Assembly: GCA_018820205.1 (NCBI GenBank)
Contig: JAHJOK010000020.1
Coordinates: 62,001 to 126,000, forward strand
Length of the DNA: 64,000 nucleotides
Reading direction: 5' to 3'
Origin: Alphaproteobacteria bacterium
GTDB taxonomy: Bacteria; Pseudomonadota; Alphaproteobacteria; Caulobacterales; Caulobacteraceae
Both the position numbers and the translations under genes were made by a program. Below the pieces are notes generated by a model, which was not told where the DNA came from, searched no databases, and was given only the letters and a program-made list of their open reading frames with translations. The number at the start of each line of letters is the position of its first letter. Within the stretch, counting starts at the first letter, position 1. Shown here piece by piece: positions 1 to 64,000 of this stretch.

Positions 1-754
1 CCGGGAAGCCGCCGCCGAGCGCCTTGGCCACCGCCATGATGTCGGGAGCCATGTCGGCCCACTCATGCGCCCACAGTTTCCCGGTCCGGCCCATGCCGCA
101 CTGGACCTCGTCGAAGATCAGCAGCACGCCGTGGTCGTCGGCCATCTGGCGCATCCAGCGCAGGTCTTCGACCGGCGTCTCGCGACAGCCGCCCTCGCCC
201 TGCACGGGCTCAAGAATGACGGCCGCCGTGGTCGGCGACTGGAAAGCCGCCTCCAACGCCTCGCGGTCGCCCCAGACCAGCTGGTGGAACCCCTCCATCT
301 TGGGCCCGAAGCCCTCGGTGTAGCTGGGGTTGGCGGCGGCGTTGATCGCGCCGTAGGTGCGGCCGTGGAAGGCGCCGTCGAAGCCGTAGATGTCGATCCG
401 TTCCGGCTGGCCGTTGGCCGAGTGGAATTTACGCGCCGTCTTCAGCGCGCACTCGACCGCCTCGGCGCCCGAGTTGGTGAAGAAGACGACGTCGGCGAAG
501 CTGGCCTCGGTCAGCATGTCGGCCAGTTCGTCCTGACCCGGGATCTTGTAGATGTTGGAGACGTGCCACAGCTTCTCGGCCTGGGTCTTGACGGCCTCGA
601 CCAGCAGCGGATGGGCGTGGCCCAGGCCGTTGGTCGAGATGCCCTGGACGCAGTCCAGATACTCGGTCCCGTCCGTGCCCCACAGACGTGCGCCTCGCCC
701 GCGATCCACTTCCAGCGGCGCGCGATTGTAGACACCCATCAAATGACCGGACAC
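1..754 (-). CDS. argD: Acetylornithine/succinyldiaminopimelate aminotransferase, 5' part
   Basis: Class III PLP-dependent aminotransferase of arginine (and lysine) biosynthesis, cytosolic. The window holds about the first 251 codons; the 3' end lies beyond base 1. Visible family motifs are NSGAEAVE (phosphate-binding region), the [12 protein letters not shown] stretch with the PLP-contacting Asp, and AKALGGGFP at the truncated end, whose Lys is the expected Schiff-base residue. I place the start at a GTG (752-754) because a GGAGG lies seven bases upstream; an in-frame ATG at 737-739 would remove five residues. The next gene to its right is transcribed the same way, but 240 bases away across an inverted repeat. 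Family assignment is secure. The argD name rests on sequence resemblance and would be firmed up by argF downstream, which is out of view. Confidence 0.9.
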
Positions 755-854
755 GGACGTACCTCCAAAAGAAACGAAGCCCCGGCGCGGGTGCGACGGG
801 ACTTACGGAAGGGCAGCGTTGTCGGATGGGGCGGCGGGGGAGTCAACACATGGA

Positions 855-989
855 GGGATTAGGGATTAGGGATTGGGGATTGGTAGGAGGAAGTCGTCCC
901 CCTGGCAGACCCGACAGCGCCTAGCGTCTGCGCAGATAGGATTCGAGGCGCCCCTGACCCCTAATCCCTAATCCCTAATCCCTAATCCC
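855..989. repeat. Inverted arrays of a TTAGGGA heptamer
   Basis: Bases 855-882 hold four heptamers (GGGATTA twice, then GGGATTG twice). Bases 958-989 hold four and a half copies of the reverse complement CCCTAAT. The two arms can pair over about 28 bases with a loop of roughly 75. The right arm begins five bases beyond the stop codon of the ABC permease, so the minus-strand transcript would carry the hairpin just after that gene. It could serve as a terminator or RNA-stabilising structure, but there is no clear T-run. Copy number within each arm probably varies between strains (inference). Confidence 0.8.
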
Positions 990-994
990 TCGGC

Positions 995-1816
995 TCAGCT
1001 CTTCAGCCGCCAGCCCGACTTGAACACCAGCCAACTGGCCACGGCCATCGCCAGCGTCAGCACCGCGCTCATCACGACGCCGATCCACAGGTTGCCCTCC
1101 GCGTGGCCGATGAAGCCGTAACGGAAACCGTCGATCATGTAGAAGATCGGGTTGAAGTGGCTGATGGTCGCGAACGGCTCGGGCAGGTTGTCGACCAGAT
1201 AGAAGGTGCCCGACAGGAAGGTCATCGGCATGATGACGAAGTTCTGCACCGCCGCCAGCTGATCGAATTTCTCGGCCCACAGGCCGGCGAAGACGCCCAG
1301 CATGCCCATCAGCAGGGAGGCGATCAGGCCGAACCAGGCGATGGCCAGGATGTTGGTCAGGCCCAGCCGGGCGAACGGCATGACGCAGATCGCCGTCACC
1401 AGTCCGACCGCCAGACCGCGTGTCGCGGCGCCGAGCGAAAAGCCGATGGTCAGTTCCAGCGGGCTGAGCGGCGGCGTCAGGAAGTCGGTCGAGGTGCCCA
1501 TGATCTTGGCCTGGATCAGGCTGGACGAGGCGTTGGCGAAGGCGTTGTTCAGGATCGCCATCATGATCAGGCCGGGCGCCACGAACTCGGCGAAGGGCGT
1601 GCCATGCAGCGGCGGGCGGGCGCCCTTCAGCGCGACCACGAACACCAGCATATAGAGCAGCGTCGTCACCACCGGGGCGGCGACCGTCTGGGCCCCCACC
1701 TTCCAGAAGCGGCGAACCTCGCGCAGATACAGGGTCTGCACCCCGATCCAGTTGATCCCCGCATAGTGGCGCGGCGTCGGAAGGCCTGAAGGACGGGTCG
1801 AAGCGAGATCGGTCAT
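995..1816 (-). CDS. ABC-2 type transporter permease
   Basis: A 273-residue integral membrane protein of the ABC-2 family (polysaccharide, drug or lipid export permeases). About six hydrophobic segments are visible, including VAAPVVTTLLYMLVFVVAL near residue 45 and FVIMPMTFLSGTFYLV near residue 190. The central APGLIMMAILNNAF stretch and the late PEPFATISHFNPIFYMIDGFR stretch are typical of the family. The ATPase partner is not next to it: its neighbours are argD and a 64-residue unknown, so the matching ATP-binding subunit must be elsewhere. The start is an ATG with only a weak purine stretch upstream. The substrate cannot be told from the sequence. Confidence 0.9.
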   Translation of the reverse strand: MTDLASTRPSGLPTPRHYAGINWIGVQTLYLREVRRFWKVGAQTVAAPVVTTLLYMLVFVVALKGARPPLHGTPFAEFVAPGLIMMAILNNAFANASSSLIQAKIMGTSTDFLTPPLSPLELTIGFSLGAATRGLAVGLVTAICVMPFARLGLTNILAIAWFGLIASLLMGMLGVFAGLWAEKFDQLAAVQNFVIMPMTFLSGTFYLVDNLPEPFATISHFNPIFYMIDGFRYGFIGHAEGNLWIGVVMSAVLTLAMAVASWLVFKSGWRLKS

Positions 1817-1855
1817 GGGCCGTCAGATGCGGCCGCATGACACGGGGCGCAAGGC

Positions 1856-2050
1856 CTAGTCGGGCAGGATCAGCAGCCGACGCGCCTCGTCCGCCTCCGC
1901 GATCAACCTCAATCCGGAAATCTCGGCGGCGTCAGGCGTCAGGGTAATCGCGATCTCGGGCGGATCGATCACCCGGACCGAGCCTCCTCCCGCCTTTGGC
2001 GTCAAAGGCTTGCGGGTGATGGGCGGATCCTGAGGAGGCAATTCGGACAT
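1856..2050 (-). CDS. Small hypothetical protein
   Basis: Encodes 64 residues: a Pro-rich, charged N-terminus (SELPPQDPPITRKP), then a VRVIDPPEIAITLTPDAAEISGLRLIAEADEARR stretch that looks like a short folded domain. There is no signal peptide or membrane segment. It is divergent from gcrA across a 208-base spacer, and 39 bases upstream of the ABC permease in the same direction, so the two may share a transcript. I do not recognise the family. The reading frame is supported by good alphaproteobacterial codon use, but the ribosome binding site is weak. Confidence 0.6.
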   Translation of the reverse strand: MSELPPQDPPITRKPLTPKAGGGSVRVIDPPEIAITLTPDAAEISGLRLIAEADEARRLLILPD

Positions 2051-2116
2051 ATGTCGTCAACCCGTCGTTGGCGCCCCTGTTCCGAACCGCGGCGCTTCGC
2101 GCGATCACAGAACAGC

Positions 2117-2237
2117 GATTCAAGATGTGGTTTCTGTGGACGACTGATTCGCACATCTTGCGTCTGTTAAGGTCTCGTTTACGATTAGTTGTGGCCAGCG
2201 AGACCCGGAGGGGGCTTCAGGCGCCATATGTTGAATC
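2117..2237 (+). promoter_or_regulatory. gcrA upstream control region: GANTC sites, CtrA-like box, inverted repeat
   Basis: Three GANTC motifs (CcrM methylation sites) lie at 2117-2121, 2146-2150 and 2233-2237, the last about 20 bases before the gcrA start. A near-consensus CtrA box, TTAA then seven bases then TTTAC, lies at 2167-2182. A 9-bp inverted repeat (CAAGATGTG at 2121-2129, CACATCTTG at 2152-2160) encloses the second GANTC. In Caulobacter gcrA is repressed by CtrA, and CcrM methylation acts on cell-cycle promoters; that these sites do so here is inference. Confidence 0.55.
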
Positions 2238-2258
2238 AAAATCTACCCGGAGGGTGGC

Positions 2259-2774
2259 ATGACCGCAGGCTGGACCGAAGATCGCGTCGGCGCACTGAAG
2301 AAGCTGTGGCTGGAGGGGCAGTCCGCCTCACAGATCGCAAAACAGCTGGGTGGCGGCGTCACCAGAAACGCCGTGATCGGCAAGGTGCACCGTCTGGGCC
2401 TGTCGGGCCGTGCAACGCCGTCGCAGCCCGCGCGCACCTCGACCTTCCGCCCCGCCCGCACCCGCACGACGCCCCCGGCGCAACCTTCGGCGCCGCGTCG
2501 GATCGAGGCCGCCCAGCCTCAGGCCCGCCCGGCTCCGGTCGCGCCCAGCCTGCCGGCCATCACCGAGATGCCCGGCACCGCGACGGTGATGACCCTGGGC
2601 GCCCACATGTGCAAATGGCCGATCGGCGACCCGTCCTCGAACGAGTTCAGCTTCTGCGGCCGCCGCGCCTCGGAAGGCGTCTATTGCGTCGAACACGCCC
2701 GCGTCGCCTATCAGCCGCAGGTGAAGCGCGGCGGCAAGGAAGAGCTGGCGCGAAGCCTGCGCAGGTACATCTAG
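2259..2774 (+). CDS. gcrA: Cell-cycle regulator GcrA
   Basis: A 171-residue member of the GcrA family, the alphaproteobacterial activator that binds sigma-70 RNA polymerase and acts at methylated GANTC promoters. The N-terminal DNA-binding helices cover residues 3-50 (WTEDRVGALKKLW, then SASQIAKQLG and TRNAVIGKVHRLGL). A Pro/Ala/Arg-rich linker runs from about 52 to 108. The C-terminal sigma-interacting domain holds CKWPIGDP, FSFCGRR and YCVEHARVAY, three cysteines and a histidine spaced as in the family. The start has a GGAGGG six bases upstream. It is a single gene with its own control region, and a structured repeat follows the stop. Confidence 0.97.
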   Translation: MTAGWTEDRVGALKKLWLEGQSASQIAKQLGGGVTRNAVIGKVHRLGLSGRATPSQPARTSTFRPARTRTTPPAQPSAPRRIEAAQPQARPAPVAPSLPAITEMPGTATVMTLGAHMCKWPIGDPSSNEFSFCGRRASEGVYCVEHARVAYQPQVKRGGKEELARSLRRYI

Positions 2775-2782
2775 GCGAAGGG

Positions 2783-2822
2783 GCGCTATCGCTCGCGACG
2801 CGGTCGCTCCCTGCTTGAGCGC
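2783..2822 (-). repeat. CAAGCAG structured element, copy 1 (40 nt)
   Basis: Read on the minus strand: outer stem GCGCT/AGCGC, then CAAGCAG, then the inner hairpin GCGAC-CGC-GTCGC, then GAGCGAT. It starts nine bases after the gcrA stop and belongs to the seven-copy family listed at 41024, 44584, 44888 and 50902. The rest of the 215-base gap to apaG holds no gene that I can see. Confidence 0.75.
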
Positions 2823-2989
2823 GATCCGTGTTGCGTCGTCGCGCCGTCGTCACGGTTGCCCCCTATGGGGCCGCATCCGCCCCGCTGGCTTCCAGCGGGA
2901 CCGGGGCGGGGCTGCGGTTATCCGGGTTGACGCAGCCTCGCCGCCTTCCCAGCCCTTTCCCCCGTAAGGCACGGTGCGAGGGCTGAACC

Positions 2990-3394
2990 TCAGTTCAAAA
3001 CCCGTCCGCCGGGCACATCCAGGCTGAACGCGGGGATCGCCGCTTCGAACGACCGGCCGGTCGCGTCGGTCATCGTATAGGTCCCCTCCATCGACCCCGA
3101 CGGCGTCGGCAAGGGACAGCCGGAGGCGTAGGAATAGCTGTCGCCCGGTCCGATCAGGGGCTGTTCGCCGACCACGCCCGGCCCGCGCACCGTTTCCGTA
3201 TGTCCCGTGGCGTCGATGATGGTCCAGCGCCGGGCCATCAGTTGCACGGCCTGGTCGCCCCGGTTTTCGATCTCGACCTGATAGGCCCAGACCCAGCGGC
3301 CTTCGTCCGGATCGGACTGACCGGCCAGATAGCTGGGCCGGACCCGCACGATCACGCCGTCGGTCTCGGCCACATAGGGGTCTGTGTCGTGCAT
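2990..3394 (-). CDS. apaG: ApaG domain protein
   Basis: A 134-residue protein of the ApaG family, a small fibronectin-type-III-like beta fold that is widespread in proteobacteria and found as a domain in eukaryotic F-box proteins. The biochemical role is unsettled; older annotation links it to cobalt/magnesium resistance. Family hallmarks are V.VRP.Y near residue 15, WVWAYQVEIENRGDQAVQLMARRW at 35-58, and GPGVVGEQPLIGPGDSYSYASGCPLPTPSGSMEGTY at 71-106. Length is normal. It is convergent with gcrA and divergent from dcd. The upstream Shine-Dalgarno is weak. Confidence 0.93.
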   Translation of the reverse strand: MHDTDPYVAETDGVIVRVRPSYLAGQSDPDEGRWVWAYQVEIENRGDQAVQLMARRWTIIDATGHTETVRGPGVVGEQPLIGPGDSYSYASGCPLPTPSGSMEGTYTMTDATGRSFEAAIPAFSLDVPGGRVLN

Positions 3395-3522
3395 GAGACC
3401 ATCGTCGCCCGGCCCCGCGCGGGTTTCAAGCGCGGTCGCGTCGCGGGAGATCGGGAGGGCGGACCTGGGGGGCCGCGCTCCGGGACGTGCGTCCGGCGAT
3501 CTCAGTGTGTAAGGCGTTCGCC

Positions 3523-4545
3523 ATGACGCTCGAACTCCCCGCCCCCGGCATCCTGCCCTGCCAGTCCATCGAGGCCCTGATCGCCAACGGAGCGATCACG
3601 TCGGCCACGCCTTTCGACGCCGATCAGGTGCAGCCGGCCAGTCTGGACTTGCGCCTGTCGGACCGCGCCTGGCGGGTGCGGGCGTCGTTCCTGCCCGGCA
3701 AGCGCCTGGTCAGCGACCGGATCGCCGATGTCGAAATGCACCCCATCGACCTGTCGAACGGCGTCGTTCTGGAAAAGGGCTGCGTCTATATCGCCGAACT
3801 GCAAGAGCGGCTGGACCTGCCGAAAGGTCTGATCGCCCGCGCCAATCCGAAGAGTTCGACCGGCCGCGTCGACGTCTTCGTGCGCCTGTTGACCGATCGC
3901 GGCGGGGCCTTCGACGATGTGGACGAGGGCTATCAGGGGCCGCTGTATCTGGAGATCGCGCCGCAGACGTTTTCCATCCTGGTCCGGCCCGGCACCCGGC
4001 TGAACCAGCTTCGTCTGAAGGCCGGCGAACCGCCGAAACTGGAGACCCGCAGCGTCGGTGTCGATCTTCAGGGGGGCGACATCGTCGGCTTTCGCGGTCG
4101 CCGCCATGCGGGCGTGGTCGACCTGGACCGGATCGACGGCCATGACCCGAAGGACTTCTGGGAGCCCCTGACCCTGCGTCGCGGCGAACTGCTGCTGGAT
4201 CCGGGCGAGTTCTACATCCTGGCGTCCAACGAGGCGGTCGAGATCCCGGTGAACCAGGCCGCCGAAATGACCCCGATCGACCCCAGCGTGGGCGAGTTCC
4301 GCGTCCACTATGCCGGCTTCTTCGACCCCGGCTTCGGCACCGACGAGGCGCATGGGGCCGGATCAAAAGGCGTGCTGGAGGTCCGCACCCACGACACGCC
4401 GTTCCTGCTGGAACACGGCCAGATCGTCGCCCGCCTTGTCTACGAGCCGCTGACCGAGCGACCGACACGGCTGTATGGCGAAGGCGGCAGCCACTATCAG
4501 CGCCAGGGGCTGAAGCTGTCGAAACATTTCAGAGCGTGGGGCTGA
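3523..4545 (+). CDS. dcd: 2'-Deoxycytidine 5'-triphosphate deaminase, long form
   Basis: Deaminates dCTP to dUTP in pyrimidine deoxynucleotide synthesis. At 340 residues it is the long alphaproteobacterial type (two dUTPase-like modules) rather than the roughly 190-residue enterobacterial enzyme. The N-terminal module has QPASLDLRLSDRAWRVRASFLPG near residues 38-60 and ARANPKSSTGRVDVFVRL near 108-125, the nucleotide-binding segment. The second module carries the matching EFRVHYAGFFDPGFG segment. I chose the ATG at 3523, which has AAGG upstream; an in-frame codon 36 bases earlier lacks support. A long palindromic repeat follows seven bases after the stop. Confidence 0.92.
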   Translation: MTLELPAPGILPCQSIEALIANGAITSATPFDADQVQPASLDLRLSDRAWRVRASFLPGKRLVSDRIADVEMHPIDLSNGVVLEKGCVYIAELQERLDLPKGLIARANPKSSTGRVDVFVRLLTDRGGAFDDVDEGYQGPLYLEIAPQTFSILVRPGTRLNQLRLKAGEPPKLETRSVGVDLQGGDIVGFRGRRHAGVVDLDRIDGHDPKDFWEPLTLRRGELLLDPGEFYILASNEAVEIPVNQAAEMTPIDPSVGEFRVHYAGFFDPGFGTDEAHGAGSKGVLEVRTHDTPFLLEHGQIVARLVYEPLTERPTRLYGEGGSHYQRQGLKLSKHFRAWG

Positions 4546-4551
4546 CCTGAC

Positions 4552-4701
4552 GTCTCCTCCCTGTTCGCCGCTTGGCGCATGGGGAGGTGGCAGCGAGCCC
4601 TTCACGAGCTGACGGAGGGGTTCTGAAGGGCGTCAAAAACCCCTCCGTCTCTCCGCTTCGCTCCGAGCCACCTCCCCATCGCTGCGCGACAGGGAGGAGA
4701 C
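4552..4701. repeat. 150-bp imperfect palindrome (MITE-like)
   Basis: Outer arms GTCTCCTCCCTG and CAGGGAGGAGAC pair perfectly; inside, ATGGGGAGGTGG pairs with CCACCTCCCCAT, and GACGGAGGGGTT with AACCCCTCCGTC. The centre is poorly matched. It fills the space between the convergent dcd and MFS genes. Elements of this type are scattered in many alphaproteobacterial genomes; I see no coding potential and no clear target-site duplication. Confidence 0.8.
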
Positions 4702-4709
4702 GCGCGGCC

Positions 4710-6005
4710 TCAAACCAGCTTGTCGGCCTTCCTCAGCCCCGGGAACAGCTTCGCCCATACGCCCGTCGCGGCCAAAGCGCCGAAGCCGCCGAACACCGCC
4801 GCGCCGATGGGTCCCAGGAATCGCACCATGACGCCGGAATAAGCCTCGCCCAGTTCGTTGGAGGCGCCGATGAACAGCATGGACACCGACGACACTCGCC
4901 CGCGCATATTGTCGGGCGTCGACAGCTGGATTAGGGTCTGGCGGATGTTGACGCTGACCATGTCGGCCATGCCGCCCACGAACAGGGCCGCCGCGCTGAT
5001 CCAGACGATCTTCGACAGGCCGAACACGATGGTGCAGACGCCGAACACGGCGACCGAGGCGAACATGATCAGGCCGCCGCGTCCCGGCAGGGGATAGCGC
5101 GCCAGCACCAGGGCCATGACCAGAGCCCCGCAGCCGAAGGATGCGCGCAGCAGGCCGAACCCCTCGGGACCGACATGCAGGATGTCTCGCGCGAAGATCG
5201 GCGTCAGCAGGGCCACGCCCGCGAACAGCACCACGATCAGGTCCAGCGAGATGGCGCCGAGCACGATCTTGGTCGACCAGACGTATTTCAGCCCCTCCTT
5301 GACTGCGTCCCAGCGTTTCCCCGACCCTTCGGCCGGGGTCGGCCTGCCGCTGGTCCTGATGATCAGGAAACAGGTCAGGCCGATCGCGAACAGCACCAGC
5401 GACGCCCCATAGGCCATCGGCACCGACAGGCCGACGATGACCCCGCCCAGGGCCGGTCCGGCGATGGCGCCGGTCTGAAAGGCGATGGACTGGGCGGCGA
5501 TGGCGCGCGGCAGGGCGGCCCGACCGACCACCATCGGCAGATAGGCCTGGCTGGCGGGGGCCAGGAACGCGCGCGACGCCCCGAACCCGACGGCCACCGC
5601 CAGCAGCCCCCAAAGCGGTGGATCGCCGTGGATCGCCATGGCCAGGAACGACAGGGCGCAGGTCCCCTCGGCCATGATGGCGTAGATCACCGTGCGGCGC
5701 CGATCGCGCCGATCCGCCATCTCTCCGGCCGGCAGGGTCAGGGCCAGGAGGGGGATGAACTGGGCCAGTCCGACGAGGCCGAGATACAGGCTGGCCTGTT
5801 CGATCGGATGGTCCCGGCGCGCGATCTCATAGACCTGCCACAACAGGGCCGAGGACTGGATCTGGATCGCCAGCACGGCGGCCAGTCGCCCCAGCCAGAT
5901 CAGGCGGAAATCGTTGATGGCCCACGGATTGGTCCCGTGGGCGGCGAGCGCGGCTTCGGCGTTCGGCTTGGTGATCGGCTCGGGCGCCTCAGGTGCGTCG
6001 GTCAT
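4710..6005 (-). CDS. MFS transporter (EntS/MFS_3-like)
   Basis: A 431-residue major facilitator superfamily carrier in the inner membrane. About twelve hydrophobic segments are visible, with the family loop signature GEMADRRDRRRTVI around residue 95. The pattern of a short N-terminal cytosolic tail followed by NDFRLIWLGRLAAVLA resembles the enterobactin exporter group. The start is the ATG at 6003-6005, giving MTDAPEAPEP; the frame stays open further upstream, but only inside the cupin gene. Its start lies inside the 3' end of the cupin gene (17-base overlap), so the two are probably translationally coupled. Substrate unknown. Confidence 0.88.
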   Translation of the reverse strand: MTDAPEAPEPITKPNAEAALAAHGTNPWAINDFRLIWLGRLAAVLAIQIQSSALLWQVYEIARRDHPIEQASLYLGLVGLAQFIPLLALTLPAGEMADRRDRRRTVIYAIMAEGTCALSFLAMAIHGDPPLWGLLAVAVGFGASRAFLAPASQAYLPMVVGRAALPRAIAAQSIAFQTGAIAGPALGGVIVGLSVPMAYGASLVLFAIGLTCFLIIRTSGRPTPAEGSGKRWDAVKEGLKYVWSTKIVLGAISLDLIVVLFAGVALLTPIFARDILHVGPEGFGLLRASFGCGALVMALVLARYPLPGRGGLIMFASVAVFGVCTIVFGLSKIVWISAAALFVGGMADMVSVNIRQTLIQLSTPDNMRGRVSSVSMLFIGASNELGEAYSGVMVRFLGPIGAAVFGGFGALAATGVWAKLFPGLRKADKLV

Positions 6006-6465
6006 GTTTGGGGTAGGGCGTTCCGTCGCGGTGGAAATAGCGGTCGGAGCCCTGCGGCGCGACCATGTCGATATCGGGGTAGTCGCAGGCGTCGGTTTCG
6101 GGACGACGCGACCCGACCTCCAGCAGAACCGCTTCGGCGCCGGATCGGTTCTCGATCTTGTGGCCGTTCGGCACGCCGGCCTTGAACCCGGCGCAATCAC
6201 CGGCCGTCAGCACGGTCTCGCCGTCATCCTCGACCAACACGACCTCGCCCGAAACGACCCAGACGAACTCGTCCTCGGCCGAGTGCCAATGACGCTGGCT
6301 GGACCAGGCGCCGGCCGGCAGGCGCAGCATGTTGACGCCGAACTGGTCGAGGCCCGCCGCATCGCCCAGCCGCCAGCGTCGGCGCGGCTTGCAGGGCCCG
6401 GCGTGTTCGTCGGGATAGTCGGTTCCGTGGCCTGTGGGGGCGGTCTCGATGTCGATCTTCGGCAT
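5989..6465 (-). CDS. Cupin-domain protein
   Basis: A 158-residue single-domain cupin. The metal-binding motif is seen as QRHWHSAEDEFVWVVSGEVVL (residues about 59-79: two His and a Glu), with the second motif NGHKIENRSG near 103-112. It ends in a conserved YPDIDMVAPQG...YFHRDGTPYP tail typical of cupins annotated as transcriptional regulators or sugar-binding proteins, without a DNA-binding domain here. The start at 6465 has AGGGGGAG upstream. It is divergent from dapE across 47 bases and overlaps the MFS gene by 17 bases, which suggests that the carrier handles a compound this protein binds or modifies (inference). Confidence 0.85.
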   Translation of the reverse strand: MPKIDIETAPTGHGTDYPDEHAGPCKPRRRWRLGDAAGLDQFGVNMLRLPAGAWSSQRHWHSAEDEFVWVVSGEVVLVEDDGETVLTAGDCAGFKAGVPNGHKIENRSGAEAVLLEVGSRRPETDACDYPDIDMVAPQGSDRYFHRDGTPYPKHDRRT

Positions 6466-6512
6466 GGGCTCCCCCTTTGCGGCTGCGTGCGATCTCCCTA
6501 AAGCATAGCCGC

Positions 6513-7697
6513 ATGGGCGCCGCATCAACTCCTGTCATCGATCCTGTCGAACTGACGCGCGACCTGATCCGCAGGCCGTCGGTGACGCCCGCCGACGAAG
6601 GGGCGATGGACACGCTGCAGCGGGTGCTGACCGGCCTGGGGTTCATCTGCCGGCGCATGGCGTTCGAGGGGCCGGGCGGCCAGGGCAGGGACGCGCGGAT
6701 CGAGAACCTGTACGCCCGGCGCGGGACCGCCTCGCCCAACCTGTGTTTCGCCGGTCATACCGATGTGGTGCCGACGGGCGAGGTCGCGGCCTGGTCGTTC
6801 GGTCCTTTCGAGGCCGACGTCAGGGACGGCATCCTTTTCGGTCGCGGCGCGGTGGACATGAAGGGTGGCATCGCCGCCTGGGTCGCGGCCGTGTCCCAGG
6901 TGCTGGCCGAGGGCGAGGTCGCCGGCTCCCTGTCCTTCCTGATCACCGGCGACGAGGAGGGCCCTGCCCTGCACGGCACCAAGCGGGTGGTCGAGACCCT
7001 GATGGCGGAAGGCGAGGTCATCGACGCCTGCGTGGTCGGCGAGCCCTCGTCCCAGATGCAACTGGGCGACACGATCAAGATCGGCCGGCGCGGCTCCCTG
7101 AACACATGGATCACGGTCCACGGCAAACAGGGCCACGTCGCCTATCCCGACCGGGCGGCGAACCCGGCGCCTGTGCTGGTGCGGCTGATGGCGGCGCTGG
7201 ACGCCCATGTGCTGGATGAGGGCTACGAGGCCTTCCAGCCGTCGAACCTGGAGATCACCACCCTGGATATCGGCAATACGGCGACGAACGTCATCCCGGC
7301 CGAGGCCCGCGCCCGGCTGAACATCCGCTTCAACCCGGCCCAGACCGGCGACGGCCTGATCGATTGGCTGAACCGCGAGGCCGGCCGCGTCCAGGCCGAG
7401 ACCGGCCTGCGGATCGAGCTGGACCACATGTGTTCGGGCGAGGCGTTTCTGACGCCGGTCGGTCCCTTCGTCACGGCGGTCCAGGATGCGGTCGAGGCGA
7501 CCACCGGCGTGCGGCCCGAGGCCTCGACCACCGGCGGCACGTCGGACGCCCGCTTCATCCGCGCCATCTGCCCGGTGCTGGAGTTCGGGCTGGTCGGCCA
7601 GACCATGCACCAGATCGACGAGCGGGTTCCGGTGGCCGAACTGGTCGCCCTGACCGCCGCCTATCACCGCATCATCGAGACGGTGCAGGCGGCCTAG
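6513..7697 (+). CDS. dapE: Succinyl-diaminopimelate desuccinylase
   Basis: An M20 family metallohydrolase that removes succinate from N-succinyl-L,L-diaminopimelate in lysine and peptidoglycan precursor synthesis. The 394-residue length fits DapE. Metal ligands are visible in CFAGHTDVVPTG (His, near residue 75), GRGAVDMKGG (Asp, near 108), the catalytic GDEEGPA (Glu-Glu, near 142), and the late TTGGTSDARF and TMHQIDERV (His). The start MGAASTPVID is chosen because it matches the usual short N-terminus; an open frame continues 36 bases upstream without a binding site. argD at the left edge shares the same pathway, but the genes are not adjacent. Confidence 0.94.
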   Translation: MGAASTPVIDPVELTRDLIRRPSVTPADEGAMDTLQRVLTGLGFICRRMAFEGPGGQGRDARIENLYARRGTASPNLCFAGHTDVVPTGEVAAWSFGPFEADVRDGILFGRGAVDMKGGIAAWVAAVSQVLAEGEVAGSLSFLITGDEEGPALHGTKRVVETLMAEGEVIDACVVGEPSSQMQLGDTIKIGRRGSLNTWITVHGKQGHVAYPDRAANPAPVLVRLMAALDAHVLDEGYEAFQPSNLEITTLDIGNTATNVIPAEARARLNIRFNPAQTGDGLIDWLNREAGRVQAETGLRIELDHMCSGEAFLTPVGPFVTAVQDAVEATTGVRPEASTTGGTSDARFIRAICPVLEFGLVGQTMHQIDERVPVAELVALTAAYHRIIETVQAA

Positions 7698-7714
7698 ACG
7701 GTTCAACGAACAAT

Positions 7715-7779
7715 GGAGCGCGGACCTCCAGGTTCGCTCTTCGGCATTGATAAAGAGCGGACCTGGAGGTCCGCGCTCC
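7715..7779. terminator. 27-bp inverted repeat, probable bidirectional terminator
   Basis: Arms at 7715-7741 and 7753-7779 pair over 27 bases with one mismatch and an 11-base loop. The sequence begins GGAGCGCGGACCTCC. It lies between the ends of dapE and the convergent small gene, and its last base is the last base of that gene's stop codon. It lacks a long T-run, so it may be a mobile palindrome acting as a transcript end. Confidence 0.75.
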
Positions 7780-7997
7780 TAGTTCAGCGGTCCCGTCGGC
7801 GTCGCCGCCATCAGTTCCAGCCGGGCGATGCGGCGATCCATGTCGGCGACGACCTGTTCCAGCCGAACCTTTTCCGACGCCATGTCGACGGGCGTGCCGT
7901 CCTCATAGGTGATCCGCGCGCCCTGGGCGATCAGATCGAGCCGATACAAGGCCGTGACGCGCGCGGCCTTGAACCGTTCCAGTTCCGTATCAGCCAT
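7779..7997 (-). CDS. Small hypothetical protein, helical
   Basis: Encodes 72 residues: an N-terminal helix (ELERFKAARVTALYRLDLIAQG), a short strand-like ITYEDGTPVDM, and a second amphipathic helix (SEKVRLEQVVADMDRRIARLELM). The helix-hairpin-helix shape with ITYEDG in the turn loosely recalls small phage head-joining proteins, but there are no phage genes nearby and I do not assign it. Its stop codon touches the long inverted repeat. Next on the same strand upstream is an M20 amidohydrolase and a 49-residue membrane protein. Confidence 0.6.
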   Translation of the reverse strand: MADTELERFKAARVTALYRLDLIAQGARITYEDGTPVDMASEKVRLEQVVADMDRRIARLELMAATPTGPLN

Positions 7998-8079
7998 GGT
8001 CAGCGGTCCACCGAGGCGGTCGGGGTGGGACAGGATGTCATCGCCGTCCCCTCGCCGTCCGGGCGCACGGCGTCAAGCC

Positions 8080-8229
8080 TCAGGCCAGGACGGCAGCCGC
8101 GTGGTTCATGATCACCACCACCCCGCCCATGGTCGCCAGGAAGGAGGCGAGGAAGAAAAACGTCTCTCGCCAGAGCTCTTTGCGAGGCTGGCGCTCGATC
8201 GGCGGCAGGTGGAAATTCATGACCCTCAT
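8080..8229 (-). CDS. Small single-pass membrane protein
   Basis: A 49-residue frame (46 if the second ATG at 8218-8220 is used). A charged N-terminus rich in Pro and Arg (NFHLPPIERQPRKELWRE) is followed by one membrane span (TFFFLASFLATMGGVVVIM) and a short AAAVLA tail. The first ATG has GGAGAG five bases upstream, which is the best ribosome binding site here. It sits 85 bases after the M20 amidohydrolase on the same strand. No family recognised. Short length makes the call uncertain, but the combination of binding site, positive-inside charge and a clean membrane span is hard to get by chance. Confidence 0.55.
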   Translation of the reverse strand: MRVMNFHLPPIERQPRKELWRETFFFLASFLATMGGVVVIMNHAAAVLA

Positions 8230-8313
8230 CGGCGCTCTCCGGGCGTAACCGTCGAAGGGTGCGCCCGGTTCGTTGAGCGATCGTGCACGAACATGGCGAA
8301 GGCGTTATTGACC

Positions 8314-9624
8314 TTATGGCCGCTCCAGGAACCGCAGCGCCGACAGGGCATGGGTCCGCACGCCCAGCGCCAGAACGTCCTCGTTGACGTCGAACTGCGG
8401 CGAATGGTTTGGCGCAGCGGTGGCCGGATCGACCCCGTCGGGCGTGGCGCCCAGATGATAGAAGACGCCCGGAACCTCGTTCTGGAAATACGAGAAATCC
8501 TCGGCCACCGTGGTGGGCGGCGTGGCGGGATTGACCATCCCTTCGCCCGCCGCCTCGGTCAGCACCGGAGCCAGCCAGGCCGACAGTTCGACGTCGTTGA
8601 ACACCAGGGCCGCGTTCTGGCGCACGGCGAAATCGGCGGTGGCGCCGTAGGCTTCGGCGACATGGTCGATGGCGGCCTCGGCGCGCTTCACCAGATCGTC
8701 GCGCTGGGCGATGTCGAAGGTGCGCAACGTGCCCGACAGCACCGCCTCGTCCGGAATGATGTTGTAGCGGACGCCCGCCTGAACGGTGGCGATGGTGAAC
8801 ACCGTCGGGGTCGTCGTCGGGTCGATGGTGCGGGCCGTCAGCGTGTTGACCGTTTGAATGATGTTCGCCGCCACGGCGATGACATCGACCCCGCGCCACG
8901 GCCAGGCCCCGTGCGTCTGGCGGCCGTGTAGGGTGATATCCACCCGGTCCGACGCGGCCATGAAGCCTTCGGGCCGGTAGAAGACTGTCCCCGCCTTGCC
9001 CGGCACGACGTGCAGCCCGAAGATGGCCTCGACCCCGGGATCGGTCAGCGCCCCGTCCTGGATCATCAGCCGTGCCCCGCCCAGCGGCTCTCCCGGAGGC
9101 GCGCCCTCCTCCGCCGGCTGGAAGATGAAGACGACTGTCCCCGAGAACCGGTCCTTCATCCCGCTGAGAACCTGGGCGGCGCCCAGCAGCATGGCGACGT
9201 GGGCGTCGTGGCCGCAGGCGTGGGCCACCGGCACGGTCGCGCCCTGATAGGTGCCCGTGGCGGTCGATGCGAAAGGCAGGCCCGTCGCCTCCAGCACCGG
9301 CAGGGCGTCCATGTCGGCGCGCAGGGCGACGACGTGGTCGGCCCCGGGTCCGGTCCCGCGCAGGATCCCGACCACCCCGGTGCGACCCACGTCTTCGCGG
9401 ACTTGGATCCCCATGCCTCGCAGGCGTTCTGCGACGAATGCGGCGGTGCGGGTTTCGGCCAGACCCAGTTCGGGGTGCGCGTGCAGGTCGCGACGCCAGG
9501 CAATGACGTCCGCCTCGATCGCTTGCGCCGCCGTGGCGACAGCCTCGGCCGGGACCGGCGTCTGGGCCAGGGCGGGGGCCGACATCAGCGTCAGGGCGGC
9601 GGCGAGCGCGGCGGGTCGCATCAT
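8314..9624 (-). CDS. Exported M20D amidohydrolase (peptidase)
   Basis: A 436-residue M20D family metallohydrolase, related to N-acyl-amino-acid and IAA-conjugate amidohydrolases. A signal peptide is clear (MMRPAALAAALTLMSAPALAQ), so it acts in the periplasm. Catalytic features: LRADMDALPV (Asp, near residue 100), ACGHDAHVAMLLG (His pair, near 133), FQPAEEGAPPGEP (Glu pair, near 166), HGAWPWRGVDVI in the lid domain, and a late NHSPQFDVNED. The start at 9622-9624 has AAGGAA eight bases upstream. Substrate is not deducible; hydrolysis of acylated amino acids or dipeptides is most likely. Confidence 0.9.
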   Translation of the reverse strand: MMRPAALAAALTLMSAPALAQTPVPAEAVATAAQAIEADVIAWRRDLHAHPELGLAETRTAAFVAERLRGMGIQVREDVGRTGVVGILRGTGPGADHVVALRADMDALPVLEATGLPFASTATGTYQGATVPVAHACGHDAHVAMLLGAAQVLSGMKDRFSGTVVFIFQPAEEGAPPGEPLGGARLMIQDGALTDPGVEAIFGLHVVPGKAGTVFYRPEGFMAASDRVDITLHGRQTHGAWPWRGVDVIAVAANIIQTVNTLTARTIDPTTTPTVFTIATVQAGVRYNIIPDEAVLSGTLRTFDIAQRDDLVKRAEAAIDHVAEAYGATADFAVRQNAALVFNDVELSAWLAPVLTEAAGEGMVNPATPPTTVAEDFSYFQNEVPGVFYHLGATPDGVDPATAAPNHSPQFDVNEDVLALGVRTHALSALRFLERP

Positions 9625-9735
9625 GGTTCGGATTCCTTGAATGGCGACCGGATGATGGGGGCGAGGGCGCCCGTGAGGCAAGCCTGTTCGGGATGGCGTC
9701 TTGCGCCTGTCATGTCCGTGGCCGACATCTGGATC

Positions 9736-10083
9736 ATGGCCATCAAGACGACGAAGACGAATTGGCGCGAGGTCGTGCTGGTCTGCAGGAAATGCTCGAA
9801 GAAGCTGGACGGCGGCTTCGGTCCCGACGGCGACAAGACGCTGAAGAAGGCGCTGAAGCGATACCTGCGGCCCAGGGGCGACGGCAAGAAGGGTCGCAAG
9901 GCCGAACTGGCAGTGATCGAGACCGGCTGTTTCGATATCTGTCCCAGGAACGCGGTCATCGCCGTCAACGCCGCCAATCCCAAGGCCCTGCTGATCGTGC
10001 CGGCCGGCGCCGACCTGTTCGAGGTCAAGGCGCGGCTGGGACTGGAGGACGGTCGACGGTTGAGGCCCAGGCCGGCGGACTAA
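9736..10083 (+). CDS. (2Fe-2S) ferredoxin-like domain protein
   Basis: A 115-residue protein with two cysteine pairs: VCRKCSKK near residues 17-24 and GCFDICPRNAV near 67-77. The spacing resembles thioredoxin-like (2Fe-2S) ferredoxins found alone or fused to other domains. Between them is a very basic stretch (KTLKKALKRYLRPRGDGKKGRKA). The start is taken at the ATG giving MAIKTTKTNW; an in-frame ATG 24 bases earlier is possible. It is divergent from the M20 gene and 40 bases upstream of an MFS gene. Electron transfer is an inference from the cysteines only; the partner is unknown. Confidence 0.65.
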   Translation: MAIKTTKTNWREVVLVCRKCSKKLDGGFGPDGDKTLKKALKRYLRPRGDGKKGRKAELAVIETGCFDICPRNAVIAVNAANPKALLIVPAGADLFEVKARLGLEDGRRLRPRPAD

Positions 10084-10123
10084 GGCTCTCCCCGACGCGG
10101 GCCTATGGGTCTATGGATCGTCC

Positions 10124-11419
10124 ATGTCCCCGAAGTCGTCCGCCTTCATGATCCTGTTCGTCGTCAGCCTGATCGCGGCGGCGGGCAATATGGGGCTGCA
10201 GTCGGTGTTGCCGGCGATCGGCCGGGAGTTCCGGCTGTCCGACACCCTGGTCGCCGGGGCCTTCGCGATCTCGGCCCTGATGTGGACGGTGACCTCGCCG
10301 TTCTGGGCGCGGCTGTCGGACACCCTGGGGCGCAAGAAGGTCATCCTGATCGGCCTGATGGGGTTCGTGCTGTCGATGACCGGGTTCGGTCTGGCGGCCA
10401 CATCGGGCATCGAGGGCTGGCTGGGCGTGGTCCTGGCCTTCACCCTGATGGCGACGGCGCGAACCATCTACGGCGTGTTCGGGTCCGCCGCCCCGATCGC
10501 GTCCCAAGCCTATGTCGCCGACCGGACCCGGCCCGAAGAGCGCACCCAGGCCATGTCGCTTCTGGCCTCGGCCCAGGGGCTGGGCACGGTGATCGGGCCG
10601 GTGCTGGCCCCCTTCTTCATCCTGCCGTTCGTGGGGCTGGCGGGGCCGATGTATGTGTTCGCCCTGCTGGGGCTGATCGTGCTGGCCGTGGTGTGGCGCA
10701 TGCTGCCCAGCGGCGACGTGGTCCGCACCCCCTCGCCCAGCGGCCGTCAGGGCGATGTCGGAAAGGGGCTGTGGCGCGATCCGCGCGTGCGCGACTTCCT
10801 GCTGTACGGCCTCCTGGTCACCGGAGCCCAGGCGGTGAACATCTCGGTGCTGGGGTTTCACATCATCGACGAGATGGCCTCGACCGGACTGGAAGCGCGT
10901 CAGGCCCAGCCCTTCATCGGCGTGGCCATGTTCGCCGGCGCCGCCGCGACATTGATGGTCCAGTGGGGACTGATCCCGCTGCTGAAGCTGCAACCGCGCG
11001 CCCTGATGCGGTGGGGCGCCGGACTGGCCCTGCTGGGCAATCTGATGAGTATCGCCGCGCCCGGCTATTTCGGCGTCGTCGTCGGCTATGCGGTCGTGTC
11101 GATGGGGGTCGGGTTCGCCCGGCCGGGCTTCACCGCCGGGTCGTCGCTGGCGGTCGGGGCGCATGAACAGGGGGCGGTCGCCGGCCTGATGATGTCGCTG
11201 GCGGGCCTCAGCTTCCTGGGTCCGCCGGTGATGGGGGTGGCGCTGTACGAGGTCGCGGAGGCGGCGCCGTTCGTGGCCAACGCCGTGCTGCTGGCCTTCG
11301 CCGTCGCCCTGGCCTTCATGAGCCGCACCCTGCAGTTCGACCCGAATCCGCTGGAGACCGACACGCCCTCGCCGGAAACGCCGCCGGCATCCCAGCCCGG
11401 ACCGGAGGGAAACCGCTGA
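10124..11419 (+). CDS. MFS transporter
   Basis: A 431-residue twelve-helix MFS carrier. Signature loop motif ARLSDTLGRKKVI near residue 62 and a second-half equivalent are visible; GTVIGPVLAPFFILP near 160 is the motif C region typical of drug/proton antiporters. The last 35 residues are a soluble Pro/Glu-rich tail (DTPSPETPPASQPGPEG). It follows the ferredoxin-like gene by 40 bases and precedes an SRPBCC gene by 52, all on the plus strand, so a small operon is possible. Export of a small molecule is likely; the substrate is unknown. Confidence 0.88.
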   Translation: MSPKSSAFMILFVVSLIAAAGNMGLQSVLPAIGREFRLSDTLVAGAFAISALMWTVTSPFWARLSDTLGRKKVILIGLMGFVLSMTGFGLAATSGIEGWLGVVLAFTLMATARTIYGVFGSAAPIASQAYVADRTRPEERTQAMSLLASAQGLGTVIGPVLAPFFILPFVGLAGPMYVFALLGLIVLAVVWRMLPSGDVVRTPSPSGRQGDVGKGLWRDPRVRDFLLYGLLVTGAQAVNISVLGFHIIDEMASTGLEARQAQPFIGVAMFAGAAATLMVQWGLIPLLKLQPRALMRWGAGLALLGNLMSIAAPGYFGVVVGYAVVSMGVGFARPGFTAGSSLAVGAHEQGAVAGLMMSLAGLSFLGPPVMGVALYEVAEAAPFVANAVLLAFAVALAFMSRTLQFDPNPLETDTPSPETPPASQPGPEGNR

Positions 11420-11471
11420 TGTCGGGATGGTCCCGCTTGCGTCCGGATCGGCGGCTTGCCAAATCGACGAC

Positions 11472-11903
11472 ATGAATTTCAAGGTCGAGAAACGCATCGG
11501 CGTCCGCGCCCCTTCGGAACGCATCTGGGAGGTGATCGCCGACCTGCCTCACTGGGATCGCTGGAACCCCGTCGAGACCGAAGTGTCCGGCGCCATCGCC
11601 TTCGGCGGCGAGATCGTCCTGACCGAACGGATCGAAGGCCTGCCCGAACGCCGCGTCGCCGCTCGCGTCGCGGACTGGCAGCCCCGGGCCCAGCTGGTCT
11701 GGCACGAGAAGCGCGGCTTCCTGTTCAACGCCATCCGCTATTACGAGATCGAGGAGCTGGAGCCCGGCAGCTGTATCGTCGCCAACGGCTTCATCTTTTC
11801 CGGCTTCTTCGGAGAAGGCTTTCACGACAAGCACCGCAGGGCGATCCGGGCCGGCTGCGAAGCGATCGCCGAATCTTTGAAGACGACGGCGGAGAGCGGC
11901 TGA
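11472..11903 (+). CDS. SRPBCC (START/Bet v1-like) domain protein
   Basis: A 143-residue single domain of the polyketide cyclase/dehydrase type. It begins with the usual ligand-cavity pattern: KVEKRIGVRAPSERIWEVIADLPHWDRWNPVE, then LTERIEGLPERRVAARVADWQPRAQLVWH, and closes with a long helix (DKHRRAIRAGCEAIAESLK). Such proteins bind hydrophobic ligands. The start ATG is inside an open frame that extends 45 bases upstream without a better site. It is convergent with tadC, whose stop lies only four bases away, so the transcripts must overlap or end within the coding sequences. Confidence 0.85.
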   Translation: MNFKVEKRIGVRAPSERIWEVIADLPHWDRWNPVETEVSGAIAFGGEIVLTERIEGLPERRVAARVADWQPRAQLVWHEKRGFLFNAIRYYEIEELEPGSCIVANGFIFSGFFGEGFHDKHRRAIRAGCEAIAESLKTTAESG

Positions 11904-11906
11904 ACC

Positions 11907-12926
11907 CTAGCGTGACGCGCCGGCCTCGGGCCGGGGCACGTCCTTGGCGGCGTTCGAGGCCATCGTATCCTGGATGCTGATGATCGCCGGCCCTAGGATC
12001 ACGACGAACAGCACCGGCAGGAAGAAGATGATCATCGGCACGGTCAGCTGGGCCGGCAGGGCCGCCGCCTTCTTCTCCGCCGCCGACAGGCGCAGTTCGC
12101 GGTTCTCCTTGGCCATGGTGCGCAGGGCCGACCCCAGAGGGGTGCCGTATTGTTCGGCCTGGACCATCGCCGTCGCCACGGCGCGCACGCCCGGATGGTT
12201 GGTGCGTTTGGCCAGCCCCTCATAGGCCATCCGGCGTTCGGGCAGGTAGCTGAGCTCGGCCGACAACAGGCTGAGTTCCTCGGCGAGATCGATCGAGGTC
12301 GTGCCGATTTCCTGGCTCACCTTGACGATGGCGGACTCGATCGACATCCCGGCCTCGACGCAGATCAGCATCAGGTCCAGCGCATCGGGAAAGGCCTGCA
12401 TGATGGAGGCCCGGCGTTTGCTGATCCGGTTCTGCAGATAGATGTTCGGACCATAGAATCCGGCCACCGCCGCGCCCATCGCCATGGCCACCTTGATCAT
12501 CAGCGGCTGGCCGAAATCATTGACCAGAAACACATAGGATCCGGCCAGGAACAGGAAGACGAACGGCGTGGTGAAGCGGAAGAAATAGAAGGTGGTCAGG
12601 GGCTTGGGTCCACGAAAGCCCGCCTGGGTCATCTTCTCGGCGACCTTGGGATCCTCCAGCATCTTGGTCAGGTTCAGCCGGTCCACGACCCGCTTCTTGA
12701 AGCCTTCGTCGGTATGGCGCAGCCCGCCCTGACCACCCGCCATGGCCTGACGCGAACGGCGCTTCAGCTCGTCGCGGCGCACCGAGACCGCCTTCATCCG
12801 CTCGTCCAGTTTGACGCCGCCGCCCACCGATCCCAGCATCGTCACCAAGGTTGCGAACACCAGCATCGCGACCGCGATGCTGAGCAGGTTCCGGGGCTCG
12901 ACGATGGCCTGCATGATGCTTTCCAC
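11907..12926 (-). CDS. tadC: Flp pilus assembly protein TadC
   Basis: A 339-residue inner-membrane platform protein of the type II secretion F family, partner of TadB in the Flp pilus. One N-terminal membrane span (LLSIAVAMLVFATLVTMLGSV), a cytosolic segment, two mid-protein spans (TPFVFLFLAGSYVFLVND, MAMGAAVAGFYGPNIYL), the T2SSF domain at about 175-300 (QAFPDALDLMLICVEAGMSIESAI..., EYGTPLGSALRTMAKENRELR) and a C-terminal span. I use a GTG start (12926) with GAGGAGGG four bases upstream; an ATG 12 bases inside is the alternative. It is the last gene of the pilus operon. Confidence 0.93.
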   Translation of the reverse strand: MESIMQAIVEPRNLLSIAVAMLVFATLVTMLGSVGGGVKLDERMKAVSVRRDELKRRSRQAMAGGQGGLRHTDEGFKKRVVDRLNLTKMLEDPKVAEKMTQAGFRGPKPLTTFYFFRFTTPFVFLFLAGSYVFLVNDFGQPLMIKVAMAMGAAVAGFYGPNIYLQNRISKRRASIMQAFPDALDLMLICVEAGMSIESAIVKVSQEIGTTSIDLAEELSLLSAELSYLPERRMAYEGLAKRTNHPGVRAVATAMVQAEQYGTPLGSALRTMAKENRELRLSAAEKKAAALPAQLTVPMIIFFLPVLFVVILGPAIISIQDTMASNAAKDVPRPEAGASR

Positions 12927-12936
12927 GCGGCCCTCC

Positions 12937-13917
12937 TCAGAACTTGAACGAGATCATGCGCTTCATCATGAAGATGCCCAGCGCCATCCAGGTGGCGCCG
13001 CACAGCAGCATGATCTGCCCACGGAAGTCGGTGAACATCAGCGCCATGTAGCTGGGCGTCGTGATCGACACGAGCGCCATCACGACCGGCGGCAACGAGC
13101 CGATGATCCCGGCCGAGGCCACCGCCTCTGATGACAGGGCCTTGATCTTTTCGACCATCATCCGGCGCGCGCGCAGCACGGTGGACAGATTGCCCAGCGC
13201 CTCGGCCAGGTTGCCGCCCGTCTTCTGCTGGATGGCGATGACGATGGAGAAGAAGCGCAGTTCCGGGGTCGGCATCCGCTCGTACATCTTGTCCAGGGCC
13301 TGCGGCAGGGTCAGGCCGACGCCCAGCCCCTCGACCAGCTTCTGGAACTCCGGGCCCAGGGGCGCGGGGCTCTCCTTGCCGATGATCTTGAAACAGTCGT
13401 GGACCGGCAGGCCGGTCTTGATGCCGCGCACGATGACATCGACGGCGTTGGCGAACTCGCCGGAAAATTTCTTCATCCGGCTCTTGCCGATGAAGCCGAC
13501 GACCCACCGCGGCAGTCCCAGACCGGCCACGACGGCGATGCCGAGCGCGACGAACAGGTTCAGGCCGAACATCAGCGGCAGAAGGAAGGCGACCACGCCC
13601 AGGCCGGCGCTGATCATCCAGAAGGTGCGGATGGTCATGGTCATGCCGGCGTGCTTCAGCCGCGCCTTCATGGTCATGCGGGCCTTGCGCTCCTGACGCT
13701 CGGCCTCCTTGAGCTGAAGCTCGATCGCCTTGCGCCGGGCTTCGGGGGTGTTGGCCTCTGCCTTGGCCGCCTTGGCGCGGGCGACCCGGGTCGTGCCCGA
13801 GGTGAAGCCCTCGGCCCGCTTCAGCGCCTGGGCGCTGGAATCGTCGCCGCCGACGAAGGCCCAGCCGAGACCGCCGATGGTGATGAAGGCCAGGATGGCG
13901 GCGAGAACGGGAAGCAT
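12937..13917 (-). CDS. tadB: Flp pilus assembly protein TadB
   Basis: A 326-residue T2SSF-domain platform protein. N-terminal span (LPVLAAILAFITIGGLGWAFV), a highly charged cytosolic region at about 35-95 (Lys/Glu-rich, likely helical), two spans around 110-160, then the T2SSF domain (FANAVDVIVRGIKTGLPVHDCFKIIGKE...LGVGLTLPQALDKMYERMPTPELRFFSIVIAIQQKTGGNLAEAL) and two C-terminal spans. The ATG at 13915-13917 is preceded by GGAG and lies just upstream of the cpaF stop (eight bases apart). With TadC it forms the motor platform driven by CpaF. Confidence 0.94.
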   Translation of the reverse strand: MLPVLAAILAFITIGGLGWAFVGGDDSSAQALKRAEGFTSGTTRVARAKAAKAEANTPEARRKAIELQLKEAERQERKARMTMKARLKHAGMTMTIRTFWMISAGLGVVAFLLPLMFGLNLFVALGIAVVAGLGLPRWVVGFIGKSRMKKFSGEFANAVDVIVRGIKTGLPVHDCFKIIGKESPAPLGPEFQKLVEGLGVGLTLPQALDKMYERMPTPELRFFSIVIAIQQKTGGNLAEALGNLSTVLRARRMMVEKIKALSSEAVASAGIIGSLPPVVMALVSITTPSYMALMFTDFRGQIMLLCGATWMALGIFMMKRMISFKF

Positions 13918-13925
13918 CGGGTTCG

Positions 13926-15569
13926 TTACTCCGCCGCGTCCAGGGCTTCGGCCAATTCGCGCTCCAGCCCGTAATAGCGGGCGCGGTCCCAGAAGCGGGG
14001 GCGGGCGATGCCGGTCGAGCGGTGACGGCCGACGATCTTGCCGTTCTCGTCCTCGCCCGTGATCTCGTAGACGAACAGGTCCTGGGTCACGATCACATCG
14101 CCTTCCAGACCCACCACCTCGGTGATGTGGGTGATGCGGCGCGAGCCGTCGCGCAGGCGGGCGGCCTGGATGATGACGTCGACCGAGCCGACGATCATCT
14201 CGCGGATGGTTTTCGAAGGAAGCCCGTAGCCGCCCATGGTGATCATCGATTCCATCCGGCTGATGGCCTCGCGCGGGGAGTTGGCGTGCAGCGTGCCCAT
14301 CGAGCCGTCGTGGCCGGTGTTCATCGCCTGCAGCAGGTCGAAGGCCTCGGGTCCGCGAACCTCGCCGACGATGATTCGCTCGGGACGCATCCGCAGGCAG
14401 TTCTTGACCAGATCCCGCATGGTGATCGTGCCCTGACCCTCCAGGTTGGGCGGGCGGGTTTCCAGACGCACCACGTGCGGCTGTTGCAGCTGCAGTTCGG
14501 CCGCGTCCTCGCACGTGATGACGCGTTCGGTCGGGTCGATGAAGGCGGTCAGGGTGTTCAGAAGCGTCGTCTTGCCCGAACCCGTACCGCCCGAGATGAC
14601 GATGTTGCAGCGGCAGGCGCCGATTACGCCAAGAACCCGCGCCCCTTCCGGGCTGATGGAGGCGTACTCCACCAGATTCTTCATCGTCAGCTTGTCTTTT
14701 TTGAACTTACGGATCGTCAGGGTCGCGCCGTCGATGGCCAGGGGCGGGGCGATGACGTTGACGCGCGAACCGTCGGGCAGGCGGGCGTCGCAGATCGGGG
14801 AGCTCTCGTCCACGCGACGGCCGACCTGCGACACGATCCGCTGGCAGATGTTCATCAGCTGGGTGTTGTCGCGGAAGCGGACATTGGTCAGCTGGACCTT
14901 GCCGCCGACCTCGATGAACACCCGGCCGGCGCCATTGACCATGATATCGGCGATGTCGTCGCGCGCCAGCAGCGGCTCCAGCGGGCCATAGCCGAGGACG
15001 TCGTTGACGATGTCCTGGACCAGATGCTCCTGCTCGGCGACCGACATGGAGACGTTCTTGATCGCCACCAGTTCGGCGACGATGTCGCGGATCTCTTCGG
15101 ACGCGGCCTTGGTGTCCAGCTGCGCCAGCTGGGCCAGGTCGATGGTGTTCATCAGCGCGTTGAATATCGTCGTCTTCGTGGCGTGATAATAGTCCGATTG
15201 TTCGCGGACGATCTCGGCGACCGCCTGGGCCTTTTTCAGCTGTTCGAAGCCGGGCGTGGCCTTGGGGCCGGGACCGGCGTTGGGCTGGGGCGCGGCGGCG
15301 ACCTTGGGACGGGCGGCAAGGGCGTCCAGCCGGTCGGCGGCCGGCGACGGCGGGGCCGAGGCGGAACGACCCGAGGTGTGGGCGAAGCCTTCGTCGGCGG
15401 TCGGCGCGTCGACGGAATAGGCGAAGGCCTGGGTCTGGTGGCCCTGGGCCGGCTGTGGCGGAAAGCCGGCGCCGGCGTCGCCGGCACCTTCGATCTGCGG
15501 TTCAGGCGCGGGGGCGGGACGCGGCTCGGTGAGCACGCCGCCGGGCTGGGCTGTGCGTTTTCCGAACAC
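13926..15569 (-). CDS. cpaF: Flp pilus assembly ATPase CpaF/TadA
   Basis: A 547-residue secretion ATPase that powers Flp pilus extension and retraction. Residues 1-105 are a Pro/Ala-rich disordered tail longer than in many homologues. The N-terminal domain follows, and the ATPase core has the Walker A GGTGSGKT at 327-334, the DVIV-type Asp box region around [23 protein letters not shown], Walker B with [17 protein letters not shown], and the His box [24 protein letters not shown]. Three bases separate its start from the cpaE stop. A large open frame on the opposite strand is a composition artefact. Confidence 0.96.
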
Positions 15570-15572
15570 CCG

Positions 15573-17090
15573 TCAGGTCTTCTTCTTGAACAGGCCGGAG
15601 AACATCGACCGGGACTCGCCCTTGCCGCCCCGGGGAGCGGACAGGGCGGGGAGTTCGCGGCGAGACACGATCTGGGCCAGGGTCTGGAAGGCGTCCGCAG
15701 CCTTGGACTTGGCGCCGGCGTCCAGGATCATCTGGCCGTTGTTGGCGGCAGCGCCGAACAGTTTCGCGTCGAAGGGAATGGACAGGCTGGGATGGACGCC
15801 CAGAGCGGCGCCGAAATCCTTGGCCGGGATTTCCGGACGACCCGGCAGTCCGACCTGGTTCAGCACCAGGCGCGGCGGCGCGTCGTTGGGACGGCCCGAA
15901 CGGATCAGGTCGATCATGTTCTTGGCGTTGCGCAGGGACGCCAGGTCGGGCGTCGCCACCACCACGACCTCGTCCGCCGCGATCAGGGTGCGGCGCATCC
16001 AGCCCGACCACAGGTGCGGCAGGTCCAGCACCACGAACGGGGCCGTGCCGCGAATCTGGGCGGTGACCTCCTCGAAGGCCTCGGGGCTGACGTCCCAGTC
16101 GGTATCCAGGGTGGCCGGCGCCGCGAACAGCGACAGCTTGTCGGTGCACCGGACCATCATCCGGTCCAGCAGGACGGGGTCCAGCCGGTCGGGCTGGCCC
16201 AGGGCGTCGGCGACGCCGCTGATCGGATCCTGATTGAAGTCCAGGCCCGCCGTGCCGAAAGGCAGGTCGTAGTCGACGATGACGGTGTTGGCGCCGATCC
16301 GCTCCGACATCGCATAGGCGGTGTTGTGCGCCACCGACGACGCGCCGGCGCCGCCGCGCGCGCCGACGAAGGCGATCGAGCGGCCGACGAAGGGCTGTGC
16401 CGGATCCGAGAACAGACCGCCGATCGCGGCGATCAGGGTCAGGGGCTGAACGGGCGCGACCAGATATTCGCTGACGCCGCGCTTCATCAGCTCGCGGAAC
16501 AGGATGATGTCGTTGGTCGCGCCGATGACGACGACCTTGGTGCCCGCGTCACAGACCTCGGCCAGGCGATCCACCTGGAACAGCAGGGTCTGGGGATCCT
16601 GCAGGCATTCGACGATGATCAGCGGCGGGGTCGGCTCGTGATTATAGGCCTCGACCGCGCCGGGGATGCCGCCGACGCGAATCTGGGTCGTGGCCCGCGA
16701 CATGCGGCGGTCCTGCCCGGCCCGTTCGGCGGCGGCGAGGGTGTCCTGGCGCTCGGCGAAGACATGGATGGCGATGCGGGGAACGGTGACTTCGTTCTGC
16801 AGGCCCGCCGAAAGGGGCTGAGGCGCCAGTGCCGAAGCCGCGCCCGCGACCAGGTCTCCGACGGGGTTGTAGCCCGCCGCCGGCAGGCTGGCCGGCGCCA
16901 TCGGCAGTCCGCCGGGATGGCCGACGACCGCTCCCGGCGCGGCCGCAGCTCCCCCGGGGGCGGTAAATTGCAGCGGCTCGCGCGGATTGATGTCGCCCGA
17001 CGAGGTCGGCCCCGGCGACACGAGGTCCAGGTCGGCGTCGAAATCGTCGTCGAGATCATCGTAGGGGTTGGCGGCGAAGGCGTTGTTCAT
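15573..17090 (-). CDS. cpaE: Pilus assembly protein CpaE (TadZ-like)
   Basis: A 505-residue protein with a receiver-like fold followed by a ParA/MinD-type domain; in Caulobacter CpaE localises the pilus apparatus to the cell pole. Residues 1-120 are acidic and Pro-rich. A response-regulator-like region (PLIIVECLQDPQTLLFQVDRLAEVCDAGTKVVVIGATNDIILFRELMKRGVSEYLVAP) lies at about 150-215. The deviant Walker A is FVGARGGAGASSVAHNTAYA near 242, where Lys of the classic motif is not kept in place. Next, VIVDYDLPFGTAGLDFNQDP is the switch region. The basic C-terminus ends KGESRSMFSGLFKKKT. Confidence 0.94.
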   Translation of the reverse strand: MNNAFAANPYDDLDDDFDADLDLVSPGPTSSGDINPREPLQFTAPGGAAAAPGAVVGHPGGLPMAPASLPAAGYNPVGDLVAGAASALAPQPLSAGLQNEVTVPRIAIHVFAERQDTLAAAERAGQDRRMSRATTQIRVGGIPGAVEAYNHEPTPPLIIVECLQDPQTLLFQVDRLAEVCDAGTKVVVIGATNDIILFRELMKRGVSEYLVAPVQPLTLIAAIGGLFSDPAQPFVGRSIAFVGARGGAGASSVAHNTAYAMSERIGANTVIVDYDLPFGTAGLDFNQDPISGVADALGQPDRLDPVLLDRMMVRCTDKLSLFAAPATLDTDWDVSPEAFEEVTAQIRGTAPFVVLDLPHLWSGWMRRTLIAADEVVVVATPDLASLRNAKNMIDLIRSGRPNDAPPRLVLNQVGLPGRPEIPAKDFGAALGVHPSLSIPFDAKLFGAAANNGQMILDAGAKSKAADAFQTLAQIVSRRELPALSAPRGGKGESRSMFSGLFKKKT

Positions 17091-17096
17091 GGCGGC

Positions 17097-17774
17097 CTAG
17101 TCCACCGCGTTCGAAATGCGCTGGCTGTCGACCAGCGGCTCTCGTGGCGCCGAGGTCTGTTCGCCGGCGCGGTAGTTATCCAGAACGACGGAGCGACGCG
17201 CGGCGCTGCCCGGCGTCATGGCGCGCGGCGTGACGATGTCGCGGGGATCGGCGATCTGGGCCGCCAGATTGGCGGTGACCGCGCAACCGAAATTGGCGTA
17301 GCCGGCATTGGCGCCGGTCCGGCCCAGGTTGGTCCAGCTGGTCCCGCAGCGGGGCACGCTGGCCTGGACGGTCTCGAATCCGACCAGAACCGGCGCGCGC
17401 GGATCGGGGGCGTAGTAGGACGCCATCTGAAGCTGGTGGGCCGGTACGCCCGAGGCCTGGAGCGCGCCGTGGATTCGCCAGGCGACGTCGGCCGCGGCCG
17501 GGTCGTCGCCGGACGGCGCCTCGATGACCAGGACCGGCGCGCCCTCGGCGGCGAAACGATTCACCATATCCTGGAGGGCCCGGGCCTGGTTGGATGACAG
17601 GCCGGTCTCGTGCACGGCCAGGGCGATGCGCTCGACGCCGGGCTCGACCTGAAGGGCGAAGCGGGACGTCGGGGTCAGGGGCGCGGGGCCGGTTCCCGCA
17701 GCGCCCGCACAGGCGCTCAGCAGGGTCGCGGCGGCGACGACGATCAGGGCGGAACGGATCATGGCGGCGCTCAC
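17097..17774 (-). CDS. cpaD: Pilus assembly lipoprotein CpaD
   Basis: A 225-residue outer-membrane lipoprotein that helps the CpaC secretin. The signal ends in a lipobox LLSACAG (Cys about residue 21). The family core includes GIERIALAVHETGLSSNQARALQ-type sequence near 48-68, HQLQMASYYAPDPRAPVLVGFETVQASVPRCGTSWTNLGR at about 132-171 and NFGCAVTANLAAQIADPRDIVTPRAMTPGSAARRSVVLDNYRAGE near 181-205, the CpaD signature. Its start overlaps the cpaC stop by four bases, so the two are translationally coupled. Confidence 0.94.
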   Translation of the reverse strand: MSAAMIRSALIVVAAATLLSACAGAAGTGPAPLTPTSRFALQVEPGVERIALAVHETGLSSNQARALQDMVNRFAAEGAPVLVIEAPSGDDPAAADVAWRIHGALQASGVPAHQLQMASYYAPDPRAPVLVGFETVQASVPRCGTSWTNLGRTGANAGYANFGCAVTANLAAQIADPRDIVTPRAMTPGSAARRSVVLDNYRAGEQTSAPREPLVDSQRISNAVD

Positions 17775-19435
17775 TCGATCACATAGCCGATCGGCCCCTG
17801 CCAGCCCGCCGACGCGGAGGCCGTGGGGGCGGGCGAACCGTAGGTCTGGTTCAACTGGCCGAAGAAGATGGTCTGGGCGTCGGTGGCGATCCGCAGGCCG
17901 TCGGCCGGGGTCTGCATCCGGCCCGGCGAGGTCGGGCTGACGATATAGGGCTCGACCAGAACGACCAGTTCGGTCTCGCCCGAGACATAGTCGCGCGAGC
18001 GGAACAGCGATCCCAGCACCGGCAGGTTGGTCACGCCGGGCAGGGAATCCACCGTCTGGCGGGTGTTTTCCTGCAACAGGCCGGCGATCATCATCGACCC
18101 GCCCGAAGGCAATTCGACGGTGGTCGACGACCGCCGCACGCCCAGACCCGGCAGGCTGATGGCCGAGGGCGTGCCGGCGCCGATGGTCAGGCCGCCGGTC
18201 GCCGACAGTTCGGACACCTCGACCGATATCTGCATCGAGATATTGCCGCCCGACAAGACCACCGGGCGGAAGCCCAGGCTGACGCCGTAGGGCTTGTATT
18301 CCACGGTCACATTGCCGTCGCGGTCGCGACCGACCGGCACCGGGAACTCGCCGCCCGCCAGGAAGCTGGCGTTCTCGCCGTTGACCGAAGTCAGGTTCGG
18401 CTCGGCCAGGGTGCGCACCAGGCCGACCCGCTCGAACGCCTCCAAACAGTTGGAGGTGTTGGTGCCGGTGACGGTCGAATAGATGGTTGAGGCGATGCCG
18501 GTCAGGGCGCTGGTCAGCGAGTTTCCGACCGTGTTGTTCAGCGCCGTGACGACTTCGTTGGAATCCAGCGAATAGACGCCGGGATCGCCGGCCGTGCCCA
18601 CCTGGGTCGCATTGGTGACCGTGGTGGTGTTGCCGGTCGTGGTGGTCGTGCCGCTGGTCGTTTCCGAGCCGGTCTGCGCCTGGTTGTTGAAATTCGTCGT
18701 GCGGGCGTTGTTCTCGCCGTAGCAGAGGCCCGTCCCGCCCTGATAGCCGCCGTTGGCGCCCCAGGTGTTGCCGCGCCCGAAGCCGATCGACGCGTTGCCG
18801 TCATTGTAGACGACATTGGTCGACAGCCCCAGTTGCTTGATGGCGTTGCGCTGGACCTCGACCACCCGGACCTTCAGCGTCACCTGGTCAGACCCGGCCA
18901 CGGTCATCATGTTCAGCACCTTTTCCGGCGCCGAGACGAAGGCGCGGGCGACCTGGACGATGCGGTCCGCCTCGCCCGGACTGGTGACCAGACCGCTCAG
19001 GATAATGCTGTCGTTGACCGCCTCGGCGCGGACCTGGGCGCCCGGCGCGACGCGGGACAGGGTGTCCTGCAGCGCGGAAACACCGGCGTCGACGCGGACG
19101 CGCAGAGTCAGGATCGCCCGACCGGCGGCGTCCAGGAAGACCGCGTCGGTCTCGCCCGGCGCGATGCCGATGACGGTGATGCGGCGCGGCGAATGCACAT
19201 TGGCTTCGGCGACCGCCGGATTGGAGACGATCACATCGCGCGCGTCGGCCGGAAGATCGACGGCGAAGGATGTGCCGCGCGGCAGGTTGACCAGTTGCGG
19301 ACCCGACCCCGCCGCCACGGTCTGGCGCGCGCCATAGGTCTGAGCCTGGACCGGCGCGGCGGCGCCGGCGGCGACCAGTCCGGCGCAGGCCAGGGCGAGG
19401 ATGCGGTTCAGGGGAGTGCTCATCGACCTGCTCAT
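17771..19435 (-). CDS. cpaC: Flp pilus outer-membrane secretin CpaC
   Basis: A 554-residue secretin (RcpA/CpaC). Signal peptide ends in PVQAQ near residue 32. The pilus N-terminal domain (QLVNLPRGTSFAVDLPADARDVIVSNPAVAEANVHSPRRITVIG) covers about 45-95, a BON-like region follows, and the secretin domain runs from about 330 to 505 with VRTLAEPNLTSVNGENASFLAGGEFPVPV and the closing PGVTNLPVLGSLFRSRDYVSGETELVVLVEPYIV. A Thr/Asn/Gly-rich insertion (residues about 225-285, many TTTTGN-type repeats) sits before the secretin domain. The start overlaps the cpaB stop by four bases. Confidence 0.96.
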   Translation of the reverse strand: MSRSMSTPLNRILALACAGLVAAGAAAPVQAQTYGARQTVAAGSGPQLVNLPRGTSFAVDLPADARDVIVSNPAVAEANVHSPRRITVIGIAPGETDAVFLDAAGRAILTLRVRVDAGVSALQDTLSRVAPGAQVRAEAVNDSIILSGLVTSPGEADRIVQVARAFVSAPEKVLNMMTVAGSDQVTLKVRVVEVQRNAIKQLGLSTNVVYNDGNASIGFGRGNTWGANGGYQGGTGLCYGENNARTTNFNNQAQTGSETTSGTTTTTGNTTTVTNATQVGTAGDPGVYSLDSNEVVTALNNTVGNSLTSALTGIASTIYSTVTGTNTSNCLEAFERVGLVRTLAEPNLTSVNGENASFLAGGEFPVPVGRDRDGNVTVEYKPYGVSLGFRPVVLSGGNISMQISVEVSELSATGGLTIGAGTPSAISLPGLGVRRSSTTVELPSGGSMMIAGLLQENTRQTVDSLPGVTNLPVLGSLFRSRDYVSGETELVVLVEPYIVSPTSPGRMQTPADGLRIATDAQTIFFGQLNQTYGSPAPTASASAGWQGPIGYVIE

Positions 19436-20349
19436 GGGACGGTCACGACCTCGGGCTCGCCGCCCCGGAAGATCCGGACCGAGGCGGGCTGCGACGCACT
19501 GGCCGTGCGGGGCGCGCCGACGCGACCCGACGGTCCGGCTGTATCGGCATAGGACCGCAGAACCAGCGACAGGCTGCCGGCCGCCTTGGCCAGGGCCAGA
19601 GTCTCGGTGTCGCGCGGGGCGACTTCCAGCGTGGCGGTGGCGCCGACCACGGCCTGCTGGTCGTCCTCGGCGCGGGTGGACTGGTCCACGGCCAGAACCT
19701 TGACGTTCTGCAGCACGACCTGGCTGACGAATTTCGGCGCGTCGGGCTGGGTGTCGGACACGGACCGTTCAAGCTCGACGGTCAGGATGACATCGACGCG
19801 GTCGCCCGGCAGGATGAAGCCGCCGGCCGCGCTCTCGGTCGAGACGGCGATGGCCATGGCCCGCATGCCGGGCTCGAGATAGGCGGCCATATAGCCGCTG
19901 TCGCCGGCGCGGACGATCTTGCGGCCGACGATGGGTTCTCCGGCCAGGATCGGCTCGCGCACGACGGACCCGAAATAGTCCGCCTTGGCGCCGCCGGTGG
20001 CCAGGTCGTTGGCGGCGCGGGTGACGCGCGCGACCGTGCTGTCGGATTTCGCCGGCTCGGCCTCAGCCTCGTCGGCCTGGGGGACGGCGACCGTGCCGTC
20101 GGTGATGAAGGCGGGATTGACCTCGTCGGCGGGCCAGTCCTTCCATTCCAGATCGGCGTCGACCAGACGCTGACCGGGGGCCAGGTCGCGGGCGGCGACC
20201 AGCACCTTGGCCATCGGGCGCGCGGGCTCGGCCGCGGAGGCCACGGTCACGGCGTCGCCCGAGGGCGAACCCATGGCGCGCACGACCAGGGCCAGGCCGA
20301 TGGCCGAGACGGCGGCGATGCAGATGACGGCGATACGGGCGGGCTTCAT
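19432..20349 (-). CDS. cpaB: Flp pilus assembly protein CpaB
   Basis: A 305-residue periplasmic protein anchored by an N-terminal segment (RIAVICIAAVSAIGLALVVRAM). It carries an SAF domain (MAKVLVAARDLAPGQRLVDADLEWKDWP, about residues 46-75) and the CpaB/RcpC domain (AYLEPGMRAMAIAVSTESAAGGFILPGDRVDVILTVE, about 150-190, then VVLQNVKVLAVDQ). It is expected to aid secretin assembly. GGAGA precedes the ATG. A 103-base spacer separates it from cpaA; I see no gene in it. Confidence 0.95.
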   Translation of the reverse strand: MKPARIAVICIAAVSAIGLALVVRAMGSPSGDAVTVASAAEPARPMAKVLVAARDLAPGQRLVDADLEWKDWPADEVNPAFITDGTVAVPQADEAEAEPAKSDSTVARVTRAANDLATGGAKADYFGSVVREPILAGEPIVGRKIVRAGDSGYMAAYLEPGMRAMAIAVSTESAAGGFILPGDRVDVILTVELERSVSDTQPDAPKFVSQVVLQNVKVLAVDQSTRAEDDQQAVVGATATLEVAPRDTETLALAKAAGSLSLVLRSYADTAGPSGRVGAPRTASASQPASVRIFRGGEPEVVTVP

Positions 20350-20452
20350 CGACGGTCTCCGGCGAGGCCGAGCGCGAATCGTGGCGCCTGCGACCTACCG
20401 TTAACGACCATGGCGGGCGCGGGTTAACGCCCCCCTAAGCGCCGGCCCGACG

Positions 20453-20974
20453 TCAGGCGGCGAACACGCCGGCCGCCATCACACTGTATGGAAAGGCCAG
20501 CAACGCGCCCATGGCGATGGCCACGCCGTAGGGAATGTCCCCCTTTTCCTCCAGCAGATTGCCCACCCAGCCGGGTGCGGCCGCCGCATAGGGCGAGAAA
20601 TATTTGCGCGCCGAGATGATGGCGATCGAGAACAGTCCGCCGGTCAGGGCCGTCCATAGGACGAAATCCATTCCGGCCGAGGGCCCCAGCCACAGGCAGA
20701 CGCCGACCATCAGCTTGGCGTCGCCGCCGCCGATGATCCGCATCGCGAACAGCCCCATGCCGATCACCAGGGCGGCCAGGGCGACCAGGGCGTGAAGGCC
20801 GACCAGGCTCAACGGCAGTCCGACCGCCATTGCGGCCGGAAAGAAGGCGAGCGCCACGGCGCCCGAGAGCAGGTTGGGAATCCGCATCGTGGTCAGGTCC
20901 GACAGGGCGGCGGCGATGACCAGGGCGGGCAGAATGCCGACGAGGGCGACGGTGAGGATTTCCATGACGCTCAT
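20453..20974 (-). CDS. cpaA: Prepilin peptidase CpaA
   Basis: A 173-residue polytopic membrane aspartic protease (A24 family) that trims the Flp pilin leader. The two catalytic aspartates are seen in ALSDLTTMRIPNLLS (near residue 26) and MRIIGGGDAKLMVGVCLWLG (GxGD motif, near 85). Six hydrophobic segments and the short length are normal for CpaA. It lies between pilA, 132 bases upstream across a terminator, and cpaB, in the standard Caulobacter order. Confidence 0.95.
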   Translation of the reverse strand: MSVMEILTVALVGILPALVIAAALSDLTTMRIPNLLSGAVALAFFPAAMAVGLPLSLVGLHALVALAALVIGMGLFAMRIIGGGDAKLMVGVCLWLGPSAGMDFVLWTALTGGLFSIAIISARKYFSPYAAAAPGWVGNLLEEKGDIPYGVAIAMGALLAFPYSVMAAGVFAA

Positions 20975-21054
20975 CCTATCGGCAGGGGGGTTAAATCCCG
21001 GTTGCGAAACACCCCAAATCCGGGCCCCGAACGTGCGCAGTTCGAAAAGACGAA

Positions 21055-21080
21055 GGGCCGGAGCGTTTCCGCTCCGGCCC
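21055..21080 (-). terminator. Terminator or attenuator after pilA
   Basis: An 11-bp perfect stem (21055-21065 with 21070-21080, GC-rich, GAAA-type loop on the minus strand) follows pilA by 27 bases. On the minus strand it is followed by a T-rich stretch (CTTCGTCTTTTC). It would stop most transcripts after the abundant pilin while letting some read on into cpaA. Confidence 0.8.
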
Positions 21081-21106
21081 CCGGCTTCAAGACCAATAGG
21101 CGTGGC

Positions 21107-21307
21107 TTAGGTGGTGCCGCCGCCGGTGCCGCCGCCGCCGGCGCCGCCGATCGAGGTGGCGACCGTGGTGAAGGCGGTCGAGATGTTGGTGCCCAGAACC
21201 TGCACGGCGCCGATGATGACGACGGCGATCAGGGCCGCGATCAGGCCGTACTCGATCGCCGTGGCGCCCGACTCGTCCTGAACGAACTTGTTGATGAACT
21301 TGGTCAT
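21107..21307 (-). CDS. pilA: Flp/Fap-type major pilin
   Basis: A 66-residue type IVb pilin. The leader MTKFINKFVQDESGATAIEYG contains the Flp cleavage motif (Gly before ATAIEYGLIAAL), with the conserved Glu and Tyr that follow the cut by CpaA. The hydrophobic helix LIAALIAVVIIGAVQVLG forms the filament core. The C-terminus ends in a Gly/Thr-rich stretch (GGAGGGGTGGGTT), which may be flexible. AGGGA precedes the ATG. It is the first gene of the minus-strand pilus set and is followed by its own terminator. Confidence 0.96.
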   Translation of the reverse strand: MTKFINKFVQDESGATAIEYGLIAALIAVVIIGAVQVLGTNISTAFTTVATSIGGAGGGGTGGGTT

Positions 21308-21432
21308 TCCGGTATTCCCTTTTTGAAACTGTGAAGCGAGCAACGATGGCTGGGAGGCTCGGTCGCCCGCTTGACCCCCAAACGCACGATCATAATCGCC
21401 GGAACCGGTTAAGGCCGCGTCAGAAGGCGTGG

Positions 21433-21448
21433 TTACCGGAGGGTTTAC
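21433..21448. promoter_or_regulatory. CtrA-like site in the pilA upstream region
   Basis: TTAC, seven bases, TTTAC: a degenerate form of the CtrA box TTAA-N7-TTAAC. It is about 125 bases upstream of pilA and 210 bases upstream of the divergent gene at 21658. In Caulobacter pilA is CtrA-activated, so a site is expected here; the match is imperfect and a TTAA half-site also lies at 21409-21412. The 350-base divergent spacer (21308-21657) holds no gene I can support. Confidence 0.3.
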
Positions 21449-21657
21449 TGTAAAACCGCCCGCCCGGACGGGACGCTTCGCCGAAACGGCCAAGCAGGGA
21501 CTGGCGTTCACGGCCGCCGGTCGCCGGATACTGAGCGACCAACCAGGGTTTGTTTACCTGTCTGAACGAAACCTTCCGCTTCAGACTTTATAGATATTTT
21601 CGCAGCATCCTGTCCGCTTCTCCGTCCATGCCAGGCGGCTGCAAGGGAATGCCCGTC

Positions 21658-22080
21658 ATGTCCGCACCGCTCACTCGCCTTCGTCTCGTCCTGCTCGCGA
21701 CCGGCGCGCTCGTCGCCGCGGGCGCCGCCCAGGCCCAGGCGCAGTCCCAGTCGCTGAACGTCGAGATCGATCGTTCGACCCGCGTCTCGCTCGCCGGGTC
21801 CGCCGCCTCGGTGATCGTGGGCAACCCGGAGATCGCCGATGTGACGGTCGTCGACGCCAACACCTTGTTCGTCACGGGCAAGGGCTATGGCGTGACCGAG
21901 GTCATCGCCGTGGACGGCGTCGGTCGCACCCTGTTCCAGGGCGAGATCGTCGTCACCGGAGGATCGACCGGATCGGTCCGGGTCTGGCGCGGCGCCCAGG
22001 CGACCGAACTGGCCTGCGCCGCCTCCTGTTCGGCCAGCATCCGCAACGGCGCATCGAGCGGCGCCGGCGCGACGCCCTGA
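21658..22080 (+). CDS. Stand-alone pilus/secretin N-terminal domain protein
   Basis: A 140-residue exported protein. The signal peptide is LRLVLLATGALVAAGAAQAQAQ. The rest is a pilus-assembly N-terminal domain as in CpaC: LNVEIDRSTRVSLAGSAASVIVGNPEIADVTVVDANTLFVTGKGYGVTEVIAVDGVGRTLFQGEIVV, but with no secretin part. Two cysteines (ELACAASCSASI) near the end could form a disulfide. The ATG at 21658 is chosen for its AAGGGA at a normal distance; an ATG at 21649 is too close to that site. It heads a plus-strand set with two TadE-like genes, divergent from pilA, in the place where Caulobacter has its cpaI-type gene. Confidence 0.85.
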   Translation: MSAPLTRLRLVLLATGALVAAGAAQAQAQSQSLNVEIDRSTRVSLAGSAASVIVGNPEIADVTVVDANTLFVTGKGYGVTEVIAVDGVGRTLFQGEIVVTGGSTGSVRVWRGAQATELACAASCSASIRNGASSGAGATP

Positions 22081-22085
22081 CGTCC

Positions 22086-22628
22086 ATGAAAAGATCTCCG
22101 TTCCATCGGCGCGGACGATCCGGTCCCCGGCCGCGTCGCGAAGGCGCCGCGGCCGTCGAGTTCGCCATGGTGGCGGCCCCCTTCTTCTTCATGATGTTCG
22201 CCGTGATGGAGCTGGGACTGATCTTCGTGGTCGATTCCGTTCTGGAGAACGCGACCCAGGGCGCCAGCCGCCTGATCCGCACCGGCCGCGCCGACACCGA
22301 GAACATCTCGGCGACGGATTTCAAGACCGCCCTCTGCTCGCGGATGGGCCTGTTCGCCGACGACTGCGAGTCCCGCGCCAGCATCGACGTGCGGGTCATT
22401 CCCCAGTTCCGGAACGCCAATCCGCCCGATCCCATCGTCGATGGCGAGATGGATGAGGACGCCCTGACCTATCTGCCCGGCGACCCCGGCAGTCTGGTGC
22501 TGATCCGCGTCTGGTACATGCAGCCCCTGATCACGCCCTTCATGTCGCAGGCGATGTCGCGACTGGGGTCCGGCGATGCGGTCATCACTGTGGCCACCGC
22601 CTTCCGCAACGAACCCTACGACGAATGA
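22086..22628 (+). CDS. TadE/TadG-like pseudopilin
   Basis: A 180-residue protein with the TadE-like leader: a basic N-terminus (KRSPFHRRGRSGPRPRREG), then AAAVEFAMVAAPFFFMMFAVMELGLIFVVDSVLE, with the G/AxxxE pilin-type motif at about residues 20-25. The periplasmic part has a Cys pair (ALCSRMGLFADDCES). Such pseudopilins are cleaved by the CpaA peptidase and act as minor or initiating pilus subunits. It begins five bases after the previous stop and overlaps the next gene by four bases, so the three are one operon. Confidence 0.88.
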   Translation: MKRSPFHRRGRSGPRPRREGAAAVEFAMVAAPFFFMMFAVMELGLIFVVDSVLENATQGASRLIRTGRADTENISATDFKTALCSRMGLFADDCESRASIDVRVIPQFRNANPPDPIVDGEMDEDALTYLPGDPGSLVLIRVWYMQPLITPFMSQAMSRLGSGDAVITVATAFRNEPYDE

Positions 22629-23179
22629 GCCGCATGGTCCGCCGCGCCCGCTCCGCCCTGTTCCTGCGCCGGTTCGCCCGTGACAGCCGCGGCGTGTCGG
22701 CGGTTGAATTCGCCCTGATCGCGCCTCTGCTGATCGCGTTGTACTTCGGCCTGGCGGAGTTCTGCCAGGGCTATATGGCCCAGAAGCGGATGGGCCACGC
22801 CACGTCCCAGGTCGCCGACATCGTGGCCCAGTCCGATGTCGTGACGCGCGACGAACTCGACGACATCTTCGCTATCGGCGCCCTGATCCTGAACCCCTTT
22901 CCCGCCGGCCCCCTGTCGATGCGGGTCACCGGCATCACCCGAGGTTCGGACGGGGTGGCCCGCGTGGACTGGAGCCGGGGTCAGGGGATGGGCGGACGCT
23001 CCGGCACGGTCTCGGTGCCCGCCGGCCTGATCAACAACGGCGAGAGCATCATCATGAGCGAGGCGACCTACGACTATATCTCGCCGATCAACAAGCTGCT
23101 GCCCGGAACGACGCGGTTCAACCACACCTACTATCTGCGTCCCCGCCTGGTCGACCGGATCGGCTGCAGCAACTGCTGA
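22625..23179 (+). CDS. TadE/TadG-like pseudopilin
   Basis: A 184-residue second pseudopilin. Leader RRFARDSRGVSAVEFALIAPLLIALYFGLAEFCQGY (about residues 15-50) has the Gly-x-x-x-x-Glu pilin-type motif. A periplasmic domain of about 130 residues follows, ending CSNC. The start ATG overlaps the stop of the preceding gene (ATGA). By position it corresponds to the second of the minor pilin genes in Caulobacter; a TadG/CpaL-type large tip protein does not follow, because the next gene, rlmN, is convergent and ends four bases later. Confidence 0.88.
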   Translation: MSRMVRRARSALFLRRFARDSRGVSAVEFALIAPLLIALYFGLAEFCQGYMAQKRMGHATSQVADIVAQSDVVTRDELDDIFAIGALILNPFPAGPLSMRVTGITRGSDGVARVDWSRGQGMGGRSGTVSVPAGLINNGESIIMSEATYDYISPINKLLPGTTRFNHTYYLRPRLVDRIGCSNC

Positions 23180-23182
23180 GGC

Positions 23183-24340
23183 TCACGCCGCCGCCTGCTC
23201 CGCCTTCCTGAGCGTCGAAGCCCGGACCTTTTCGCTCTCGGACTTCAGCTGTCCGCAGGCGGCCAGGATGTCGCGGCCGCGGGGGGTGCGGATGGGCGAG
23301 GCGTAGCCGGCCTTGTTCAGAATGGCGGCGAAGCGCTCGATCGTCTTCCAGTCCGAACATTCATAGTCCGCGCCGGGCCAGGGGTTGAACGGGATCAGGT
23401 TGACCTTGGCCGGGATGCCCTCGATCAGCCGGACAAGGGCGCGGGCCTCTTCGGGGCTGTCGTTGACGCCCTTCAGCATCACATATTCGAACGTCACCCG
23501 CCGGGCGTTGGAAATGCCCGGATAGGCGCGGATGCCGTCCATCAGCTGCGCCAGCGGATATTTCTTGTTCAGCGGCACCAGAACGTCGCGCAGGTCGTCG
23601 TTGGTGGCGTGCAGGCTGATCGCCAGCATGGCCTGGGTCCGGTCGCCCAGCGGCGTCAGCTGGGGCACGACGCCCGAGGTCGAGACCGTGATCCGGCGGC
23701 GCGACAGGGCGATGCCCTCGTTGTCGCTGATGATGTCGATCGCGTCCGACACATGGTCCAGATTGTAGAGCGGCTCGCCCATGCCCATGAAGACGATGTT
23801 GGACAGGCGGCGGTCTTCCCTGGGAGACGGCCACTCCTCCAGGTCGTCGCGGGCGACCTGGACCTGGGCCACGATCTCGGCGGCGGTCAGGTTGCGCACC
23901 AGCTTCTGGGTGCCCGTGTGGCAGAAGGTGCAGTTCAGGGTGCAGCCGACCTGGGACGAGACGCACAGCGCCCCGGCCCGACCCACGTCGGGAATATAGA
24001 CGGTCTCGATCTCGATGCCCGGAGCGGTGCGGATCAGCCATTTGCGGGTGCCGTCGTTCGAGACCTGGCGCTCGACGATCTCGGGACGGTTCAGGGTGAA
24101 GGCAGCGGCCAGCCGGGCCTGGGTGTCCTTGGCCACATTGGTCATTGCCGCGAAGTCGGTGACGCCGAAATGGTGGATCCAGCCCCACACCTGGCTGGCC
24201 CGCATCTTCGCCTTCTCGGGCGGACAGACGTCCGCGTCGATCAGCGCCTGGCGCAGGCCTGTCCGCGTCAGACCGGACAGGTTGACGGGGGCCGGTCTGG
24301 CCGGGGCGACGGTGCGCGACAGGTCGAGCGTAACGCTCAC
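23183..24340 (-). CDS. rlmN: 23S rRNA (A2503-C2) / tRNA (A37-C2) methyltransferase RlmN
   Basis: A 385-residue radical-SAM methyltransferase that methylates A2503 of 23S rRNA and A37 of some tRNAs. The 4Fe-4S motif CTLNCTFC has its cysteines at 133, 137 and 140. [12 protein letters not shown] (SAM-binding), SLHATND, and the late PFNPWPG... segment are present; Cys near residue 358 (ILAACGQL) matches the resolving cysteine. Length is typical. Convergent with the pseudopilin operon. Confidence 0.96.
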
Positions 24341-24414
24341 GGGCGGTGATCCTGGAATGAAGGGGAACCGGCCTTATAGCACGGATCGCGATGGATTTAA
24401 GGCGAGGCCGCCGG

Positions 24415-25716
24415 TCAGAGGATGAACCGGCTCAAATCCGCGTTCTTCGCCAGTTCCGCGACCTTGTCGCGCACGGCGTCGCCGTCGAAGGCCACCGTCT
24501 GGCCCGACAGGTCCGAGGCCTTGAAACTGGTCTCCTCCAGCACCCGCTCGATCACCGTAACCAGCCTGCGGGCGCCGATGTTCTCGACCGCGCCGTTGGC
24601 AGCCACCGCCGCGTCGGCCAGGGCCTGCACCGCATCGGGTGTGAAGGTCAGGGTCACATTCTCGGTCGCCAGCAGCGCCTGGTTCTGGCGGATCAGATTG
24701 GCTTCCGGCTCGGTCAGGATACGCACGAAATCGTCGCGGGTCAGGGCCTTCAGCTCGACCCGGATCGGCAAGCGGCCCTGAAGCTCGGGCAACAGATCGC
24801 TGGGCTTGGCGACATGAAATGCGCCCGAGGCGATGAACAGCACATGGTCCGATTTCACCGGGCCGTATTTGGTCGAGACGGTCGTGCCCTCGATCAGGGG
24901 CAGAAGGTCGCGCTGCACGCCCTCGCGGCTCACGTCGCCCCCGCCGCGATCCTGCCGCCCCGCGACCTTGTCGATCTCGTCGATGAAGACGATGCCCTCG
25001 TTTTCGGCCAGCATCAGGGCCTCGCGCGTCAGACTGTCCTGATCCAGCAGCTTGTCGCTCTCTTCGGACAGCAGCGGCTGCAGCGCGTCACGGACGGTGG
25101 TCTTCACCGACTTGGTCCGGCCCCCGCTCATCTTGCCCAGCATGTCCGACAGATTTAGCAGGCCGACATTCTGGCCGCCGCCCATGTCGAGGCCCTGAAG
25201 CGGAGACGCGGTGTCGGCCAGTTCGATATCGATCTCCTTGTCATCCATCTCGCCGGCGCGGAGCTTCTTGCGAAACGCATCCCGCGTGGCGGGCTGTGAT
25301 CCCGGGCCGACGAGAGCGTCCAAGATCCGGTCTTCGGCCGCCGCCTCGGCCTTGGCGCGCACGCCCGACCGCCGATCGTCGCGCACCATCACCAGAGCGG
25401 CCTCGACCAGGTCGCGCATGATCTGGTCGACGTCGCGGCCGACATAGCCGACCTCGGTGAATTTGGTCGCCTCGACCTTCAGGAAGGGCGACCCGGCCAG
25501 ACGCGCGAGCCGCCGGGCGATCTCGGTCTTGCCGACGCCGGTCGGGCCGATCATCAGGATGTTCTTGGGCGTCACCTCGTGGCGGAGGTCGTCGGGCACG
25601 CGCTTGCGCCGCCAGCGGTTTCTCAGAGCGACGGCGACGGCCCGCTTGGCGTCATCCTGACCGACGATGAAGCGATCGAGTTCGGAGACGATCTCGCGAG
25701 GGGATAGGTCTGTCAT
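24415..25716 (-). CDS. hslU: ATP-dependent protease ATPase subunit HslU
   Basis: A 433-residue AAA+ unfoldase that feeds HslV. The N-terminal [33 protein letters not shown] is the family signature. Walker A GPTGVGKT is at 57-64, the pore loop GYVGRDV near 90, Walker [10 protein letters not shown] near 243, and sensor [14 protein letters not shown] near 310; the C-terminal tail ends DLSRFIL, the segment that inserts into HslV. The start is the first ATG after the extra gene at 25736. hslV lies 1 kb upstream on the same strand with that gene between, an unusual split. Confidence 0.96.
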
Positions 25717-25735
25717 GAGGTGCAGATAGGCGCGG

Positions 25736-26620
25736 TCATGGCCCGCCGGGAGGGGGCGACGCCGTCGGGGCGGCGGGATCGTCGATGATCTGGGCGAAGA
25801 CCAGCACCCAGCCTGTCGAGCGCTTCTGCCACAGATGCACGTAATGGCCTGCCCCCGGCGCGTCGTCCCGGCTCCACAGCGCGCGTCCATAGGTCCAGAC
25901 CAGGTCGCCGGCGGCCGAGGATCCGCCGCCGAACGGGGGGCTCAGCTCCAGCGCTGCGGGCCAGGCGTCCAGGGCGGCCTCGAACGCCCCGGCGCCAACG
26001 GCAAGCGGCAGAGGCGCGACGTAAAGGCGGGCGTCCGGGGCAAGCAGCGACAGGTGGGCCTGTTTCTGGTTCCGTTCGGCCCCGGCGGCCAGCACGGCCT
26101 CGACCGTGCGGACCTCCGACATCGCCGCATTGGGGCTGCGCGCCTCCAGGACCGAAGTCGGAAGAAGCGCCGGCTCGACATCCGGCCCGGGCGCGCCGGC
26201 CGACGTCGCCGCGACGCCGCCGTCATAGACCCATTTCCAGCCGCCATCCGGCTGGCGCGCCCAGATCGTGAAATAGTGGCCGGTGCGGGCGCCGCCGACC
26301 TCGACCGCGCCGGTCGTGAAGCCCAGGTCGCCCGACTTGGCCATTCCGGCCCACGTCGGCCACCAGACCAGCGACGGCGCGGCCGGATCGAAGACCGCCG
26401 CCGGGTCGAGGATGTCGCGCACCAGACCGCTGGCTCCGCCGACGATCATCACCGCGTCGTCGCTGGACCATTTGAGGAAAGAGGCGTCCACGCCCAGAAC
26501 CAGGGCGTCGGCGGCGAAGGCGCGCTCGGCCGCCACCACGGGGGCGGCGTCGGCGGGCTGGGCGTCCGCCGGGCGAGCGAACGCAAACAGGATCGCGGCG
26601 ATGACGAATAGCCGGTGCAT
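25736..26620 (-). CDS. Exported protein with duplicated DUF4440/SnoaL-like domain
   Basis: A 294-residue exported protein: signal peptide [21 protein letters not shown]. The remainder looks like two copies of an NTF2/DUF4440-like fold: [22 protein letters not shown] ... [22 protein letters not shown] in the first half, and [28 protein letters not shown] ... [21 protein letters not shown] in the second. GGAG precedes the ATG. It sits between hslV and hslU on the same strand, 19 bases upstream of hslU, and so is probably co-transcribed with the protease ATPase. No catalytic residues recognised; role unknown. Confidence 0.8.
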
Positions 26621-26686
26621 CGGAAATCTCCAGCCCTCAGTCATGCCGGGATCGACGCCCTTGTCGCGTTAAATCTCCGAAAGGCT

Positions 26687-26724
26687 CCCGCGCCCGTCCT
26701 GACGGTTCCTGACCGGGACGCGGG
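26687..26724. terminator. Hairpin between hslV and the exported-protein gene
   Basis: CCCGCG (26687-26692) pairs with CGCGGG (26719-26724) and the pairing continues inward (CCCG with CGGG past a bulged base). There is no T-run. It could slow or partly end transcription after hslV, setting a different level for the genes that follow. Confidence 0.5.
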
Positions 26725-26738
26725 TCGGATTGAGCGGC

Positions 26739-27293
26739 CTACAGCCGCTCCACCGTCAGATTGCCGTTGGTGTAGACGCAGATGTCGGCTGCGATCGCCA
26801 TGGCGCGTCGCGCGACCGCCTCGGCGTCCATGTCGGTGTTGTCGATCAGCGCCCGTGCGGCGGCCAAGGCGTAGTTGCCGCCCGAACCGACCGCGGCGAC
26901 GCCGTATTCCGGCTCCAGTACGTCTCCGACGCCGGTGACGGTGAAGATCGAACTCTTGTCGGCGACCAGCAGCATGGCCTCCAGCCGGCGCAGATAGCGG
27001 TCGGTGCGCCAGTCCTTGGCCAGGTCGACGCAGGCCCGCGCCAACTGGTCCGGATATTGTTCCAGCTTGGCCTCCAGCCGTTCGATCAGGGTGAAGGCGT
27101 CGGCCGTGGCGCCGGCGAAACCGGCCAGCACCTTGCCGCCCGCCAGGGTGCGCACCTTGCGCGCCGCGCCCTTGACGATGGTGGGGCCCATCGAAACCTG
27201 ACCGTCGCCGGCGATCACCGTGCGACCGTCCTTTCGCACCGCCAGAATGGTCGTGCCGTGCCAGTCGGGGAAGGCTGAGGAAATCTTCGTCAT
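26739..27293 (-). CDS. hslV: ATP-dependent protease peptidase subunit HslV
   Basis: A 184-residue threonine protease of the proteasome-like HslVU complex. The mature catalytic Thr follows Gly-13 in [19 protein letters not shown], so it is made with a 13-residue propeptide rather than only Met. Family blocks [52 protein letters not shown] and [20 protein letters not shown] are intact. I chose the start giving this propeptide; the frame is open further upstream, but only over a region that looks non-coding. It is divergent from a BLUF gene across 143 bases. Confidence 0.96.
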
Positions 27294-27436
27294 CCCTGCC
27301 AGATGGCGACGGAATTGCGGCGAGGCAAGACGAAAGCGTTGCAAATACAACGTGGCGGCAAAGTCACATTTTAACCAATGTAACCGGCTACAAAAACACA
27401 CTCTCACCCCGATATCGCCATTCTCAAGGTAACGAC

Positions 27437-27826
27437 GTGCTCCATCGCGTGATCTATGCCAGTGAAACGGTCGGCTCCACGGGCGCCTCGACCCTGTCTG
27501 TCGCCCAGATCCTGGGCGTGTCCGAGCGCAACAACCGGCGCGACGACATCACCTCGTGCGTGATGTTCCATCAGGGATTCGCGGTGCAGGCCATCGAGGG
27601 CGCGCGCGCAGACATCGACCGCCTGCTGCGTCGACTCGGCGAGGATCGGCGGCTGCGGGAGATCCGGATCATCAGCGACCGACCCATCGCCGCCCGGGGG
27701 CTGAACGAACCCATGGGACTGTGCGGCGACGTCACGGCGATGCTGCGGGCCGTCGGCCAGCCCTGCCTGTCCGCCCTCAGCGCCAATGACGCCGAACGGA
27801 TGCTGGAGTTGCGCCGCGCCGCGTGA
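27437..27826 (+). CDS. BLUF-domain blue-light sensor, single domain
   Basis: A 129-residue BLUF flavoprotein photoreceptor. The key FAD-contacting residues are in place: Tyr-7 (VIYASE), Asn-33 (RNNRRDDIT) and Gln-51 (AVQAIEG), with an 18-residue Asn-Gln spacing as in AppA. The usual ITG is ITS, and the Trp of the C-terminal WxM motif is absent though PMGLCGD keeps a Met. No output domain is attached, so it would signal through a partner. The GTG start has AAGGTAA upstream. Neighbours (hslV divergent, moeB downstream by 32 bases) give no obvious partner. Confidence 0.9.
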
Positions 27827-27858
27827 CGCGAGTGGCCGCTCCGCCTAGTCTGGAGCGT

Positions 27859-28599
27859 ATGAGCTTTTCCCCCGACGAGGTCGAACGTTACGCCCGCCAC
27901 CTGGTGCTGGCCGAGATCGGCGGACCAGGGCAGCAGAAGCTGGCGCGCGCCACGGTCCTGATCGTCGGCGCCGGCGGGGTCGGCGGACCGGCCGCCCTGT
28001 ATCTGGCCGCCGCCGGGGTCGGAACCCTGCGCATCGTCGATGGCGACACGGTCGCCCTCAGCAATCTCCAGCGCCAGATCCTGTTCGACACTAGCGATCT
28101 GGGCCGGTCCAAGGTCGAGGTCGCGGCCACTGCGCTGACGGCCGTCAATCCCCACGTGCGCATCGAGCCGCTGGATCATCCGCTGACGGCCGGGAACGCC
28201 GCCGGGATCGTCTCGGGATGCGACGTCGTGCTGGATGGAACCGACGATTTCCCTACCCGCCATACGGTCAACGCGGCCTGCGTGGCGGCGGACCTTCCAT
28301 TGGTCTCCGGCGCCCTGGGTCGCTGGAGCGGGCAGGTCGGCGTGTTCTCCGGCAAGCCCTGCTACCGCTGTCTGGTGCCCGCAAGCCCGCCGGACGCCGA
28401 GACCTGCGCCCGCGTCGGGGTGGTCGGCGCCCTGGCCGGGGTCATCGGCGCCATGGCCGCCCTGGAGACGATCAAGCTGATTACCGGCGCGGGAGAGCCG
28501 TTGACCGGTCGGCTGCTGCTCTACGACGGCCTGTCAGCGACCGCGCGGACGGTCTCTGTGACCGCCGACCCGGAGTGTCCCATTTGCCGCTCCCACTAG
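27859..28599 (+). CDS. moeB: MoeB/ThiF-family adenylyltransferase
   Basis: A 246-residue E1-like enzyme that adenylates the C-terminus of a small sulfur carrier (MoaD or ThiS). The Rossmann motif VLIVGAGGVGGPAALYLAAAGVGTLRIVDGDTVALSNLQRQILF is near residues 38-80, DGTDDFPTRHTVN near 125, and two zinc cysteine pairs are CYRC (near 167) and CPIC (near 241). There is no rhodanese domain. GGAG precedes the ATG at 27859. No moaD or thiS gene is nearby, so molybdopterin versus thiamine synthesis is not settled; moeB is the likelier. Confidence 0.88.
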   Translation: MSFSPDEVERYARHLVLAEIGGPGQQKLARATVLIVGAGGVGGPAALYLAAAGVGTLRIVDGDTVALSNLQRQILFDTSDLGRSKVEVAATALTAVNPHVRIEPLDHPLTAGNAAGIVSGCDVVLDGTDDFPTRHTVNAACVAADLPLVSGALGRWSGQVGVFSGKPCYRCLVPASPPDAETCARVGVVGALAGVIGAMAALETIKLITGAGEPLTGRLLLYDGLSATARTVSVTADPECPICRSH

Positions 28600-28603
28600 C
28601 CGT

Positions 28604-28745
28604 CATCCTCGGACTTGAGTCCGAGGATCGGACGTTCGCCGGCCTGGAACGAAGAAGGGGCGCACGATCGGCTCGTGCGCCCCTTCTCTGTATTGAGTTC
28701 ACCGCGTCCGGCCCTCGGATCAAGTCCGAGGGGACGGGCGTGTCG
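28604..28745. repeat. Palindromic repeat with internal terminator between moeB and typA
   Basis: The left end holds a self-complementary CCTCGGACTTGAGTCCGAGG (about 28611-28630) and the right end a related CCTCGGATCAAGTCCGAGG (about 28711-28729). In the middle a strong hairpin (28655-28668 with 28674-28686, one bulged G) is followed by pyrimidine-rich flanks on both strands, so it can end transcription of both convergent genes. Confidence 0.75.
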
Positions 28746-28749
28746 CGAA

Positions 28750-30582
<1,833 letters not shown>

Positions 30583-30730
30583 GGTCGATCAATACGAAAA
30601 AGGCGGCCGACAGGTGCGGGGGCCGCTCGGGAAGAGGCGTCATTGCGGGGAGCGCGCGCCTCTTACAGGCTGGGCGCACGAAAGGCTAGAGCCGCGCGAA
30701 AGGCAGTAGACGGTAGGCGGCCGCCTGGGT

Positions 30731-32791
30731 TCAAACCTTCGCGGCTCGCCCTCGCACCCAGGCGTACAGCGCGAACGTCAGCGCCACGAACGTCACCAGA
30801 CCCGCCAGCATCGCAGGCCACGAGGATCCCTCGGCAATCATGGCGAACGGCGCATCGTTGCCGGTCGAGACGATCACCCCCGCCGTCATCACCAGGAACA
30901 GGCTCTCACCCACGATCAGGCCGCTGGCCAGCAGAACGCCCATGCGGCGACCGACATCGGCGAACCGCGTGGTCTTGATCGCCCGGTCATAGAACCAGCC
31001 GCACACGGCCCCCACCACCAGCATCGTGGTCACGGCGGCCGGCAGATAGAAGCCGATGCCGACGGCCAGGGGCGGCAGCTTCATCTTCCCCTTCGTCGCA
31101 CCGCTCAGCACCGCATCCAGCACGATGATGACCACGCCGATCACGGCGCCCAGCCCGATCAGGTCCCAGCGCAGGTCGCCGCCGATGACGCCGCGCGCCA
31201 GGGCCGAGATCAGCGTTGCCTGGGGCGCGGCCAGCGGCTCATCGGCGATCCCAGCGGGTCCGCCCTCGAAGCCGAACGCCTGGTTCAGCAGGTTCAGGAT
31301 CAGGGGAATGACGATGGCCCCCGCGCCCACGCCGACGATCAGGGCCGCCTGTTGGCGCCAGGGCGTGGCTTCGACCAGTTGGCCGGTCTTCAGGTCCTGC
31401 AGGTTGTCGTTGGCGATCACGGCCACGGCGAAGACGATGGCCGTCACGATCAGGGCGAAGGCCACGACCGACGGATCGGCCGGCAATCCCGCGATGGCCA
31501 GAACGCCCAGCATCAGCACCGAGGCCACCACGACCGCCAGGATGCCGACGCCCGACACCGGGCTGTTCGACGACCCGATCAGTCCGGCCATGTATCCGCA
31601 GATGGCCGCCACGGCGAACCCAATGACGATGACGTAGATCAGTCCCCCGGCGACCAGCAGGCCGGTCGACCCCGCCAGCGTCGGGTTGCCCTGGGCGAAC
31701 CAGGCCAGAATACCTGCGATCCCGATCAGGCATCCGACCGAGATCAACCCGACCAATGGCAGCGGGATATCCTGCTCCGTCCGTTCCAGCACCTCGCCGC
31801 CCTTGCGCCGCGCATTGGCCGCCAGCGCCGAAGTCAGCCCGCCGATCAGGGGGCCGGCCAGCTTGATCAGGGTCCAGATGGCGGCGACGCCGATGACCCC
31901 GGCGCCCATGAACCGAACCTCGCGGCTCCACACCGTTCCGGCCAGTGCCTCGGCCCCCACGCCCGGCGGCAGGGTCGTGGCGATCGAGGGGATGCCGTTG
32001 GCGGTCAGCCAGGCGATGGTGTCGGGGCTGGTCAGGATCGGCACCGCGATCACCCAGGCCAGGAACAGGCCGAACAGTTGCGCCAGACCCACCGCCAGTC
32101 CGATCAGGTGGCCCGCCCCCAACAGGGCGAATTGCATCCCGAAACCCAGCCCGGTCGCCCCGCCGCCCAGGGCCGCCGGAAGCTTGAAGAACCGCGCCGC
32201 CTCGCCTGCGAAGACGCGCCCCGCGACCAGCAGCGCATAGGCGGCCGACACCAGGGCGCCAGTGACCACGACCCACAGTCCGGCGGCGTTCTCGCGCACC
32301 GCGCTCTCGGTCTGTTCGGCCCCGCGTGAGCCGACGGTCAGCACCTCGGCCGCCGCGACGCCCTCGGGATAGGGAAGCTCGGCCTCGACTACCAGCGCCC
32401 GACGCAGCGGGATCGAGAAAGTCACACCCAGCACGCCGCCGAAGCCGCAGATCAGCACCGATTCCCAGAACGGAAACTCCAGCCACCACCCGACCATCAC
32501 CAGTCCGGGCAGGACGAAGATGATCGCGCTCATGGCCCCGCCGACCGAGGCCACGGTCTGGACGGTCATGTTTTCCCAGATGGTCGAGGTCTTGAACATC
32601 CGCAGGATGGCCATCGAGATGACCGCCGCGGGAATGGCCGAGGCGAACGTCAGCCCGACCTTCAGCCCCAGGTATGTGTTGGCCGCCGTGAACACGACCG
32701 CCAGCAGACAGCCCAGCACCAGCGCCCGCAGGGTCAGCTCGATACGTTTGCGGGGCGCGGCGCCGGAAGCGGTTGCGGGCGTATCGGTCAT
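30731..32791 (-). CDS. OPT family oligopeptide transporter
   Basis: A 686-residue inner-membrane carrier with roughly fifteen hydrophobic segments. It matches the prokaryotic OPT family (ELTLRALVLGCLLAVVFTAANTYLGLKVGLTFASAIPAAVISMAILR at residues 18-64 is the classical start). Members move oligopeptides or metal chelates. It is separated from typA by 148 bases with no gene seen, and from ydbL by 71 bases. Substrate unknown. Confidence 0.92.
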   Translation of the reverse strand: MTDTPATASGAAPRKRIELTLRALVLGCLLAVVFTAANTYLGLKVGLTFASAIPAAVISMAILRMFKTSTIWENMTVQTVASVGGAMSAIIFVLPGLVMVGWWLEFPFWESVLICGFGGVLGVTFSIPLRRALVVEAELPYPEGVAAAEVLTVGSRGAEQTESAVRENAAGLWVVVTGALVSAAYALLVAGRVFAGEAARFFKLPAALGGGATGLGFGMQFALLGAGHLIGLAVGLAQLFGLFLAWVIAVPILTSPDTIAWLTANGIPSIATTLPPGVGAEALAGTVWSREVRFMGAGVIGVAAIWTLIKLAGPLIGGLTSALAANARRKGGEVLERTEQDIPLPLVGLISVGCLIGIAGILAWFAQGNPTLAGSTGLLVAGGLIYVIVIGFAVAAICGYMAGLIGSSNSPVSGVGILAVVVASVLMLGVLAIAGLPADPSVVAFALIVTAIVFAVAVIANDNLQDLKTGQLVEATPWRQQAALIVGVGAGAIVIPLILNLLNQAFGFEGGPAGIADEPLAAPQATLISALARGVIGGDLRWDLIGLGAVIGVVIIVLDAVLSGATKGKMKLPPLAVGIGFYLPAAVTTMLVVGAVCGWFYDRAIKTTRFADVGRRMGVLLASGLIVGESLFLVMTAGVIVSTGNDAPFAMIAEGSSWPAMLAGLVTFVALTFALYAWVRGRAAKV

Positions 32792-32862
32792 GCGGCGGTC
32801 CCCAGGCGAAGGCGCAGACCTAAGCCGGAAACGGCGCCGCTCGCAACGGGGGCGTCAGACCC

Positions 32863-33243
32863 CTACCGCTGCACCCACTGGCCCGCGGCGTTGCGATACC
32901 ATTCGCCCGAGGACAGGCGCGGCATCAGCTGGCTTTCGAACATCCGGGCCCCGGCGACGTCGGCGGTGGTGCCGACCTCGGCCGCGCTGCGGGCGTACAG
33001 GCTGCGTCGCGCGGCGTTGGTCGCCGATACAGCGCCTTGCAGGCCGGCATCCGACGTCGGATTGCGGAAGCCCAGGAAGCCGTCGGCCTGTTCGCCGACG
33101 ACGCCTGCGGATTTGGCGGTGTCGATCATGGCCTTCTGGGCGCTGGTCTGCGCCAGGGCGGAGCCGGCGGCGACGCCGAGGGCGACCACGGCGGCGCCGA
33201 CGACGAAGATCTTGCGGAAACTCATGGCGGACATCTTTTTCAT
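32863..33243 (-). CDS. ydbL: YdbL-family periplasmic protein (DUF1318)
   Basis: A 126-residue exported protein: signal peptide with KIFVVGAAVVALGVAAGSALAQ. The remainder (AMIDTAKSAGVVGEQADGFLGF ... SATNAARRSLYARSAAEVGTTADVAGARMFESQLMPRLSSGEWYRNAAGQWVQR) is the DUF1318/YdbL pattern. In E. coli YdbL acts with YdbH and YnbE in lipid movement between the membranes. Its ATG shares one base with the stop of ynbE, so the two are translationally coupled. Confidence 0.85.
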   Translation of the reverse strand: MKKMSAMSFRKIFVVGAAVVALGVAAGSALAQTSAQKAMIDTAKSAGVVGEQADGFLGFRNPTSDAGLQGAVSATNAARRSLYARSAAEVGTTADVAGARMFESQLMPRLSSGEWYRNAAGQWVQR

Positions 33244-33437
33244 CAGAACAGATTGGGGTTTTCGGCGAGCAGATCCTGCAGCTCGCGGTCCAGCCGCACG
33301 CGGACATCGGCGTCCAGCTTGGCGTAGATCTGGATCGGATCGACCTGCAGCCGGATCGTGGGCGTGCAGCCCGCCAGCATCGTGGCGACGCCGACGGCGA
33401 TCAGCACCGATCGTAGATAAGGCTTGGGCGGCGTCAT
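33243..33437 (-). CDS. ynbE: YnbE-family outer-membrane lipoprotein
   Basis: A 64-residue lipoprotein. Signal and lipobox: SVLIAVGVATMLAGCTPTIRLQV (Cys about residue 24). The short mature part (VDPIQIYAKLDADVRVRLDRELQDLLAENPNLF) is typical of YnbE, which stacks as beta strands onto the C-terminus of YdbH and reaches the outer membrane. It lies between ydbH and ydbL in the conserved order. Confidence 0.88.
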   Translation of the reverse strand: MTPPKPYLRSVLIAVGVATMLAGCTPTIRLQVDPIQIYAKLDADVRVRLDRELQDLLAENPNLF

Positions 33438-33536
33438 GTCGTCATCTCCGGGTCTCCGATGCGTTTACTGACACAGGGGATGCGCCCTGTCGCCTGAATG
33501 GGTGCTGAACGCGCCAGGGGCATGCTGGATCGAGGT

Positions 33537-36500
33537 CTAGGGAACGTCCGCCGCTTCGCCGCCGTTCCGGGCCCGATTGACCGCCAGGAGATCGGAGACC
33601 AGCTGGTTCAGGTTCAGCGTGGTGTCCAGCGTCAGGTCGATGCCCGTATTGGACGGCAGGGGCAGAGGTCGGTTCAGGAACTCGCGGCTGATCAGCTCGG
33701 CCAATGTCAGCCGCAGTTCCTGACGCTGGGGCGGATCATGGCGCCCGACGATATGGAACAGGACGCCGACGCGGCCTTCGTCCAGGCTGTTCACATCGGC
33801 CGTCAGCACGTCGAAGGCCAGGTTCTCCATGGCCTGATAGGCCAGGTCCTCGACCGTATTGGGCGGCACCTCGCCGCCGCCGCCGGCCTCAAGATCGCTC
33901 AACGCCTCACGCTGGATCGATAGCCGACCGGGCTGGGCGGCGTAGAGGGTTCCACCTGAAATCCGCACCCCCGCATCGGGATCGGAGGTGAACGGCAGCC
34001 GCCCCGACACCACCGCGTCCAACTGAACCCGGTCGCCGAAGCCCGAGCCGGCGATCAGGTCGCCCAGTTGCACCCGGTCCAGCACGATGACGCCCGCGAA
34101 CGCCCCCCCGTTCAGCGGCACCGAGAATGGCTCGACCCGCACGGTCCCGCCCGCAGCGCTGATCTCGCCGCCCGCGATGGTGAAGGCGGCCTTGTCGAGC
34201 GCGAAGGTCAGGTCCAGGTCGGTCAGGGGCGCGACGGTTTCCAGGCTGGCCACGCGCAGGGTCTGATCGGGCGCCGTCGTCAGCGGCGCCAGGTTGGTGA
34301 AGTCGATCGTCCCGCTCAGCCCCTTCACCGGTCCGGCCGGACTGACGAAGTCGATACCCGGAATGACCAGTCGACCGCTGCTCGACCCCTCCGGCAGGTC
34401 GTCGCTCCAGTCGAGCCGGCCGGTGAAGGACGCAGATCCAGTGGCCGGCGACTGCACGAAATCGGCCGCCAGGGGGCTGAGATCGGCCGGTTGCAACCCG
34501 CCCTCGGCGAACACCAGGTCAGGCGCATCGATCACGACGCCCCCCTCGCCGGCCACCCCGTCATGCGCCAGCGTCAGCCCGCCCAGCACGATGCCGTTGC
34601 GCGCGACGTCGAGCGCCCCGGTCCAACGTTCGTCGACCAGGGTCGCCGACCCGGTCGCCGTCAGCGGATTGAACCGGCGCGGGCGGGTCGCGTCCAGCAC
34701 GTCGGCGGAGGCGATCCGCGCCTCCAGCCCCAGTCCGGCGTTGGACCCGGTCGCAAAGGCTGTCCCCTCGATATCCTCGAACGTCATGGCCAGGAAGGGC
34801 GCCGAGGCCGACACCCCGTCCAGTCGCCCGCCTGCCCGCCAGCGCCCGTTCTGCGAAACCACCAACGGTCCGCCGGACGCGCACAGCCCCCCCGCCAGGT
34901 CGGTCACGTCGTTCTCTTCCAGTTCCAGCCGTTCGGCGGTGAACGTCAGACATTCGGCGGGCGCATAGGTCAGCCGCCCGTTGTCGGTCGCCAGCACGCC
35001 GCGCGTCCTGACCTCCAGCCCGCGCGCCAGGCCGAAGTCCAGCGCCGCCCGCCCGTCCAGCGTGGCCTGGAACCCGCCGTCGGTCAGCCGCCAGTCGGGC
35101 ACGGCGAATGTCGCCTGCGGCAGGCCCCGTCCGCGCGTCGCGCTCAGGCTCAGCGCCCCGCCGCCCATCTGGCCCGGCCGGCCGATATAGACCGGCGTTG
35201 CCGCAGGATTGACCGTCAGAACGCCGCCGTTGGCCGGGGTCAGCCGCCCGGCCTGCGTCAGGATCACCGCTACGCCTGAGTCCCCGCCGGTCAGCCTCAA
35301 CCCCGGCAAACTGACCGAAAACGCCCCCAGCGCCCGTTTCATTTGCGCCAGTTCCGGCACATCGTCGGCGGCCGCCGGCCCGAACAGCGGCCAGCGCCCC
35401 TGTGCCGAGGCCAGCGACCCGGTCAGGACCAGCGGCGTCGCCCGGCCGGTCTCGAAATCCACATCGAACCGCCCGCGTGTCCGGGCAAGGGACAACTCAT
35501 CGAACCGTGCTTGGGACAGGTCCGCCGCCACCGCACCCTCGACCGACAGGGCGCCGCTTGCCCCCGCCACGCGCACCCGGTTCGACGTCGCCGTCAGTCC
35601 GCTCAGCTTCAGGTCGCGCGCATGGCCCGACGCGGCCAAAAGCCGGGCCGGCCCTTCCAGCCCCCACGCCAGATCGTCCGCACGTCTGGCCAGCACCGTC
35701 TCGGCATCCGTCAGCCGGGTATCGACAGATCGCGCCGACAGCCCCGGGGCCGACAGCGATTGCGCCCGCAGGCGCGCGGTCGTCGCGCCATCGAACTGGA
35801 AGGTCTCGATCCAGCCTGTCGTCCGCCCCTCGCCTGCAAGGGTCAGGATCATTCCAACGGCCTCGGTCTCGCCCTGAACCAGCCGATCGCCCGACAGGCT
35901 GAGATCGACGACCGCCTGACCGTCACCGTTTCTGGCCGTCATGTCGGGATAGGGCAGGCTGGCGGTCCCCCACAGCCGCGCCCCCTCTCCCGCCAGCCCG
36001 GCGACGGCAAGCCGTTCGGCGGCGAAATCCACCTTTATCGCGACCCTGTCGCCGGTGGTGATCAAGTCCAGCGTCCCGCCCAGCGCCCGCGCCTCGACGT
36101 CGCCGCTCTTCAACGACGCCTCGGGCATCCGCGCCGCCAGTTGCATCAGCTTGCCGTCGTCCACCCGCGCATCCGCCAGCAGCGACAGCGGCCCGTATTC
36201 GGTGTCCAGCCTCAGTCGCCCCGTCTCGACGATCACGACGGGACCGCGACTGTCCGGGCTGGGCGGGCGGCCGGTGAACTCTTCGATCAGGGGATCCAGC
36301 GATCCGAACGACAGTTCGCCGTCGCGCCAGCTGGCCCGCGCCACCGGCCGCACCAACCGGATGCGGCTGGGCGTCACGCCCAGGCCGCCGCTGGACCAGG
36401 GCAGGCCCAGGGCATAGTCCACCTCGACCCGCTGGACAGTCACATCGGGATTGTCAGGGTCGCCGATCCGGACGCGGCCGACAAAGCCGTCCAGTTCCAG

Positions 36501-36701
36501 CCGCTCGACCTGAACGTCGGCCTGGATTCCGCGACGGTCCAGCCAGCCGACCAGCACCTCTCGCGCCGCCGCCCTGCGGTTCAGCCAGGCGACGGCGACC
36601 AGCAGTGCCGACACCACGACGATGATCGCCAGACTGGCGACCGCCGTGCGCGCCCCTCGTCGCGTCCGCCCGGTCGCCTTTCGCGGGTTTGTCTCGCTCA
36701 A
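33537..36701 (-). CDS. ydbH: YdbH-like AsmA-family intermembrane lipid transport protein
   Basis: A 1054-residue AsmA-like protein that would form the periplasmic groove for phospholipids between inner and outer membrane. One N-terminal membrane anchor (TAVASLAIIVVVSALLVAVAWL, about residues 18-39), then long repeating beta-strand sequence with no enzymatic motifs. The C-terminal part (GGTLYAAQPGRLSIQREALSDLEAGG ... LAYQAMENLAFDVLTADVNSLDEGRVGVLFHIVGRHDPPQ ... LNRPLPLPSNTGIDLTLDTTLNLNQLV) is the YdbH signature. I use a TTG start at 36699-36701 because GGGAGGT lies seven bases upstream; the frame remains open further but without a binding site. Confidence 0.88.
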   Translation of the reverse strand: MSETNPRKATGRTRRGARTAVASLAIIVVVSALLVAVAWLNRRAAAREVLVGWLDRRGIQADVQVERLELDGFVGRVRIGDPDNPDVTVQRVEVDYALGLPWSSGGLGVTPSRIRLVRPVARASWRDGELSFGSLDPLIEEFTGRPPSPDSRGPVVIVETGRLRLDTEYGPLSLLADARVDDGKLMQLAARMPEASLKSGDVEARALGGTLDLITTGDRVAIKVDFAAERLAVAGLAGEGARLWGTASLPYPDMTARNGDGQAVVDLSLSGDRLVQGETEAVGMILTLAGEGRTTGWIETFQFDGATTARLRAQSLSAPGLSARSVDTRLTDAETVLARRADDLAWGLEGPARLLAASGHARDLKLSGLTATSNRVRVAGASGALSVEGAVAADLSQARFDELSLARTRGRFDVDFETGRATPLVLTGSLASAQGRWPLFGPAAADDVPELAQMKRALGAFSVSLPGLRLTGGDSGVAVILTQAGRLTPANGGVLTVNPAATPVYIGRPGQMGGGALSLSATRGRGLPQATFAVPDWRLTDGGFQATLDGRAALDFGLARGLEVRTRGVLATDNGRLTYAPAECLTFTAERLELEENDVTDLAGGLCASGGPLVVSQNGRWRAGGRLDGVSASAPFLAMTFEDIEGTAFATGSNAGLGLEARIASADVLDATRPRRFNPLTATGSATLVDERWTGALDVARNGIVLGGLTLAHDGVAGEGGVVIDAPDLVFAEGGLQPADLSPLAADFVQSPATGSASFTGRLDWSDDLPEGSSSGRLVIPGIDFVSPAGPVKGLSGTIDFTNLAPLTTAPDQTLRVASLETVAPLTDLDLTFALDKAAFTIAGGEISAAGGTVRVEPFSVPLNGGAFAGVIVLDRVQLGDLIAGSGFGDRVQLDAVVSGRLPFTSDPDAGVRISGGTLYAAQPGRLSIQREALSDLEAGGGGEVPPNTVEDLAYQAMENLAFDVLTADVNSLDEGRVGVLFHIVGRHDPPQRQELRLTLAELISREFLNRPLPLPSNTGIDLTLDTTLNLNQLVSDLLAVNRARNGGEAADVP

Positions 36702-37095
36702 GGTCCGACCTCCCGAGCGTCCCGGATCGGGACGAAGCCGTGGCTGAGCATCCCAGAGGTGTTGCGGCGCGAAACGGTCGTTGCGCACACGCCACAATGA
36801 GTGGCGCCCAGGTCACTTAGAGTGAAGACGGGCGTCCTACCCCTTCGCAATGATTCATTGTGATCAGCATCGGCGCGCATAGCTTGGCGATAAACTGTCT
36901 CGTGACCTGCCGGAATACCCAAAAGCGGCATGAACTACCGACAAGCCCCGCTGCGGTTAATCATTTGTAACGACCCTGCTTCCCATCCTGCACGCGGCGG
37001 GCTATACGGCTTGCTTCGCGGCCGGGGGGACTTGGGCGCGATCCTTGCTTCTGTCGAGTTTGGCGCCGTGTGGCGTCGTTGTATGCCGGGGACCG
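36702..37095. other. 394-bp divergent spacer between ydbH and the M23 gene
   Basis: No gene is supported here. The stretch 36840-36980 is richer in A+T than its surroundings and includes a 13-base palindrome CAATGATTCATTG (36848-36860) with a GANTC site in its centre. Promoters for both divergent genes must lie here, but I cannot assign -35 and -10 boxes with confidence. Confidence 0.5.
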
Positions 37096-38457
37096 ATGGC
37101 TCAGTTCGATCCGCGCCGTCAGCCGATGCGTTTTGCGCCGCATCTTCTGACCGCCGCCGCCGCCCTGACGGTGGCCATGCTCGCAGGCCGCGTCTATCAA
37201 CCGGCTCAGGCCGAACCGGTTCCCACACTGACCGCTATTGAGATCGCTTCGCTGGAAGCCCGCGCGTTCGACGCCGCCGGCACCCCTGCCGGCCTGACCG
37301 CCCCCGAAGCCATTCCCGTCCAGATCCGCCGCGGCGAAACCTTCGAACAGGCCGTGCGCCGCACCGGCATCGGCGCCGCCGACGCCTCCGCCGTCGCCGC
37401 CACCATCTCCAACGCCTTCGACCTGAGCCAGCTTCGCGCCGGGCTGCGGTTCGAAACCGCCGTCTCCAAGCCGCGCGGCGGTCGGGGCGACGCCCGCCTG
37501 ATCGGTCTGACCATGCGCACCGGCCCGGCCAGCCAGCTGACCGTGTCGCGCAGCTTTGACGGGGCCCTGCGCCTGCGGGCCCTCGAGGAACGCGTCACCC
37601 AGGAAACCGTCGTCCTGAAATCCGAGGTGCGCGGCTCGCTGTCGGCCACGGCCCAGCGGATGGGCGCCGACGCCTCGGTGCGTCGCAGGGCGATCCAGCT
37701 GTTCGCGCACAAGCTGGACCTGGACCGCGACATTCGCGCGTCCGACGACTTCACCCTGGTGTTCGATCGGTCCGTGACCGAGAACGGCCGCACCATCGAC
37801 ACCGGCGATCTGCTCTACGCCGAATTGAAGGGCGTGGTCTTCTATCGCTTCCAGCCCGAGGGCGCGAAAGAAGCCCAGTATTTCGACGCCTCGGGCAAGA
37901 ACATGCGCTCTTCGATGATGCGCACGCCGCTGGATCGCGGCTTCCGCATCTCGTCGCGGTTCGGCGTTCGCACCCACCCGATCTCGGGCTATCGCAAGAT
38001 GCACCAGGGCATGGATTTCGCCGCCGGGACCGGCACTCCCGTCCTCGCCCCCGCCGATGGCGTGGTGGTCGAGGCGCGCCGCTGGGGCGGCTACGGCAAC
38101 TGGCTTCGCATCCGCCATTCCAACGGCCTGGAAAGCGGCTACGGCCACCTGTCGCGCTACGGTTCGGGCATCCGCGCCGGTCAGCGCGTGTCGCAGGGTC
38201 AGGTCGTCGCCTATGTCGGTTCGACCGGCGCCTCCACCGGTCCGCATCTGCATTATGAAATCTGGCGCAACGGCCAGCGAATCAATCCGTCCGGCATCCG
38301 CACCGATCAGGGCACGGTCCTGGAAGGCGCGCAGCTGACCGCGTTCCGCGCCGAGAAAGCCCGCATCGACCGCATCATGGCCGCCGGCGGCGAGCGTCGC
38401 CCGGCTGTGCTTCAGGCGAACGTCGAAGGCCTGCGTCCGGCCGCCCGGGCCACCTGA
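37096..38457 (+). CDS. M23 family metallopeptidase (LytM-type)
   Basis: A 453-residue exported cell-wall peptidase. The N-terminal hydrophobic segment (LLTAAAALTVAMLAG) serves as signal or anchor. A LysM/OapA-like region follows (IPVQIRRGETFEQAVRRTGIG, about 73-95). The M23 domain is at about 305-400: GFRISSRFGVRTHPISGYRKMHQGMDFAAGTGTPVLAPADG with the zinc His and Asp, and GPHLHYEIWRNGQ with the HxH. All zinc ligands look intact, so it should be an active endopeptidase on peptidoglycan cross-links. I chose the ATG at 37096 (GGGGA upstream); an ATG 30 bases later is possible. Confidence 0.9.
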   Translation: MAQFDPRRQPMRFAPHLLTAAAALTVAMLAGRVYQPAQAEPVPTLTAIEIASLEARAFDAAGTPAGLTAPEAIPVQIRRGETFEQAVRRTGIGAADASAVAATISNAFDLSQLRAGLRFETAVSKPRGGRGDARLIGLTMRTGPASQLTVSRSFDGALRLRALEERVTQETVVLKSEVRGSLSATAQRMGADASVRRRAIQLFAHKLDLDRDIRASDDFTLVFDRSVTENGRTIDTGDLLYAELKGVVFYRFQPEGAKEAQYFDASGKNMRSSMMRTPLDRGFRISSRFGVRTHPISGYRKMHQGMDFAAGTGTPVLAPADGVVVEARRWGGYGNWLRIRHSNGLESGYGHLSRYGSGIRAGQRVSQGQVVAYVGSTGASTGPHLHYEIWRNGQRINPSGIRTDQGTVLEGAQLTAFRAEKARIDRIMAAGGERRPAVLQANVEGLRPAARAT

Positions 38458-38470
38458 AGGACGGGGCGGC

Positions 38471-39217
38471 CTAGGCTCCTCTCAGGCCTTCCACCGCCTC
38501 GATCAGGCGCGCCAGGTCGCGCGGCGTCGACAGGCGGTGATCGCCGCCCTCGATCAGGTCCAGCCTCACATCGCCGCCGGTCAGCCGTTCCGTCAGGGCC
38601 ATCGCATGGGTCCAGGGCACGGTGACATCCGCCCGTCCCTGCAGCACATGCACCGGCGTCGCGATCGGGATGGCCGTATACAGCAGCAGCCAGTCGCGCG
38701 CCTCCTCGAACATCCTCGCCGTCAGGACGTATTCACCCAGCCCTTCCTCGACGATCGTCGCTTCCCCGTCGCGCAGGATCGCCTGACGCACATGATCGTC
38801 CAGCGACGGCCACATCAGCCGTTCGGTAAAATCCTGGGCCGGATTGATCAGCACCAGCCCTAGCAACCGATCCGGCCGTGCGAGCGCCAGCAACAGGGCG
38901 ACCCAGCCGCCCATCGACGACCCCACCGGTATGACCGGCCCGTCCAGAGCGTCGATCAGCGCCACCGCGTCCTCGCGCCACCGCCCAACCGTGGCCTGAC
39001 GCCAGTCGCCGGACGACAGACCATGCGCGAAATGGTCATACCGGACGTAGGACCAACCGCGCTCGCGCGCCGCCGCCTCCAGCGCCAGCGCCTTTGTCCC
39101 CTCCATGTCCGAACGGAACCCGCCGATCCAGACCACGATCGGGCCGAAGCCGGTCACGCGCCGATAGGCCAGGGTCTCGCCGTCGGGGCGGGTCAGGTGT
39201 TGGATGTCATCGGTCAT
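38471..39217 (-). CDS. Alpha/beta hydrolase
   Basis: A 248-residue single-domain hydrolase. Nucleophile elbow PVGSSMGGWVALLLA (Ser near residue 95), acid in HVLQGRADVTVPW (Asp), and late LIEGGDHRLSTPRDL (His). The overall pattern (VVWIGGFRSDMEGTKALALEAAARERGWSYVRYDHFAHGLSSG) resembles bacterial relatives of the ABHD10 thioesterase. The start at 39215-39217 is preferred: an in-frame ATG 18 bases earlier falls inside the neighbouring palindromic repeat. Convergent with the M23 gene, 13 bases apart. Confidence 0.86.
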   Translation of the reverse strand: MTDDIQHLTRPDGETLAYRRVTGFGPIVVWIGGFRSDMEGTKALALEAAARERGWSYVRYDHFAHGLSSGDWRQATVGRWREDAVALIDALDGPVIPVGSSMGGWVALLLALARPDRLLGLVLINPAQDFTERLMWPSLDDHVRQAILRDGEATIVEEGLGEYVLTARMFEEARDWLLLYTAIPIATPVHVLQGRADVTVPWTHAMALTERLTGGDVRLDLIEGGDHRLSTPRDLARLIEAVEGLRGA

Positions 39218-39225
39218 GCGGTCCA

Positions 39226-39391
39226 CTTTCGTCATTCCGGGCGCAGCGTAGCGAGCCGCAGACCCGGAACAAGGCGGCGCCGTAGCGAAGCGAAGACGAA
39301 ATGCTTCAGCGAGAGCGTGCGCGACAGGTTCGCGCTCACGCGCGCCGCCTTGTTCCGGATCTCCGCATCGCTGCGCCCGGAATGACGAAAG
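39226..39391. repeat. 166-bp imperfect palindrome (MITE-like)
   Basis: The ends are exact inverses: CTTTCGTCATTCCGG at 39226-39240 and CCGGAATGACGAAAG at 39377-39391, then GCGCAGCG paired with CGCTGCGC. Inside, GTTCCGG-type and GGCGGCGC/GCGCCGCC segments also pair. It lies between divergent genes (hydrolase and glycosyltransferase), so their promoters must be inside or next to it. This is a commonly scattered alphaproteobacterial palindrome type. Confidence 0.8.
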
Positions 39392-39416
39392 ACATGGAGG
39401 TCGCTATGAGGGACGG

Positions 39417-40373
39417 ATGAGTCGGAAAGTCCTTTTCGTCACCTCCAACCGCATCGGCGACTGCGTCATCTCGTCGGGGATCCTGAGCGAAATCGCGCGT
39501 CAGGTTCCGGGCGCGCAGATCACCGTCGCCTGCGGCCGCCCGCCCGCGCCTTTCTTCCGCTCGGCGCCGGGGGTTGAACGGGTCATCGCGCTGGACAAGA
39601 AGAAGGCCGCCGGACACTGGCTGGACCTGTGGCGCCAGGTCGTCGGCATACATTGGGCGATGGTGATCGACATCCGGGGCTCGGCCCTGAGCTATCTGAT
39701 CCGGGCCGACCGGCGCATCATCTACAACCGCTCATGGGAGACCGGCCTGACCAAGGTCGAGATGGTCTCGCGGCTGATGGGCGCCGATCACCCGCTGGAA
39801 CCCGAACTGTTCATCGACGATCGGGCCCGCGCCGAGGCCGCCGCAGTCATCGACCCTGAACTCGCTGCTGCTCCGGGCCCCATCATCGCCCTGGCTCCGA
39901 TCGCCCACCAGCCGGGCAAGAGCTGGCCCGCCGACCGCTGGGGCGAACTGGTCCGGATGCTGAAGGCCGAGCCGCGCTTCGCCGGCTGGCGCTTCATGCC
40001 CGTCGGCGGTCCCGGCGACCGACCGCCCGCCACGCCTGCGCTGGACGCCGCCGGTCCGTTGGGGATCGATTTCGTCGGCAAGGGCGATATCCTCGCATCG
40101 GCCGCAGCCATCGACCGGGCGGCACTGTTCGTGGGCAACGATTCCGGCCTGATGCACGTCGCCGCAGCCGCCGGAACGCCGACCCTGGGCCTGTTCGGTC
40201 CGACCGAATGGTGGCTGTATGGTCCGCGCGGCCCACGCACCGCGATGGCGACCTCCAACCCCGTTCGGGGCGAGTTCGCACCCATCGAGGCCCTGACGAC
40301 CCAGCGTGTCTTCGAGGCCGTGATGGCCCTGCATGACGCCTGGATCGCGCCCGACCCCGCCGCCAAGCCTTGA
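39417..40373 (+). CDS. Glycosyltransferase family 9 (heptosyltransferase-like)
   Basis: A 318-residue GT-B enzyme of family 9, which includes LPS heptosyltransferases. N-terminal VLFVTSNRIGDCVISSGILSEIARQVPGAQITVACG has the GD-type motif near residue 14. The C-terminal donor-binding segment FVGNDSGLMHVAAAAGTPTLGLFGPTEWWLYGP (about 240-272) is the family hallmark. It likely adds a sugar to lipopolysaccharide or another envelope glycan; the donor is not clear. It stands alone, 111 bases upstream of infC. Confidence 0.88.
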   Translation: MSRKVLFVTSNRIGDCVISSGILSEIARQVPGAQITVACGRPPAPFFRSAPGVERVIALDKKKAAGHWLDLWRQVVGIHWAMVIDIRGSALSYLIRADRRIIYNRSWETGLTKVEMVSRLMGADHPLEPELFIDDRARAEAAAVIDPELAAAPGPIIALAPIAHQPGKSWPADRWGELVRMLKAEPRFAGWRFMPVGGPGDRPPATPALDAAGPLGIDFVGKGDILASAAAIDRAALFVGNDSGLMHVAAAAGTPTLGLFGPTEWWLYGPRGPRTAMATSNPVRGEFAPIEALTTQRVFEAVMALHDAWIAPDPAAKP

Positions 40374-40484
40374 AGATAGGCCCTTTCGCGGTCATATAGG
40401 TCCACTTGGGGAACGCGGCGGAGCGCCGTGCGCTGTCCCTTGCGACACCACTGCCCTGTTCAGAAACACAAGGAAACGACGCCC

Positions 40485-41018
40485 ATTCGCCGTCCGATGC
40501 AATCGCCGCCCGTGAAAGACGGGCCGCCCATGAACCAAGACATCCGCGCCCCGCGCGTTCTGCTCATCGATCAGAACGGCGAGAAACAGGGGGTCATGCC
40601 GACGTCCGCCGCGCTGGAGGCCGCCGAGGAGGCGGGCATGGATCTGGTTCAGATCGTCTCGACGTCGGAACCGCCCGTCGCCAAGATTCTCGACTACGGC
40701 AAATTCCGCTTCCAGGAGCAGAAGAAGAAGGCCGAGGCCCGCAAACGCCAGAAGGTCGTCGAGCTCAAAGAAATCAAGCTGCGTCCCAACATCGACACCC
40801 ACGACTACGATGTGAAGGCCAAGGCCATGCACCGCTTCTTCGACGAGGGCGACAAGGTCAAGGTGACGCTGCGCTTCCGGGGACGCGAGATGGCCCACCC
40901 CGAACTGGGCATGAAACTGCTCAACAAGGTTCAGGAAGACTTCGACGAGATCGCAAAGGTCGAATACGCCCCGCGTATGGAAGGCCGCCAGATGATCATG
41001 ATCCTGGCCCCGCGCTGA
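40485..41018 (+). CDS. infC: Translation initiation factor IF-3, ATT start
   Basis: A 177-residue IF-3. The N-terminal domain ([39 protein letters not shown]), linker ([17 protein letters not shown]) and C-terminal domain ([55 protein letters not shown]) are complete. The best start is an ATT at 40485: AAGGAA lies nine bases before, and it yields the (M)[14 protein letters not shown]-terminus typical of alphaproteobacterial IF-3. A rare start lets IF-3 repress its own translation, as in E. coli. Downstream are two structured repeats, a terminator, then two unrelated genes before rpmI. Confidence 0.95.
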
Positions 41019-41023
41019 TCCCG

Positions 41024-41092
41024 GCTCAAGCAGGCTGAACGGCTGATAGCCCGGGAAAGATAGGCTCAACCAAGCCGAACGGCCGACAGCCC
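41024..41092 (+). repeat. CAAGCAG structured element, copies 4 and 5 (29 nt each)
   Basis: Two tandem short-form copies start five bases after the infC stop. Copy at 41024-41052: outer GGCT/AGCC, CAAGCAG, inner GCT-GAAC-GGC, TGAT. Copy at 41064-41092: outer GGCT/AGCC, CAACCAA, inner GCC-GAAC-GGC, CGAC. They could pair within the infC 3' untranslated region ahead of its terminator. Confidence 0.7.
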
Positions 41093-41100
41093 AACCGAAA

Positions 41101-41130
41101 TGACGCCCCGGCATCGCCCGGGGCGTTTTC
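41101..41130 (+). terminator. Rho-independent terminator after infC
   Basis: GACGCCCCGG pairs with CCGGGGCGTT around a short CATCG loop and is followed by TTTTCG. It lies 83 bases after the infC stop and 30 bases before the MFS start, so infC appears to be transcribed separately from the genes that follow. Confidence 0.85.
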
Positions 41131-41160
41131 GTATTCGGCAACGCAGTCTAGACCGACACC

Positions 41161-42441
41161 ATGAGCCAGATCGCCGCGCCCGCCCCCAGAGCCAAGGCCC
41201 CGGCGCTGGCGGTGCTGTTCCTGGTGGTGTTCATCAATCTGGTCGGATTCGGCCTGGTGGTGCCGCTGCTGCCCTTCTTCGCCCAGAGCCTGAACGCCGA
41301 GCCGTGGCAGATCACGGTGATGTTCTCGGCCTATTCGCTGGGCCAGTTCTTCGCCGAACCCTTCTGGGGCAGGCTGTCGGACCGGATCGGCAGAAAGCCG
41401 GTCCTGCTGATCACCCTGGCGTCGAACGCCGTCGGCTATCTGGCCCTGGCCTTCGTGCCGAACATCTGGCTCGCGGTGGCGGTGCGGCTGTTCACCGGCC
41501 TGGGCGCCGGCAACATCTCTACGGTCCAAGGCTATATCGCCGACGTCACGCCGCCGGCCGATCGCGCGGGCCGGATGGGGATGATCGGTGCGGCCTTCGG
41601 CCTCGGGTTCATCGTCGGGCCGGGTCTGGGCGGGGTCCTGACCCAGCCGCAACTGGGGCATCTGGGCTATCAGCTGCCGATCTTCGTGGCCTCGGCGCTG
41701 GCCGCCCTCGCGGCTGTCGGCGTGGTCGTCTTCCTGCGGGAAAGTCGCGCCAAAGCCGATCCCGCGGCCCCACGCACGCGCTTTCTCGCTGGGCTGCACG
41801 ACGCCCGCGCCAATCCGGTCGTGTCGCGGGTCCTGCTTGTCACCCTGACCTATATGGCCGGCTTTTCGGCGATGGAGAGTGTCTTCGGCCTGTGGGCCGA
41901 GGACCGGTATCAGTGGGGCGCGCGCGAGGTGGGGCTCAGCTTCATGGTCGTCGGCATCGTCTCGGCCTTGAACCAGGGCATTTTCACGGGACGACTGGCG
42001 AAGCGGTTCGGCGAGACGCGGGTGCTGGCGACCGGCATGCTGCTGTTCGGTGTGTCGCTGGTGCTTCAGGTCGCGGCCCCGACCGCCTGGTTCCCGGCGG
42101 TGACGCTGGACCTGGGGGCTTTCAGTCTGCCCCTGACCCAGGGGTGGGTCATCCCGATCGTGATGGCCCTGGGCGCCTTTGGCATGTCGATGGCCATGCC
42201 CAATATCTCGGCCATGATCAGCCGGGCGTCGCCGCCGGATCGCCAGGGCGCCATGCTGGGTCTGAACATGGCCACGGGATCGATCGCCCGCATCTTCGGC
42301 CCGCTGTTCGCCGGCGCCCTGTTTTCGGGGATCGGTCACGACTGGCCGTTCCTGGTCGGAGCCGCCCTGACGGTTCCCGCGGCGATCCTGGCCGTCAACG
42401 CCGGCCGCGCGCTGAGGCGCAGCCAGTCGGCGGCGGGCTGA
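41161..42441 (+). CDS. MFS transporter (TetA-like)
   Basis: A 426-residue twelve-helix drug/proton antiporter type MFS protein. Start LAVLFLVVFINLVGFGLVVPLLPFFAQ with the DHA1 motif, loop GRLSDRIGRKPVL near residue 77, motif C GLGFIVGPGLGGVL near 150. It resembles tetracycline and multidrug efflux carriers, but specificity cannot be read off. It sits between infC and rpmI, where most bacteria have no gene, together with the S9 peptidase gene 83 bases downstream. Confidence 0.9.
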   Translation: MSQIAAPAPRAKAPALAVLFLVVFINLVGFGLVVPLLPFFAQSLNAEPWQITVMFSAYSLGQFFAEPFWGRLSDRIGRKPVLLITLASNAVGYLALAFVPNIWLAVAVRLFTGLGAGNISTVQGYIADVTPPADRAGRMGMIGAAFGLGFIVGPGLGGVLTQPQLGHLGYQLPIFVASALAALAAVGVVVFLRESRAKADPAAPRTRFLAGLHDARANPVVSRVLLVTLTYMAGFSAMESVFGLWAEDRYQWGAREVGLSFMVVGIVSALNQGIFTGRLAKRFGETRVLATGMLLFGVSLVLQVAAPTAWFPAVTLDLGAFSLPLTQGWVIPIVMALGAFGMSMAMPNISAMISRASPPDRQGAMLGLNMATGSIARIFGPLFAGALFSGIGHDWPFLVGAALTVPAAILAVNAGRALRRSQSAAG

Positions 42442-42524
42442 CGACAGGGATTTGGGTCCCGGCGGAATGCGTGTTTAGGATGCGGCTCCGGATCCGTAAG
42501 GGTTGCATAGGCACGGGCTGCGCC

Positions 42525-44459
42525 ATGGTCGATCGTCTGTTCATCGTGATGTGCGCCCTGCTGGCGGTCTCGATCGGGGCGGCGACGCCGTCGCGGGCGC
42601 AGGCCCCGGCTGTCCCGCCTCTGAGCGCCTATGGCGCCCTGCCCGCGATCGAGAGCGTGGACATCTCGCCCGACGGGGCCAGCCTGGTCTATGTCCGTCA
42701 CGAAGGCGACACATCCCAGGTCGTGGCCCGCGCCCGCACCGGCGAGCCGTTGGTGGTGGTCGACACGTCGGACAGGCGCGTGCGCGGCGTCTCGTGGATA
42801 TCCCCCGATCACATCGTCATCGTTTCGGCCTCGACCGAGAAGGTCGCCTTCTTTGCCTCGCGCGCCGAGGTTCAGGTTCTGGACATCGTCAACGTCCGCA
42901 CCCAGCGGGTCGTGCGCGCCCTGAACTCGTCCGATCAACGCTCGTTCAACGCCATCTTCAACTGGCGGGCAGGCGTCTATGGCGGCAAGCCGGTGCTGTT
43001 CGCCGAGGCCGTGACGGAAAGCCCGGGCCTCTACACCTTCGATCTGTACCGCATCGACGTGGACACCGGCCGCGGGCGTCGTCACGCCCAGGGCGACAGC
43101 GACACGCGGGGCTTTCTGGTCGGGCGGGACGGATCCGTTCCGGCGCGACTGGCCTACAACTCGGAAAACGGCCGCTGGCGGGTGTCGTCGCGCAGCGGCG
43201 GCGGCTGGCGCGACATCCACAACGTCAGCGCCCTGCTGGACGAGCCGGGCCTGTACGGCTTTGGACGTACACTGGACACCGTCGCCATCGGCGAGGAAGT
43301 CGACGGAAAATGGCGCCTGATCGAGGTCTCGCTGGCGGACGGCTCCGAACAGGGGCGCACCGATCTGGGCCCCAACCCCAACCGCATCTACAAGGACGCC
43401 GAGGGCGCCGTGGTCGGCGTCGGTTTCATGGCCACCTATCAGGACTATGAATTCTTCGAACCGGCCCTGGCCCAGGCCTGGGAGCTGCTGAAGACCTCCC
43501 TGCCCGGCCGCCAGCTGTTCCTGTCGTCCTACAGCGACGACTACAACGTCGTGGTGTTCTACATGGAGGGGTCGGGCGAGCCGGGCTCCTATTTCATGTA
43601 TGACGCCGCCGCCCAGCGGGTGTCCCTGATCGGCAAGGCCTATCCCGCCATCTCCGGCGAGAACGTCGCGGAGGTCCGGATCGTCAACTACAAGGCCGCC
43701 GACGGGCTGGACCTGTTTGGCTATCTGACCCTGCCGCCGGGCCGCGAGGCCAGCGACCTGCCCCTGATCGCCCTTCCCCACGGCGGGCCGGCCGCGCGCG
43801 ACACGGCCGGGTTCGACTATTGGGCCCAGGCCCTGGCGTCCCGCGGCTATGCTGTGTTCCAGCCCCAGTTCCGCGGCACCTCGGGCCTCGGCTCGGGTCT
43901 GCTCGAGGCCGGCTATGGCGAATGGGGCAAGAAGATGCAGAGCGACGTCTCCGACGGCGTCCGCTTTCTAGCCGAGCGCGGCACCGTCGATCCCGACCGC
44001 GTCTGCGTCGTCGGGGCCAGCTATGGCGGCTATGTCGCCCTGGCCGGCATGGCGCTGGAGCCCGGAACCTATCGCTGCGCCGTGTCCGTGGCCGGGGTCT
44101 CGGACCTGCGGGCCATGCTTCAGGAAGAACAGCGCCAGGGCGCACGCGGCGACGCCAACCCGGCCATCCGCTACTGGAGCCGCTTCATGGGGGCCAGCGG
44201 CGTCAGCGACACCAGCCTGGACGCCCTGTCGCCTGCGCGTCAGGCCGGAGCGGTGCAGGGACCGATCCTGCTGATCCATGGCCGCAACGACACCGTGGTG
44301 CCCTTCGCCCAGAGCGAGTTGATGGCCCAGGCCATGAGCGGACGCGCCCGACTGGTCGCCCTGGACGGCGAGGATCACTTCCTGTCGAACGCCGCCACCC
44401 GCCAGCAGATGCTGTCGGAAACGGTCGAGTTCCTCGAGGCGAACAATCCGCCGAGATAG
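42525..44459 (+). CDS. Exported S9 family (prolyl oligopeptidase-type) peptidase
   Basis: A 644-residue serine peptidase. Signal peptide LFIVMCALLAVSIGAATPSRAQA, a beta-propeller-like N-terminal half (SVDISPDGASLVYVRHEGDTSQVVARAR...), then an alpha/beta hydrolase domain from about residue 400. The catalytic Ser is in VVGASYGGYVAL (about residue 498), Asp in LIHGRNDTVVP, and His in LDGEDHFLS. It should cut short, often proline-containing peptides in the periplasm. It is the second of the two genes that separate infC from rpmI. Confidence 0.92.
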   Translation: MVDRLFIVMCALLAVSIGAATPSRAQAPAVPPLSAYGALPAIESVDISPDGASLVYVRHEGDTSQVVARARTGEPLVVVDTSDRRVRGVSWISPDHIVIVSASTEKVAFFASRAEVQVLDIVNVRTQRVVRALNSSDQRSFNAIFNWRAGVYGGKPVLFAEAVTESPGLYTFDLYRIDVDTGRGRRHAQGDSDTRGFLVGRDGSVPARLAYNSENGRWRVSSRSGGGWRDIHNVSALLDEPGLYGFGRTLDTVAIGEEVDGKWRLIEVSLADGSEQGRTDLGPNPNRIYKDAEGAVVGVGFMATYQDYEFFEPALAQAWELLKTSLPGRQLFLSSYSDDYNVVVFYMEGSGEPGSYFMYDAAAQRVSLIGKAYPAISGENVAEVRIVNYKAADGLDLFGYLTLPPGREASDLPLIALPHGGPAARDTAGFDYWAQALASRGYAVFQPQFRGTSGLGSGLLEAGYGEWGKKMQSDVSDGVRFLAERGTVDPDRVCVVGASYGGYVALAGMALEPGTYRCAVSVAGVSDLRAMLQEEQRQGARGDANPAIRYWSRFMGASGVSDTSLDALSPARQAGAVQGPILLIHGRNDTVVPFAQSELMAQAMSGRARLVALDGEDHFLSNAATRQQMLSETVEFLEANNPPR

Positions 44460-44526
44460 GGGCTCGAGGCCAGACTCCGCTTGCGTTTGCGCGCCGGTTC
44501 CCCTACTAGCCGCGCCTTCGCGTACG

Positions 44527-44613
44527 GACCGCCGGGCGAACAGGCATGCCTGGGCGGTCTTTGAACCAGTGCTTCCAAACCTAGGGCTCAAGTAGCCCGA
44601 AGGGCGGTAGCCC
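44527..44613 (+). promoter_or_regulatory. Structured leader of rpmI, including CAAGCAG element copy 6
   Basis: The 170-base region before rpmI has a hairpin at 44527-44559 (GACCGCC with GGCGGTC) and, at 44584-44613, a short-form element: outer GGGCT/AGCCC, CAAGTAG, inner CCC-GAA-GGG, CGGT. It ends 16 bases before the start codon, next to the AAGGAA ribosome binding site. The L20 protein regulates its operon from this position in other bacteria; that this structure is such a site is inference. Confidence 0.5.
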
Positions 44614-44629
44614 CAAAAAGGAACTGAAA

Positions 44630-44827
44630 ATGCCGAAGCTCAAGACGAAGTCGGGCGCCAAGAAGCGCTTCAAATTCACCGCGACAGGCAAGGTCAAGGC
44701 CGGCGTTGCGGGCAAGCGTCACCGCTTGATCAGCCACAACTCCAAATACATCCGCCAGAACCGCGGCACCTCGGTCATGGCCGACGCCGACGCCAAGAAG
44801 ATCAAGTCCTACATGCCCTACGCGTAA
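44630..44827 (+). CDS. rpmI: 50S ribosomal protein L35
   Basis: A 65-residue basic protein: [46 protein letters not shown] is the L35 signature. Length and Lys/Arg content are normal. AAGGAA lies eight bases upstream of the ATG. It starts the rpmI-rplT operon, with a structured repeat in its leader and another in the 121-base spacer before rplT. Confidence 0.97.
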
Positions 44828-44887
44828 GCGTCGGCATCCAGACCCAGGCTTCTCACCGCATCGTTCGCACGAATTTGAAATCAGGAT

Positions 44888-44927
44888 TCCCTCAAGCAGT
44901 GAGCGCCCGCGGCGCGAACGACAGGGA
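44888..44927 (+). repeat. CAAGCAG structured element, copy 7 (40 nt), before rplT
   Basis: Outer stem TCCCT/AGGGA, CAAGCAG, TGA, inner hairpin GCGCC-CGC-GGCGC, GAACGAC. Both stems differ from copies 1 and 2 and stay fully paired. It ends 21 bases before the rplT ATG, so folding could affect rplT translation. Confidence 0.75.
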
Positions 44928-44948
44928 CCCTTCCGAAGGAAGATAATC

Positions 44949-45302
44949 ATGGCTCGCGTCAAAAGGGGCGTCGTATCGCACGCCCGCCACAAGAAGGTTC
45001 TGGAACAGGCCAAGGGCTTTTCCGGCCGCCGCAAGAATACCATCCGCACGGCCAAGGCCGCCGTGGACCGCGCCGGGCAATACGCCTATCGCGACCGCCG
45101 CATCAACAAGCGCAATTTCCGCGCCCTGTGGATCCAGCGCATCAACGCCGCCGCCCGTCAGGAAGGCTTCACCTACTCGCAGTTCATGCACGGCCTGTCG
45201 AAGGCCGGGATCGAGCTGGACCGCAAGGTCCTGGCCGCGATCGCCATGGAAGGCACGGGCTTCGCCGACATCGCCGCCAAGGTGCGCGACGCGCTGAAGT
45301 AA
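44949..45302 (+). CDS. rplT: 50S ribosomal protein L20
   Basis: A 117-residue L20, an early large-subunit assembly protein that in E. coli and Bacillus also binds its own mRNA to repress the operon. [71 protein letters not shown] is fully typical. GAAGGA precedes the ATG. A strong terminator follows. Confidence 0.98.
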
Positions 45303-45327
45303 GGCTTTTCCGGTTCGCCGGACGATC

Positions 45328-45360
45328 AAAAGCCCCCCGGTTCGCGCCGGGGGGCTTTTT
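45328..45360 (+). terminator. Rho-independent terminator after rplT
   Basis: AAAAGCCCCCCGG pairs with CCGGGGGGCTTTTT around TTCGCG, with a run of five T's at the end, 26 bases after the rplT stop. It separates the ribosomal protein operon from pheS. Confidence 0.93.
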
Positions 45361-45391
45361 GCTTTCTCCCCCAGCCGCTAGACGATCCGCA

Positions 45392-46468
45392 ATGACCGAC
45401 CTCGCCGCCCTTGAACTCGACCTCATCAACGCCATCGGCGCCGCGACCACCGTAGCCGAGGTCGAAGCGGTGCGCGTCTCCGCGCTCGGCAAGACCGGGA
45501 CCGTCTCCGGCCTGTTGAAGGGCATGGGCGCGATGAGCCCCGACGAACGCCGCGAACAGGGACCGATGATCAACGGCCTGCGCGACCGGGTCACGGCGGC
45601 CATCGCCGCGAAGAAGGCCGAGCTGGAGGCCGCCGAACTGGAGGCCCGCCTGCTGTCCGAGCATGTCGACCTGACCCTGCCGTCGCGCCCGCGTCGCAAG
45701 GGCGGGGTCCATCCGACCATGCAGGTGATGGACGAGATGATCGCCCTGTTCGCCGAAATGGGGTTCGCCGTCGCCGAAGGACCGGACATCGAGGACGATT
45801 TCCACAATTTCACCGCGCTGAACTTTCCGCCCAAGCATCCGGCGCGCGAGACCCACGACACCTTCTTCCTGAAGGCCGATCCCGCGACGGGCGAGAAGAA
45901 GGTGCTGCGCACCCACACCTCGCCGGTTCAGGTCCGGACGATGATGTCGCAGGAACCGCCGATCCGCATCGTCGCGCCGGGGCGCACCTTTCGCAAAGAC
46001 TCCGACGCCACTCACACCCCCATGTTTCACCAGATCGAGGGTCTGGTGATCGGCCGGGACATCCACATGGGCCATCTGAAAACGACGCTGGAAACCTTCG
46101 TTGCGCGGTTCTTCGAGCTGGACGGCGTCGACGCCCGGTTCCGGCCGCACCATTTCCCCTTCACCGAGCCGTCGGCGGAAATGGACATCCGCTGCGATCG
46201 TTCGGGCGGAAAGCTGGTCTTGAACGAGGGCGCCGACTGGCTGGAAATCCTGGGCTGCGGGATGGTGCATCCCAACGTCCTGCGGTCGTGCGGTATCGAC
46301 CCGGACGAATGGCAGGGGTTCGCCTTCGGCATGGGCGTGGACCGGATGGCGATGCTGAAATACGGCGTGCCCGACCTGCGTCCCATGTTCGAGGCCGATG
46401 TGCGCTGGCTGGCCCACTACGGGTTCTCGGCATTCGCCGCGCCCAATCCGGCCTCGGGCCTGAGCTGA
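45392..46468 (+). CDS. pheS: Phenylalanyl-tRNA synthetase alpha subunit
   Basis: A 358-residue class II aminoacyl-tRNA synthetase subunit. The N-terminal coiled coil (residues 1-95) precedes the catalytic core: [53 protein letters not shown] (about 109-160), motif 2 [27 protein letters not shown], and motif 3 [21 protein letters not shown]. It is separated from pheT by a 130-residue unknown, whereas pheS and pheT are usually adjacent. Confidence 0.97.
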
Positions 46469-46504
46469 CATCCCTTCCTGATTTTCGCGACGCGGACTGA
46501 TCCC

Positions 46505-46897
46505 ATGACAATGCCCTATCGTCCCCCCGGCGACCTGACCGCCGAAACGTTCGAGAACGTCGACATCACCCTGACCGAGATGTTCGTCGCCCTGCTGCGC
46601 AAGGGTCAGACGTCCATCGACGGCCGTCGGTTCGTCAACTGCCGGTTCCAGGGACCGGCCGTGCTGCTGTCGATCGAGGGCAACACGTTCGACAGCGTCA
46701 ACTTCGGCTTTACCGACGGCGATATCGCCAGTCTGATCCTGAGGCAGGGCTCGCCGACGCGGGTCGTCGGCGCCATCGGCATGCGCCACTGCGTCTTCGA
46801 ACGCTGCGAGTTCTTCGGCATCGGCTTCACCGGGCCCGAGGAATTCCTTCAGACCATCCTCGATCTGGATCCGGACAAGGCCGGCGGCGCGGCATGA
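46505..46897 (+). CDS. Hypothetical protein between pheS and pheT
   Basis: A 130-residue cytosolic-looking protein. The N-terminal third is helical ([26 protein letters not shown]); the rest has strand-like steps with buried Phe and Cys ([55 protein letters not shown]), resembling a right-handed beta helix of the pentapeptide type. It overlaps pheT by four bases (ATGA) and follows pheS by 36, so it is translated with the synthetase. No assigned family. Its role could be linked to the synthetase or be only positional. Confidence 0.8.
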
Positions 46898-49323
46898 AAT
46901 TCACCCTGTCCTGGTTGAAGGACCACCTCGACACCCCGGCCTCGATCACCGAAATCGCCGATGCCATGACGATGGCCGGGCTGGAGGTCGAACATGTCGC
47001 CGATCCGGCCGCGGCCCTGGCCCCGTTCACGGTCGCCCGGATCGTGGAGGCGGTTCAGCACCCCAACGCCGACCGGCTGCAGGTCTGTCAGGTCGAGACC
47101 GTCGACGGGATGAAGGAGATCGTCTGCGGCGCCCCGAACGCACGCGCCGGCCTGACGACGATCTACGCCCCCATCGGCGCCTATGTGCCTGGGCTGGGCG
47201 TGACCCTGGTCGAGAAGCCGGTGCGCGGCGTGGTGTCCAACGGCATGCTGTGTTCGGCGGCCGAGCTGCAACTGGCCGACGAGGCGGACGGGATTCAGGA
47301 ACTGCCGCCGGAAATCCCGGTCGGAACGCCGGTGGCCCGACTGTTCGGCGCCGAACCTGTCATCGATTTCGAGGTGACGCCGAACCGGCCAGACTGGCTG
47401 GGCGTCGCCGGGATCGCGCGCGACCTGTCGGCGGCGGGCGTGGGCTCGCTGAAGCATTTCGACATTGCCGTCGTGCGCGGCGGCTTCCCGTCGCCGATCT
47501 CGGTGCGGCTGGAGGCCCCCGAAATGTGCCCGGTGTTCGCCGGGCGTGTGATCCGGGGGGTCAAGAACGGCCCATCGCCCGAGTGGCTGCAACGGCGGCT
47601 GACCGCCATCGGCCTGCGCTCGATCAACCGGCTGGTCGATGTGACCAACCTGATCGCCTATGATCGCGCGCGGCCTCTGCACGTCTACGATCTGGCCAAA
47701 CTGGTGGGCGACGAGATTGTGGTTCGGGCCGGTCAGGTCTCGGCCGAAACCGGCGAGCACGAGCATCTGATCGCCCTGGACGGCAAGACCTACACCGTCG
47801 ATCCCACGATGTGCGTCATCGCCGACGCGGGCGGTGAGCGCCCCATCGGCCTGGGCGGCGTGATGGGCGGGGACTCGACCGGTTGCGACGAGGCGACCAC
47901 CGATGTCTTCCTCGAATCCGCCTGGTTCGATCCCATCGTCACGGCCCAGACCGGCCGCACCCTGACCATCAACTCCGACGCCCAGTACCGGTTCGCGCGC
48001 GGCGTCGATCCGGCCTCGGTCGTGCCGGGGATCGAACTGGCCACCCGGCTGATCCTGGACCTGTGCGGCGGCGAGCCGTCCGAGATCATGTTGGCGGGCG
48101 AACACCCGGCCAGTCCGGCGCCGATCGCCTTCGACCCCGCCTATGTGAAGCGACTGTCGGGCATGGACCTGCCGGACGACCGGATCGGGACCATCCTGGG
48201 TCAGCTGGGCTTTCAGATCACGGCCGGCGGTGCGGGACAGGTCGAGCCCTGGACGGTGACCCCGCCGTCGTGGCGTCGCGACGTCGACGGCAAGGCGGAT
48301 CTGGTCGAGGAGGTCGCCCGCATCCAGGGCTTCCAGCATCTGCCCGACGCGCCGCTACCGGATCAGGGATCGCCTTCGAAAGGCGTGCTCAGCCCGCGCC
48401 AGACCCGCGTGCGGATCGCCCGCCGGGCATTGGCGGCACTGGGCTATGCCGAGGCCGTCACCTGGTCGTTCACCCGCCGCGACATCGCGAGCCTGTTCGG
48501 GGGCGGCGACGATCGACTGGTGGTCGACAATCCGATCGCATCGGACCTGGACTGCATGCGCCCCTCCGTCCTGCCGAACCTGATCCAGGCGGCGGCGAGG
48601 AACGCCGCGCGCGGCCACGCGGACGTGGCCCTGTTCGAGATCGGCCCGATCTATCTGGGCGACCAGCCGGGCGATCAGCGCACGGTGATCGCAGGCCTGG
48701 TCAGCGATCGCGCGCCGCGCCACTGGGGCGGTCCGGGCGAGGACGCCCTGTTCGCGCTGAAGGCCGACCTGATGAACGTGCTGGACGCCATCGGCGCGCC
48801 GGTCGCCTCGCTGCAACTGGCGCAAGGGGCCAACCGCGAATGGTGGCATCCCGGCCGTTCGGCCCGGCTGCAACTGGGCCCCAAGACCGTCATCGCCGAG
48901 TTCGGCGCCGTCCACCCGCGCGTGCTGAAAGCGCTCGACGCCGACGGGCCGATGCTGGCCTTCGAGATCGTACTGGACGCCGTGCCGGAACCGCGCGCCA
49001 AGGCCGGGGCGACCAAGGCGCGCGGGGTCGCCGACCTGCCCAACCTGATGCCCCTGACCCGCGACTTCGCCTTCGTGACGCCGGACGATCGGCCCACCGG
49101 CGACCTGGTCCGGGCCGTGCAGGGGGCCGACAAGGCCCTGATCGCCGAGGTGCGGGTGTTCGACGTCTATCGTGGCGCGGGCGTGCCGGAAGGGTCGAAA
49201 TCGGTGGCGCTCGAGGTGGTCGTGCAGCCGCGCGAGGCGACCCTGACAGAGGCCGAAATCGAGGCCCTGTCGGTCAAGGTCGTGTCGGCGGCGCAAAAGC
49301 TGGGCGCGACGCTCCGCGGCTGA
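46894..49323 (+). CDS. pheT: Phenylalanyl-tRNA synthetase beta subunit
   Basis: An 809-residue subunit with all domains. N-terminal [32 protein letters not shown], a tRNA-binding (EMAP-like) domain at about 40-150 ([32 protein letters not shown]), B3/B4 editing domain around 210-390, B5 around 400-475, a catalytic-like domain, and a C-terminal anticodon-binding FDX-ACB domain ([28 protein letters not shown]... to the end). Coupled to the preceding unknown by a four-base overlap. Confidence 0.97.
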
Positions 49324-49430
49324 TCCCCGGTAAGGATCGGTTAACCGCAACGCCCCAAGGCTGCCGCAAAACCCGGTGACGCTATTGATCTCGCCCGCGC
49401 CGCCGGCGACCAGCTACGGGGACTTTCGCC

Positions 49431-50045
49431 ATGCACCGCCGCCACCTGATCCAGACCGGTCTCGCCGCCGCCGCGACTGCCGGGCTGTCCGCCTGCGCGA
49501 CCGGCCCGCGCCAGCCGACCGAGCCGAACTATCCGATCGCTTCGGACGCCGACGCCCAGGCCTATACCGCCGACGAACTGGTCGCCGCCGGGTCGCGCGA
49601 ACTGGGCATCGCGGCCGAGGCCATGGGCGCGGCGATCGAACGGATCTTCGCCGACCAGGGCGACCGCCCCACCGCCTATATCGCGGGGGAAGAGGCCGCC
49701 GGCGCCGCCGTGATCGGCCTGCGCTATGGCCGCGGCGCCCTGCACATGAAGGATCACTCCGCGTCGCAGGAGGTGTTCTGGCAGGGCACCTCGATCGGCT
49801 GGGACGTCGGCGGCAACGCCAGCCGGGTCTTCACCCTGGTCTATGGCCTGTATGCGCCCGACGCCATCTATCGCCGCTATCCGGGGGTGGAGGGCACCGC
49901 CTATCTGATCGGCGGCGTGGGCGTGAACTACCAGCGCGCGGACGGCATCGTCCTGGCCCCGGTGCGCACCGGCGTCGGCCTGCGCCTGGGCGCCAACGTC
50001 GGCACCATGGCCTACAGCCGTCAGAGGAACCTGCTGCCGTTCTAA
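49431..50045 (+). CDS. eipA: EipA-family envelope protein (DUF1134)
   Basis: A 204-residue exported protein of the DUF1134 family; in Brucella EipA maintains envelope integrity and is needed for virulence. Signal GLAAAATAGLSACAT contains a lipobox-like LSAC, so it may be lipid-anchored. The domain is highly recognisable: HMKDHSASQEVFWQGTSIGWDVGGNASRVFTLVYGLYAPDAIYRRYPGVEGTAYLIGGVGVNYQR (about 104-170). It is 107 bases downstream of pheT, convergent with hisN. Confidence 0.9.
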   Translation: MHRRHLIQTGLAAAATAGLSACATGPRQPTEPNYPIASDADAQAYTADELVAAGSRELGIAAEAMGAAIERIFADQGDRPTAYIAGEEAAGAAVIGLRYGRGALHMKDHSASQEVFWQGTSIGWDVGGNASRVFTLVYGLYAPDAIYRRYPGVEGTAYLIGGVGVNYQRADGIVLAPVRTGVGLRLGANVGTMAYSRQRNLLPF

Positions 50046-50059
50046 ACGGCGGTTGGCGG

Positions 50060-50845
50060 CTAGTTGGTCCCACGCCGGAACGCCACCAGGGCCTGTTCCC
50101 GGACCCGGGGATCGCCGACCGCGATGATGCGTCCGTCTCCGGTCACCGGGCCGCCGCGCCAGTCGGTGACCTCGCCCCCCGCCGCCTCGACCACCGGGAT
50201 CAGGGCCGACCAGTCCCAGACCTTCAGGCCCGTCTCGGCCACCATGTCGATCCGTCCCATGGCCAGCATGGCGTAGGCGTAGGCGTCGCAGCCGTAGCGG
50301 GCCAGCCGCGCGGCCGCCATCACCTGGGTCCAGGCCCCCAGTTCGGGGGCGGTGAAGATTTCGGGGGCAGTCGTGGCTATGACCGCGTCGGTCAACCGTT
50401 CGCATGCCCGCACCCGGATCGTGCGGGTGTCGCCCCGGCTCATCAGCGCGGCGCCCGAAGGCCCGCCCAGGAACAGTTCGCCGATGTACGGCTGGGCGAT
50501 GGCGCCGACGGTGGATCGTCCACCGACCGAGAGTGCAATCAGGGTCGTCCACAACGGCAGGCCGGCGATGAAGGCGCGCGTCCCGTCGATGGGGTCCAGG
50601 ATCCAGACGTGTTCTGCGTCCGGCCGGTCTTCTCCATACTCCTCGCCGATAACCCCGTGGTCGGGATACCGGCTGGCGATCAGTCGCCGGATGGCGGCTT
50701 CCGCCTCCTTGTCCGCCTGGGTGACCGGATCGAAGGCGCCGGGCCCGGCCTTGTTCTCTTCGGCGTAGTCGCCTCTGAAGAACTGCAGGGTCACCTTGGC
50801 GGCCTCGGCGGCCAGCTCCACGGCGAAGGATTCAAACTCGGTCAT
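50060..50845 (-). CDS. hisN: Inositol-phosphatase-type histidinol-phosphatase
   Basis: A 261-residue Mg-dependent phosphatase. Motifs: GVIGEEYGED (Glu), WILDPIDGTRAF (Asp-x-x-Asp, near residue 84-90) and the late KVWDWSALIPVVEAAGG (WDxxA-like, near 208). The set agrees with alphaproteobacterial HisN, which dephosphorylates histidinol phosphate; an inositol-1-phosphatase role is less likely from the sequence pattern. The start is ATG at 50845. Two structured repeats lie between it and the next gene on the same strand. Confidence 0.85.
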   Translation of the reverse strand: MTEFESFAVELAAEAAKVTLQFFRGDYAEENKAGPGAFDPVTQADKEAEAAIRRLIASRYPDHGVIGEEYGEDRPDAEHVWILDPIDGTRAFIAGLPLWTTLIALSVGGRSTVGAIAQPYIGELFLGGPSGAALMSRGDTRTIRVRACERLTDAVIATTAPEIFTAPELGAWTQVMAAARLARYGCDAYAYAMLAMGRIDMVAETGLKVWDWSALIPVVEAAGGEVTDWRGGPVTGDGRIIAVGDPRVREQALVAFRRGTN

Positions 50846-50901
50846 GAGCGGAGGGCATACAGACGCCGCCCCCTCGCGTCATCAACGACCCGTCACGAAA
50901 C

Positions 50902-50991
50902 GCGCTCAAGCAGCGCGCGACCGCGTCGCGAGCGGTAGCGCCCCTAAGAATGCGCTCAAGCAGCGAGGATCCGCGAGCCGGGCGTTAGCGC
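50902..50991 (+). repeat. CAAGCAG structured element, copies 2 and 3 (40 nt each, tandem)
   Basis: Copy at 50902-50941: outer GCGCT/AGCGC, CAAGCAG, CGC, inner GCGAC-CGC-GTCGC, GAGCGGT. Copy at 50952-50991: same outer stem, CAAGCAG, CGA, inner GGATC-CGC-GAGCC (one A-G mismatch), GGGCGTT. The spacing between copies is ten bases. They fill the 154-base gap between hisN and the XRE gene. Relative to those minus-strand genes they are in reverse orientation. Confidence 0.75.
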
Positions 50992-50999
50992 CCTTGAAA

Positions 51000-51386
51000 T
51001 CAGGAAGGCGAAACTTCGCCTTCCGTGTGAAGCGATTTCGCCAGGTCCAGAAGACGGCGGCGCGGACGCTCGCCCAGCTGGTAATAGGCCTGGATCAGGT
51101 CGAGAGTTTCCTTCCTGGAAAACATCTCCCCGCCATTGGCGTTGGCGGTCTCCTTGCGTTCGATGGCCTCGGCCAGACCGTCGTAGAAATAGCTGATCGG
51201 CGTTTCCAGCGCCTCGGACAGCTGCCACAGGCGCGCCGCCGAGATGCGGTTGGCGCCGCATTCGTATTTCTGGATCTGCTGAAAGCGGATGCCGACCTGA
51301 ACGGCCAGCTGCTGCTGGGTCAGGCCCAGCAGGCGACGACGGCGGCGCAGACGCCTGCCCAGATGAAGATCGATATCGGTGGCCAT
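51000..51386 (-). CDS. XRE-family transcriptional regulator
   Basis: A 128-residue regulator with a Cro/CI-type helix-turn-helix at residues 8-65: [62 protein letters not shown]. The remaining half is helical (ETLDLIQAYYQLGERPRRRLLDLAKSLH). This is a common alphaproteobacterial single-domain type without ligand or protease domain. AAGGGG precedes the ATG. Targets unknown. Upstream a divergent gene for a small membrane protein starts 190 bases away. Confidence 0.9.
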   Translation of the reverse strand: MATDIDLHLGRRLRRRRRLLGLTQQQLAVQVGIRFQQIQKYECGANRISAARLWQLSEALETPISYFYDGLAEAIERKETANANGGEMFSRKETLDLIQAYYQLGERPRRRLLDLAKSLHTEGEVSPS

Positions 51387-51576
51387 TGCCCAGTCCCCTT
51401 GTGCTGCGGGCTGTGCCGAAACGGCACGGCTCGCCTGGGACGTCGCAACGACCGTGCCGACTTCTCGTGACGGGCGAGCGACGGCGAACGCGGTTCGGTC
51501 TGGCCATTCTCAGCCTCGACGCAACCTAGGCCGTTCCAGAGCATTATCCCGGCCTCTGCTTTGGAAGGACACCTCA

Positions 51577-51819
51577 ATGAATATTCTGTTCTGGATCATC
51601 GTCGGCATCATCGCCGGCTTTCTCGCCGAGAAGATCATGGGCCGTAACCACGGCCTGCTGACGAACCTGATCGTCGGCATCGTCGGCGCCGTGATCGGCG
51701 GCTTCATCGCCAATGCGCTGGGCTTCGCCTGGGGCGGCTGGATCGGTTCGACCATCGTCGCCACCCTCGGCGCCGTGATCCTGCTGTTCCTGCTGGGACT
51801 GGTGAAGCGCCGCGCCTGA
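51577..51819 (+). CDS. GlsB/YeaQ/YmgE-family small membrane protein
   Basis: An 80-residue protein with three membrane segments (ILFWIIVGIIAGFLAEKIM, LIVGIVGAVIGGFIANALGF, STIVATLGAVILLFLLGLV) and the Gly-rich loops of the transglycosylase-associated/GlsB family, often induced by general stress. GGAAGGA precedes the ATG. Function not known in detail. Confidence 0.9.
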   Translation: MNILFWIIVGIIAGFLAEKIMGRNHGLLTNLIVGIVGAVIGGFIANALGFAWGGWIGSTIVATLGAVILLFLLGLVKRRA

Positions 51820-51843
51820 TCGGCCGCGCATTTCGCAACGACG

Positions 51844-51870
51844 AGGGGCGGCCTGCGGGTCGCCCCTTTT
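51844..51870. terminator. Bidirectional terminator
   Basis: AGGGGCG pairs with CGCCCCT around a GC-rich loop, followed by TTTTGCG on the plus strand. It lies between the ends of the GlsB-like gene (25 bases away) and the convergent dehydrogenase (13 bases). Confidence 0.8.
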
Positions 51871-51882
51871 GCGTTTCGGCCG

Positions 51883-52869
51883 CTACAGCATCGCCGGGAT
51901 GACCCGGTCCGGAGGGCGGTGGCCGTTCTGATGGGTCATGATGTTGGCGATCACCCGGTCCCCCATGTCCTGTCGCGCCTCCAGCGTCGCCGACCCCAGA
52001 TGCGGGAGCAGCACCACATTGGCATGGCCGATCAGGCCGGGATGGATGGCGGGCTCGTTCTCGTAGACATCCAGGCCGACCCCCGCCAGCGCGCGCCGGG
52101 CCACGGCGTCCGAAAGCGCCGCCTCGTCGATCAGTTCGCCACGCGCCGTGTTGATCAGGATGGCGTGGGGTTGAAGCAGCCCCAGTCGCCGCGACGACAA
52201 CAGGTGATGGGTGTCTTTGGTGGCCGGGCAGTTCAGGCTGATGACGTCCATCCGCGCCAGCATCTGGTCCAGATCGTCCCAATAGGTGGCGCCCAGTTCT
52301 TCCTCGATACGGGGGCTGACGGCCTTTCTGTTGTGATAGTGGACCTGCATCCCGAAGGCGCGGGCGCGGCGGGCGAGAGCCTGACCGATCCGGCCCATGC
52401 CGACGATGCCCAGCCGTTTGCCCCACAGCTTGCGTCCGCACATCCAGGTCGGGGTCCAGCCCTCGAATTTTCCCTCGGCGATCACCTGGGCGCCTTCGAC
52501 GATTCTGCGGCTGACGGCCAGGATCAGGCTCATGGCCATGTCGGCGGTGTCCTCGGTCAGGACGCCGGGCGTATTGGTGACGATGATCTGACGAGCGACG
52601 GCGGCGTCGATGTCGATGTGATCCACCCCGGCCCCGAAATTGGCGATCATCTTCAGCTGGTCGCCGGCCCCGGCGATCAGGCCGGCGTCGATCACATCGG
52701 TGATGGTGGGGACCAGAACGTCGGCGCGTTGCACCGCCGCCTCCAGCGCCGCCCGGTCGAACGGAACGTCCTTCAGGTTCAGCTCGGCGTCGAACAGCTC
52801 GCGCATACGGGTTTCGACCGCGTCGGGCAGTCTTCTGGTTAAGACGACCTTAAGCCTGGGGTTGGACAT
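51883..52869 (-). CDS. D-isomer-specific 2-hydroxyacid dehydrogenase (glyoxylate reductase-like)
   Basis: A 328-residue NAD(P)-dependent dehydrogenase. The substrate domain flanks a Rossmann domain with KRLGIVGMGRIGQALARRARAFGMQVHYHNR (about 147-177), catalytic Arg in INTARGELIDEAAL, Glu in DVYENEP, and His in LLPHLGSATLEAR. The pattern is nearest to glyoxylate/hydroxypyruvate reductases. It is divergent from the SH3 protein gene, 58 bases away. Confidence 0.88.
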   Translation of the reverse strand: MSNPRLKVVLTRRLPDAVETRMRELFDAELNLKDVPFDRAALEAAVQRADVLVPTITDVIDAGLIAGAGDQLKMIANFGAGVDHIDIDAAVARQIIVTNTPGVLTEDTADMAMSLILAVSRRIVEGAQVIAEGKFEGWTPTWMCGRKLWGKRLGIVGMGRIGQALARRARAFGMQVHYHNRKAVSPRIEEELGATYWDDLDQMLARMDVISLNCPATKDTHHLLSSRRLGLLQPHAILINTARGELIDEAALSDAVARRALAGVGLDVYENEPAIHPGLIGHANVVLLPHLGSATLEARQDMGDRVIANIMTHQNGHRPPDRVIPAML

Positions 52870-52927
52870 AGGAGCCTTGGGTTTTCACGGGCGCGGACGT
52901 GCGTCCGAGCGGAACGGGTCGACGCCG

Positions 52928-53512
52928 GTGTCTAGCAAGTCTCAGCCAAGCCGCCAAAGCCTGACGCGCCGGATCGGCGTTGTCCTGGTCCTAGTCGGCC
53001 TGGGCGTCGTCTCGAGCGCCGGCGCCACCATGCCGGACGGCCGGCCGACGCCGACGGGGCTGGAGGTGCCGCGCTGGCTGACCCTGAAGTCTTCGCAGGT
53101 GCGCGCGCGCCAGGGGCCGGGCCTCGATTATCGCATCCTGTGGGAATACCGCGCGGCCGGTCTGCCGGTCCAGGTGATCGCCGAGACCCGCGAATGGCGC
53201 AAGGTCTGCGACCCGGAAGGCTCCGTCGCCTGGGTCCACCGCAGCGTGGTCTCGGGCCGCCGCGGCGCCTTCAACGCCTCGCTGGACGAGGTTCCCGTCC
53301 ATTCCCATCGCTCGGAAGACTCGGACGTGAAGGCCCGGTTTTCCGCCCGGTCGGTGATCGCCCTGGACGACTGCAACGACGGCTGGTGCGAGTTGCGGGC
53401 CAGAAAGCTGCGCGGCTGGGTGGCTCAGGGGTCGGTGTTCGGAACCCAGACCCGGCTTCTGTGCGACGCCTCGCGGCCCGCTGGCGAAGCGCCCGAGCCT
53501 CGATCCCGCTGA
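52928..53512 (+). CDS. Exported SH3-domain protein
   Basis: A 194-residue exported protein with a signal sequence (RRIGVVLVLVGLGVVSSAGA) and two bacterial SH3-like repeats: PRWLTLKSSQVRARQGPGLDYRILWEYRAAGLPVQVIAETREWRKVCDPEGSVAWVHRSVVSG and KARFSARSVIALDDCNDGWCELRARKLRGWVAQGSVFG. Such domains often bind peptidoglycan. I take the GTG at 52928 as the start since no ATG fits before the signal; the ribosome binding site is weak (GGA). Ends Pro/Arg-rich. Confidence 0.82.
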   Translation: MSSKSQPSRQSLTRRIGVVLVLVGLGVVSSAGATMPDGRPTPTGLEVPRWLTLKSSQVRARQGPGLDYRILWEYRAAGLPVQVIAETREWRKVCDPEGSVAWVHRSVVSGRRGAFNASLDEVPVHSHRSEDSDVKARFSARSVIALDDCNDGWCELRARKLRGWVAQGSVFGTQTRLLCDASRPAGEAPEPRSR

Positions 53513-53604
53513 GGCGACCCGAATTCGTGACCGTCAATTGTCTGACACCCGACAGACCATCGCCGATCGCCGTTCTAGCCTTTCCCGGAGAAGGGGAGGC
53601 TGGC

Positions 53605-53808
53605 GTGGCGATCTATCAATTTGTTTTCCTGAACGGATCGGGCGCGTCACCCGCGCTGGACCTTGTCGACTGCGACGACGACACGGCCGCGATCGCGCTC
53701 GCCTCGCGCGGCCTGGCGGATCATGCGACCTGTGTCGGCGTCGAAATTTTCGCCAGCGACCGCCTGGTCATGCGAACCACGGGAATCGCGGCGCCCCGCT
53801 CCGATTGA
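53605..53808 (+). CDS. Small hypothetical protein (DUF6894-like)
   Basis: A 67-residue protein (M)AIYQFVFLNGSGASPALDLVDCDDDTAAIALASRGLADH..., shaped like the short DUF6894-type proteins common in alphaproteobacteria, though the match is loose. The GTG start has an excellent GGGGAGG five bases upstream, which supports the call. It is 109 bases before the Crp/Fnr gene and in the same direction. Function unknown. Confidence 0.65.
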   Translation: MAIYQFVFLNGSGASPALDLVDCDDDTAAIALASRGLADHATCVGVEIFASDRLVMRTTGIAAPRSD

Positions 53809-53917
53809 TCGCCTTTGCGGTCGCAACTCTGTTAAGCTGACCGACGGGCCAGCGCCTCACTCCGTAAACGTCGGATTTCGACGGACGGGGCCTCTCGCCT
53901 TCCCCCATACGGCGAAG

Positions 53918-54640
53918 ATGCCACCGGCTCCGCTTCGCAACCATTTGATCGACAATCTGAGTTTCGAGGATCGGAAGGCCGTGCTTGCGGCGTCTTCGCC
54001 GTTCGCCTTTGCGCTCGGCCACGACTTCTTCGACGCGGGCGATCTGGTCACCCATCTGTATTTCATCGAGAGCGGCATCGTTTCGGCCGTTGCGGTGATG
54101 GAGGATGGCCGCACGGTCGAGGCCTATATGGTCGGCTGCGAGGGCGTGACCAGTCCGACGGCCGCCTTCGCCCCCGCCCACACCTATTCCCGCCTGACCT
54201 GCCAGGCGGCCGGGGTGGCCCGACGGGTTGAGGCCGGCCGGTTCCGGAGCCTGATGGAACAACGGCCGGCCCTGCGAGAGACCGTCGCCCAGTACGGCGC
54301 CACGATTCAGAACGAACTGGAGCAGTCTGCGGCCTGCAACGCCCTGCACCGCGCCGACCAGCGGTTCGCCAAATGGCTGTTGCGGTCCTACGACCGGGTC
54401 GCAAGCGACACCCTGCACCTGACCCAGGAATATCTGGCCAGCATGCTGGGATCGCAGCGCACGACGGTCAACGAGGTGGCCCAGGAACTGCAGCGTCTGG
54501 GGGCCATCACCTATTCGCGCGGCCGCGTCACCGTCGTCGACCGCGACGTCCTCGAGCGCGTCGCCTGCGAATGCTACGCCCTGGGCCAGAGGTTCACGTC
54601 CGTGGCCCCGACCCCTGACGATCAGACGCAACGCAGTTGA
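53918..54640 (+). CDS. Crp/Fnr-family transcriptional regulator
   Basis: A 240-residue regulator. The cyclic-nucleotide-binding-like domain covers about 1-130 (FFDAGDLVTHLYFIESGIVSAVAVMEDGRTVEAYMVGCEGV), and the HTH_Crp domain about 150-220 (TLHLTQEYLASMLGSQRTTVNEVAQELQRLGAITYSRGRVTVVDRDVLE). The N-domain lacks the RxA motif for cAMP and the Fnr cysteine cluster, so it may sense another cue. It lies directly upstream of fabA (95 bases) in the same direction, which makes control of the fab genes worth testing. The start ATG has only a weak site. Confidence 0.88.
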   Translation: MPPAPLRNHLIDNLSFEDRKAVLAASSPFAFALGHDFFDAGDLVTHLYFIESGIVSAVAVMEDGRTVEAYMVGCEGVTSPTAAFAPAHTYSRLTCQAAGVARRVEAGRFRSLMEQRPALRETVAQYGATIQNELEQSAACNALHRADQRFAKWLLRSYDRVASDTLHLTQEYLASMLGSQRTTVNEVAQELQRLGAITYSRGRVTVVDRDVLERVACECYALGQRFTSVAPTPDDQTQRS

Positions 54641-54735
54641 CGGTCCGGCCCCGTCGTGTAACCCCGGCGCAACACAGGGGCTGAAGCCGCGCGCAGGCGC
54701 GTCGGGCCCCTAGACGATCGCCGGAGTTCGCGCCC

Positions 54736-55269
54736 TTGAGCCAATCGCAATATCCATCGTCCTTCGACCACGCCGCCCTGCTGGCCTCGGGCCGGGGCGA
54801 GCTGTTCGGTCCGGGCAACGCCCAGCTGCCGGCCCCGCCGATGCTGATGTTCGACCGGATCACCCGGATCAACGGCGACGGCGGCGAGCACGGCAAGGGC
54901 TATGTCGAGGCCGAGCTGGATATCGACCCCTCGCTCTGGTTCTTCCAGTGCCACTTCATCGGCGACCCCGTCATGCCCGGCTGTCTGGGGCTGGACGCCA
55001 TGTGGCAGCTGGTCGGCTTCTACCTGGGCTGGATCGGCGGCGCCGGTCGCGGCCGCGCCTTGGGCGTCGGCGAGGTCAAATTCACCGGTCAGGTCCAGCC
55101 GGAGATCAAGAAGGTCACCTACAAGATCACCCTGAAACGGGTCATCAACCGTCGTCTCGTCATGGGCATCGCCGATGGGGTGATGGAAGCCGACGGCGTG
55201 CCTATCTATACGGCCACGGACATGCGGGTCGGTCTGTTCCAGGCGGGCGAAAAGCCCTCGGGCGGCTGA
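54736..55269 (+). CDS. fabA: 3-Hydroxydecanoyl-ACP dehydratase/isomerase FabA
   Basis: A 177-residue enzyme that introduces the cis double bond in anaerobic unsaturated fatty acid synthesis. The active-site His is in [27 protein letters not shown], with the Asp of GLDAMWQL following (14 residues later), as in the family. A TTG start with GGAG upstream gives (M)[10 protein letters not shown], the usual FabA N-terminus. It forms an operon with fabB 57 bases downstream. Confidence 0.96.
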
Positions 55270-55326
55270 CCACCACACAATAACCGCGGTCAACGCGGAC
55301 AGAAGATCAGAAGAGAAGGAAACTCT

Positions 55327-56556
55327 ATGCGGCGTGTCGTCGTCACGGGTCTGGGTATCGTCTCCTCCATCGGCACGGGCCGGGAAGAGGTCACGGCCTC
55401 ACTGCGCAATGCGAAATCGGGCGTGGTCTCGGCCCCCGATCACATCAAGCATGGCTTCCGCTCCCAGGTCTGGGCCCCGCCGTCGCTGGGCGTGACGGCC
55501 GAGGACTGGGCCCCGCTGGTCGATCGTCGCGCGGCGCGTTTCCTGGCCAACGGCACGGCCTGGGGCCACATCGCCTTCGAGGAAGCCCTGAAGGATTCCG
55601 GCATGACGCCGGACGAGATCAAGGACGATCGCATCGGGCTTATCGTCGGCGAGGGCGGCCCCTCGACCCAGGTCATCCTGCAGGCGGCCCAGACCACGAT
55701 CGAAAAGGGCGCGCCCAAGCGCATCGGCCCCTTCGCCGTGCCCAAGGCCATGGCCAGCGGCCCCTCGGCGGTCCTGTCGACCTGGTTCGAGATGCGCGGC
55801 ATCAACTATTCGATCTCCTCGGCCTGCGCGACCAGCGTCCACTGCATCGGCGCCGGGGCCGAACAGATCCAGTGGGGCAAGCAGGACGTGGTCTTCGCCG
55901 GCGGCTGCGAGGACATCGACTGGTCCATGTCGAACATGTTCGACGCGATGGGCGCCATGTCCTCGAACTTCAACGACACCCCCTCGGTCGCAAGTCGCGC
56001 CTATGACGCCGCGCGCGACGGCTTCGTCATCGCCGGCGGGGCCGGGATCGTGGTGCTGGAGGAATACGAACGCGCGGTGGCGCGCGGCGCGAAAATCTAT
56101 GGCGAGGTGGTTGGCTACGGCGCCAACTCGGACGGCTACGACATGGTCGCGCCTTCGGGCGAGGGCGCCGAACGCTGCATGAAGATCGCCCTGGATCAGG
56201 CCGGCGGCCGCAAGATCGACTATCTGAACCCCCACGGCACCTCTACGCCCGTGGGCGATTCCAAGGAGATGGGGGCCATCCGCAATGTCTTCGGCGCCGA
56301 CATGCCGATGATCTCCTCGACCAAGTCGCTGACCGGCCACTCGCTGGGCGCGGCGGGCGCGCAGGAGGCGATCTATTCCCTGCTGATGCTGAACAACGGC
56401 TTCGCGGCGGAAAGCGCCCACATCGAAAATCTCGATCCCGAGTTCGAGGGCATGCCGATCCTGCGAGAACGGCATGACGGCGAGATGACCACGGTCATGT
56501 CCAACAGCTTCGGCTTCGGCGGCACCAACGGGACGGTGATCTTCTCGAAGGTCTGA
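55327..56556 (+). CDS. fabB: 3-Oxoacyl-ACP synthase I FabB
   Basis: A 409-residue condensing enzyme that elongates unsaturated acyl chains, partner of FabA. Catalytic Cys in SISSACATSVHCIGAG (near residue 163), first His in LNPHGTSTPVGD (near 300), second His in TKSLTGHSLGAAGAQEA (near 335), and the final SNSFGFGGTNGTVIF. AGAAGGAAA precedes the ATG. Confidence 0.97.
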   Translation: MRRVVVTGLGIVSSIGTGREEVTASLRNAKSGVVSAPDHIKHGFRSQVWAPPSLGVTAEDWAPLVDRRAARFLANGTAWGHIAFEEALKDSGMTPDEIKDDRIGLIVGEGGPSTQVILQAAQTTIEKGAPKRIGPFAVPKAMASGPSAVLSTWFEMRGINYSISSACATSVHCIGAGAEQIQWGKQDVVFAGGCEDIDWSMSNMFDAMGAMSSNFNDTPSVASRAYDAARDGFVIAGGAGIVVLEEYERAVARGAKIYGEVVGYGANSDGYDMVAPSGEGAERCMKIALDQAGGRKIDYLNPHGTSTPVGDSKEMGAIRNVFGADMPMISSTKSLTGHSLGAAGAQEAIYSLLMLNNGFAAESAHIENLDPEFEGMPILRERHDGEMTTVMSNSFGFGGTNGTVIFSKV

Positions 56557-56629
56557 GGACGCCACGATGGGCGCAAGGGGACCAATCCGGCCCCGGCGCG
56601 TTCCGATCCCCTGACTGGAGCGCCAACGC

Positions 56630-57931
56630 CTGGAAATCTCGCCCTATATCCTCTTCCTGCTGGGCCTCGGCGCCGTGGTGCTGCTGGTGTCGTGGGCGCC
56701 CAAGGGGCTGAAGCAGCTGCCGCTGTCGCTGGCCATGCTCTGCGTCGCCCTGGGCTGGGGCGTGTTCAGCCTGGGCATACTGTCGTTCAATCCCGACCCG
56801 CGCACCTATGACACCCTGGCCGAGCGTCTGACCGAACTGGTGGTCATCATCGCCCTGATGGGGGCCGGGCTGAAGCTGGACCGGCCGTTGGGCCTCAGGG
56901 CCTGGGGCGCGACCTGGCGGCTGCTGGCCATCGCCATGCCCCTGACCATCGCGGCCACGGCGGTGCTGGGCCTGACCGGGCTGGGGTTCAGCCTGGCGAT
57001 GTCATTGCTGCTGGGCGCGGCCATGGCCCCGACGGACCCGGTGCTGGCGTCCGACGTTCAGACCGGTCCGCCGCGCTCGGGCGAAGAGAACGAGGTCCGG
57101 TTCAACCTGACGGCCGAGGCTGGCCTGAACGACGCCCTGGCCTTTCCCTTCGTGAACCTGGCCATTCTCGTCTCCCTCAGCGGCGCGGCCGGCCTGGCCC
57201 TGAACGACCTCGGCCCGTGGTTCGCGGTCGATGTCGTTTGGAAGCTGGCGGCGGGCGGGGCCATGGGCTGGATCGTCGGCAAGGCCATGGGCTGGCTGAT
57301 CTTTCGCGCCCACGACCGGGGCATCAGTCGCCATGCCGACGGACTGGTCGCAATCGGGGCCACCTTCATCGCCTATGCCTTGACCGAACTGGTTCACGGC
57401 TACGGATTTCTGGCCGTGTTCGTCTGCGCCCTTACCATCCGTGCGTCCGAGCGCGACGACGACTTCCACGAGGAAATGCATGATTTCGCCGAGCAGATCG
57501 AACGGCTGCTGATGATGCTGCTGCTGGTGCTGTTCGGCGGCGCCCTGGCCAACGGCCTGCTGGACGCCCTGACCTGGGCCGACGCCCTGATCGGCCTGGC
57601 CATCCTGTTCATCGTGCGGCCGGTGGTCGGCTATCTGTCGCTGATCGGTTCGCCATTGAGGAAGCGCGACCGGATCATGCTGGCCTACCTGGGCATCCGG
57701 GGGCTGGGGTCAGTCTATTATCTGGCCTACGGGATCAACCACGGCACGTTCGGCGATTCCGAACGGCTGTGGGCCATTACCGGCTTCATCGTCCTGGTCT
57801 CGATCGTCGTGCACGGGGTGACGTCGACGCCCCTGATGGCGCTGATCGAACGGCTGGGCGGCCGGGACGAACCGGCTTTGCAGGGCGCGGCGGCCCCTGC
57901 TAACCCTCCGAAACAAGAGCAACTCGGCTGA
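56630..57931 (+). CDS. Sodium/proton antiporter (CPA1/NhaP-like), CTG start
   Basis: A 433-residue monovalent cation/proton antiporter with about twelve membrane segments. The core helix has LLGAAMAPTDPVLASDVQTGPP and RFNLTAEAGLNDALAFPF, the conserved Asp-containing transport helices of CPA1. I take the start at a CTG (56630): TGGAG is seven bases upstream and it gives the normal (M)EISPYILFLLGLGAVVLL first helix. The first ATG/GTG-type alternative (GTG, 56675) would cut that helix in half and has no binding site. It lies between fabB and fabI on the same strand. Confidence 0.85.
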   Translation: MEISPYILFLLGLGAVVLLVSWAPKGLKQLPLSLAMLCVALGWGVFSLGILSFNPDPRTYDTLAERLTELVVIIALMGAGLKLDRPLGLRAWGATWRLLAIAMPLTIAATAVLGLTGLGFSLAMSLLLGAAMAPTDPVLASDVQTGPPRSGEENEVRFNLTAEAGLNDALAFPFVNLAILVSLSGAAGLALNDLGPWFAVDVVWKLAAGGAMGWIVGKAMGWLIFRAHDRGISRHADGLVAIGATFIAYALTELVHGYGFLAVFVCALTIRASERDDDFHEEMHDFAEQIERLLMMLLLVLFGGALANGLLDALTWADALIGLAILFIVRPVVGYLSLIGSPLRKRDRIMLAYLGIRGLGSVYYLAYGINHGTFGDSERLWAITGFIVLVSIVVHGVTSTPLMALIERLGGRDEPALQGAAAPANPPKQEQLG

Positions 57932-57956
57932 TCCGCCGGGAAACGAGGAGACGACC

Positions 57957-58778
57957 ATGGCCGGTGAGAGCAGCTGGAACATGCCCGCGGGCGCGCTGAT
58001 GAAGGGCAAGAAGGGTCTGGTCATGGGGGTGGCGAACGCCAACTCCATCGCCTGGGGCATCGCCTCGCAGCTGGCCGCCCAGGGCGCCGAACTGGCCTTC
58101 ACCTATATGGGCGAGGGGCTGGAGCGCCGCGTGCGTCCGCTGGCCGAAAGCGTCGGCGCCAGACTGCTGATTCAGGCCGACGTCACCGACGACGCCTCGA
58201 TGGACGCGGCCTTCGAACAGCTGGAGAAAGAGTTCGGCACGATCGATTTCGTCGTCCACTCCGTCGCCTTCGCCAACAAGGACGAGCTGAAGGGGTCCTT
58301 CATCGACAACACCAGCCGTGACAGCTTCCTGTTGGCCATGAACATCAGCTGTTTCAGCTTCGTCGACGTCGCCCGGCGCGCGTCCAAGATCATGCCGAAC
58401 GGCGGATCAATGATCACGATGACCTATCTGGGGTCGGAGCGCGCCATCCCGAACTACAACACCATGGGCGTGGCCAAGGCGGCGCTGGAGGCGGCCACCC
58501 GCTACATCGCTCGAGACCTGGGTCCGCGCGGCATCCGCGTCAACGCCATCTCGGCCGGGGCCATGCGCACGCTTTCACTGGCGGGAATTTCCGGCGGCCG
58601 GGGCATGATCGCGCAAGGGCGCGCCATGTCGGCGATGAAGGAGGACACCTCGATGGAGGGCGTCGCCGGCGCCGCTCTGTGGCTGTGCTCCGACCTCGGC
58701 TTCTCGACCACCGGCGAGGTCATCCACGTCGATGCCGGCTTCCACATGATGGGGCTGGCCGGGGACGAGGAAGGCTGA
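57957..58778 (+). CDS. fabI: Enoyl-ACP reductase (NADH) FabI
   Basis: A 273-residue short-chain-dehydrogenase-type reductase, the last step in each fatty acid elongation cycle. Nucleotide-binding GKKGLVMGVANANSIAWGIA, then FVVHSVAFANKDELKG, active-site pair Tyr/Lys in NYNTMGVAKAALE (YxxxxxxK class), and AISAGAMRTLSLAGISG, the loop typical of FabI. GAGGAG precedes the ATG. It continues the fabA-fabB set with the antiporter between. Confidence 0.96.
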   Translation: MAGESSWNMPAGALMKGKKGLVMGVANANSIAWGIASQLAAQGAELAFTYMGEGLERRVRPLAESVGARLLIQADVTDDASMDAAFEQLEKEFGTIDFVVHSVAFANKDELKGSFIDNTSRDSFLLAMNISCFSFVDVARRASKIMPNGGSMITMTYLGSERAIPNYNTMGVAKAALEAATRYIARDLGPRGIRVNAISAGAMRTLSLAGISGGRGMIAQGRAMSAMKEDTSMEGVAGAALWLCSDLGFSTTGEVIHVDAGFHMMGLAGDEEG

Positions 58779-58805
58779 AGCCGTCTTGGCCGGCGACGAA
58801 GACGC

Positions 58806-59510
58806 CTAGGGCCGCGCCGGAATGGTCAGTCCCCGCGCCACCGCCGGGCGGGCGATGCAGCGCGCGACCCAGGCCGGCACGGCCGTCAGCGATCCATAGT
58901 CGACCAGGTCGCCGGCCTCATAGAAGTCGATCAGATTCTTGACCCAGCCGATCAGACTGACGTCGGCGATGGTGAAGTCCTCGCCCATGATGAAGTCCCG
59001 GTCGCTCAGCCGGGCCTCCAGCACGCCGAGCAGGCGTTTGCTCTCGGCGGCGTAACGGTCGCGCGGCCGCTTGTCCTCGTATGCGCGACCCGCGAATTTG
59101 TGGAAGAAGCCCAGCTGTCCGAACATCGGACCAACGGCCGCCATCTGCCAGAACACCCATTGCAGGGTCTCGTAGCGGGCGGCCGGATCGGTCGGCATCA
59201 GCTTGCCGGTCTTGTCGGCCAGATAGGTCAGGATCGCGCCCGATTCCCACAGGGCAAGCGGTTTCCCACCCGGACCGTCGGGATCCAGTATGGCGGGGAT
59301 CTTGCCGTTGGGGTTCAGCGACAGATAGTCGGGCGTCCAGGTCTCGTTTTTCATGATGTCCACCAGATGGACCTCGTAGGGGATGCCGATCTCCTCCAGC
59401 ATGATCGAGGCCTTCACCCCGTTGGGCGTCGGCAGGGAATACAGCTGCAGCCGGTCGGGATGGGCCGCCGGATACTGGCGCGTGATCGGAAAGGCGGAGA
59501 GGTCGGTCAT
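58806..59510 (-). CDS. Glutathione S-transferase (YfcG/Nu-class-like)
   Basis: A 234-residue GST. The N-terminal thioredoxin-fold domain has YSLPTPNGVKASIMLEEIGIPYEVHLVDIMKNETWTPDYLSLNPNGKIPAILDPDGPGGKPLALWESGAILTYLADK (TPNGVK and the cis-Pro with ESGAIL). The C-terminal helical domain ends with the family DFTIADVSLIGWV motif. The pattern is like YfcG, which has disulfide reductase activity. Convergent with fabI, 27 bases apart. Confidence 0.9.
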   Translation of the reverse strand: MTDLSAFPITRQYPAAHPDRLQLYSLPTPNGVKASIMLEEIGIPYEVHLVDIMKNETWTPDYLSLNPNGKIPAILDPDGPGGKPLALWESGAILTYLADKTGKLMPTDPAARYETLQWVFWQMAAVGPMFGQLGFFHKFAGRAYEDKRPRDRYAAESKRLLGVLEARLSDRDFIMGEDFTIADVSLIGWVKNLIDFYEAGDLVDYGSLTAVPAWVARCIARPAVARGLTIPARP

Positions 59511-59666
59511 AGGACACCGTGTCGGTTGCGATTGATCGCCATGTCGGGACGCAGGGTCTCGTCCGCAAGCCGTCTCACGCCCCTGTGTGCGCCATCCGAC
59601 ATTTGAGGGGTTGCCGCGGGAGGTTCAGCTTGGCCTTATCGGGCATCGCAAAACGGAGCGCGCCGC

Positions 59667-59843
59667 ATGGCCCACAAGTTCGAAATCTACAAGGACAAGG
59701 CGGGCGAGTTCCGTGTCCGCTTCAAATACAACTCCGAGATCATGTTCTCGACCGAGGGTTATTCGTCCAAGGCCACGGCCCAGAACGCCATCGATTCGAT
59801 CAAGAAGAACGGGCCGGACGCCCCTGTCGAAGACAACAGCTGA
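59667..59843 (+). CDS. YegP-family protein (DUF1508)
   Basis: A 58-residue single YegP domain: MAHKFEIYKDKAGEFRVRFKYNSEIMFSTEGYSSKATAQNAIDSIKKNGPDA. YegP of E. coli has two such repeats; this has one. The family is small and of unclear function. A purine-rich ACGGAGCG lies before the ATG. Convergent with rimM, whose stop is 21 bases away. Confidence 0.88.
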   Translation: MAHKFEIYKDKAGEFRVRFKYNSEIMFSTEGYSSKATAQNAIDSIKKNGPDAPVEDNS

Positions 59844-59864
59844 CGCTCGCGAGGGCCGCGACGA

Positions 59865-60401
59865 TCAGTCCGCCTCCTGCTCGCCGACCTCCTGCGGGCG
59901 GACGGCGAGCAGCCACCCGTCCGACAGGTGCAGTTCCGGCGTCGCGGCCTTCGTGAACGGCAGAAACCAGGTCTGGCCGCCGGCCACCGGCGTGATCTCC
60001 AGCATGTCGTCGGCCCCGAAATTCTGCACCGCCCTGACCGTGCCAAGCACGACGCCCTCGGGATCGCGCGCCTCCACCCCGATCAGGTCGGCGAGATAGA
60101 ACTCGTCCTCGTCCGGTTCGGGAAACCGGTCGCGCGGCACATAGAGTTTCAGGTTGCGAAGGGCGTCGGCCTCTTCCTTGGTGGCGATCTGGGGGCTTCG
60201 GCCGACGACGCCGTCCTTGGTCGCCCGGCTCTGGGTCAGCGTCAGGCCGGGCGTCCCGTCCGCCCGCAGCAGCGGCCCATAGGCGGTCAGGGCCAGGGGG
60301 TCGGCGGTATAGGCCGTGATCCGCACCTCGCCCTTGACCCCGAACCCGCCGGCGACGTGGCCGACGAGGATGAGTTTGGGGGTGGTTTCGGTCGGGGCCA
60401 T
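59865..60401 (-). CDS. rimM: Ribosome maturation factor RimM
   Basis: A 178-residue 30S assembly factor. N-terminal RimM domain (LILVGHVAGGFGVKGEVRITAYTADPLALTAYGPLL) and C-terminal PRC-barrel (DEFYLADLIGVEARDPEGVVLGTVRAVQNFGADDMLEI). It follows ffh-rpsP on the same strand. The trmD and rplS genes that usually follow are not here: a convergent YegP gene is next. Confidence 0.93.
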   Translation of the reverse strand: MAPTETTPKLILVGHVAGGFGVKGEVRITAYTADPLALTAYGPLLRADGTPGLTLTQSRATKDGVVGRSPQIATKEEADALRNLKLYVPRDRFPEPDEDEFYLADLIGVEARDPEGVVLGTVRAVQNFGADDMLEITPVAGGQTWFLPFTKAATPELHLSDGWLLAVRPQEVGEQEAD

Positions 60402-60409
60402 CAGGAGTA

Positions 60410-60539
60410 TCCGCTCATCCCCGCGAAGGCGGGGACCCAGTTCTTTCGTGACGCACTTTGCGTGGGATCAACGGCGTCGCCAACGACAGACGCCGATCGC
60501 CCAAAGCACCGGGCCCCCGCTTTCGCGGGGATGAGCGGA
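60410..60539. repeat. 130-bp palindrome (MITE-like) between rpsP and rimM
   Basis: Ends at 60410-60436 and 60513-60539 are near-perfect inverses (TCCGCTCATCCCCGCGAA and TTCGCGGGGATGAGCGGA). Inside, further pairs (ACTTTGCG with CCAAAG and GCGTCG with CGACAGACGC) give a branched fold. It lies inside the rpsP-rimM spacer, so the mRNA of the operon would carry it. Confidence 0.8.
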
Positions 60540-60551
60540 AGATAGAGACCC

Positions 60552-61151
60552 TTAGGCCTCGGTCTTTTCTTCTTCAGTCGCTTCGGCGGCCGGAGCCTCT
60601 TCAGCAGCCGGAGCTTCCTCAACAGCGGCCTCGGCCGGAGCCTCTTCAGCGGCGGCTTCCGGAGCAGCGGCCTCTTCGGCGGGGGCCTCTTCAGCCGGCG
60701 GCGCGTTCTTGGCGGCTTCGGCGGCGGCGGCGGCTTCTTCCTTGGCGCGGGCAGCGGCCTCGGCGGCCTCGACCTTGGCGGCGGCTTCGGCCTCGGCGCG
60801 GTCGGCTTCACGCTGGGCGCGCTCGGCCGAGCGTTCCTGGGCCTTCTTGCCCGGGGCGCCCTTGTTCGGGTTGTTGCCTTGCGTCCACTTGACCTTGCCG
60901 GCCAGGGCCTCGTCCTGCGACAGGAAGCGGGCGACGCGGTCGGTCGGCTGGGCGCCCTTGCCCAGCCATTCCGAGATACGCTCCTGCTTCAGGGTCACGC
61001 GGGGCTTCTCGCCGTCCTTCGGCAGCATCGGGTTGTAGGTGCCGACGCGCTCCAGGAATTTGCCGTCACGCGGCGAGTGCGAGTCAGCGACGACGATATA
61101 GTAGTAGGGGCGCTTCTTGGTGCCGCCACGGGCCAGACGAATCTTCAGCAT
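60552..61151 (-). CDS. rpsP: 30S ribosomal protein S16 with long Ala/Glu tail
   Basis: The first 85 residues are a normal S16 ([41 protein letters not shown]...). Residues about 100-199 form a low-complexity charged tail: first Arg/Glu/Ala helical stretch ([43 protein letters not shown]), then a repetitive acidic part with EEAPAEEA-type units. S16 is normally 80-90 residues, though alphaproteobacterial versions are often longer. Positioned between ffh and rimM on one strand. Confidence 0.93.
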
Positions 61152-61177
61152 TTTCAGTCTCTTTCTTCAGGTTCGGA

Positions 61178-62710
61178 TTATTTCTTGGTGGGTAGGCCGG
61201 GCAGGCCCGAAAGCCCCCCCGGAAGCTGTCCGCCGCCCAGGCCGGCAAGCCGGTCCTGGAGGGCTTTCATTTCGTCGGCGCTGGGTTCCGGCATCTTGCC
61301 GCCGCCCATGGCCTGGAGCCGTTTCATGTCGGGACCGCCGCCCATACCGGGGCCGCCACCGCCGAGACCGCCCAGCATGGCCGCCATCTGCTGCATCTTG
61401 CGCGGGCCGCCCTTGGACATGGACTTGACCATGTCGGCCATCTGCCGGTGCTGCTTCAGCAGCCGGTTGATGTCCTGGACCTCGACGCCCGACCCGGCCG
61501 CGATGCGTTTCCTGCGGCTTGCGTTCAACAGGTCGGGCTTCTTGCGCTCGGCCTTGGTCATCGACGATATGATGGCTTCCTGACGCAGGATCATCCGGTC
61601 GTCGACGCCGCTTTCGGCCATCTGGTTCTTCATCTTGGCCACGCCGGGCAGCATGCCCATGATGCCCTGAAGACCGCCCATCTTCTTCATCTGCTGCAGC
61701 TGGGCCGCCAGATCGTTCAGGTCGAACTGGCCCTTGGCCAGCTTGCGGGCCATGGCCTCGGCCTTGGACTGGTCCAGTTCCGTGCTGGCCTTCTCGACCA
61801 GGGCGACGATATCGCCCTGGCCCAGGATGCGGCCGGCGACGCGGCGGGCGTCGAACACCTCCAGCGCATCGACCTTCTCGCCCGCGCCGATATATTTGAT
61901 CGGCAGGCCGGTGACGGCCCGCATCGACAGCATCGCCCCGCCGCGCCCGTCGCCGTCGGCGCGGGTCAGAACCAGACCGGTCAGCGGCAGACGGTCGTGG
62001 AAGGCCCTGGCCGTGCGCACGGCGTCCTGACCGGTCAGACTGTCGGCGACCAGCAGGGTCTCGACGGGTTTCGAGATATCGGCGACCTCGGCCACCTCGT
62101 TCATCAGCCCTTCGTCCAGGGTGATGCGGCCGGCGGTGTCCAGGATCAGAACGTCGAAGCCCTGAAGTTTCGCGGACGTGAGCGCGCGCTTGGTGATCTG
62201 CACCGCGCTCTCGCCCGCCACGATCGGCAGTGTCGCGACCTCGATCTGTTTGCCCAGCTGGGCCAGCTGTTCCATCGCGGCCGGACGGCGCGTATCGAGG
62301 GATGCAAGCATGACCTTCTTGCGATCGAATTTGGTCAGCCGCAGCGCCAGCTTGGCCGAGCTGGTGGTCTTGCCCGATCCCTGCAGGCCGGCCATCAGCA
62401 CGACGGCGGGCGGCGCCGCGTTCAGGTTGATCGGCGTCGGCTCTTCGCCGCCCAGCATCTCGACCAGGCCGTCATAGACGATCTTGACCACCTGATCGGC
62501 GGGGCGGACCGAGCGGATGACCTCCTCGCCCGTCGCCTTTTCCGTGGCGAAGGCGATGAAGTCCTTGACGACCGGCAGGGCGACGTCGGCCTCCAGCAGG
62601 GCCACGCGCACCTCGCGCATCGCCTCGGAGACGTCCTTCTCGGACAGGGCGCCACGACCGGTGATCCGGTCGAAAACCCCTGTCAGCCGCTCGTTCAGAG
62701 CCTCGAACAA
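61178..62710 (-). CDS. ffh: Signal recognition particle protein Ffh
   Basis: A 510-residue SRP54 GTPase targeting nascent membrane proteins to FtsY. N domain (MFEALNERLTGVFDRITGRGALSEKDVSEAMREVRVALLEADVALPVV), G domain with GLQGSGKTTSSAKLALRL (near 108), DTRRPAAMEQL, DTAGR and TRADGDGRGGAML, and the Met-rich M domain (ASRRKRIAAGSGVEVQDINRLLKQHRQMADMVKSM). The C-terminal tail has an unusual Gly/Met-rich stretch (GGLGGGGPGMGGGPDM). TTG start with GAGG seven bases upstream. A 223-base spacer to xerC holds no recognisable gene. Confidence 0.97.
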   Translation of the reverse strand: MFEALNERLTGVFDRITGRGALSEKDVSEAMREVRVALLEADVALPVVKDFIAFATEKATGEEVIRSVRPADQVVKIVYDGLVEMLGGEEPTPINLNAAPPAVVLMAGLQGSGKTTSSAKLALRLTKFDRKKVMLASLDTRRPAAMEQLAQLGKQIEVATLPIVAGESAVQITKRALTSAKLQGFDVLILDTAGRITLDEGLMNEVAEVADISKPVETLLVADSLTGQDAVRTARAFHDRLPLTGLVLTRADGDGRGGAMLSMRAVTGLPIKYIGAGEKVDALEVFDARRVAGRILGQGDIVALVEKASTELDQSKAEAMARKLAKGQFDLNDLAAQLQQMKKMGGLQGIMGMLPGVAKMKNQMAESGVDDRMILRQEAIISSMTKAERKKPDLLNASRRKRIAAGSGVEVQDINRLLKQHRQMADMVKSMSKGGPRKMQQMAAMLGGLGGGGPGMGGGPDMKRLQAMGGGKMPEPSADEMKALQDRLAGLGGGQLPGGLSGLPGLPTKK

Positions 62711-62933
62711 TTCAGTACCTCGTTAGCCCCTCGGGCCGTGAACGCCGAAGCCCGAACCGATCCCCATAGCGAAATGACCTCTGGCGACGATCACGTCGGC
62801 AGAGGGTTCTCGCCATCCTCGTCCCGTCGAAACAGGGGTCGTGATGGTGGAGACGCAGGTTCAGTTGCGTCGGAAGCGGCGGCTTATGGCGGAAAAGGGC
62901 GGCGAAGACAAGGCGGATGCGCCCGCGCCGCGC

Positions 62934-63863
62934 TCACGCCCTCGGATGCGCCGCCGCATAGGCGCCCAGCAGGCGGGCGGCGTCGACGGCGGTGTATTTC
63001 TGGGTGGTCGACAGGCTGGCGTGGCCCAGAAGTTCCTGGATCGAACGCAGGTCGGCCCCGGCCCCCAGCAAATGGGTGGCGAAACTGTGCCTCAGGGCAT
63101 GCGGCGTGGCGCTCGCGGGCAGGCCCAGCCGCCCCCGCAGCCTCTGCACCGTGGCCTGGACATGACGCGGACTGAGCGGTCCGCCGCGACGGGCCCGGAA
63201 CAAGGCGTCATCGGGCGAAAGCGGAAACGGCTGGGCGGCGATGGCGGCCTCCACCGCTGCGCGGACCTGGGGCAGCACCGGGACCATCCGGGTCTTGTCG
63301 CCCTTGCCGGTGATCCGCAGCGTGTTCGGCAGGGGCGCGTCCGCGCGGGTCAGGGACAGGGCCTCGGAAATCCGCAGGCCGCAGCCGTACAGCAGCGACA
63401 GCACGGCGGCATCGCGCATCGCCTCCCACGGCTCGACATCGGGATCCAGGCCGGGCTCGGCGATCATCCCCCTGGCCTGATCGGCGCTGACGGGACGCGG
63501 CAGGGACGGTTTCACCCTCGGCCCGCGAACCAGCGCCAGCAGGGGTGCGGGCGTATCGCAGCGCCGGTCCAGAAAGACGTGAAAGGTGCGGATCGCCGAC
63601 AGGGTCTGGCTCAGCGACCGGGCGTTCAGGGGCCCGGTCTTGCCCGAACTGTCTCCCGACCGCCGCTCGGCCAGATGCGCGCGCAACTCCGCCGCGCTGA
63701 CGGTCCCCAGATCGGCCAGACCCTGCGGCTCGCCCCGGTGGCGCTCCAGAAACGCCAGATACAGCCGCCCGACATGGCCATAGGCTTCCAGCGTGCGCGG
63801 CGACAGCCGACGCTCGTGCGCCAGATGCTCCAGCCAGGCGGACAGGGCTTCGGCGGCGGTCAG
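62934..63863 (-). CDS. xerC: Tyrosine recombinase XerC, CTG start
   Basis: A 309-residue site-specific recombinase that resolves chromosome dimers with XerD. N-terminal SAM-like domain (EALSAWLEHLAHERRLSPRTLEAYGHVGRLYLAFLERH), catalytic residues Arg in YGCGLRISEAL, Lys in RITGKGDKTRMVPV, His-x-x-Arg in HALRHSFATHLLGAGADLRSIQELLGHASLSTTQKYT (His and Tyr too). The best start is CTG at 63861-63863, five bases after AAGGAGG; an in-frame stop lies 15 bases before it and no ATG, GTG or TTG occurs for 59 codons. The length agrees with XerC. Confidence 0.92.
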   Translation of the reverse strand: MTAAEALSAWLEHLAHERRLSPRTLEAYGHVGRLYLAFLERHRGEPQGLADLGTVSAAELRAHLAERRSGDSSGKTGPLNARSLSQTLSAIRTFHVFLDRRCDTPAPLLALVRGPRVKPSLPRPVSADQARGMIAEPGLDPDVEPWEAMRDAAVLSLLYGCGLRISEALSLTRADAPLPNTLRITGKGDKTRMVPVLPQVRAAVEAAIAAQPFPLSPDDALFRARRGGPLSPRHVQATVQRLRGRLGLPASATPHALRHSFATHLLGAGADLRSIQELLGHASLSTTQKYTAVDAARLLGAYAAAHPRA

Positions 63864-63873
63864 CTGGGCCTCC

Positions 63874-64000
63874 TTACGTCAGCACCGGCCAGCGCTCGGC
63901 CGTGCGTTCGACCACCCGGGCGATGAAGGCCACCAGTTCGCATCCCATTCCGGCCGCGAAGCCCTCCGGCTCGGACGAGGCGAAGGCGCACAGGGCGTGG
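63874..64000 (-). CDS. DUF484 family protein, 3' end
   Basis: The last 41 codons of a gene entering from the right edge: HALCAFASSEPEGFAAGMGCELVAFIARVVERTAERWPVLT, then TAA. The GxGxELVAFIARVVER pattern is the C-terminal end of DUF484 proteins, which often precede xerC. The stop overlaps the ribosome binding region of xerC (ten bases between stop and CTG), suggesting coupled translation. Confidence 0.75.
   Translation of the reverse strand, partial: HALCAFASSEPEGFAAGMGCELVAFIARVVERTAERWPVLT

Follow-up and report, generated by a model that had tools for sequence, protein, structure and literature searches.

A structurally conserved family of short palindromic repeats with a CAAGYA/GRT internal loop in Brevundimonas and other Alphaproteobacteria

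Introduction

Among the closest described counterparts of the repeats reported here, which share an internal loop of CAAGYA and GRT, is the GTAG REP with its RAYT (Y1) enzyme. Both are imperfect palindromes of 20-40 nt, present in many copies, sited at gene ends and following the logic of a single-stranded hairpin. The present family differs in that GTAG/CGTC tags are rare, the internal loop is the conserved part, pairs are mostly head-to-tail, copies also occur in rRNA and proteins, and Y1_Tnp is found in only one of 37 carrier genomes. CGTC REPs are characterised in PMC3733652 as alphaproteobacterial elements with no dedicated transposase, some of them lying inside genes, with stems of 8-9 bp, loops of 4-5 nt, an unpaired CGTC end, CCA-type tails and mainly HH dimers. 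These traits of stem, loop, tag, tail and dimer are not the rule in the CAAGYA/GRT family. The same paper mentions untagged REP-like families as well as RPE palindromes that occur inserted in frame inside proteins (PMC3733652). In-frame insertion into coding genes is common to RPE and the present family, a likeness drawn from the description of RPE, whereas the present units are 26-40 nt long, possess the fixed CAAGYA/GRT loop and are found in free-living genera and viral contigs. The CIR of Caulobacter, given as about 110 bp with a GANTC site in PMC2229807, is likewise intergenic, structured and alphaproteobacterial. MITEs, to which PMC3733652 assigns a length of 70-300 bp, are also small, non-coding and dispersed; here, however, the unit is far shorter and has no regular target duplication.

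The repeats are short imperfect palindromes in many dispersed copies, which is one of the marks of a REP, and the family is real, widespread and structurally conserved. It works like REP or RPE. Since Y1_Tnp occurs in one of 37 genomes, and since there is no tag, no fixed target duplication and no partner gene shared among the compared loci, it lies outside the GTAG/RAYT and CGTC families by the features tested. The original prediction knew of no named element that fits: the kind of element proved to be known already (REP/RPE-like), while no name for this particular family turned up in the literature searched, a search reaching few subscription papers. Sequence strings of the unit returned no bacterial-repeat paper among the matches listed.

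Copies in the window

Seven copies had been predicted in the window (the whole stretch of 64,000 nucleotides that was analysed). All seven stretches read as they had been written, and five were recovered as firm family members by covariance models, while one is marginal and one was not recovered. Model R1 was built from 25 copies and model R2 from the minimal form; both were built partly from the five firm window copies, whose own scores are therefore high by construction, so that the independent evidence comes from the other copies. Four copies are of the 40-nt long form, with arms GCGCT/AGCGC or TCCCT/AGGGA. The copy at 50902-50941 (plus strand; R1 65.1 bits) consists of outer arms (50902-50906/50937-50941), CAAGCA (50907-50912) facing GGT (50934-50936), two G-C pairs (50913-50914/50932-50933) and an inner stem (50917-50921/50925-50929) with the loop CGC. 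A spacer of 10 nt (50942-50951) separates it from a second head-to-tail copy of 40 nt at 50952-50991 (plus strand; R1 59.2 bits), the 3' end of which lies 8 nt from the stop codon of an opposite-strand gene (51000-51386). The long-form copy at 2783-2822 (minus strand; R1 64.4 bits) is antisense to a gcrA-like gene (2259-2774, plus strand; named by NCBIfam) and lies 8 nt past its stop codon.

The remaining copies, all on the plus strand, accompany genes which we take to be infC, rpmI and rplT, judging by their sequences and, for rplT, by its translation. The long-form copy in the rplT leader (44888-44927; R1 58.1 bits) has arms TCCCT/AGGGA and is followed 21 nt downstream by the ATG at 44949, with a CTTCC-GAA-GGAAG hairpin holding the Shine-Dalgarno sequence in between (44930-44942); such a GAA-loop hairpin also follows some other leader copies. 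A minimal-form copy in the rpmI leader (44584-44613; R2 47 bits) ends 16 nt before the ATG at 44630. Past the infC stop lies the marginal minimal-form copy (41022-41052; R2 E 0.007, R1 E 0.32), followed at 41064-41092 by a possible decayed minimal-form copy with CAACCAA, which was recognised by eye only and was recovered by neither R1 nor R2 at E<=0.5. The strand predicted as a fixed CAAGCAG is thus better written CAAGYA: it reads CAAGTAG in the 44584 copy and CAACCAA at 41064, and is otherwise near constant. Single copies have ordinary fold energies, at least 15 of 200 shuffles folding as well in seven of the eight stretches folded, so the case rests on the family and not on any one copy. In line with the original prediction's lack of a fitting named element, Rfam gave no match in the window at the gathering threshold.

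Architecture and covariation

Each unit is composed of a variable outer arm, a fixed CT-CAAGYA strand, an inner hairpin of variable length, a fixed GRT-AG strand and the complementary arm. Stem pairing was counted on model hits, using the 92 of 115 unique rows that are exactly 40 nt, as the set A1 (25 rows kept; eight distinct rows and one repeat skipped) had been picked for pairing and its structure counts lean towards structure. Of 1104 stem cells, 1055 were Watson-Crick, and at eight of the twelve pair positions at least two Watson-Crick types occurred, in agreement with the covarying stems of the original prediction. Its view that simple duplication does not account for the copies was also supported: the stems vary from copy to copy and the internal loop stays. 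The rows of set A2 were likewise picked for pairing and its covariation measures lean towards structure; in its shuffle test, 38 of 500 shuffles did as well on one of the five measures and 66 on another. The long form also keeps tandem G-A and A-G mismatches (75/92 and 78/92, respectively).

The other stem cells held 13 G-T/T-G, 14 A-C/C-A and 22 other combinations. In an RNA selected on one strand, G-U pairs are expected in excess. G-T and A-C near-pairs are about equally rare here (13 against 14 of 1104 cells), with no overall strand preference, which may count against an RNA-only reading. Split by gene context, the near-pairs number two G-T and one A-C for plus and four G-T and ten A-C for minus; the minus-strand near-pairs lean as an RNA view predicts, on small numbers.

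Among 287 elements from other loci (L093 and up), triloops were GNA in 138 of 168 cases and TNC in one, and tetraloops were GNNA in 32 of 34, only four of the 34 being GNRA; the other 85 elements have larger loops or tandem mismatches. Counted as distinct triloop cores, GNA makes up 14 of 35, and the GNA excess is partly due to amplification of a few cores. The loop of the Brevundimonas long form is CGC, not GNA. GNA and GNNA loops on G-C stems, e.g. GCGAAGC, are described in PMC4686876 as extraordinarily stable DNA mini-hairpins, and the abundance of GNA loops would favour plus-strand DNA as the folded form. Beyond the unit there is little conservation save a C/A-rich 3' flank, in which no CCA consensus was seen.

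Abundance and taxonomic range

Further copies in the source genome were anticipated by the original prediction and were found by several routes. The loose pattern CTCAAGCAG-N(10-30)-AGCG gave 43 hits, in which certain places count double, whereas its reverse gave 12. R1 returned at least 70 hits at E<=1, of which 64 had E<=0.01, and R2 returned 38 at E<=0.01, six of these places being absent from the R1 list; the total of about 70 copies is a lower limit. All 37 genomes searched in this Brevundimonas-type genus, the source genome included, carry the family by covariance model search, with from at least 9 to at least 93 copies each, and wherever a contig with the 40-nt form bears a name, it is Brevundimonas; the window is accordingly taken to be Brevundimonas. 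A search for plasmids with a 105-nt stretch of the window gave no match.

In other families the shortest units, of 26 nt, read GCGCT-CAAGYA-GCGAAGC-GRT-AGCGC and are often arrayed head-to-tail, and a pattern scan of genome contigs yielded at least 117 stretches. On contigs L153-L269, at least three complementary outer pairs were present in 69 of 137 pattern rows against about two expected at 1/64, an unselected test in which the rows are not independent. The outer-paired rows come mainly from Brevundimonas, Erythrobacter, Qipengyuania, Porphyrobacter, Robiginitomaculum, Parvularcula, Asticcacaulis, Methyloligella, Methyloceanibacter and Rhodobacterales, and also from three contigs titled actinobacterial MAGs (two Euzebyaceae and one Nitriliruptorales), where misbinning could be the cause. 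Rows that lack outer pairing come largely from unrelated taxa and look like chance matches. The spread outside the genus is patchy: in an even draw of Alphaproteobacteria, R2 matched 28 of 385 genomes (20 of 276 genera).

Position and orientation relative to genes

Copies lie at gene edges and on either strand of the genes. At the 113 places with both neighbours called, the closer gene is on the 3' side of the repeat in 73 and on the 5' side in 40; without the rplT loci the figures are 61 and 37 (p 0.02), the preference being seen at starts (17 vs 4) and at stops (36 vs 16). A start codon follows the 3' end of 31 copies in gene direction by less than 60 nt, and for 30 of these the distance is 8-25 nt, a good part of them being rplT orthologues. 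The largest class is antisense next to a stop codon, with 36 copies within 30 nt. Among 95 close pairs, 79 are head-to-tail, 16 have their 5' ends facing and none have their 3' ends facing; the head-to-tail spacers are typically about 9 nt (7-10 nt in 58/79). Hairpins with arms of at least 5 in the flanks occur on the 3' side in 21 of 125 (seven being rplT orthologues) and on the 5' side in 7 of 125, against 6.3 in shuffles. The polarity of the 3' end towards the gene and the leader hairpins are hints that the repeats may do more than spread selfishly.

In the source genome 83 proteins neighbour the repeat, of which 30, mainly 3'-adjacent, were scanned for families. Those over curated cut-offs include gapR, flgH, gcrA, cpdR, fabH-type, asd, lpd, HPr, rpsD, yebC, infB, obgE, mraY and rpmE; a truncated secA fell below its cut-off, and ten of the 30 had no family match at E<=1e-10. 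The G012 chromosome has 49 copies, 35 of which fall in the half of the genome around dnaA, a weak trend from one genome. Replication-strand bias was rejected in the same genome, as 21 of 49 copies run with the fork.

Copies within proteins, rRNA operons and phage-like clusters

There are 28 element positions within called genes (loci L153 and up), several of which represent homologous copies or arrays. The source genome has one copy within a fabH-type gene (C34:13661). In genome G012 a copy is inserted in frame in SelO and falls opposite a gap when that protein is aligned with PDB 6eac. All seven copies examined in rRNA operons are sense. Salipiger abyssi has three of them, within 23S inserts; genome G388 has one in a 23S gene and one ahead of a 16S gene; a 16S-23S spacer of Phaeobacter and the stretch between 5S and tRNA-Met in Roseobacter hold one each. 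In G388 the same pair spacing is seen at four places, of which one was examined. The 23S rRNA gene of Salipiger abyssi (L221 367-3959, minus strand) is about 3.6 kb long, with a copy-bearing insert of about 700 nt near position 570 of the Phaeobacter gene.

Exact matches on viral contigs amounted to 103 stretches, one of them within a cluster of terminase, portal, head and tail genes; many of the repeat-bearing viral contigs may be prophage or host DNA. In two phage-like clusters, presumably GTA-like, a copy occupies the same place just past the stop of a tail-type gene (L379 7639-7666 and L345 6349-6376), and the reading frame of the next gene seems to run through it.

Turnover at orthologous sites

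Orthologous sites within the genus differ in whether they carry a copy. Among 30 congeneric loci, 14 have a copy in the rplT leader, decayed ones counted, and an empty leader reads GAATTTGAAGGAATAGCGACATG or near it; on a tree of 27 taxa, three short loci being left out, occupancy requires five changes, at least four of them forced. The rpmI leader copy is intact, decayed or absent in congeners. At the infC tail, R2 matched one of 17 aligned congeners (G033, the closest one, with a marginal short copy, E 0.008) and none of the other 16; genome G035 has a suggestive opposite-strand sequence past infC which R2 did not recover. The 50902 pair is missing from the corresponding site of G033 (L304 3830-4020), which holds a different repeat, of GAGTGGC units plus an inverted copy.

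The SelO loop comes in two lengths, 15-22 residues at 12 of the 30 loci and 5-7 residues at the other 18. R1 matched the unit in 11 of the 12 long loops, with weak scores where it is decayed, and in no short loop. Occupancy among the 30 congeners requires 12 changes on the selO tree, or 11 without genome G008, which was counted as occupied by loop length alone; at least ten are forced either way. It is no more clustered on the tree than in shuffles. Turnover could include short-tract recombination and deletion, and the changes on the trees could be losses.

Search for a mover and comparison with other element types

The putative mover is not the usual REP transposase (RAYT). Y1_Tnp was not detected in the source genome, at 92% completeness, and was detected in one of 37 genomes of the genus, as compared with 5 of 14 in control rings. 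No non-generic neighbour gene was common to the compared loci, clustering of which gave generic proteins and rRNA operons. Tags of the GTAG/CGTC type, on either strand and within 6 nt outside the ends, number 12 counts per 125 long-set places and 16 per 286 short-set places; a GTAG/CGTC REP was rejected on the rarity of the tag together with the single Y1_Tnp genome. Direct repeats of 5 nt flank 13 of 219 copies, against 4.4 expected and a maximum of 9 in 100 re-deals; for this count 140 array members were dropped, tandem arrays having largely produced an earlier apparent excess. These direct repeats have no constant register, and a MITE with a target duplication of fixed length was rejected. 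CIR was rejected as only one of 125 long-set copies and one of 287 short-set copies contain GANTC, an integron attC as GTTRRRY occurs in 1 of 125, and a plus-strand intrinsic terminator as a single copy of 408 has T4 in the next 12 nt (38 copies do on the opposite strand).

Interpretation

With a probability of roughly six in ten, the window copies represent untagged, REP/RPE-like mobile palindromic DNA that would be moved in trans as a folded single strand, mobility being inferred from sequence comparison. The plus strand would fold as single-stranded DNA with a GNA-loop mini-hairpin core, and a trans-acting enzyme would recognise the internal loop CAAGYA/GRT and move or copy the unit. Copies would then survive where they do least harm, beside gene ends or in surface loops of proteins and rRNA, and some, e.g. 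those of the rpmI and rplT leaders, may have been co-opted as UTR hairpins. The sequence-specific binder that the original prediction suggested from changing stems and near-constant strands is likewise a putative one.

The main rival is a cis-regulatory RNA motif, in which a protein, bound to the CAAGYA/GRT loop of leader and 3' UTR copies, would set how the mRNAs of core genes are translated or degraded. The 30 of 31 start-proximal copies at 8-25 nt from a start (many being rplT orthologues), several with a Shine-Dalgarno hairpin behind them, would suit such a motif, as would the core-gene neighbours (rplT, rpsD, infB, obgE, gapR, gcrA and cpdR) and the sense orientation of 7/7 rRNA copies. 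It is nevertheless unlikely: the largest class is antisense next to stops (36 copies within 30 nt), there is no overall G-U excess, the triloops are GNA and not GNRA, and gain and loss are quick even in the rplT leader. A single-strand RNA element is not supported, the copies being found in both orientations to genes, with no overall wobble strand preference and, in other loci, mostly with DNA-type GNA loops.

Two further explanations were considered. Replication slippage and template switching alone might keep the palindromes perfect and shuffle them with no dedicated enzyme, and strictly Watson-Crick covariation with no strand preference fits such inverted-repeat correction, as does the failure to find a Y1 transposase in 36 of 37 genomes; we regard it as distinctly unlikely, for it leaves unexplained how a single fixed, asymmetric loop came to lie at many unrelated sites, in different genera and on viral contigs. 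A protein-binding or nucleoid site at gene borders, extruded as a hairpin or cruciform, would account for the polarity (61 vs 37 without rplT loci, p 0.02), the lack of facing 3' ends among 95 close pairs and the regular head-to-tail spacing near 9 nt, and is improbable given the copies within coding genes, 23S rRNA and phage genes and the fast turnover.

Within the preferred reading of mobile palindromic DNA, it is possible, and proposed here only tentatively, that the family is a new class of mobile ssDNA hairpin. Such a class would have an internal-loop signal (CAAGYA/GRT) between free stems, a hyperstable d(GCGAAGC)-type DNA mini-hairpin as cap in the short form and a non-RAYT enzyme, would occur in Alphaproteobacteria, phage-type clusters and a few apparent actinobacterial MAG copies, and would enter 23S rRNA and, in frame, proteins. 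As a case for study the family is clean, untagged and strongly covarying; it combines insertions in rRNA and, in frame, in proteins with viral-contig copies, and turns over fast inside a single genus. Finding the enzyme becomes a problem for comparative genomics and pull-down, and pairs of sites with and without a copy (selO, rplT and infC) are ready for the study of effects on fitness and translation.

Associated sequences

A longer repeat (CTTCCCACTTTTGCTAAAAATGC ... GCATTTTTGGCCGCAAAACC) is often found beside the mini-hairpins and arrays of genome G039 (L094-L122). In the window a second, non-repeated hairpin (GGACCGCCGGGCGAACAGGCATGCCTGGGCGGTC) lies ahead of rpmI at 44526-44559. Rfam gave no match at E<=5 for window positions 44450-44960, which cover this hairpin; it is a candidate ribosomal-protein leader, and its core is present with no more than three substitutions in 30 of 30 congeneric loci.
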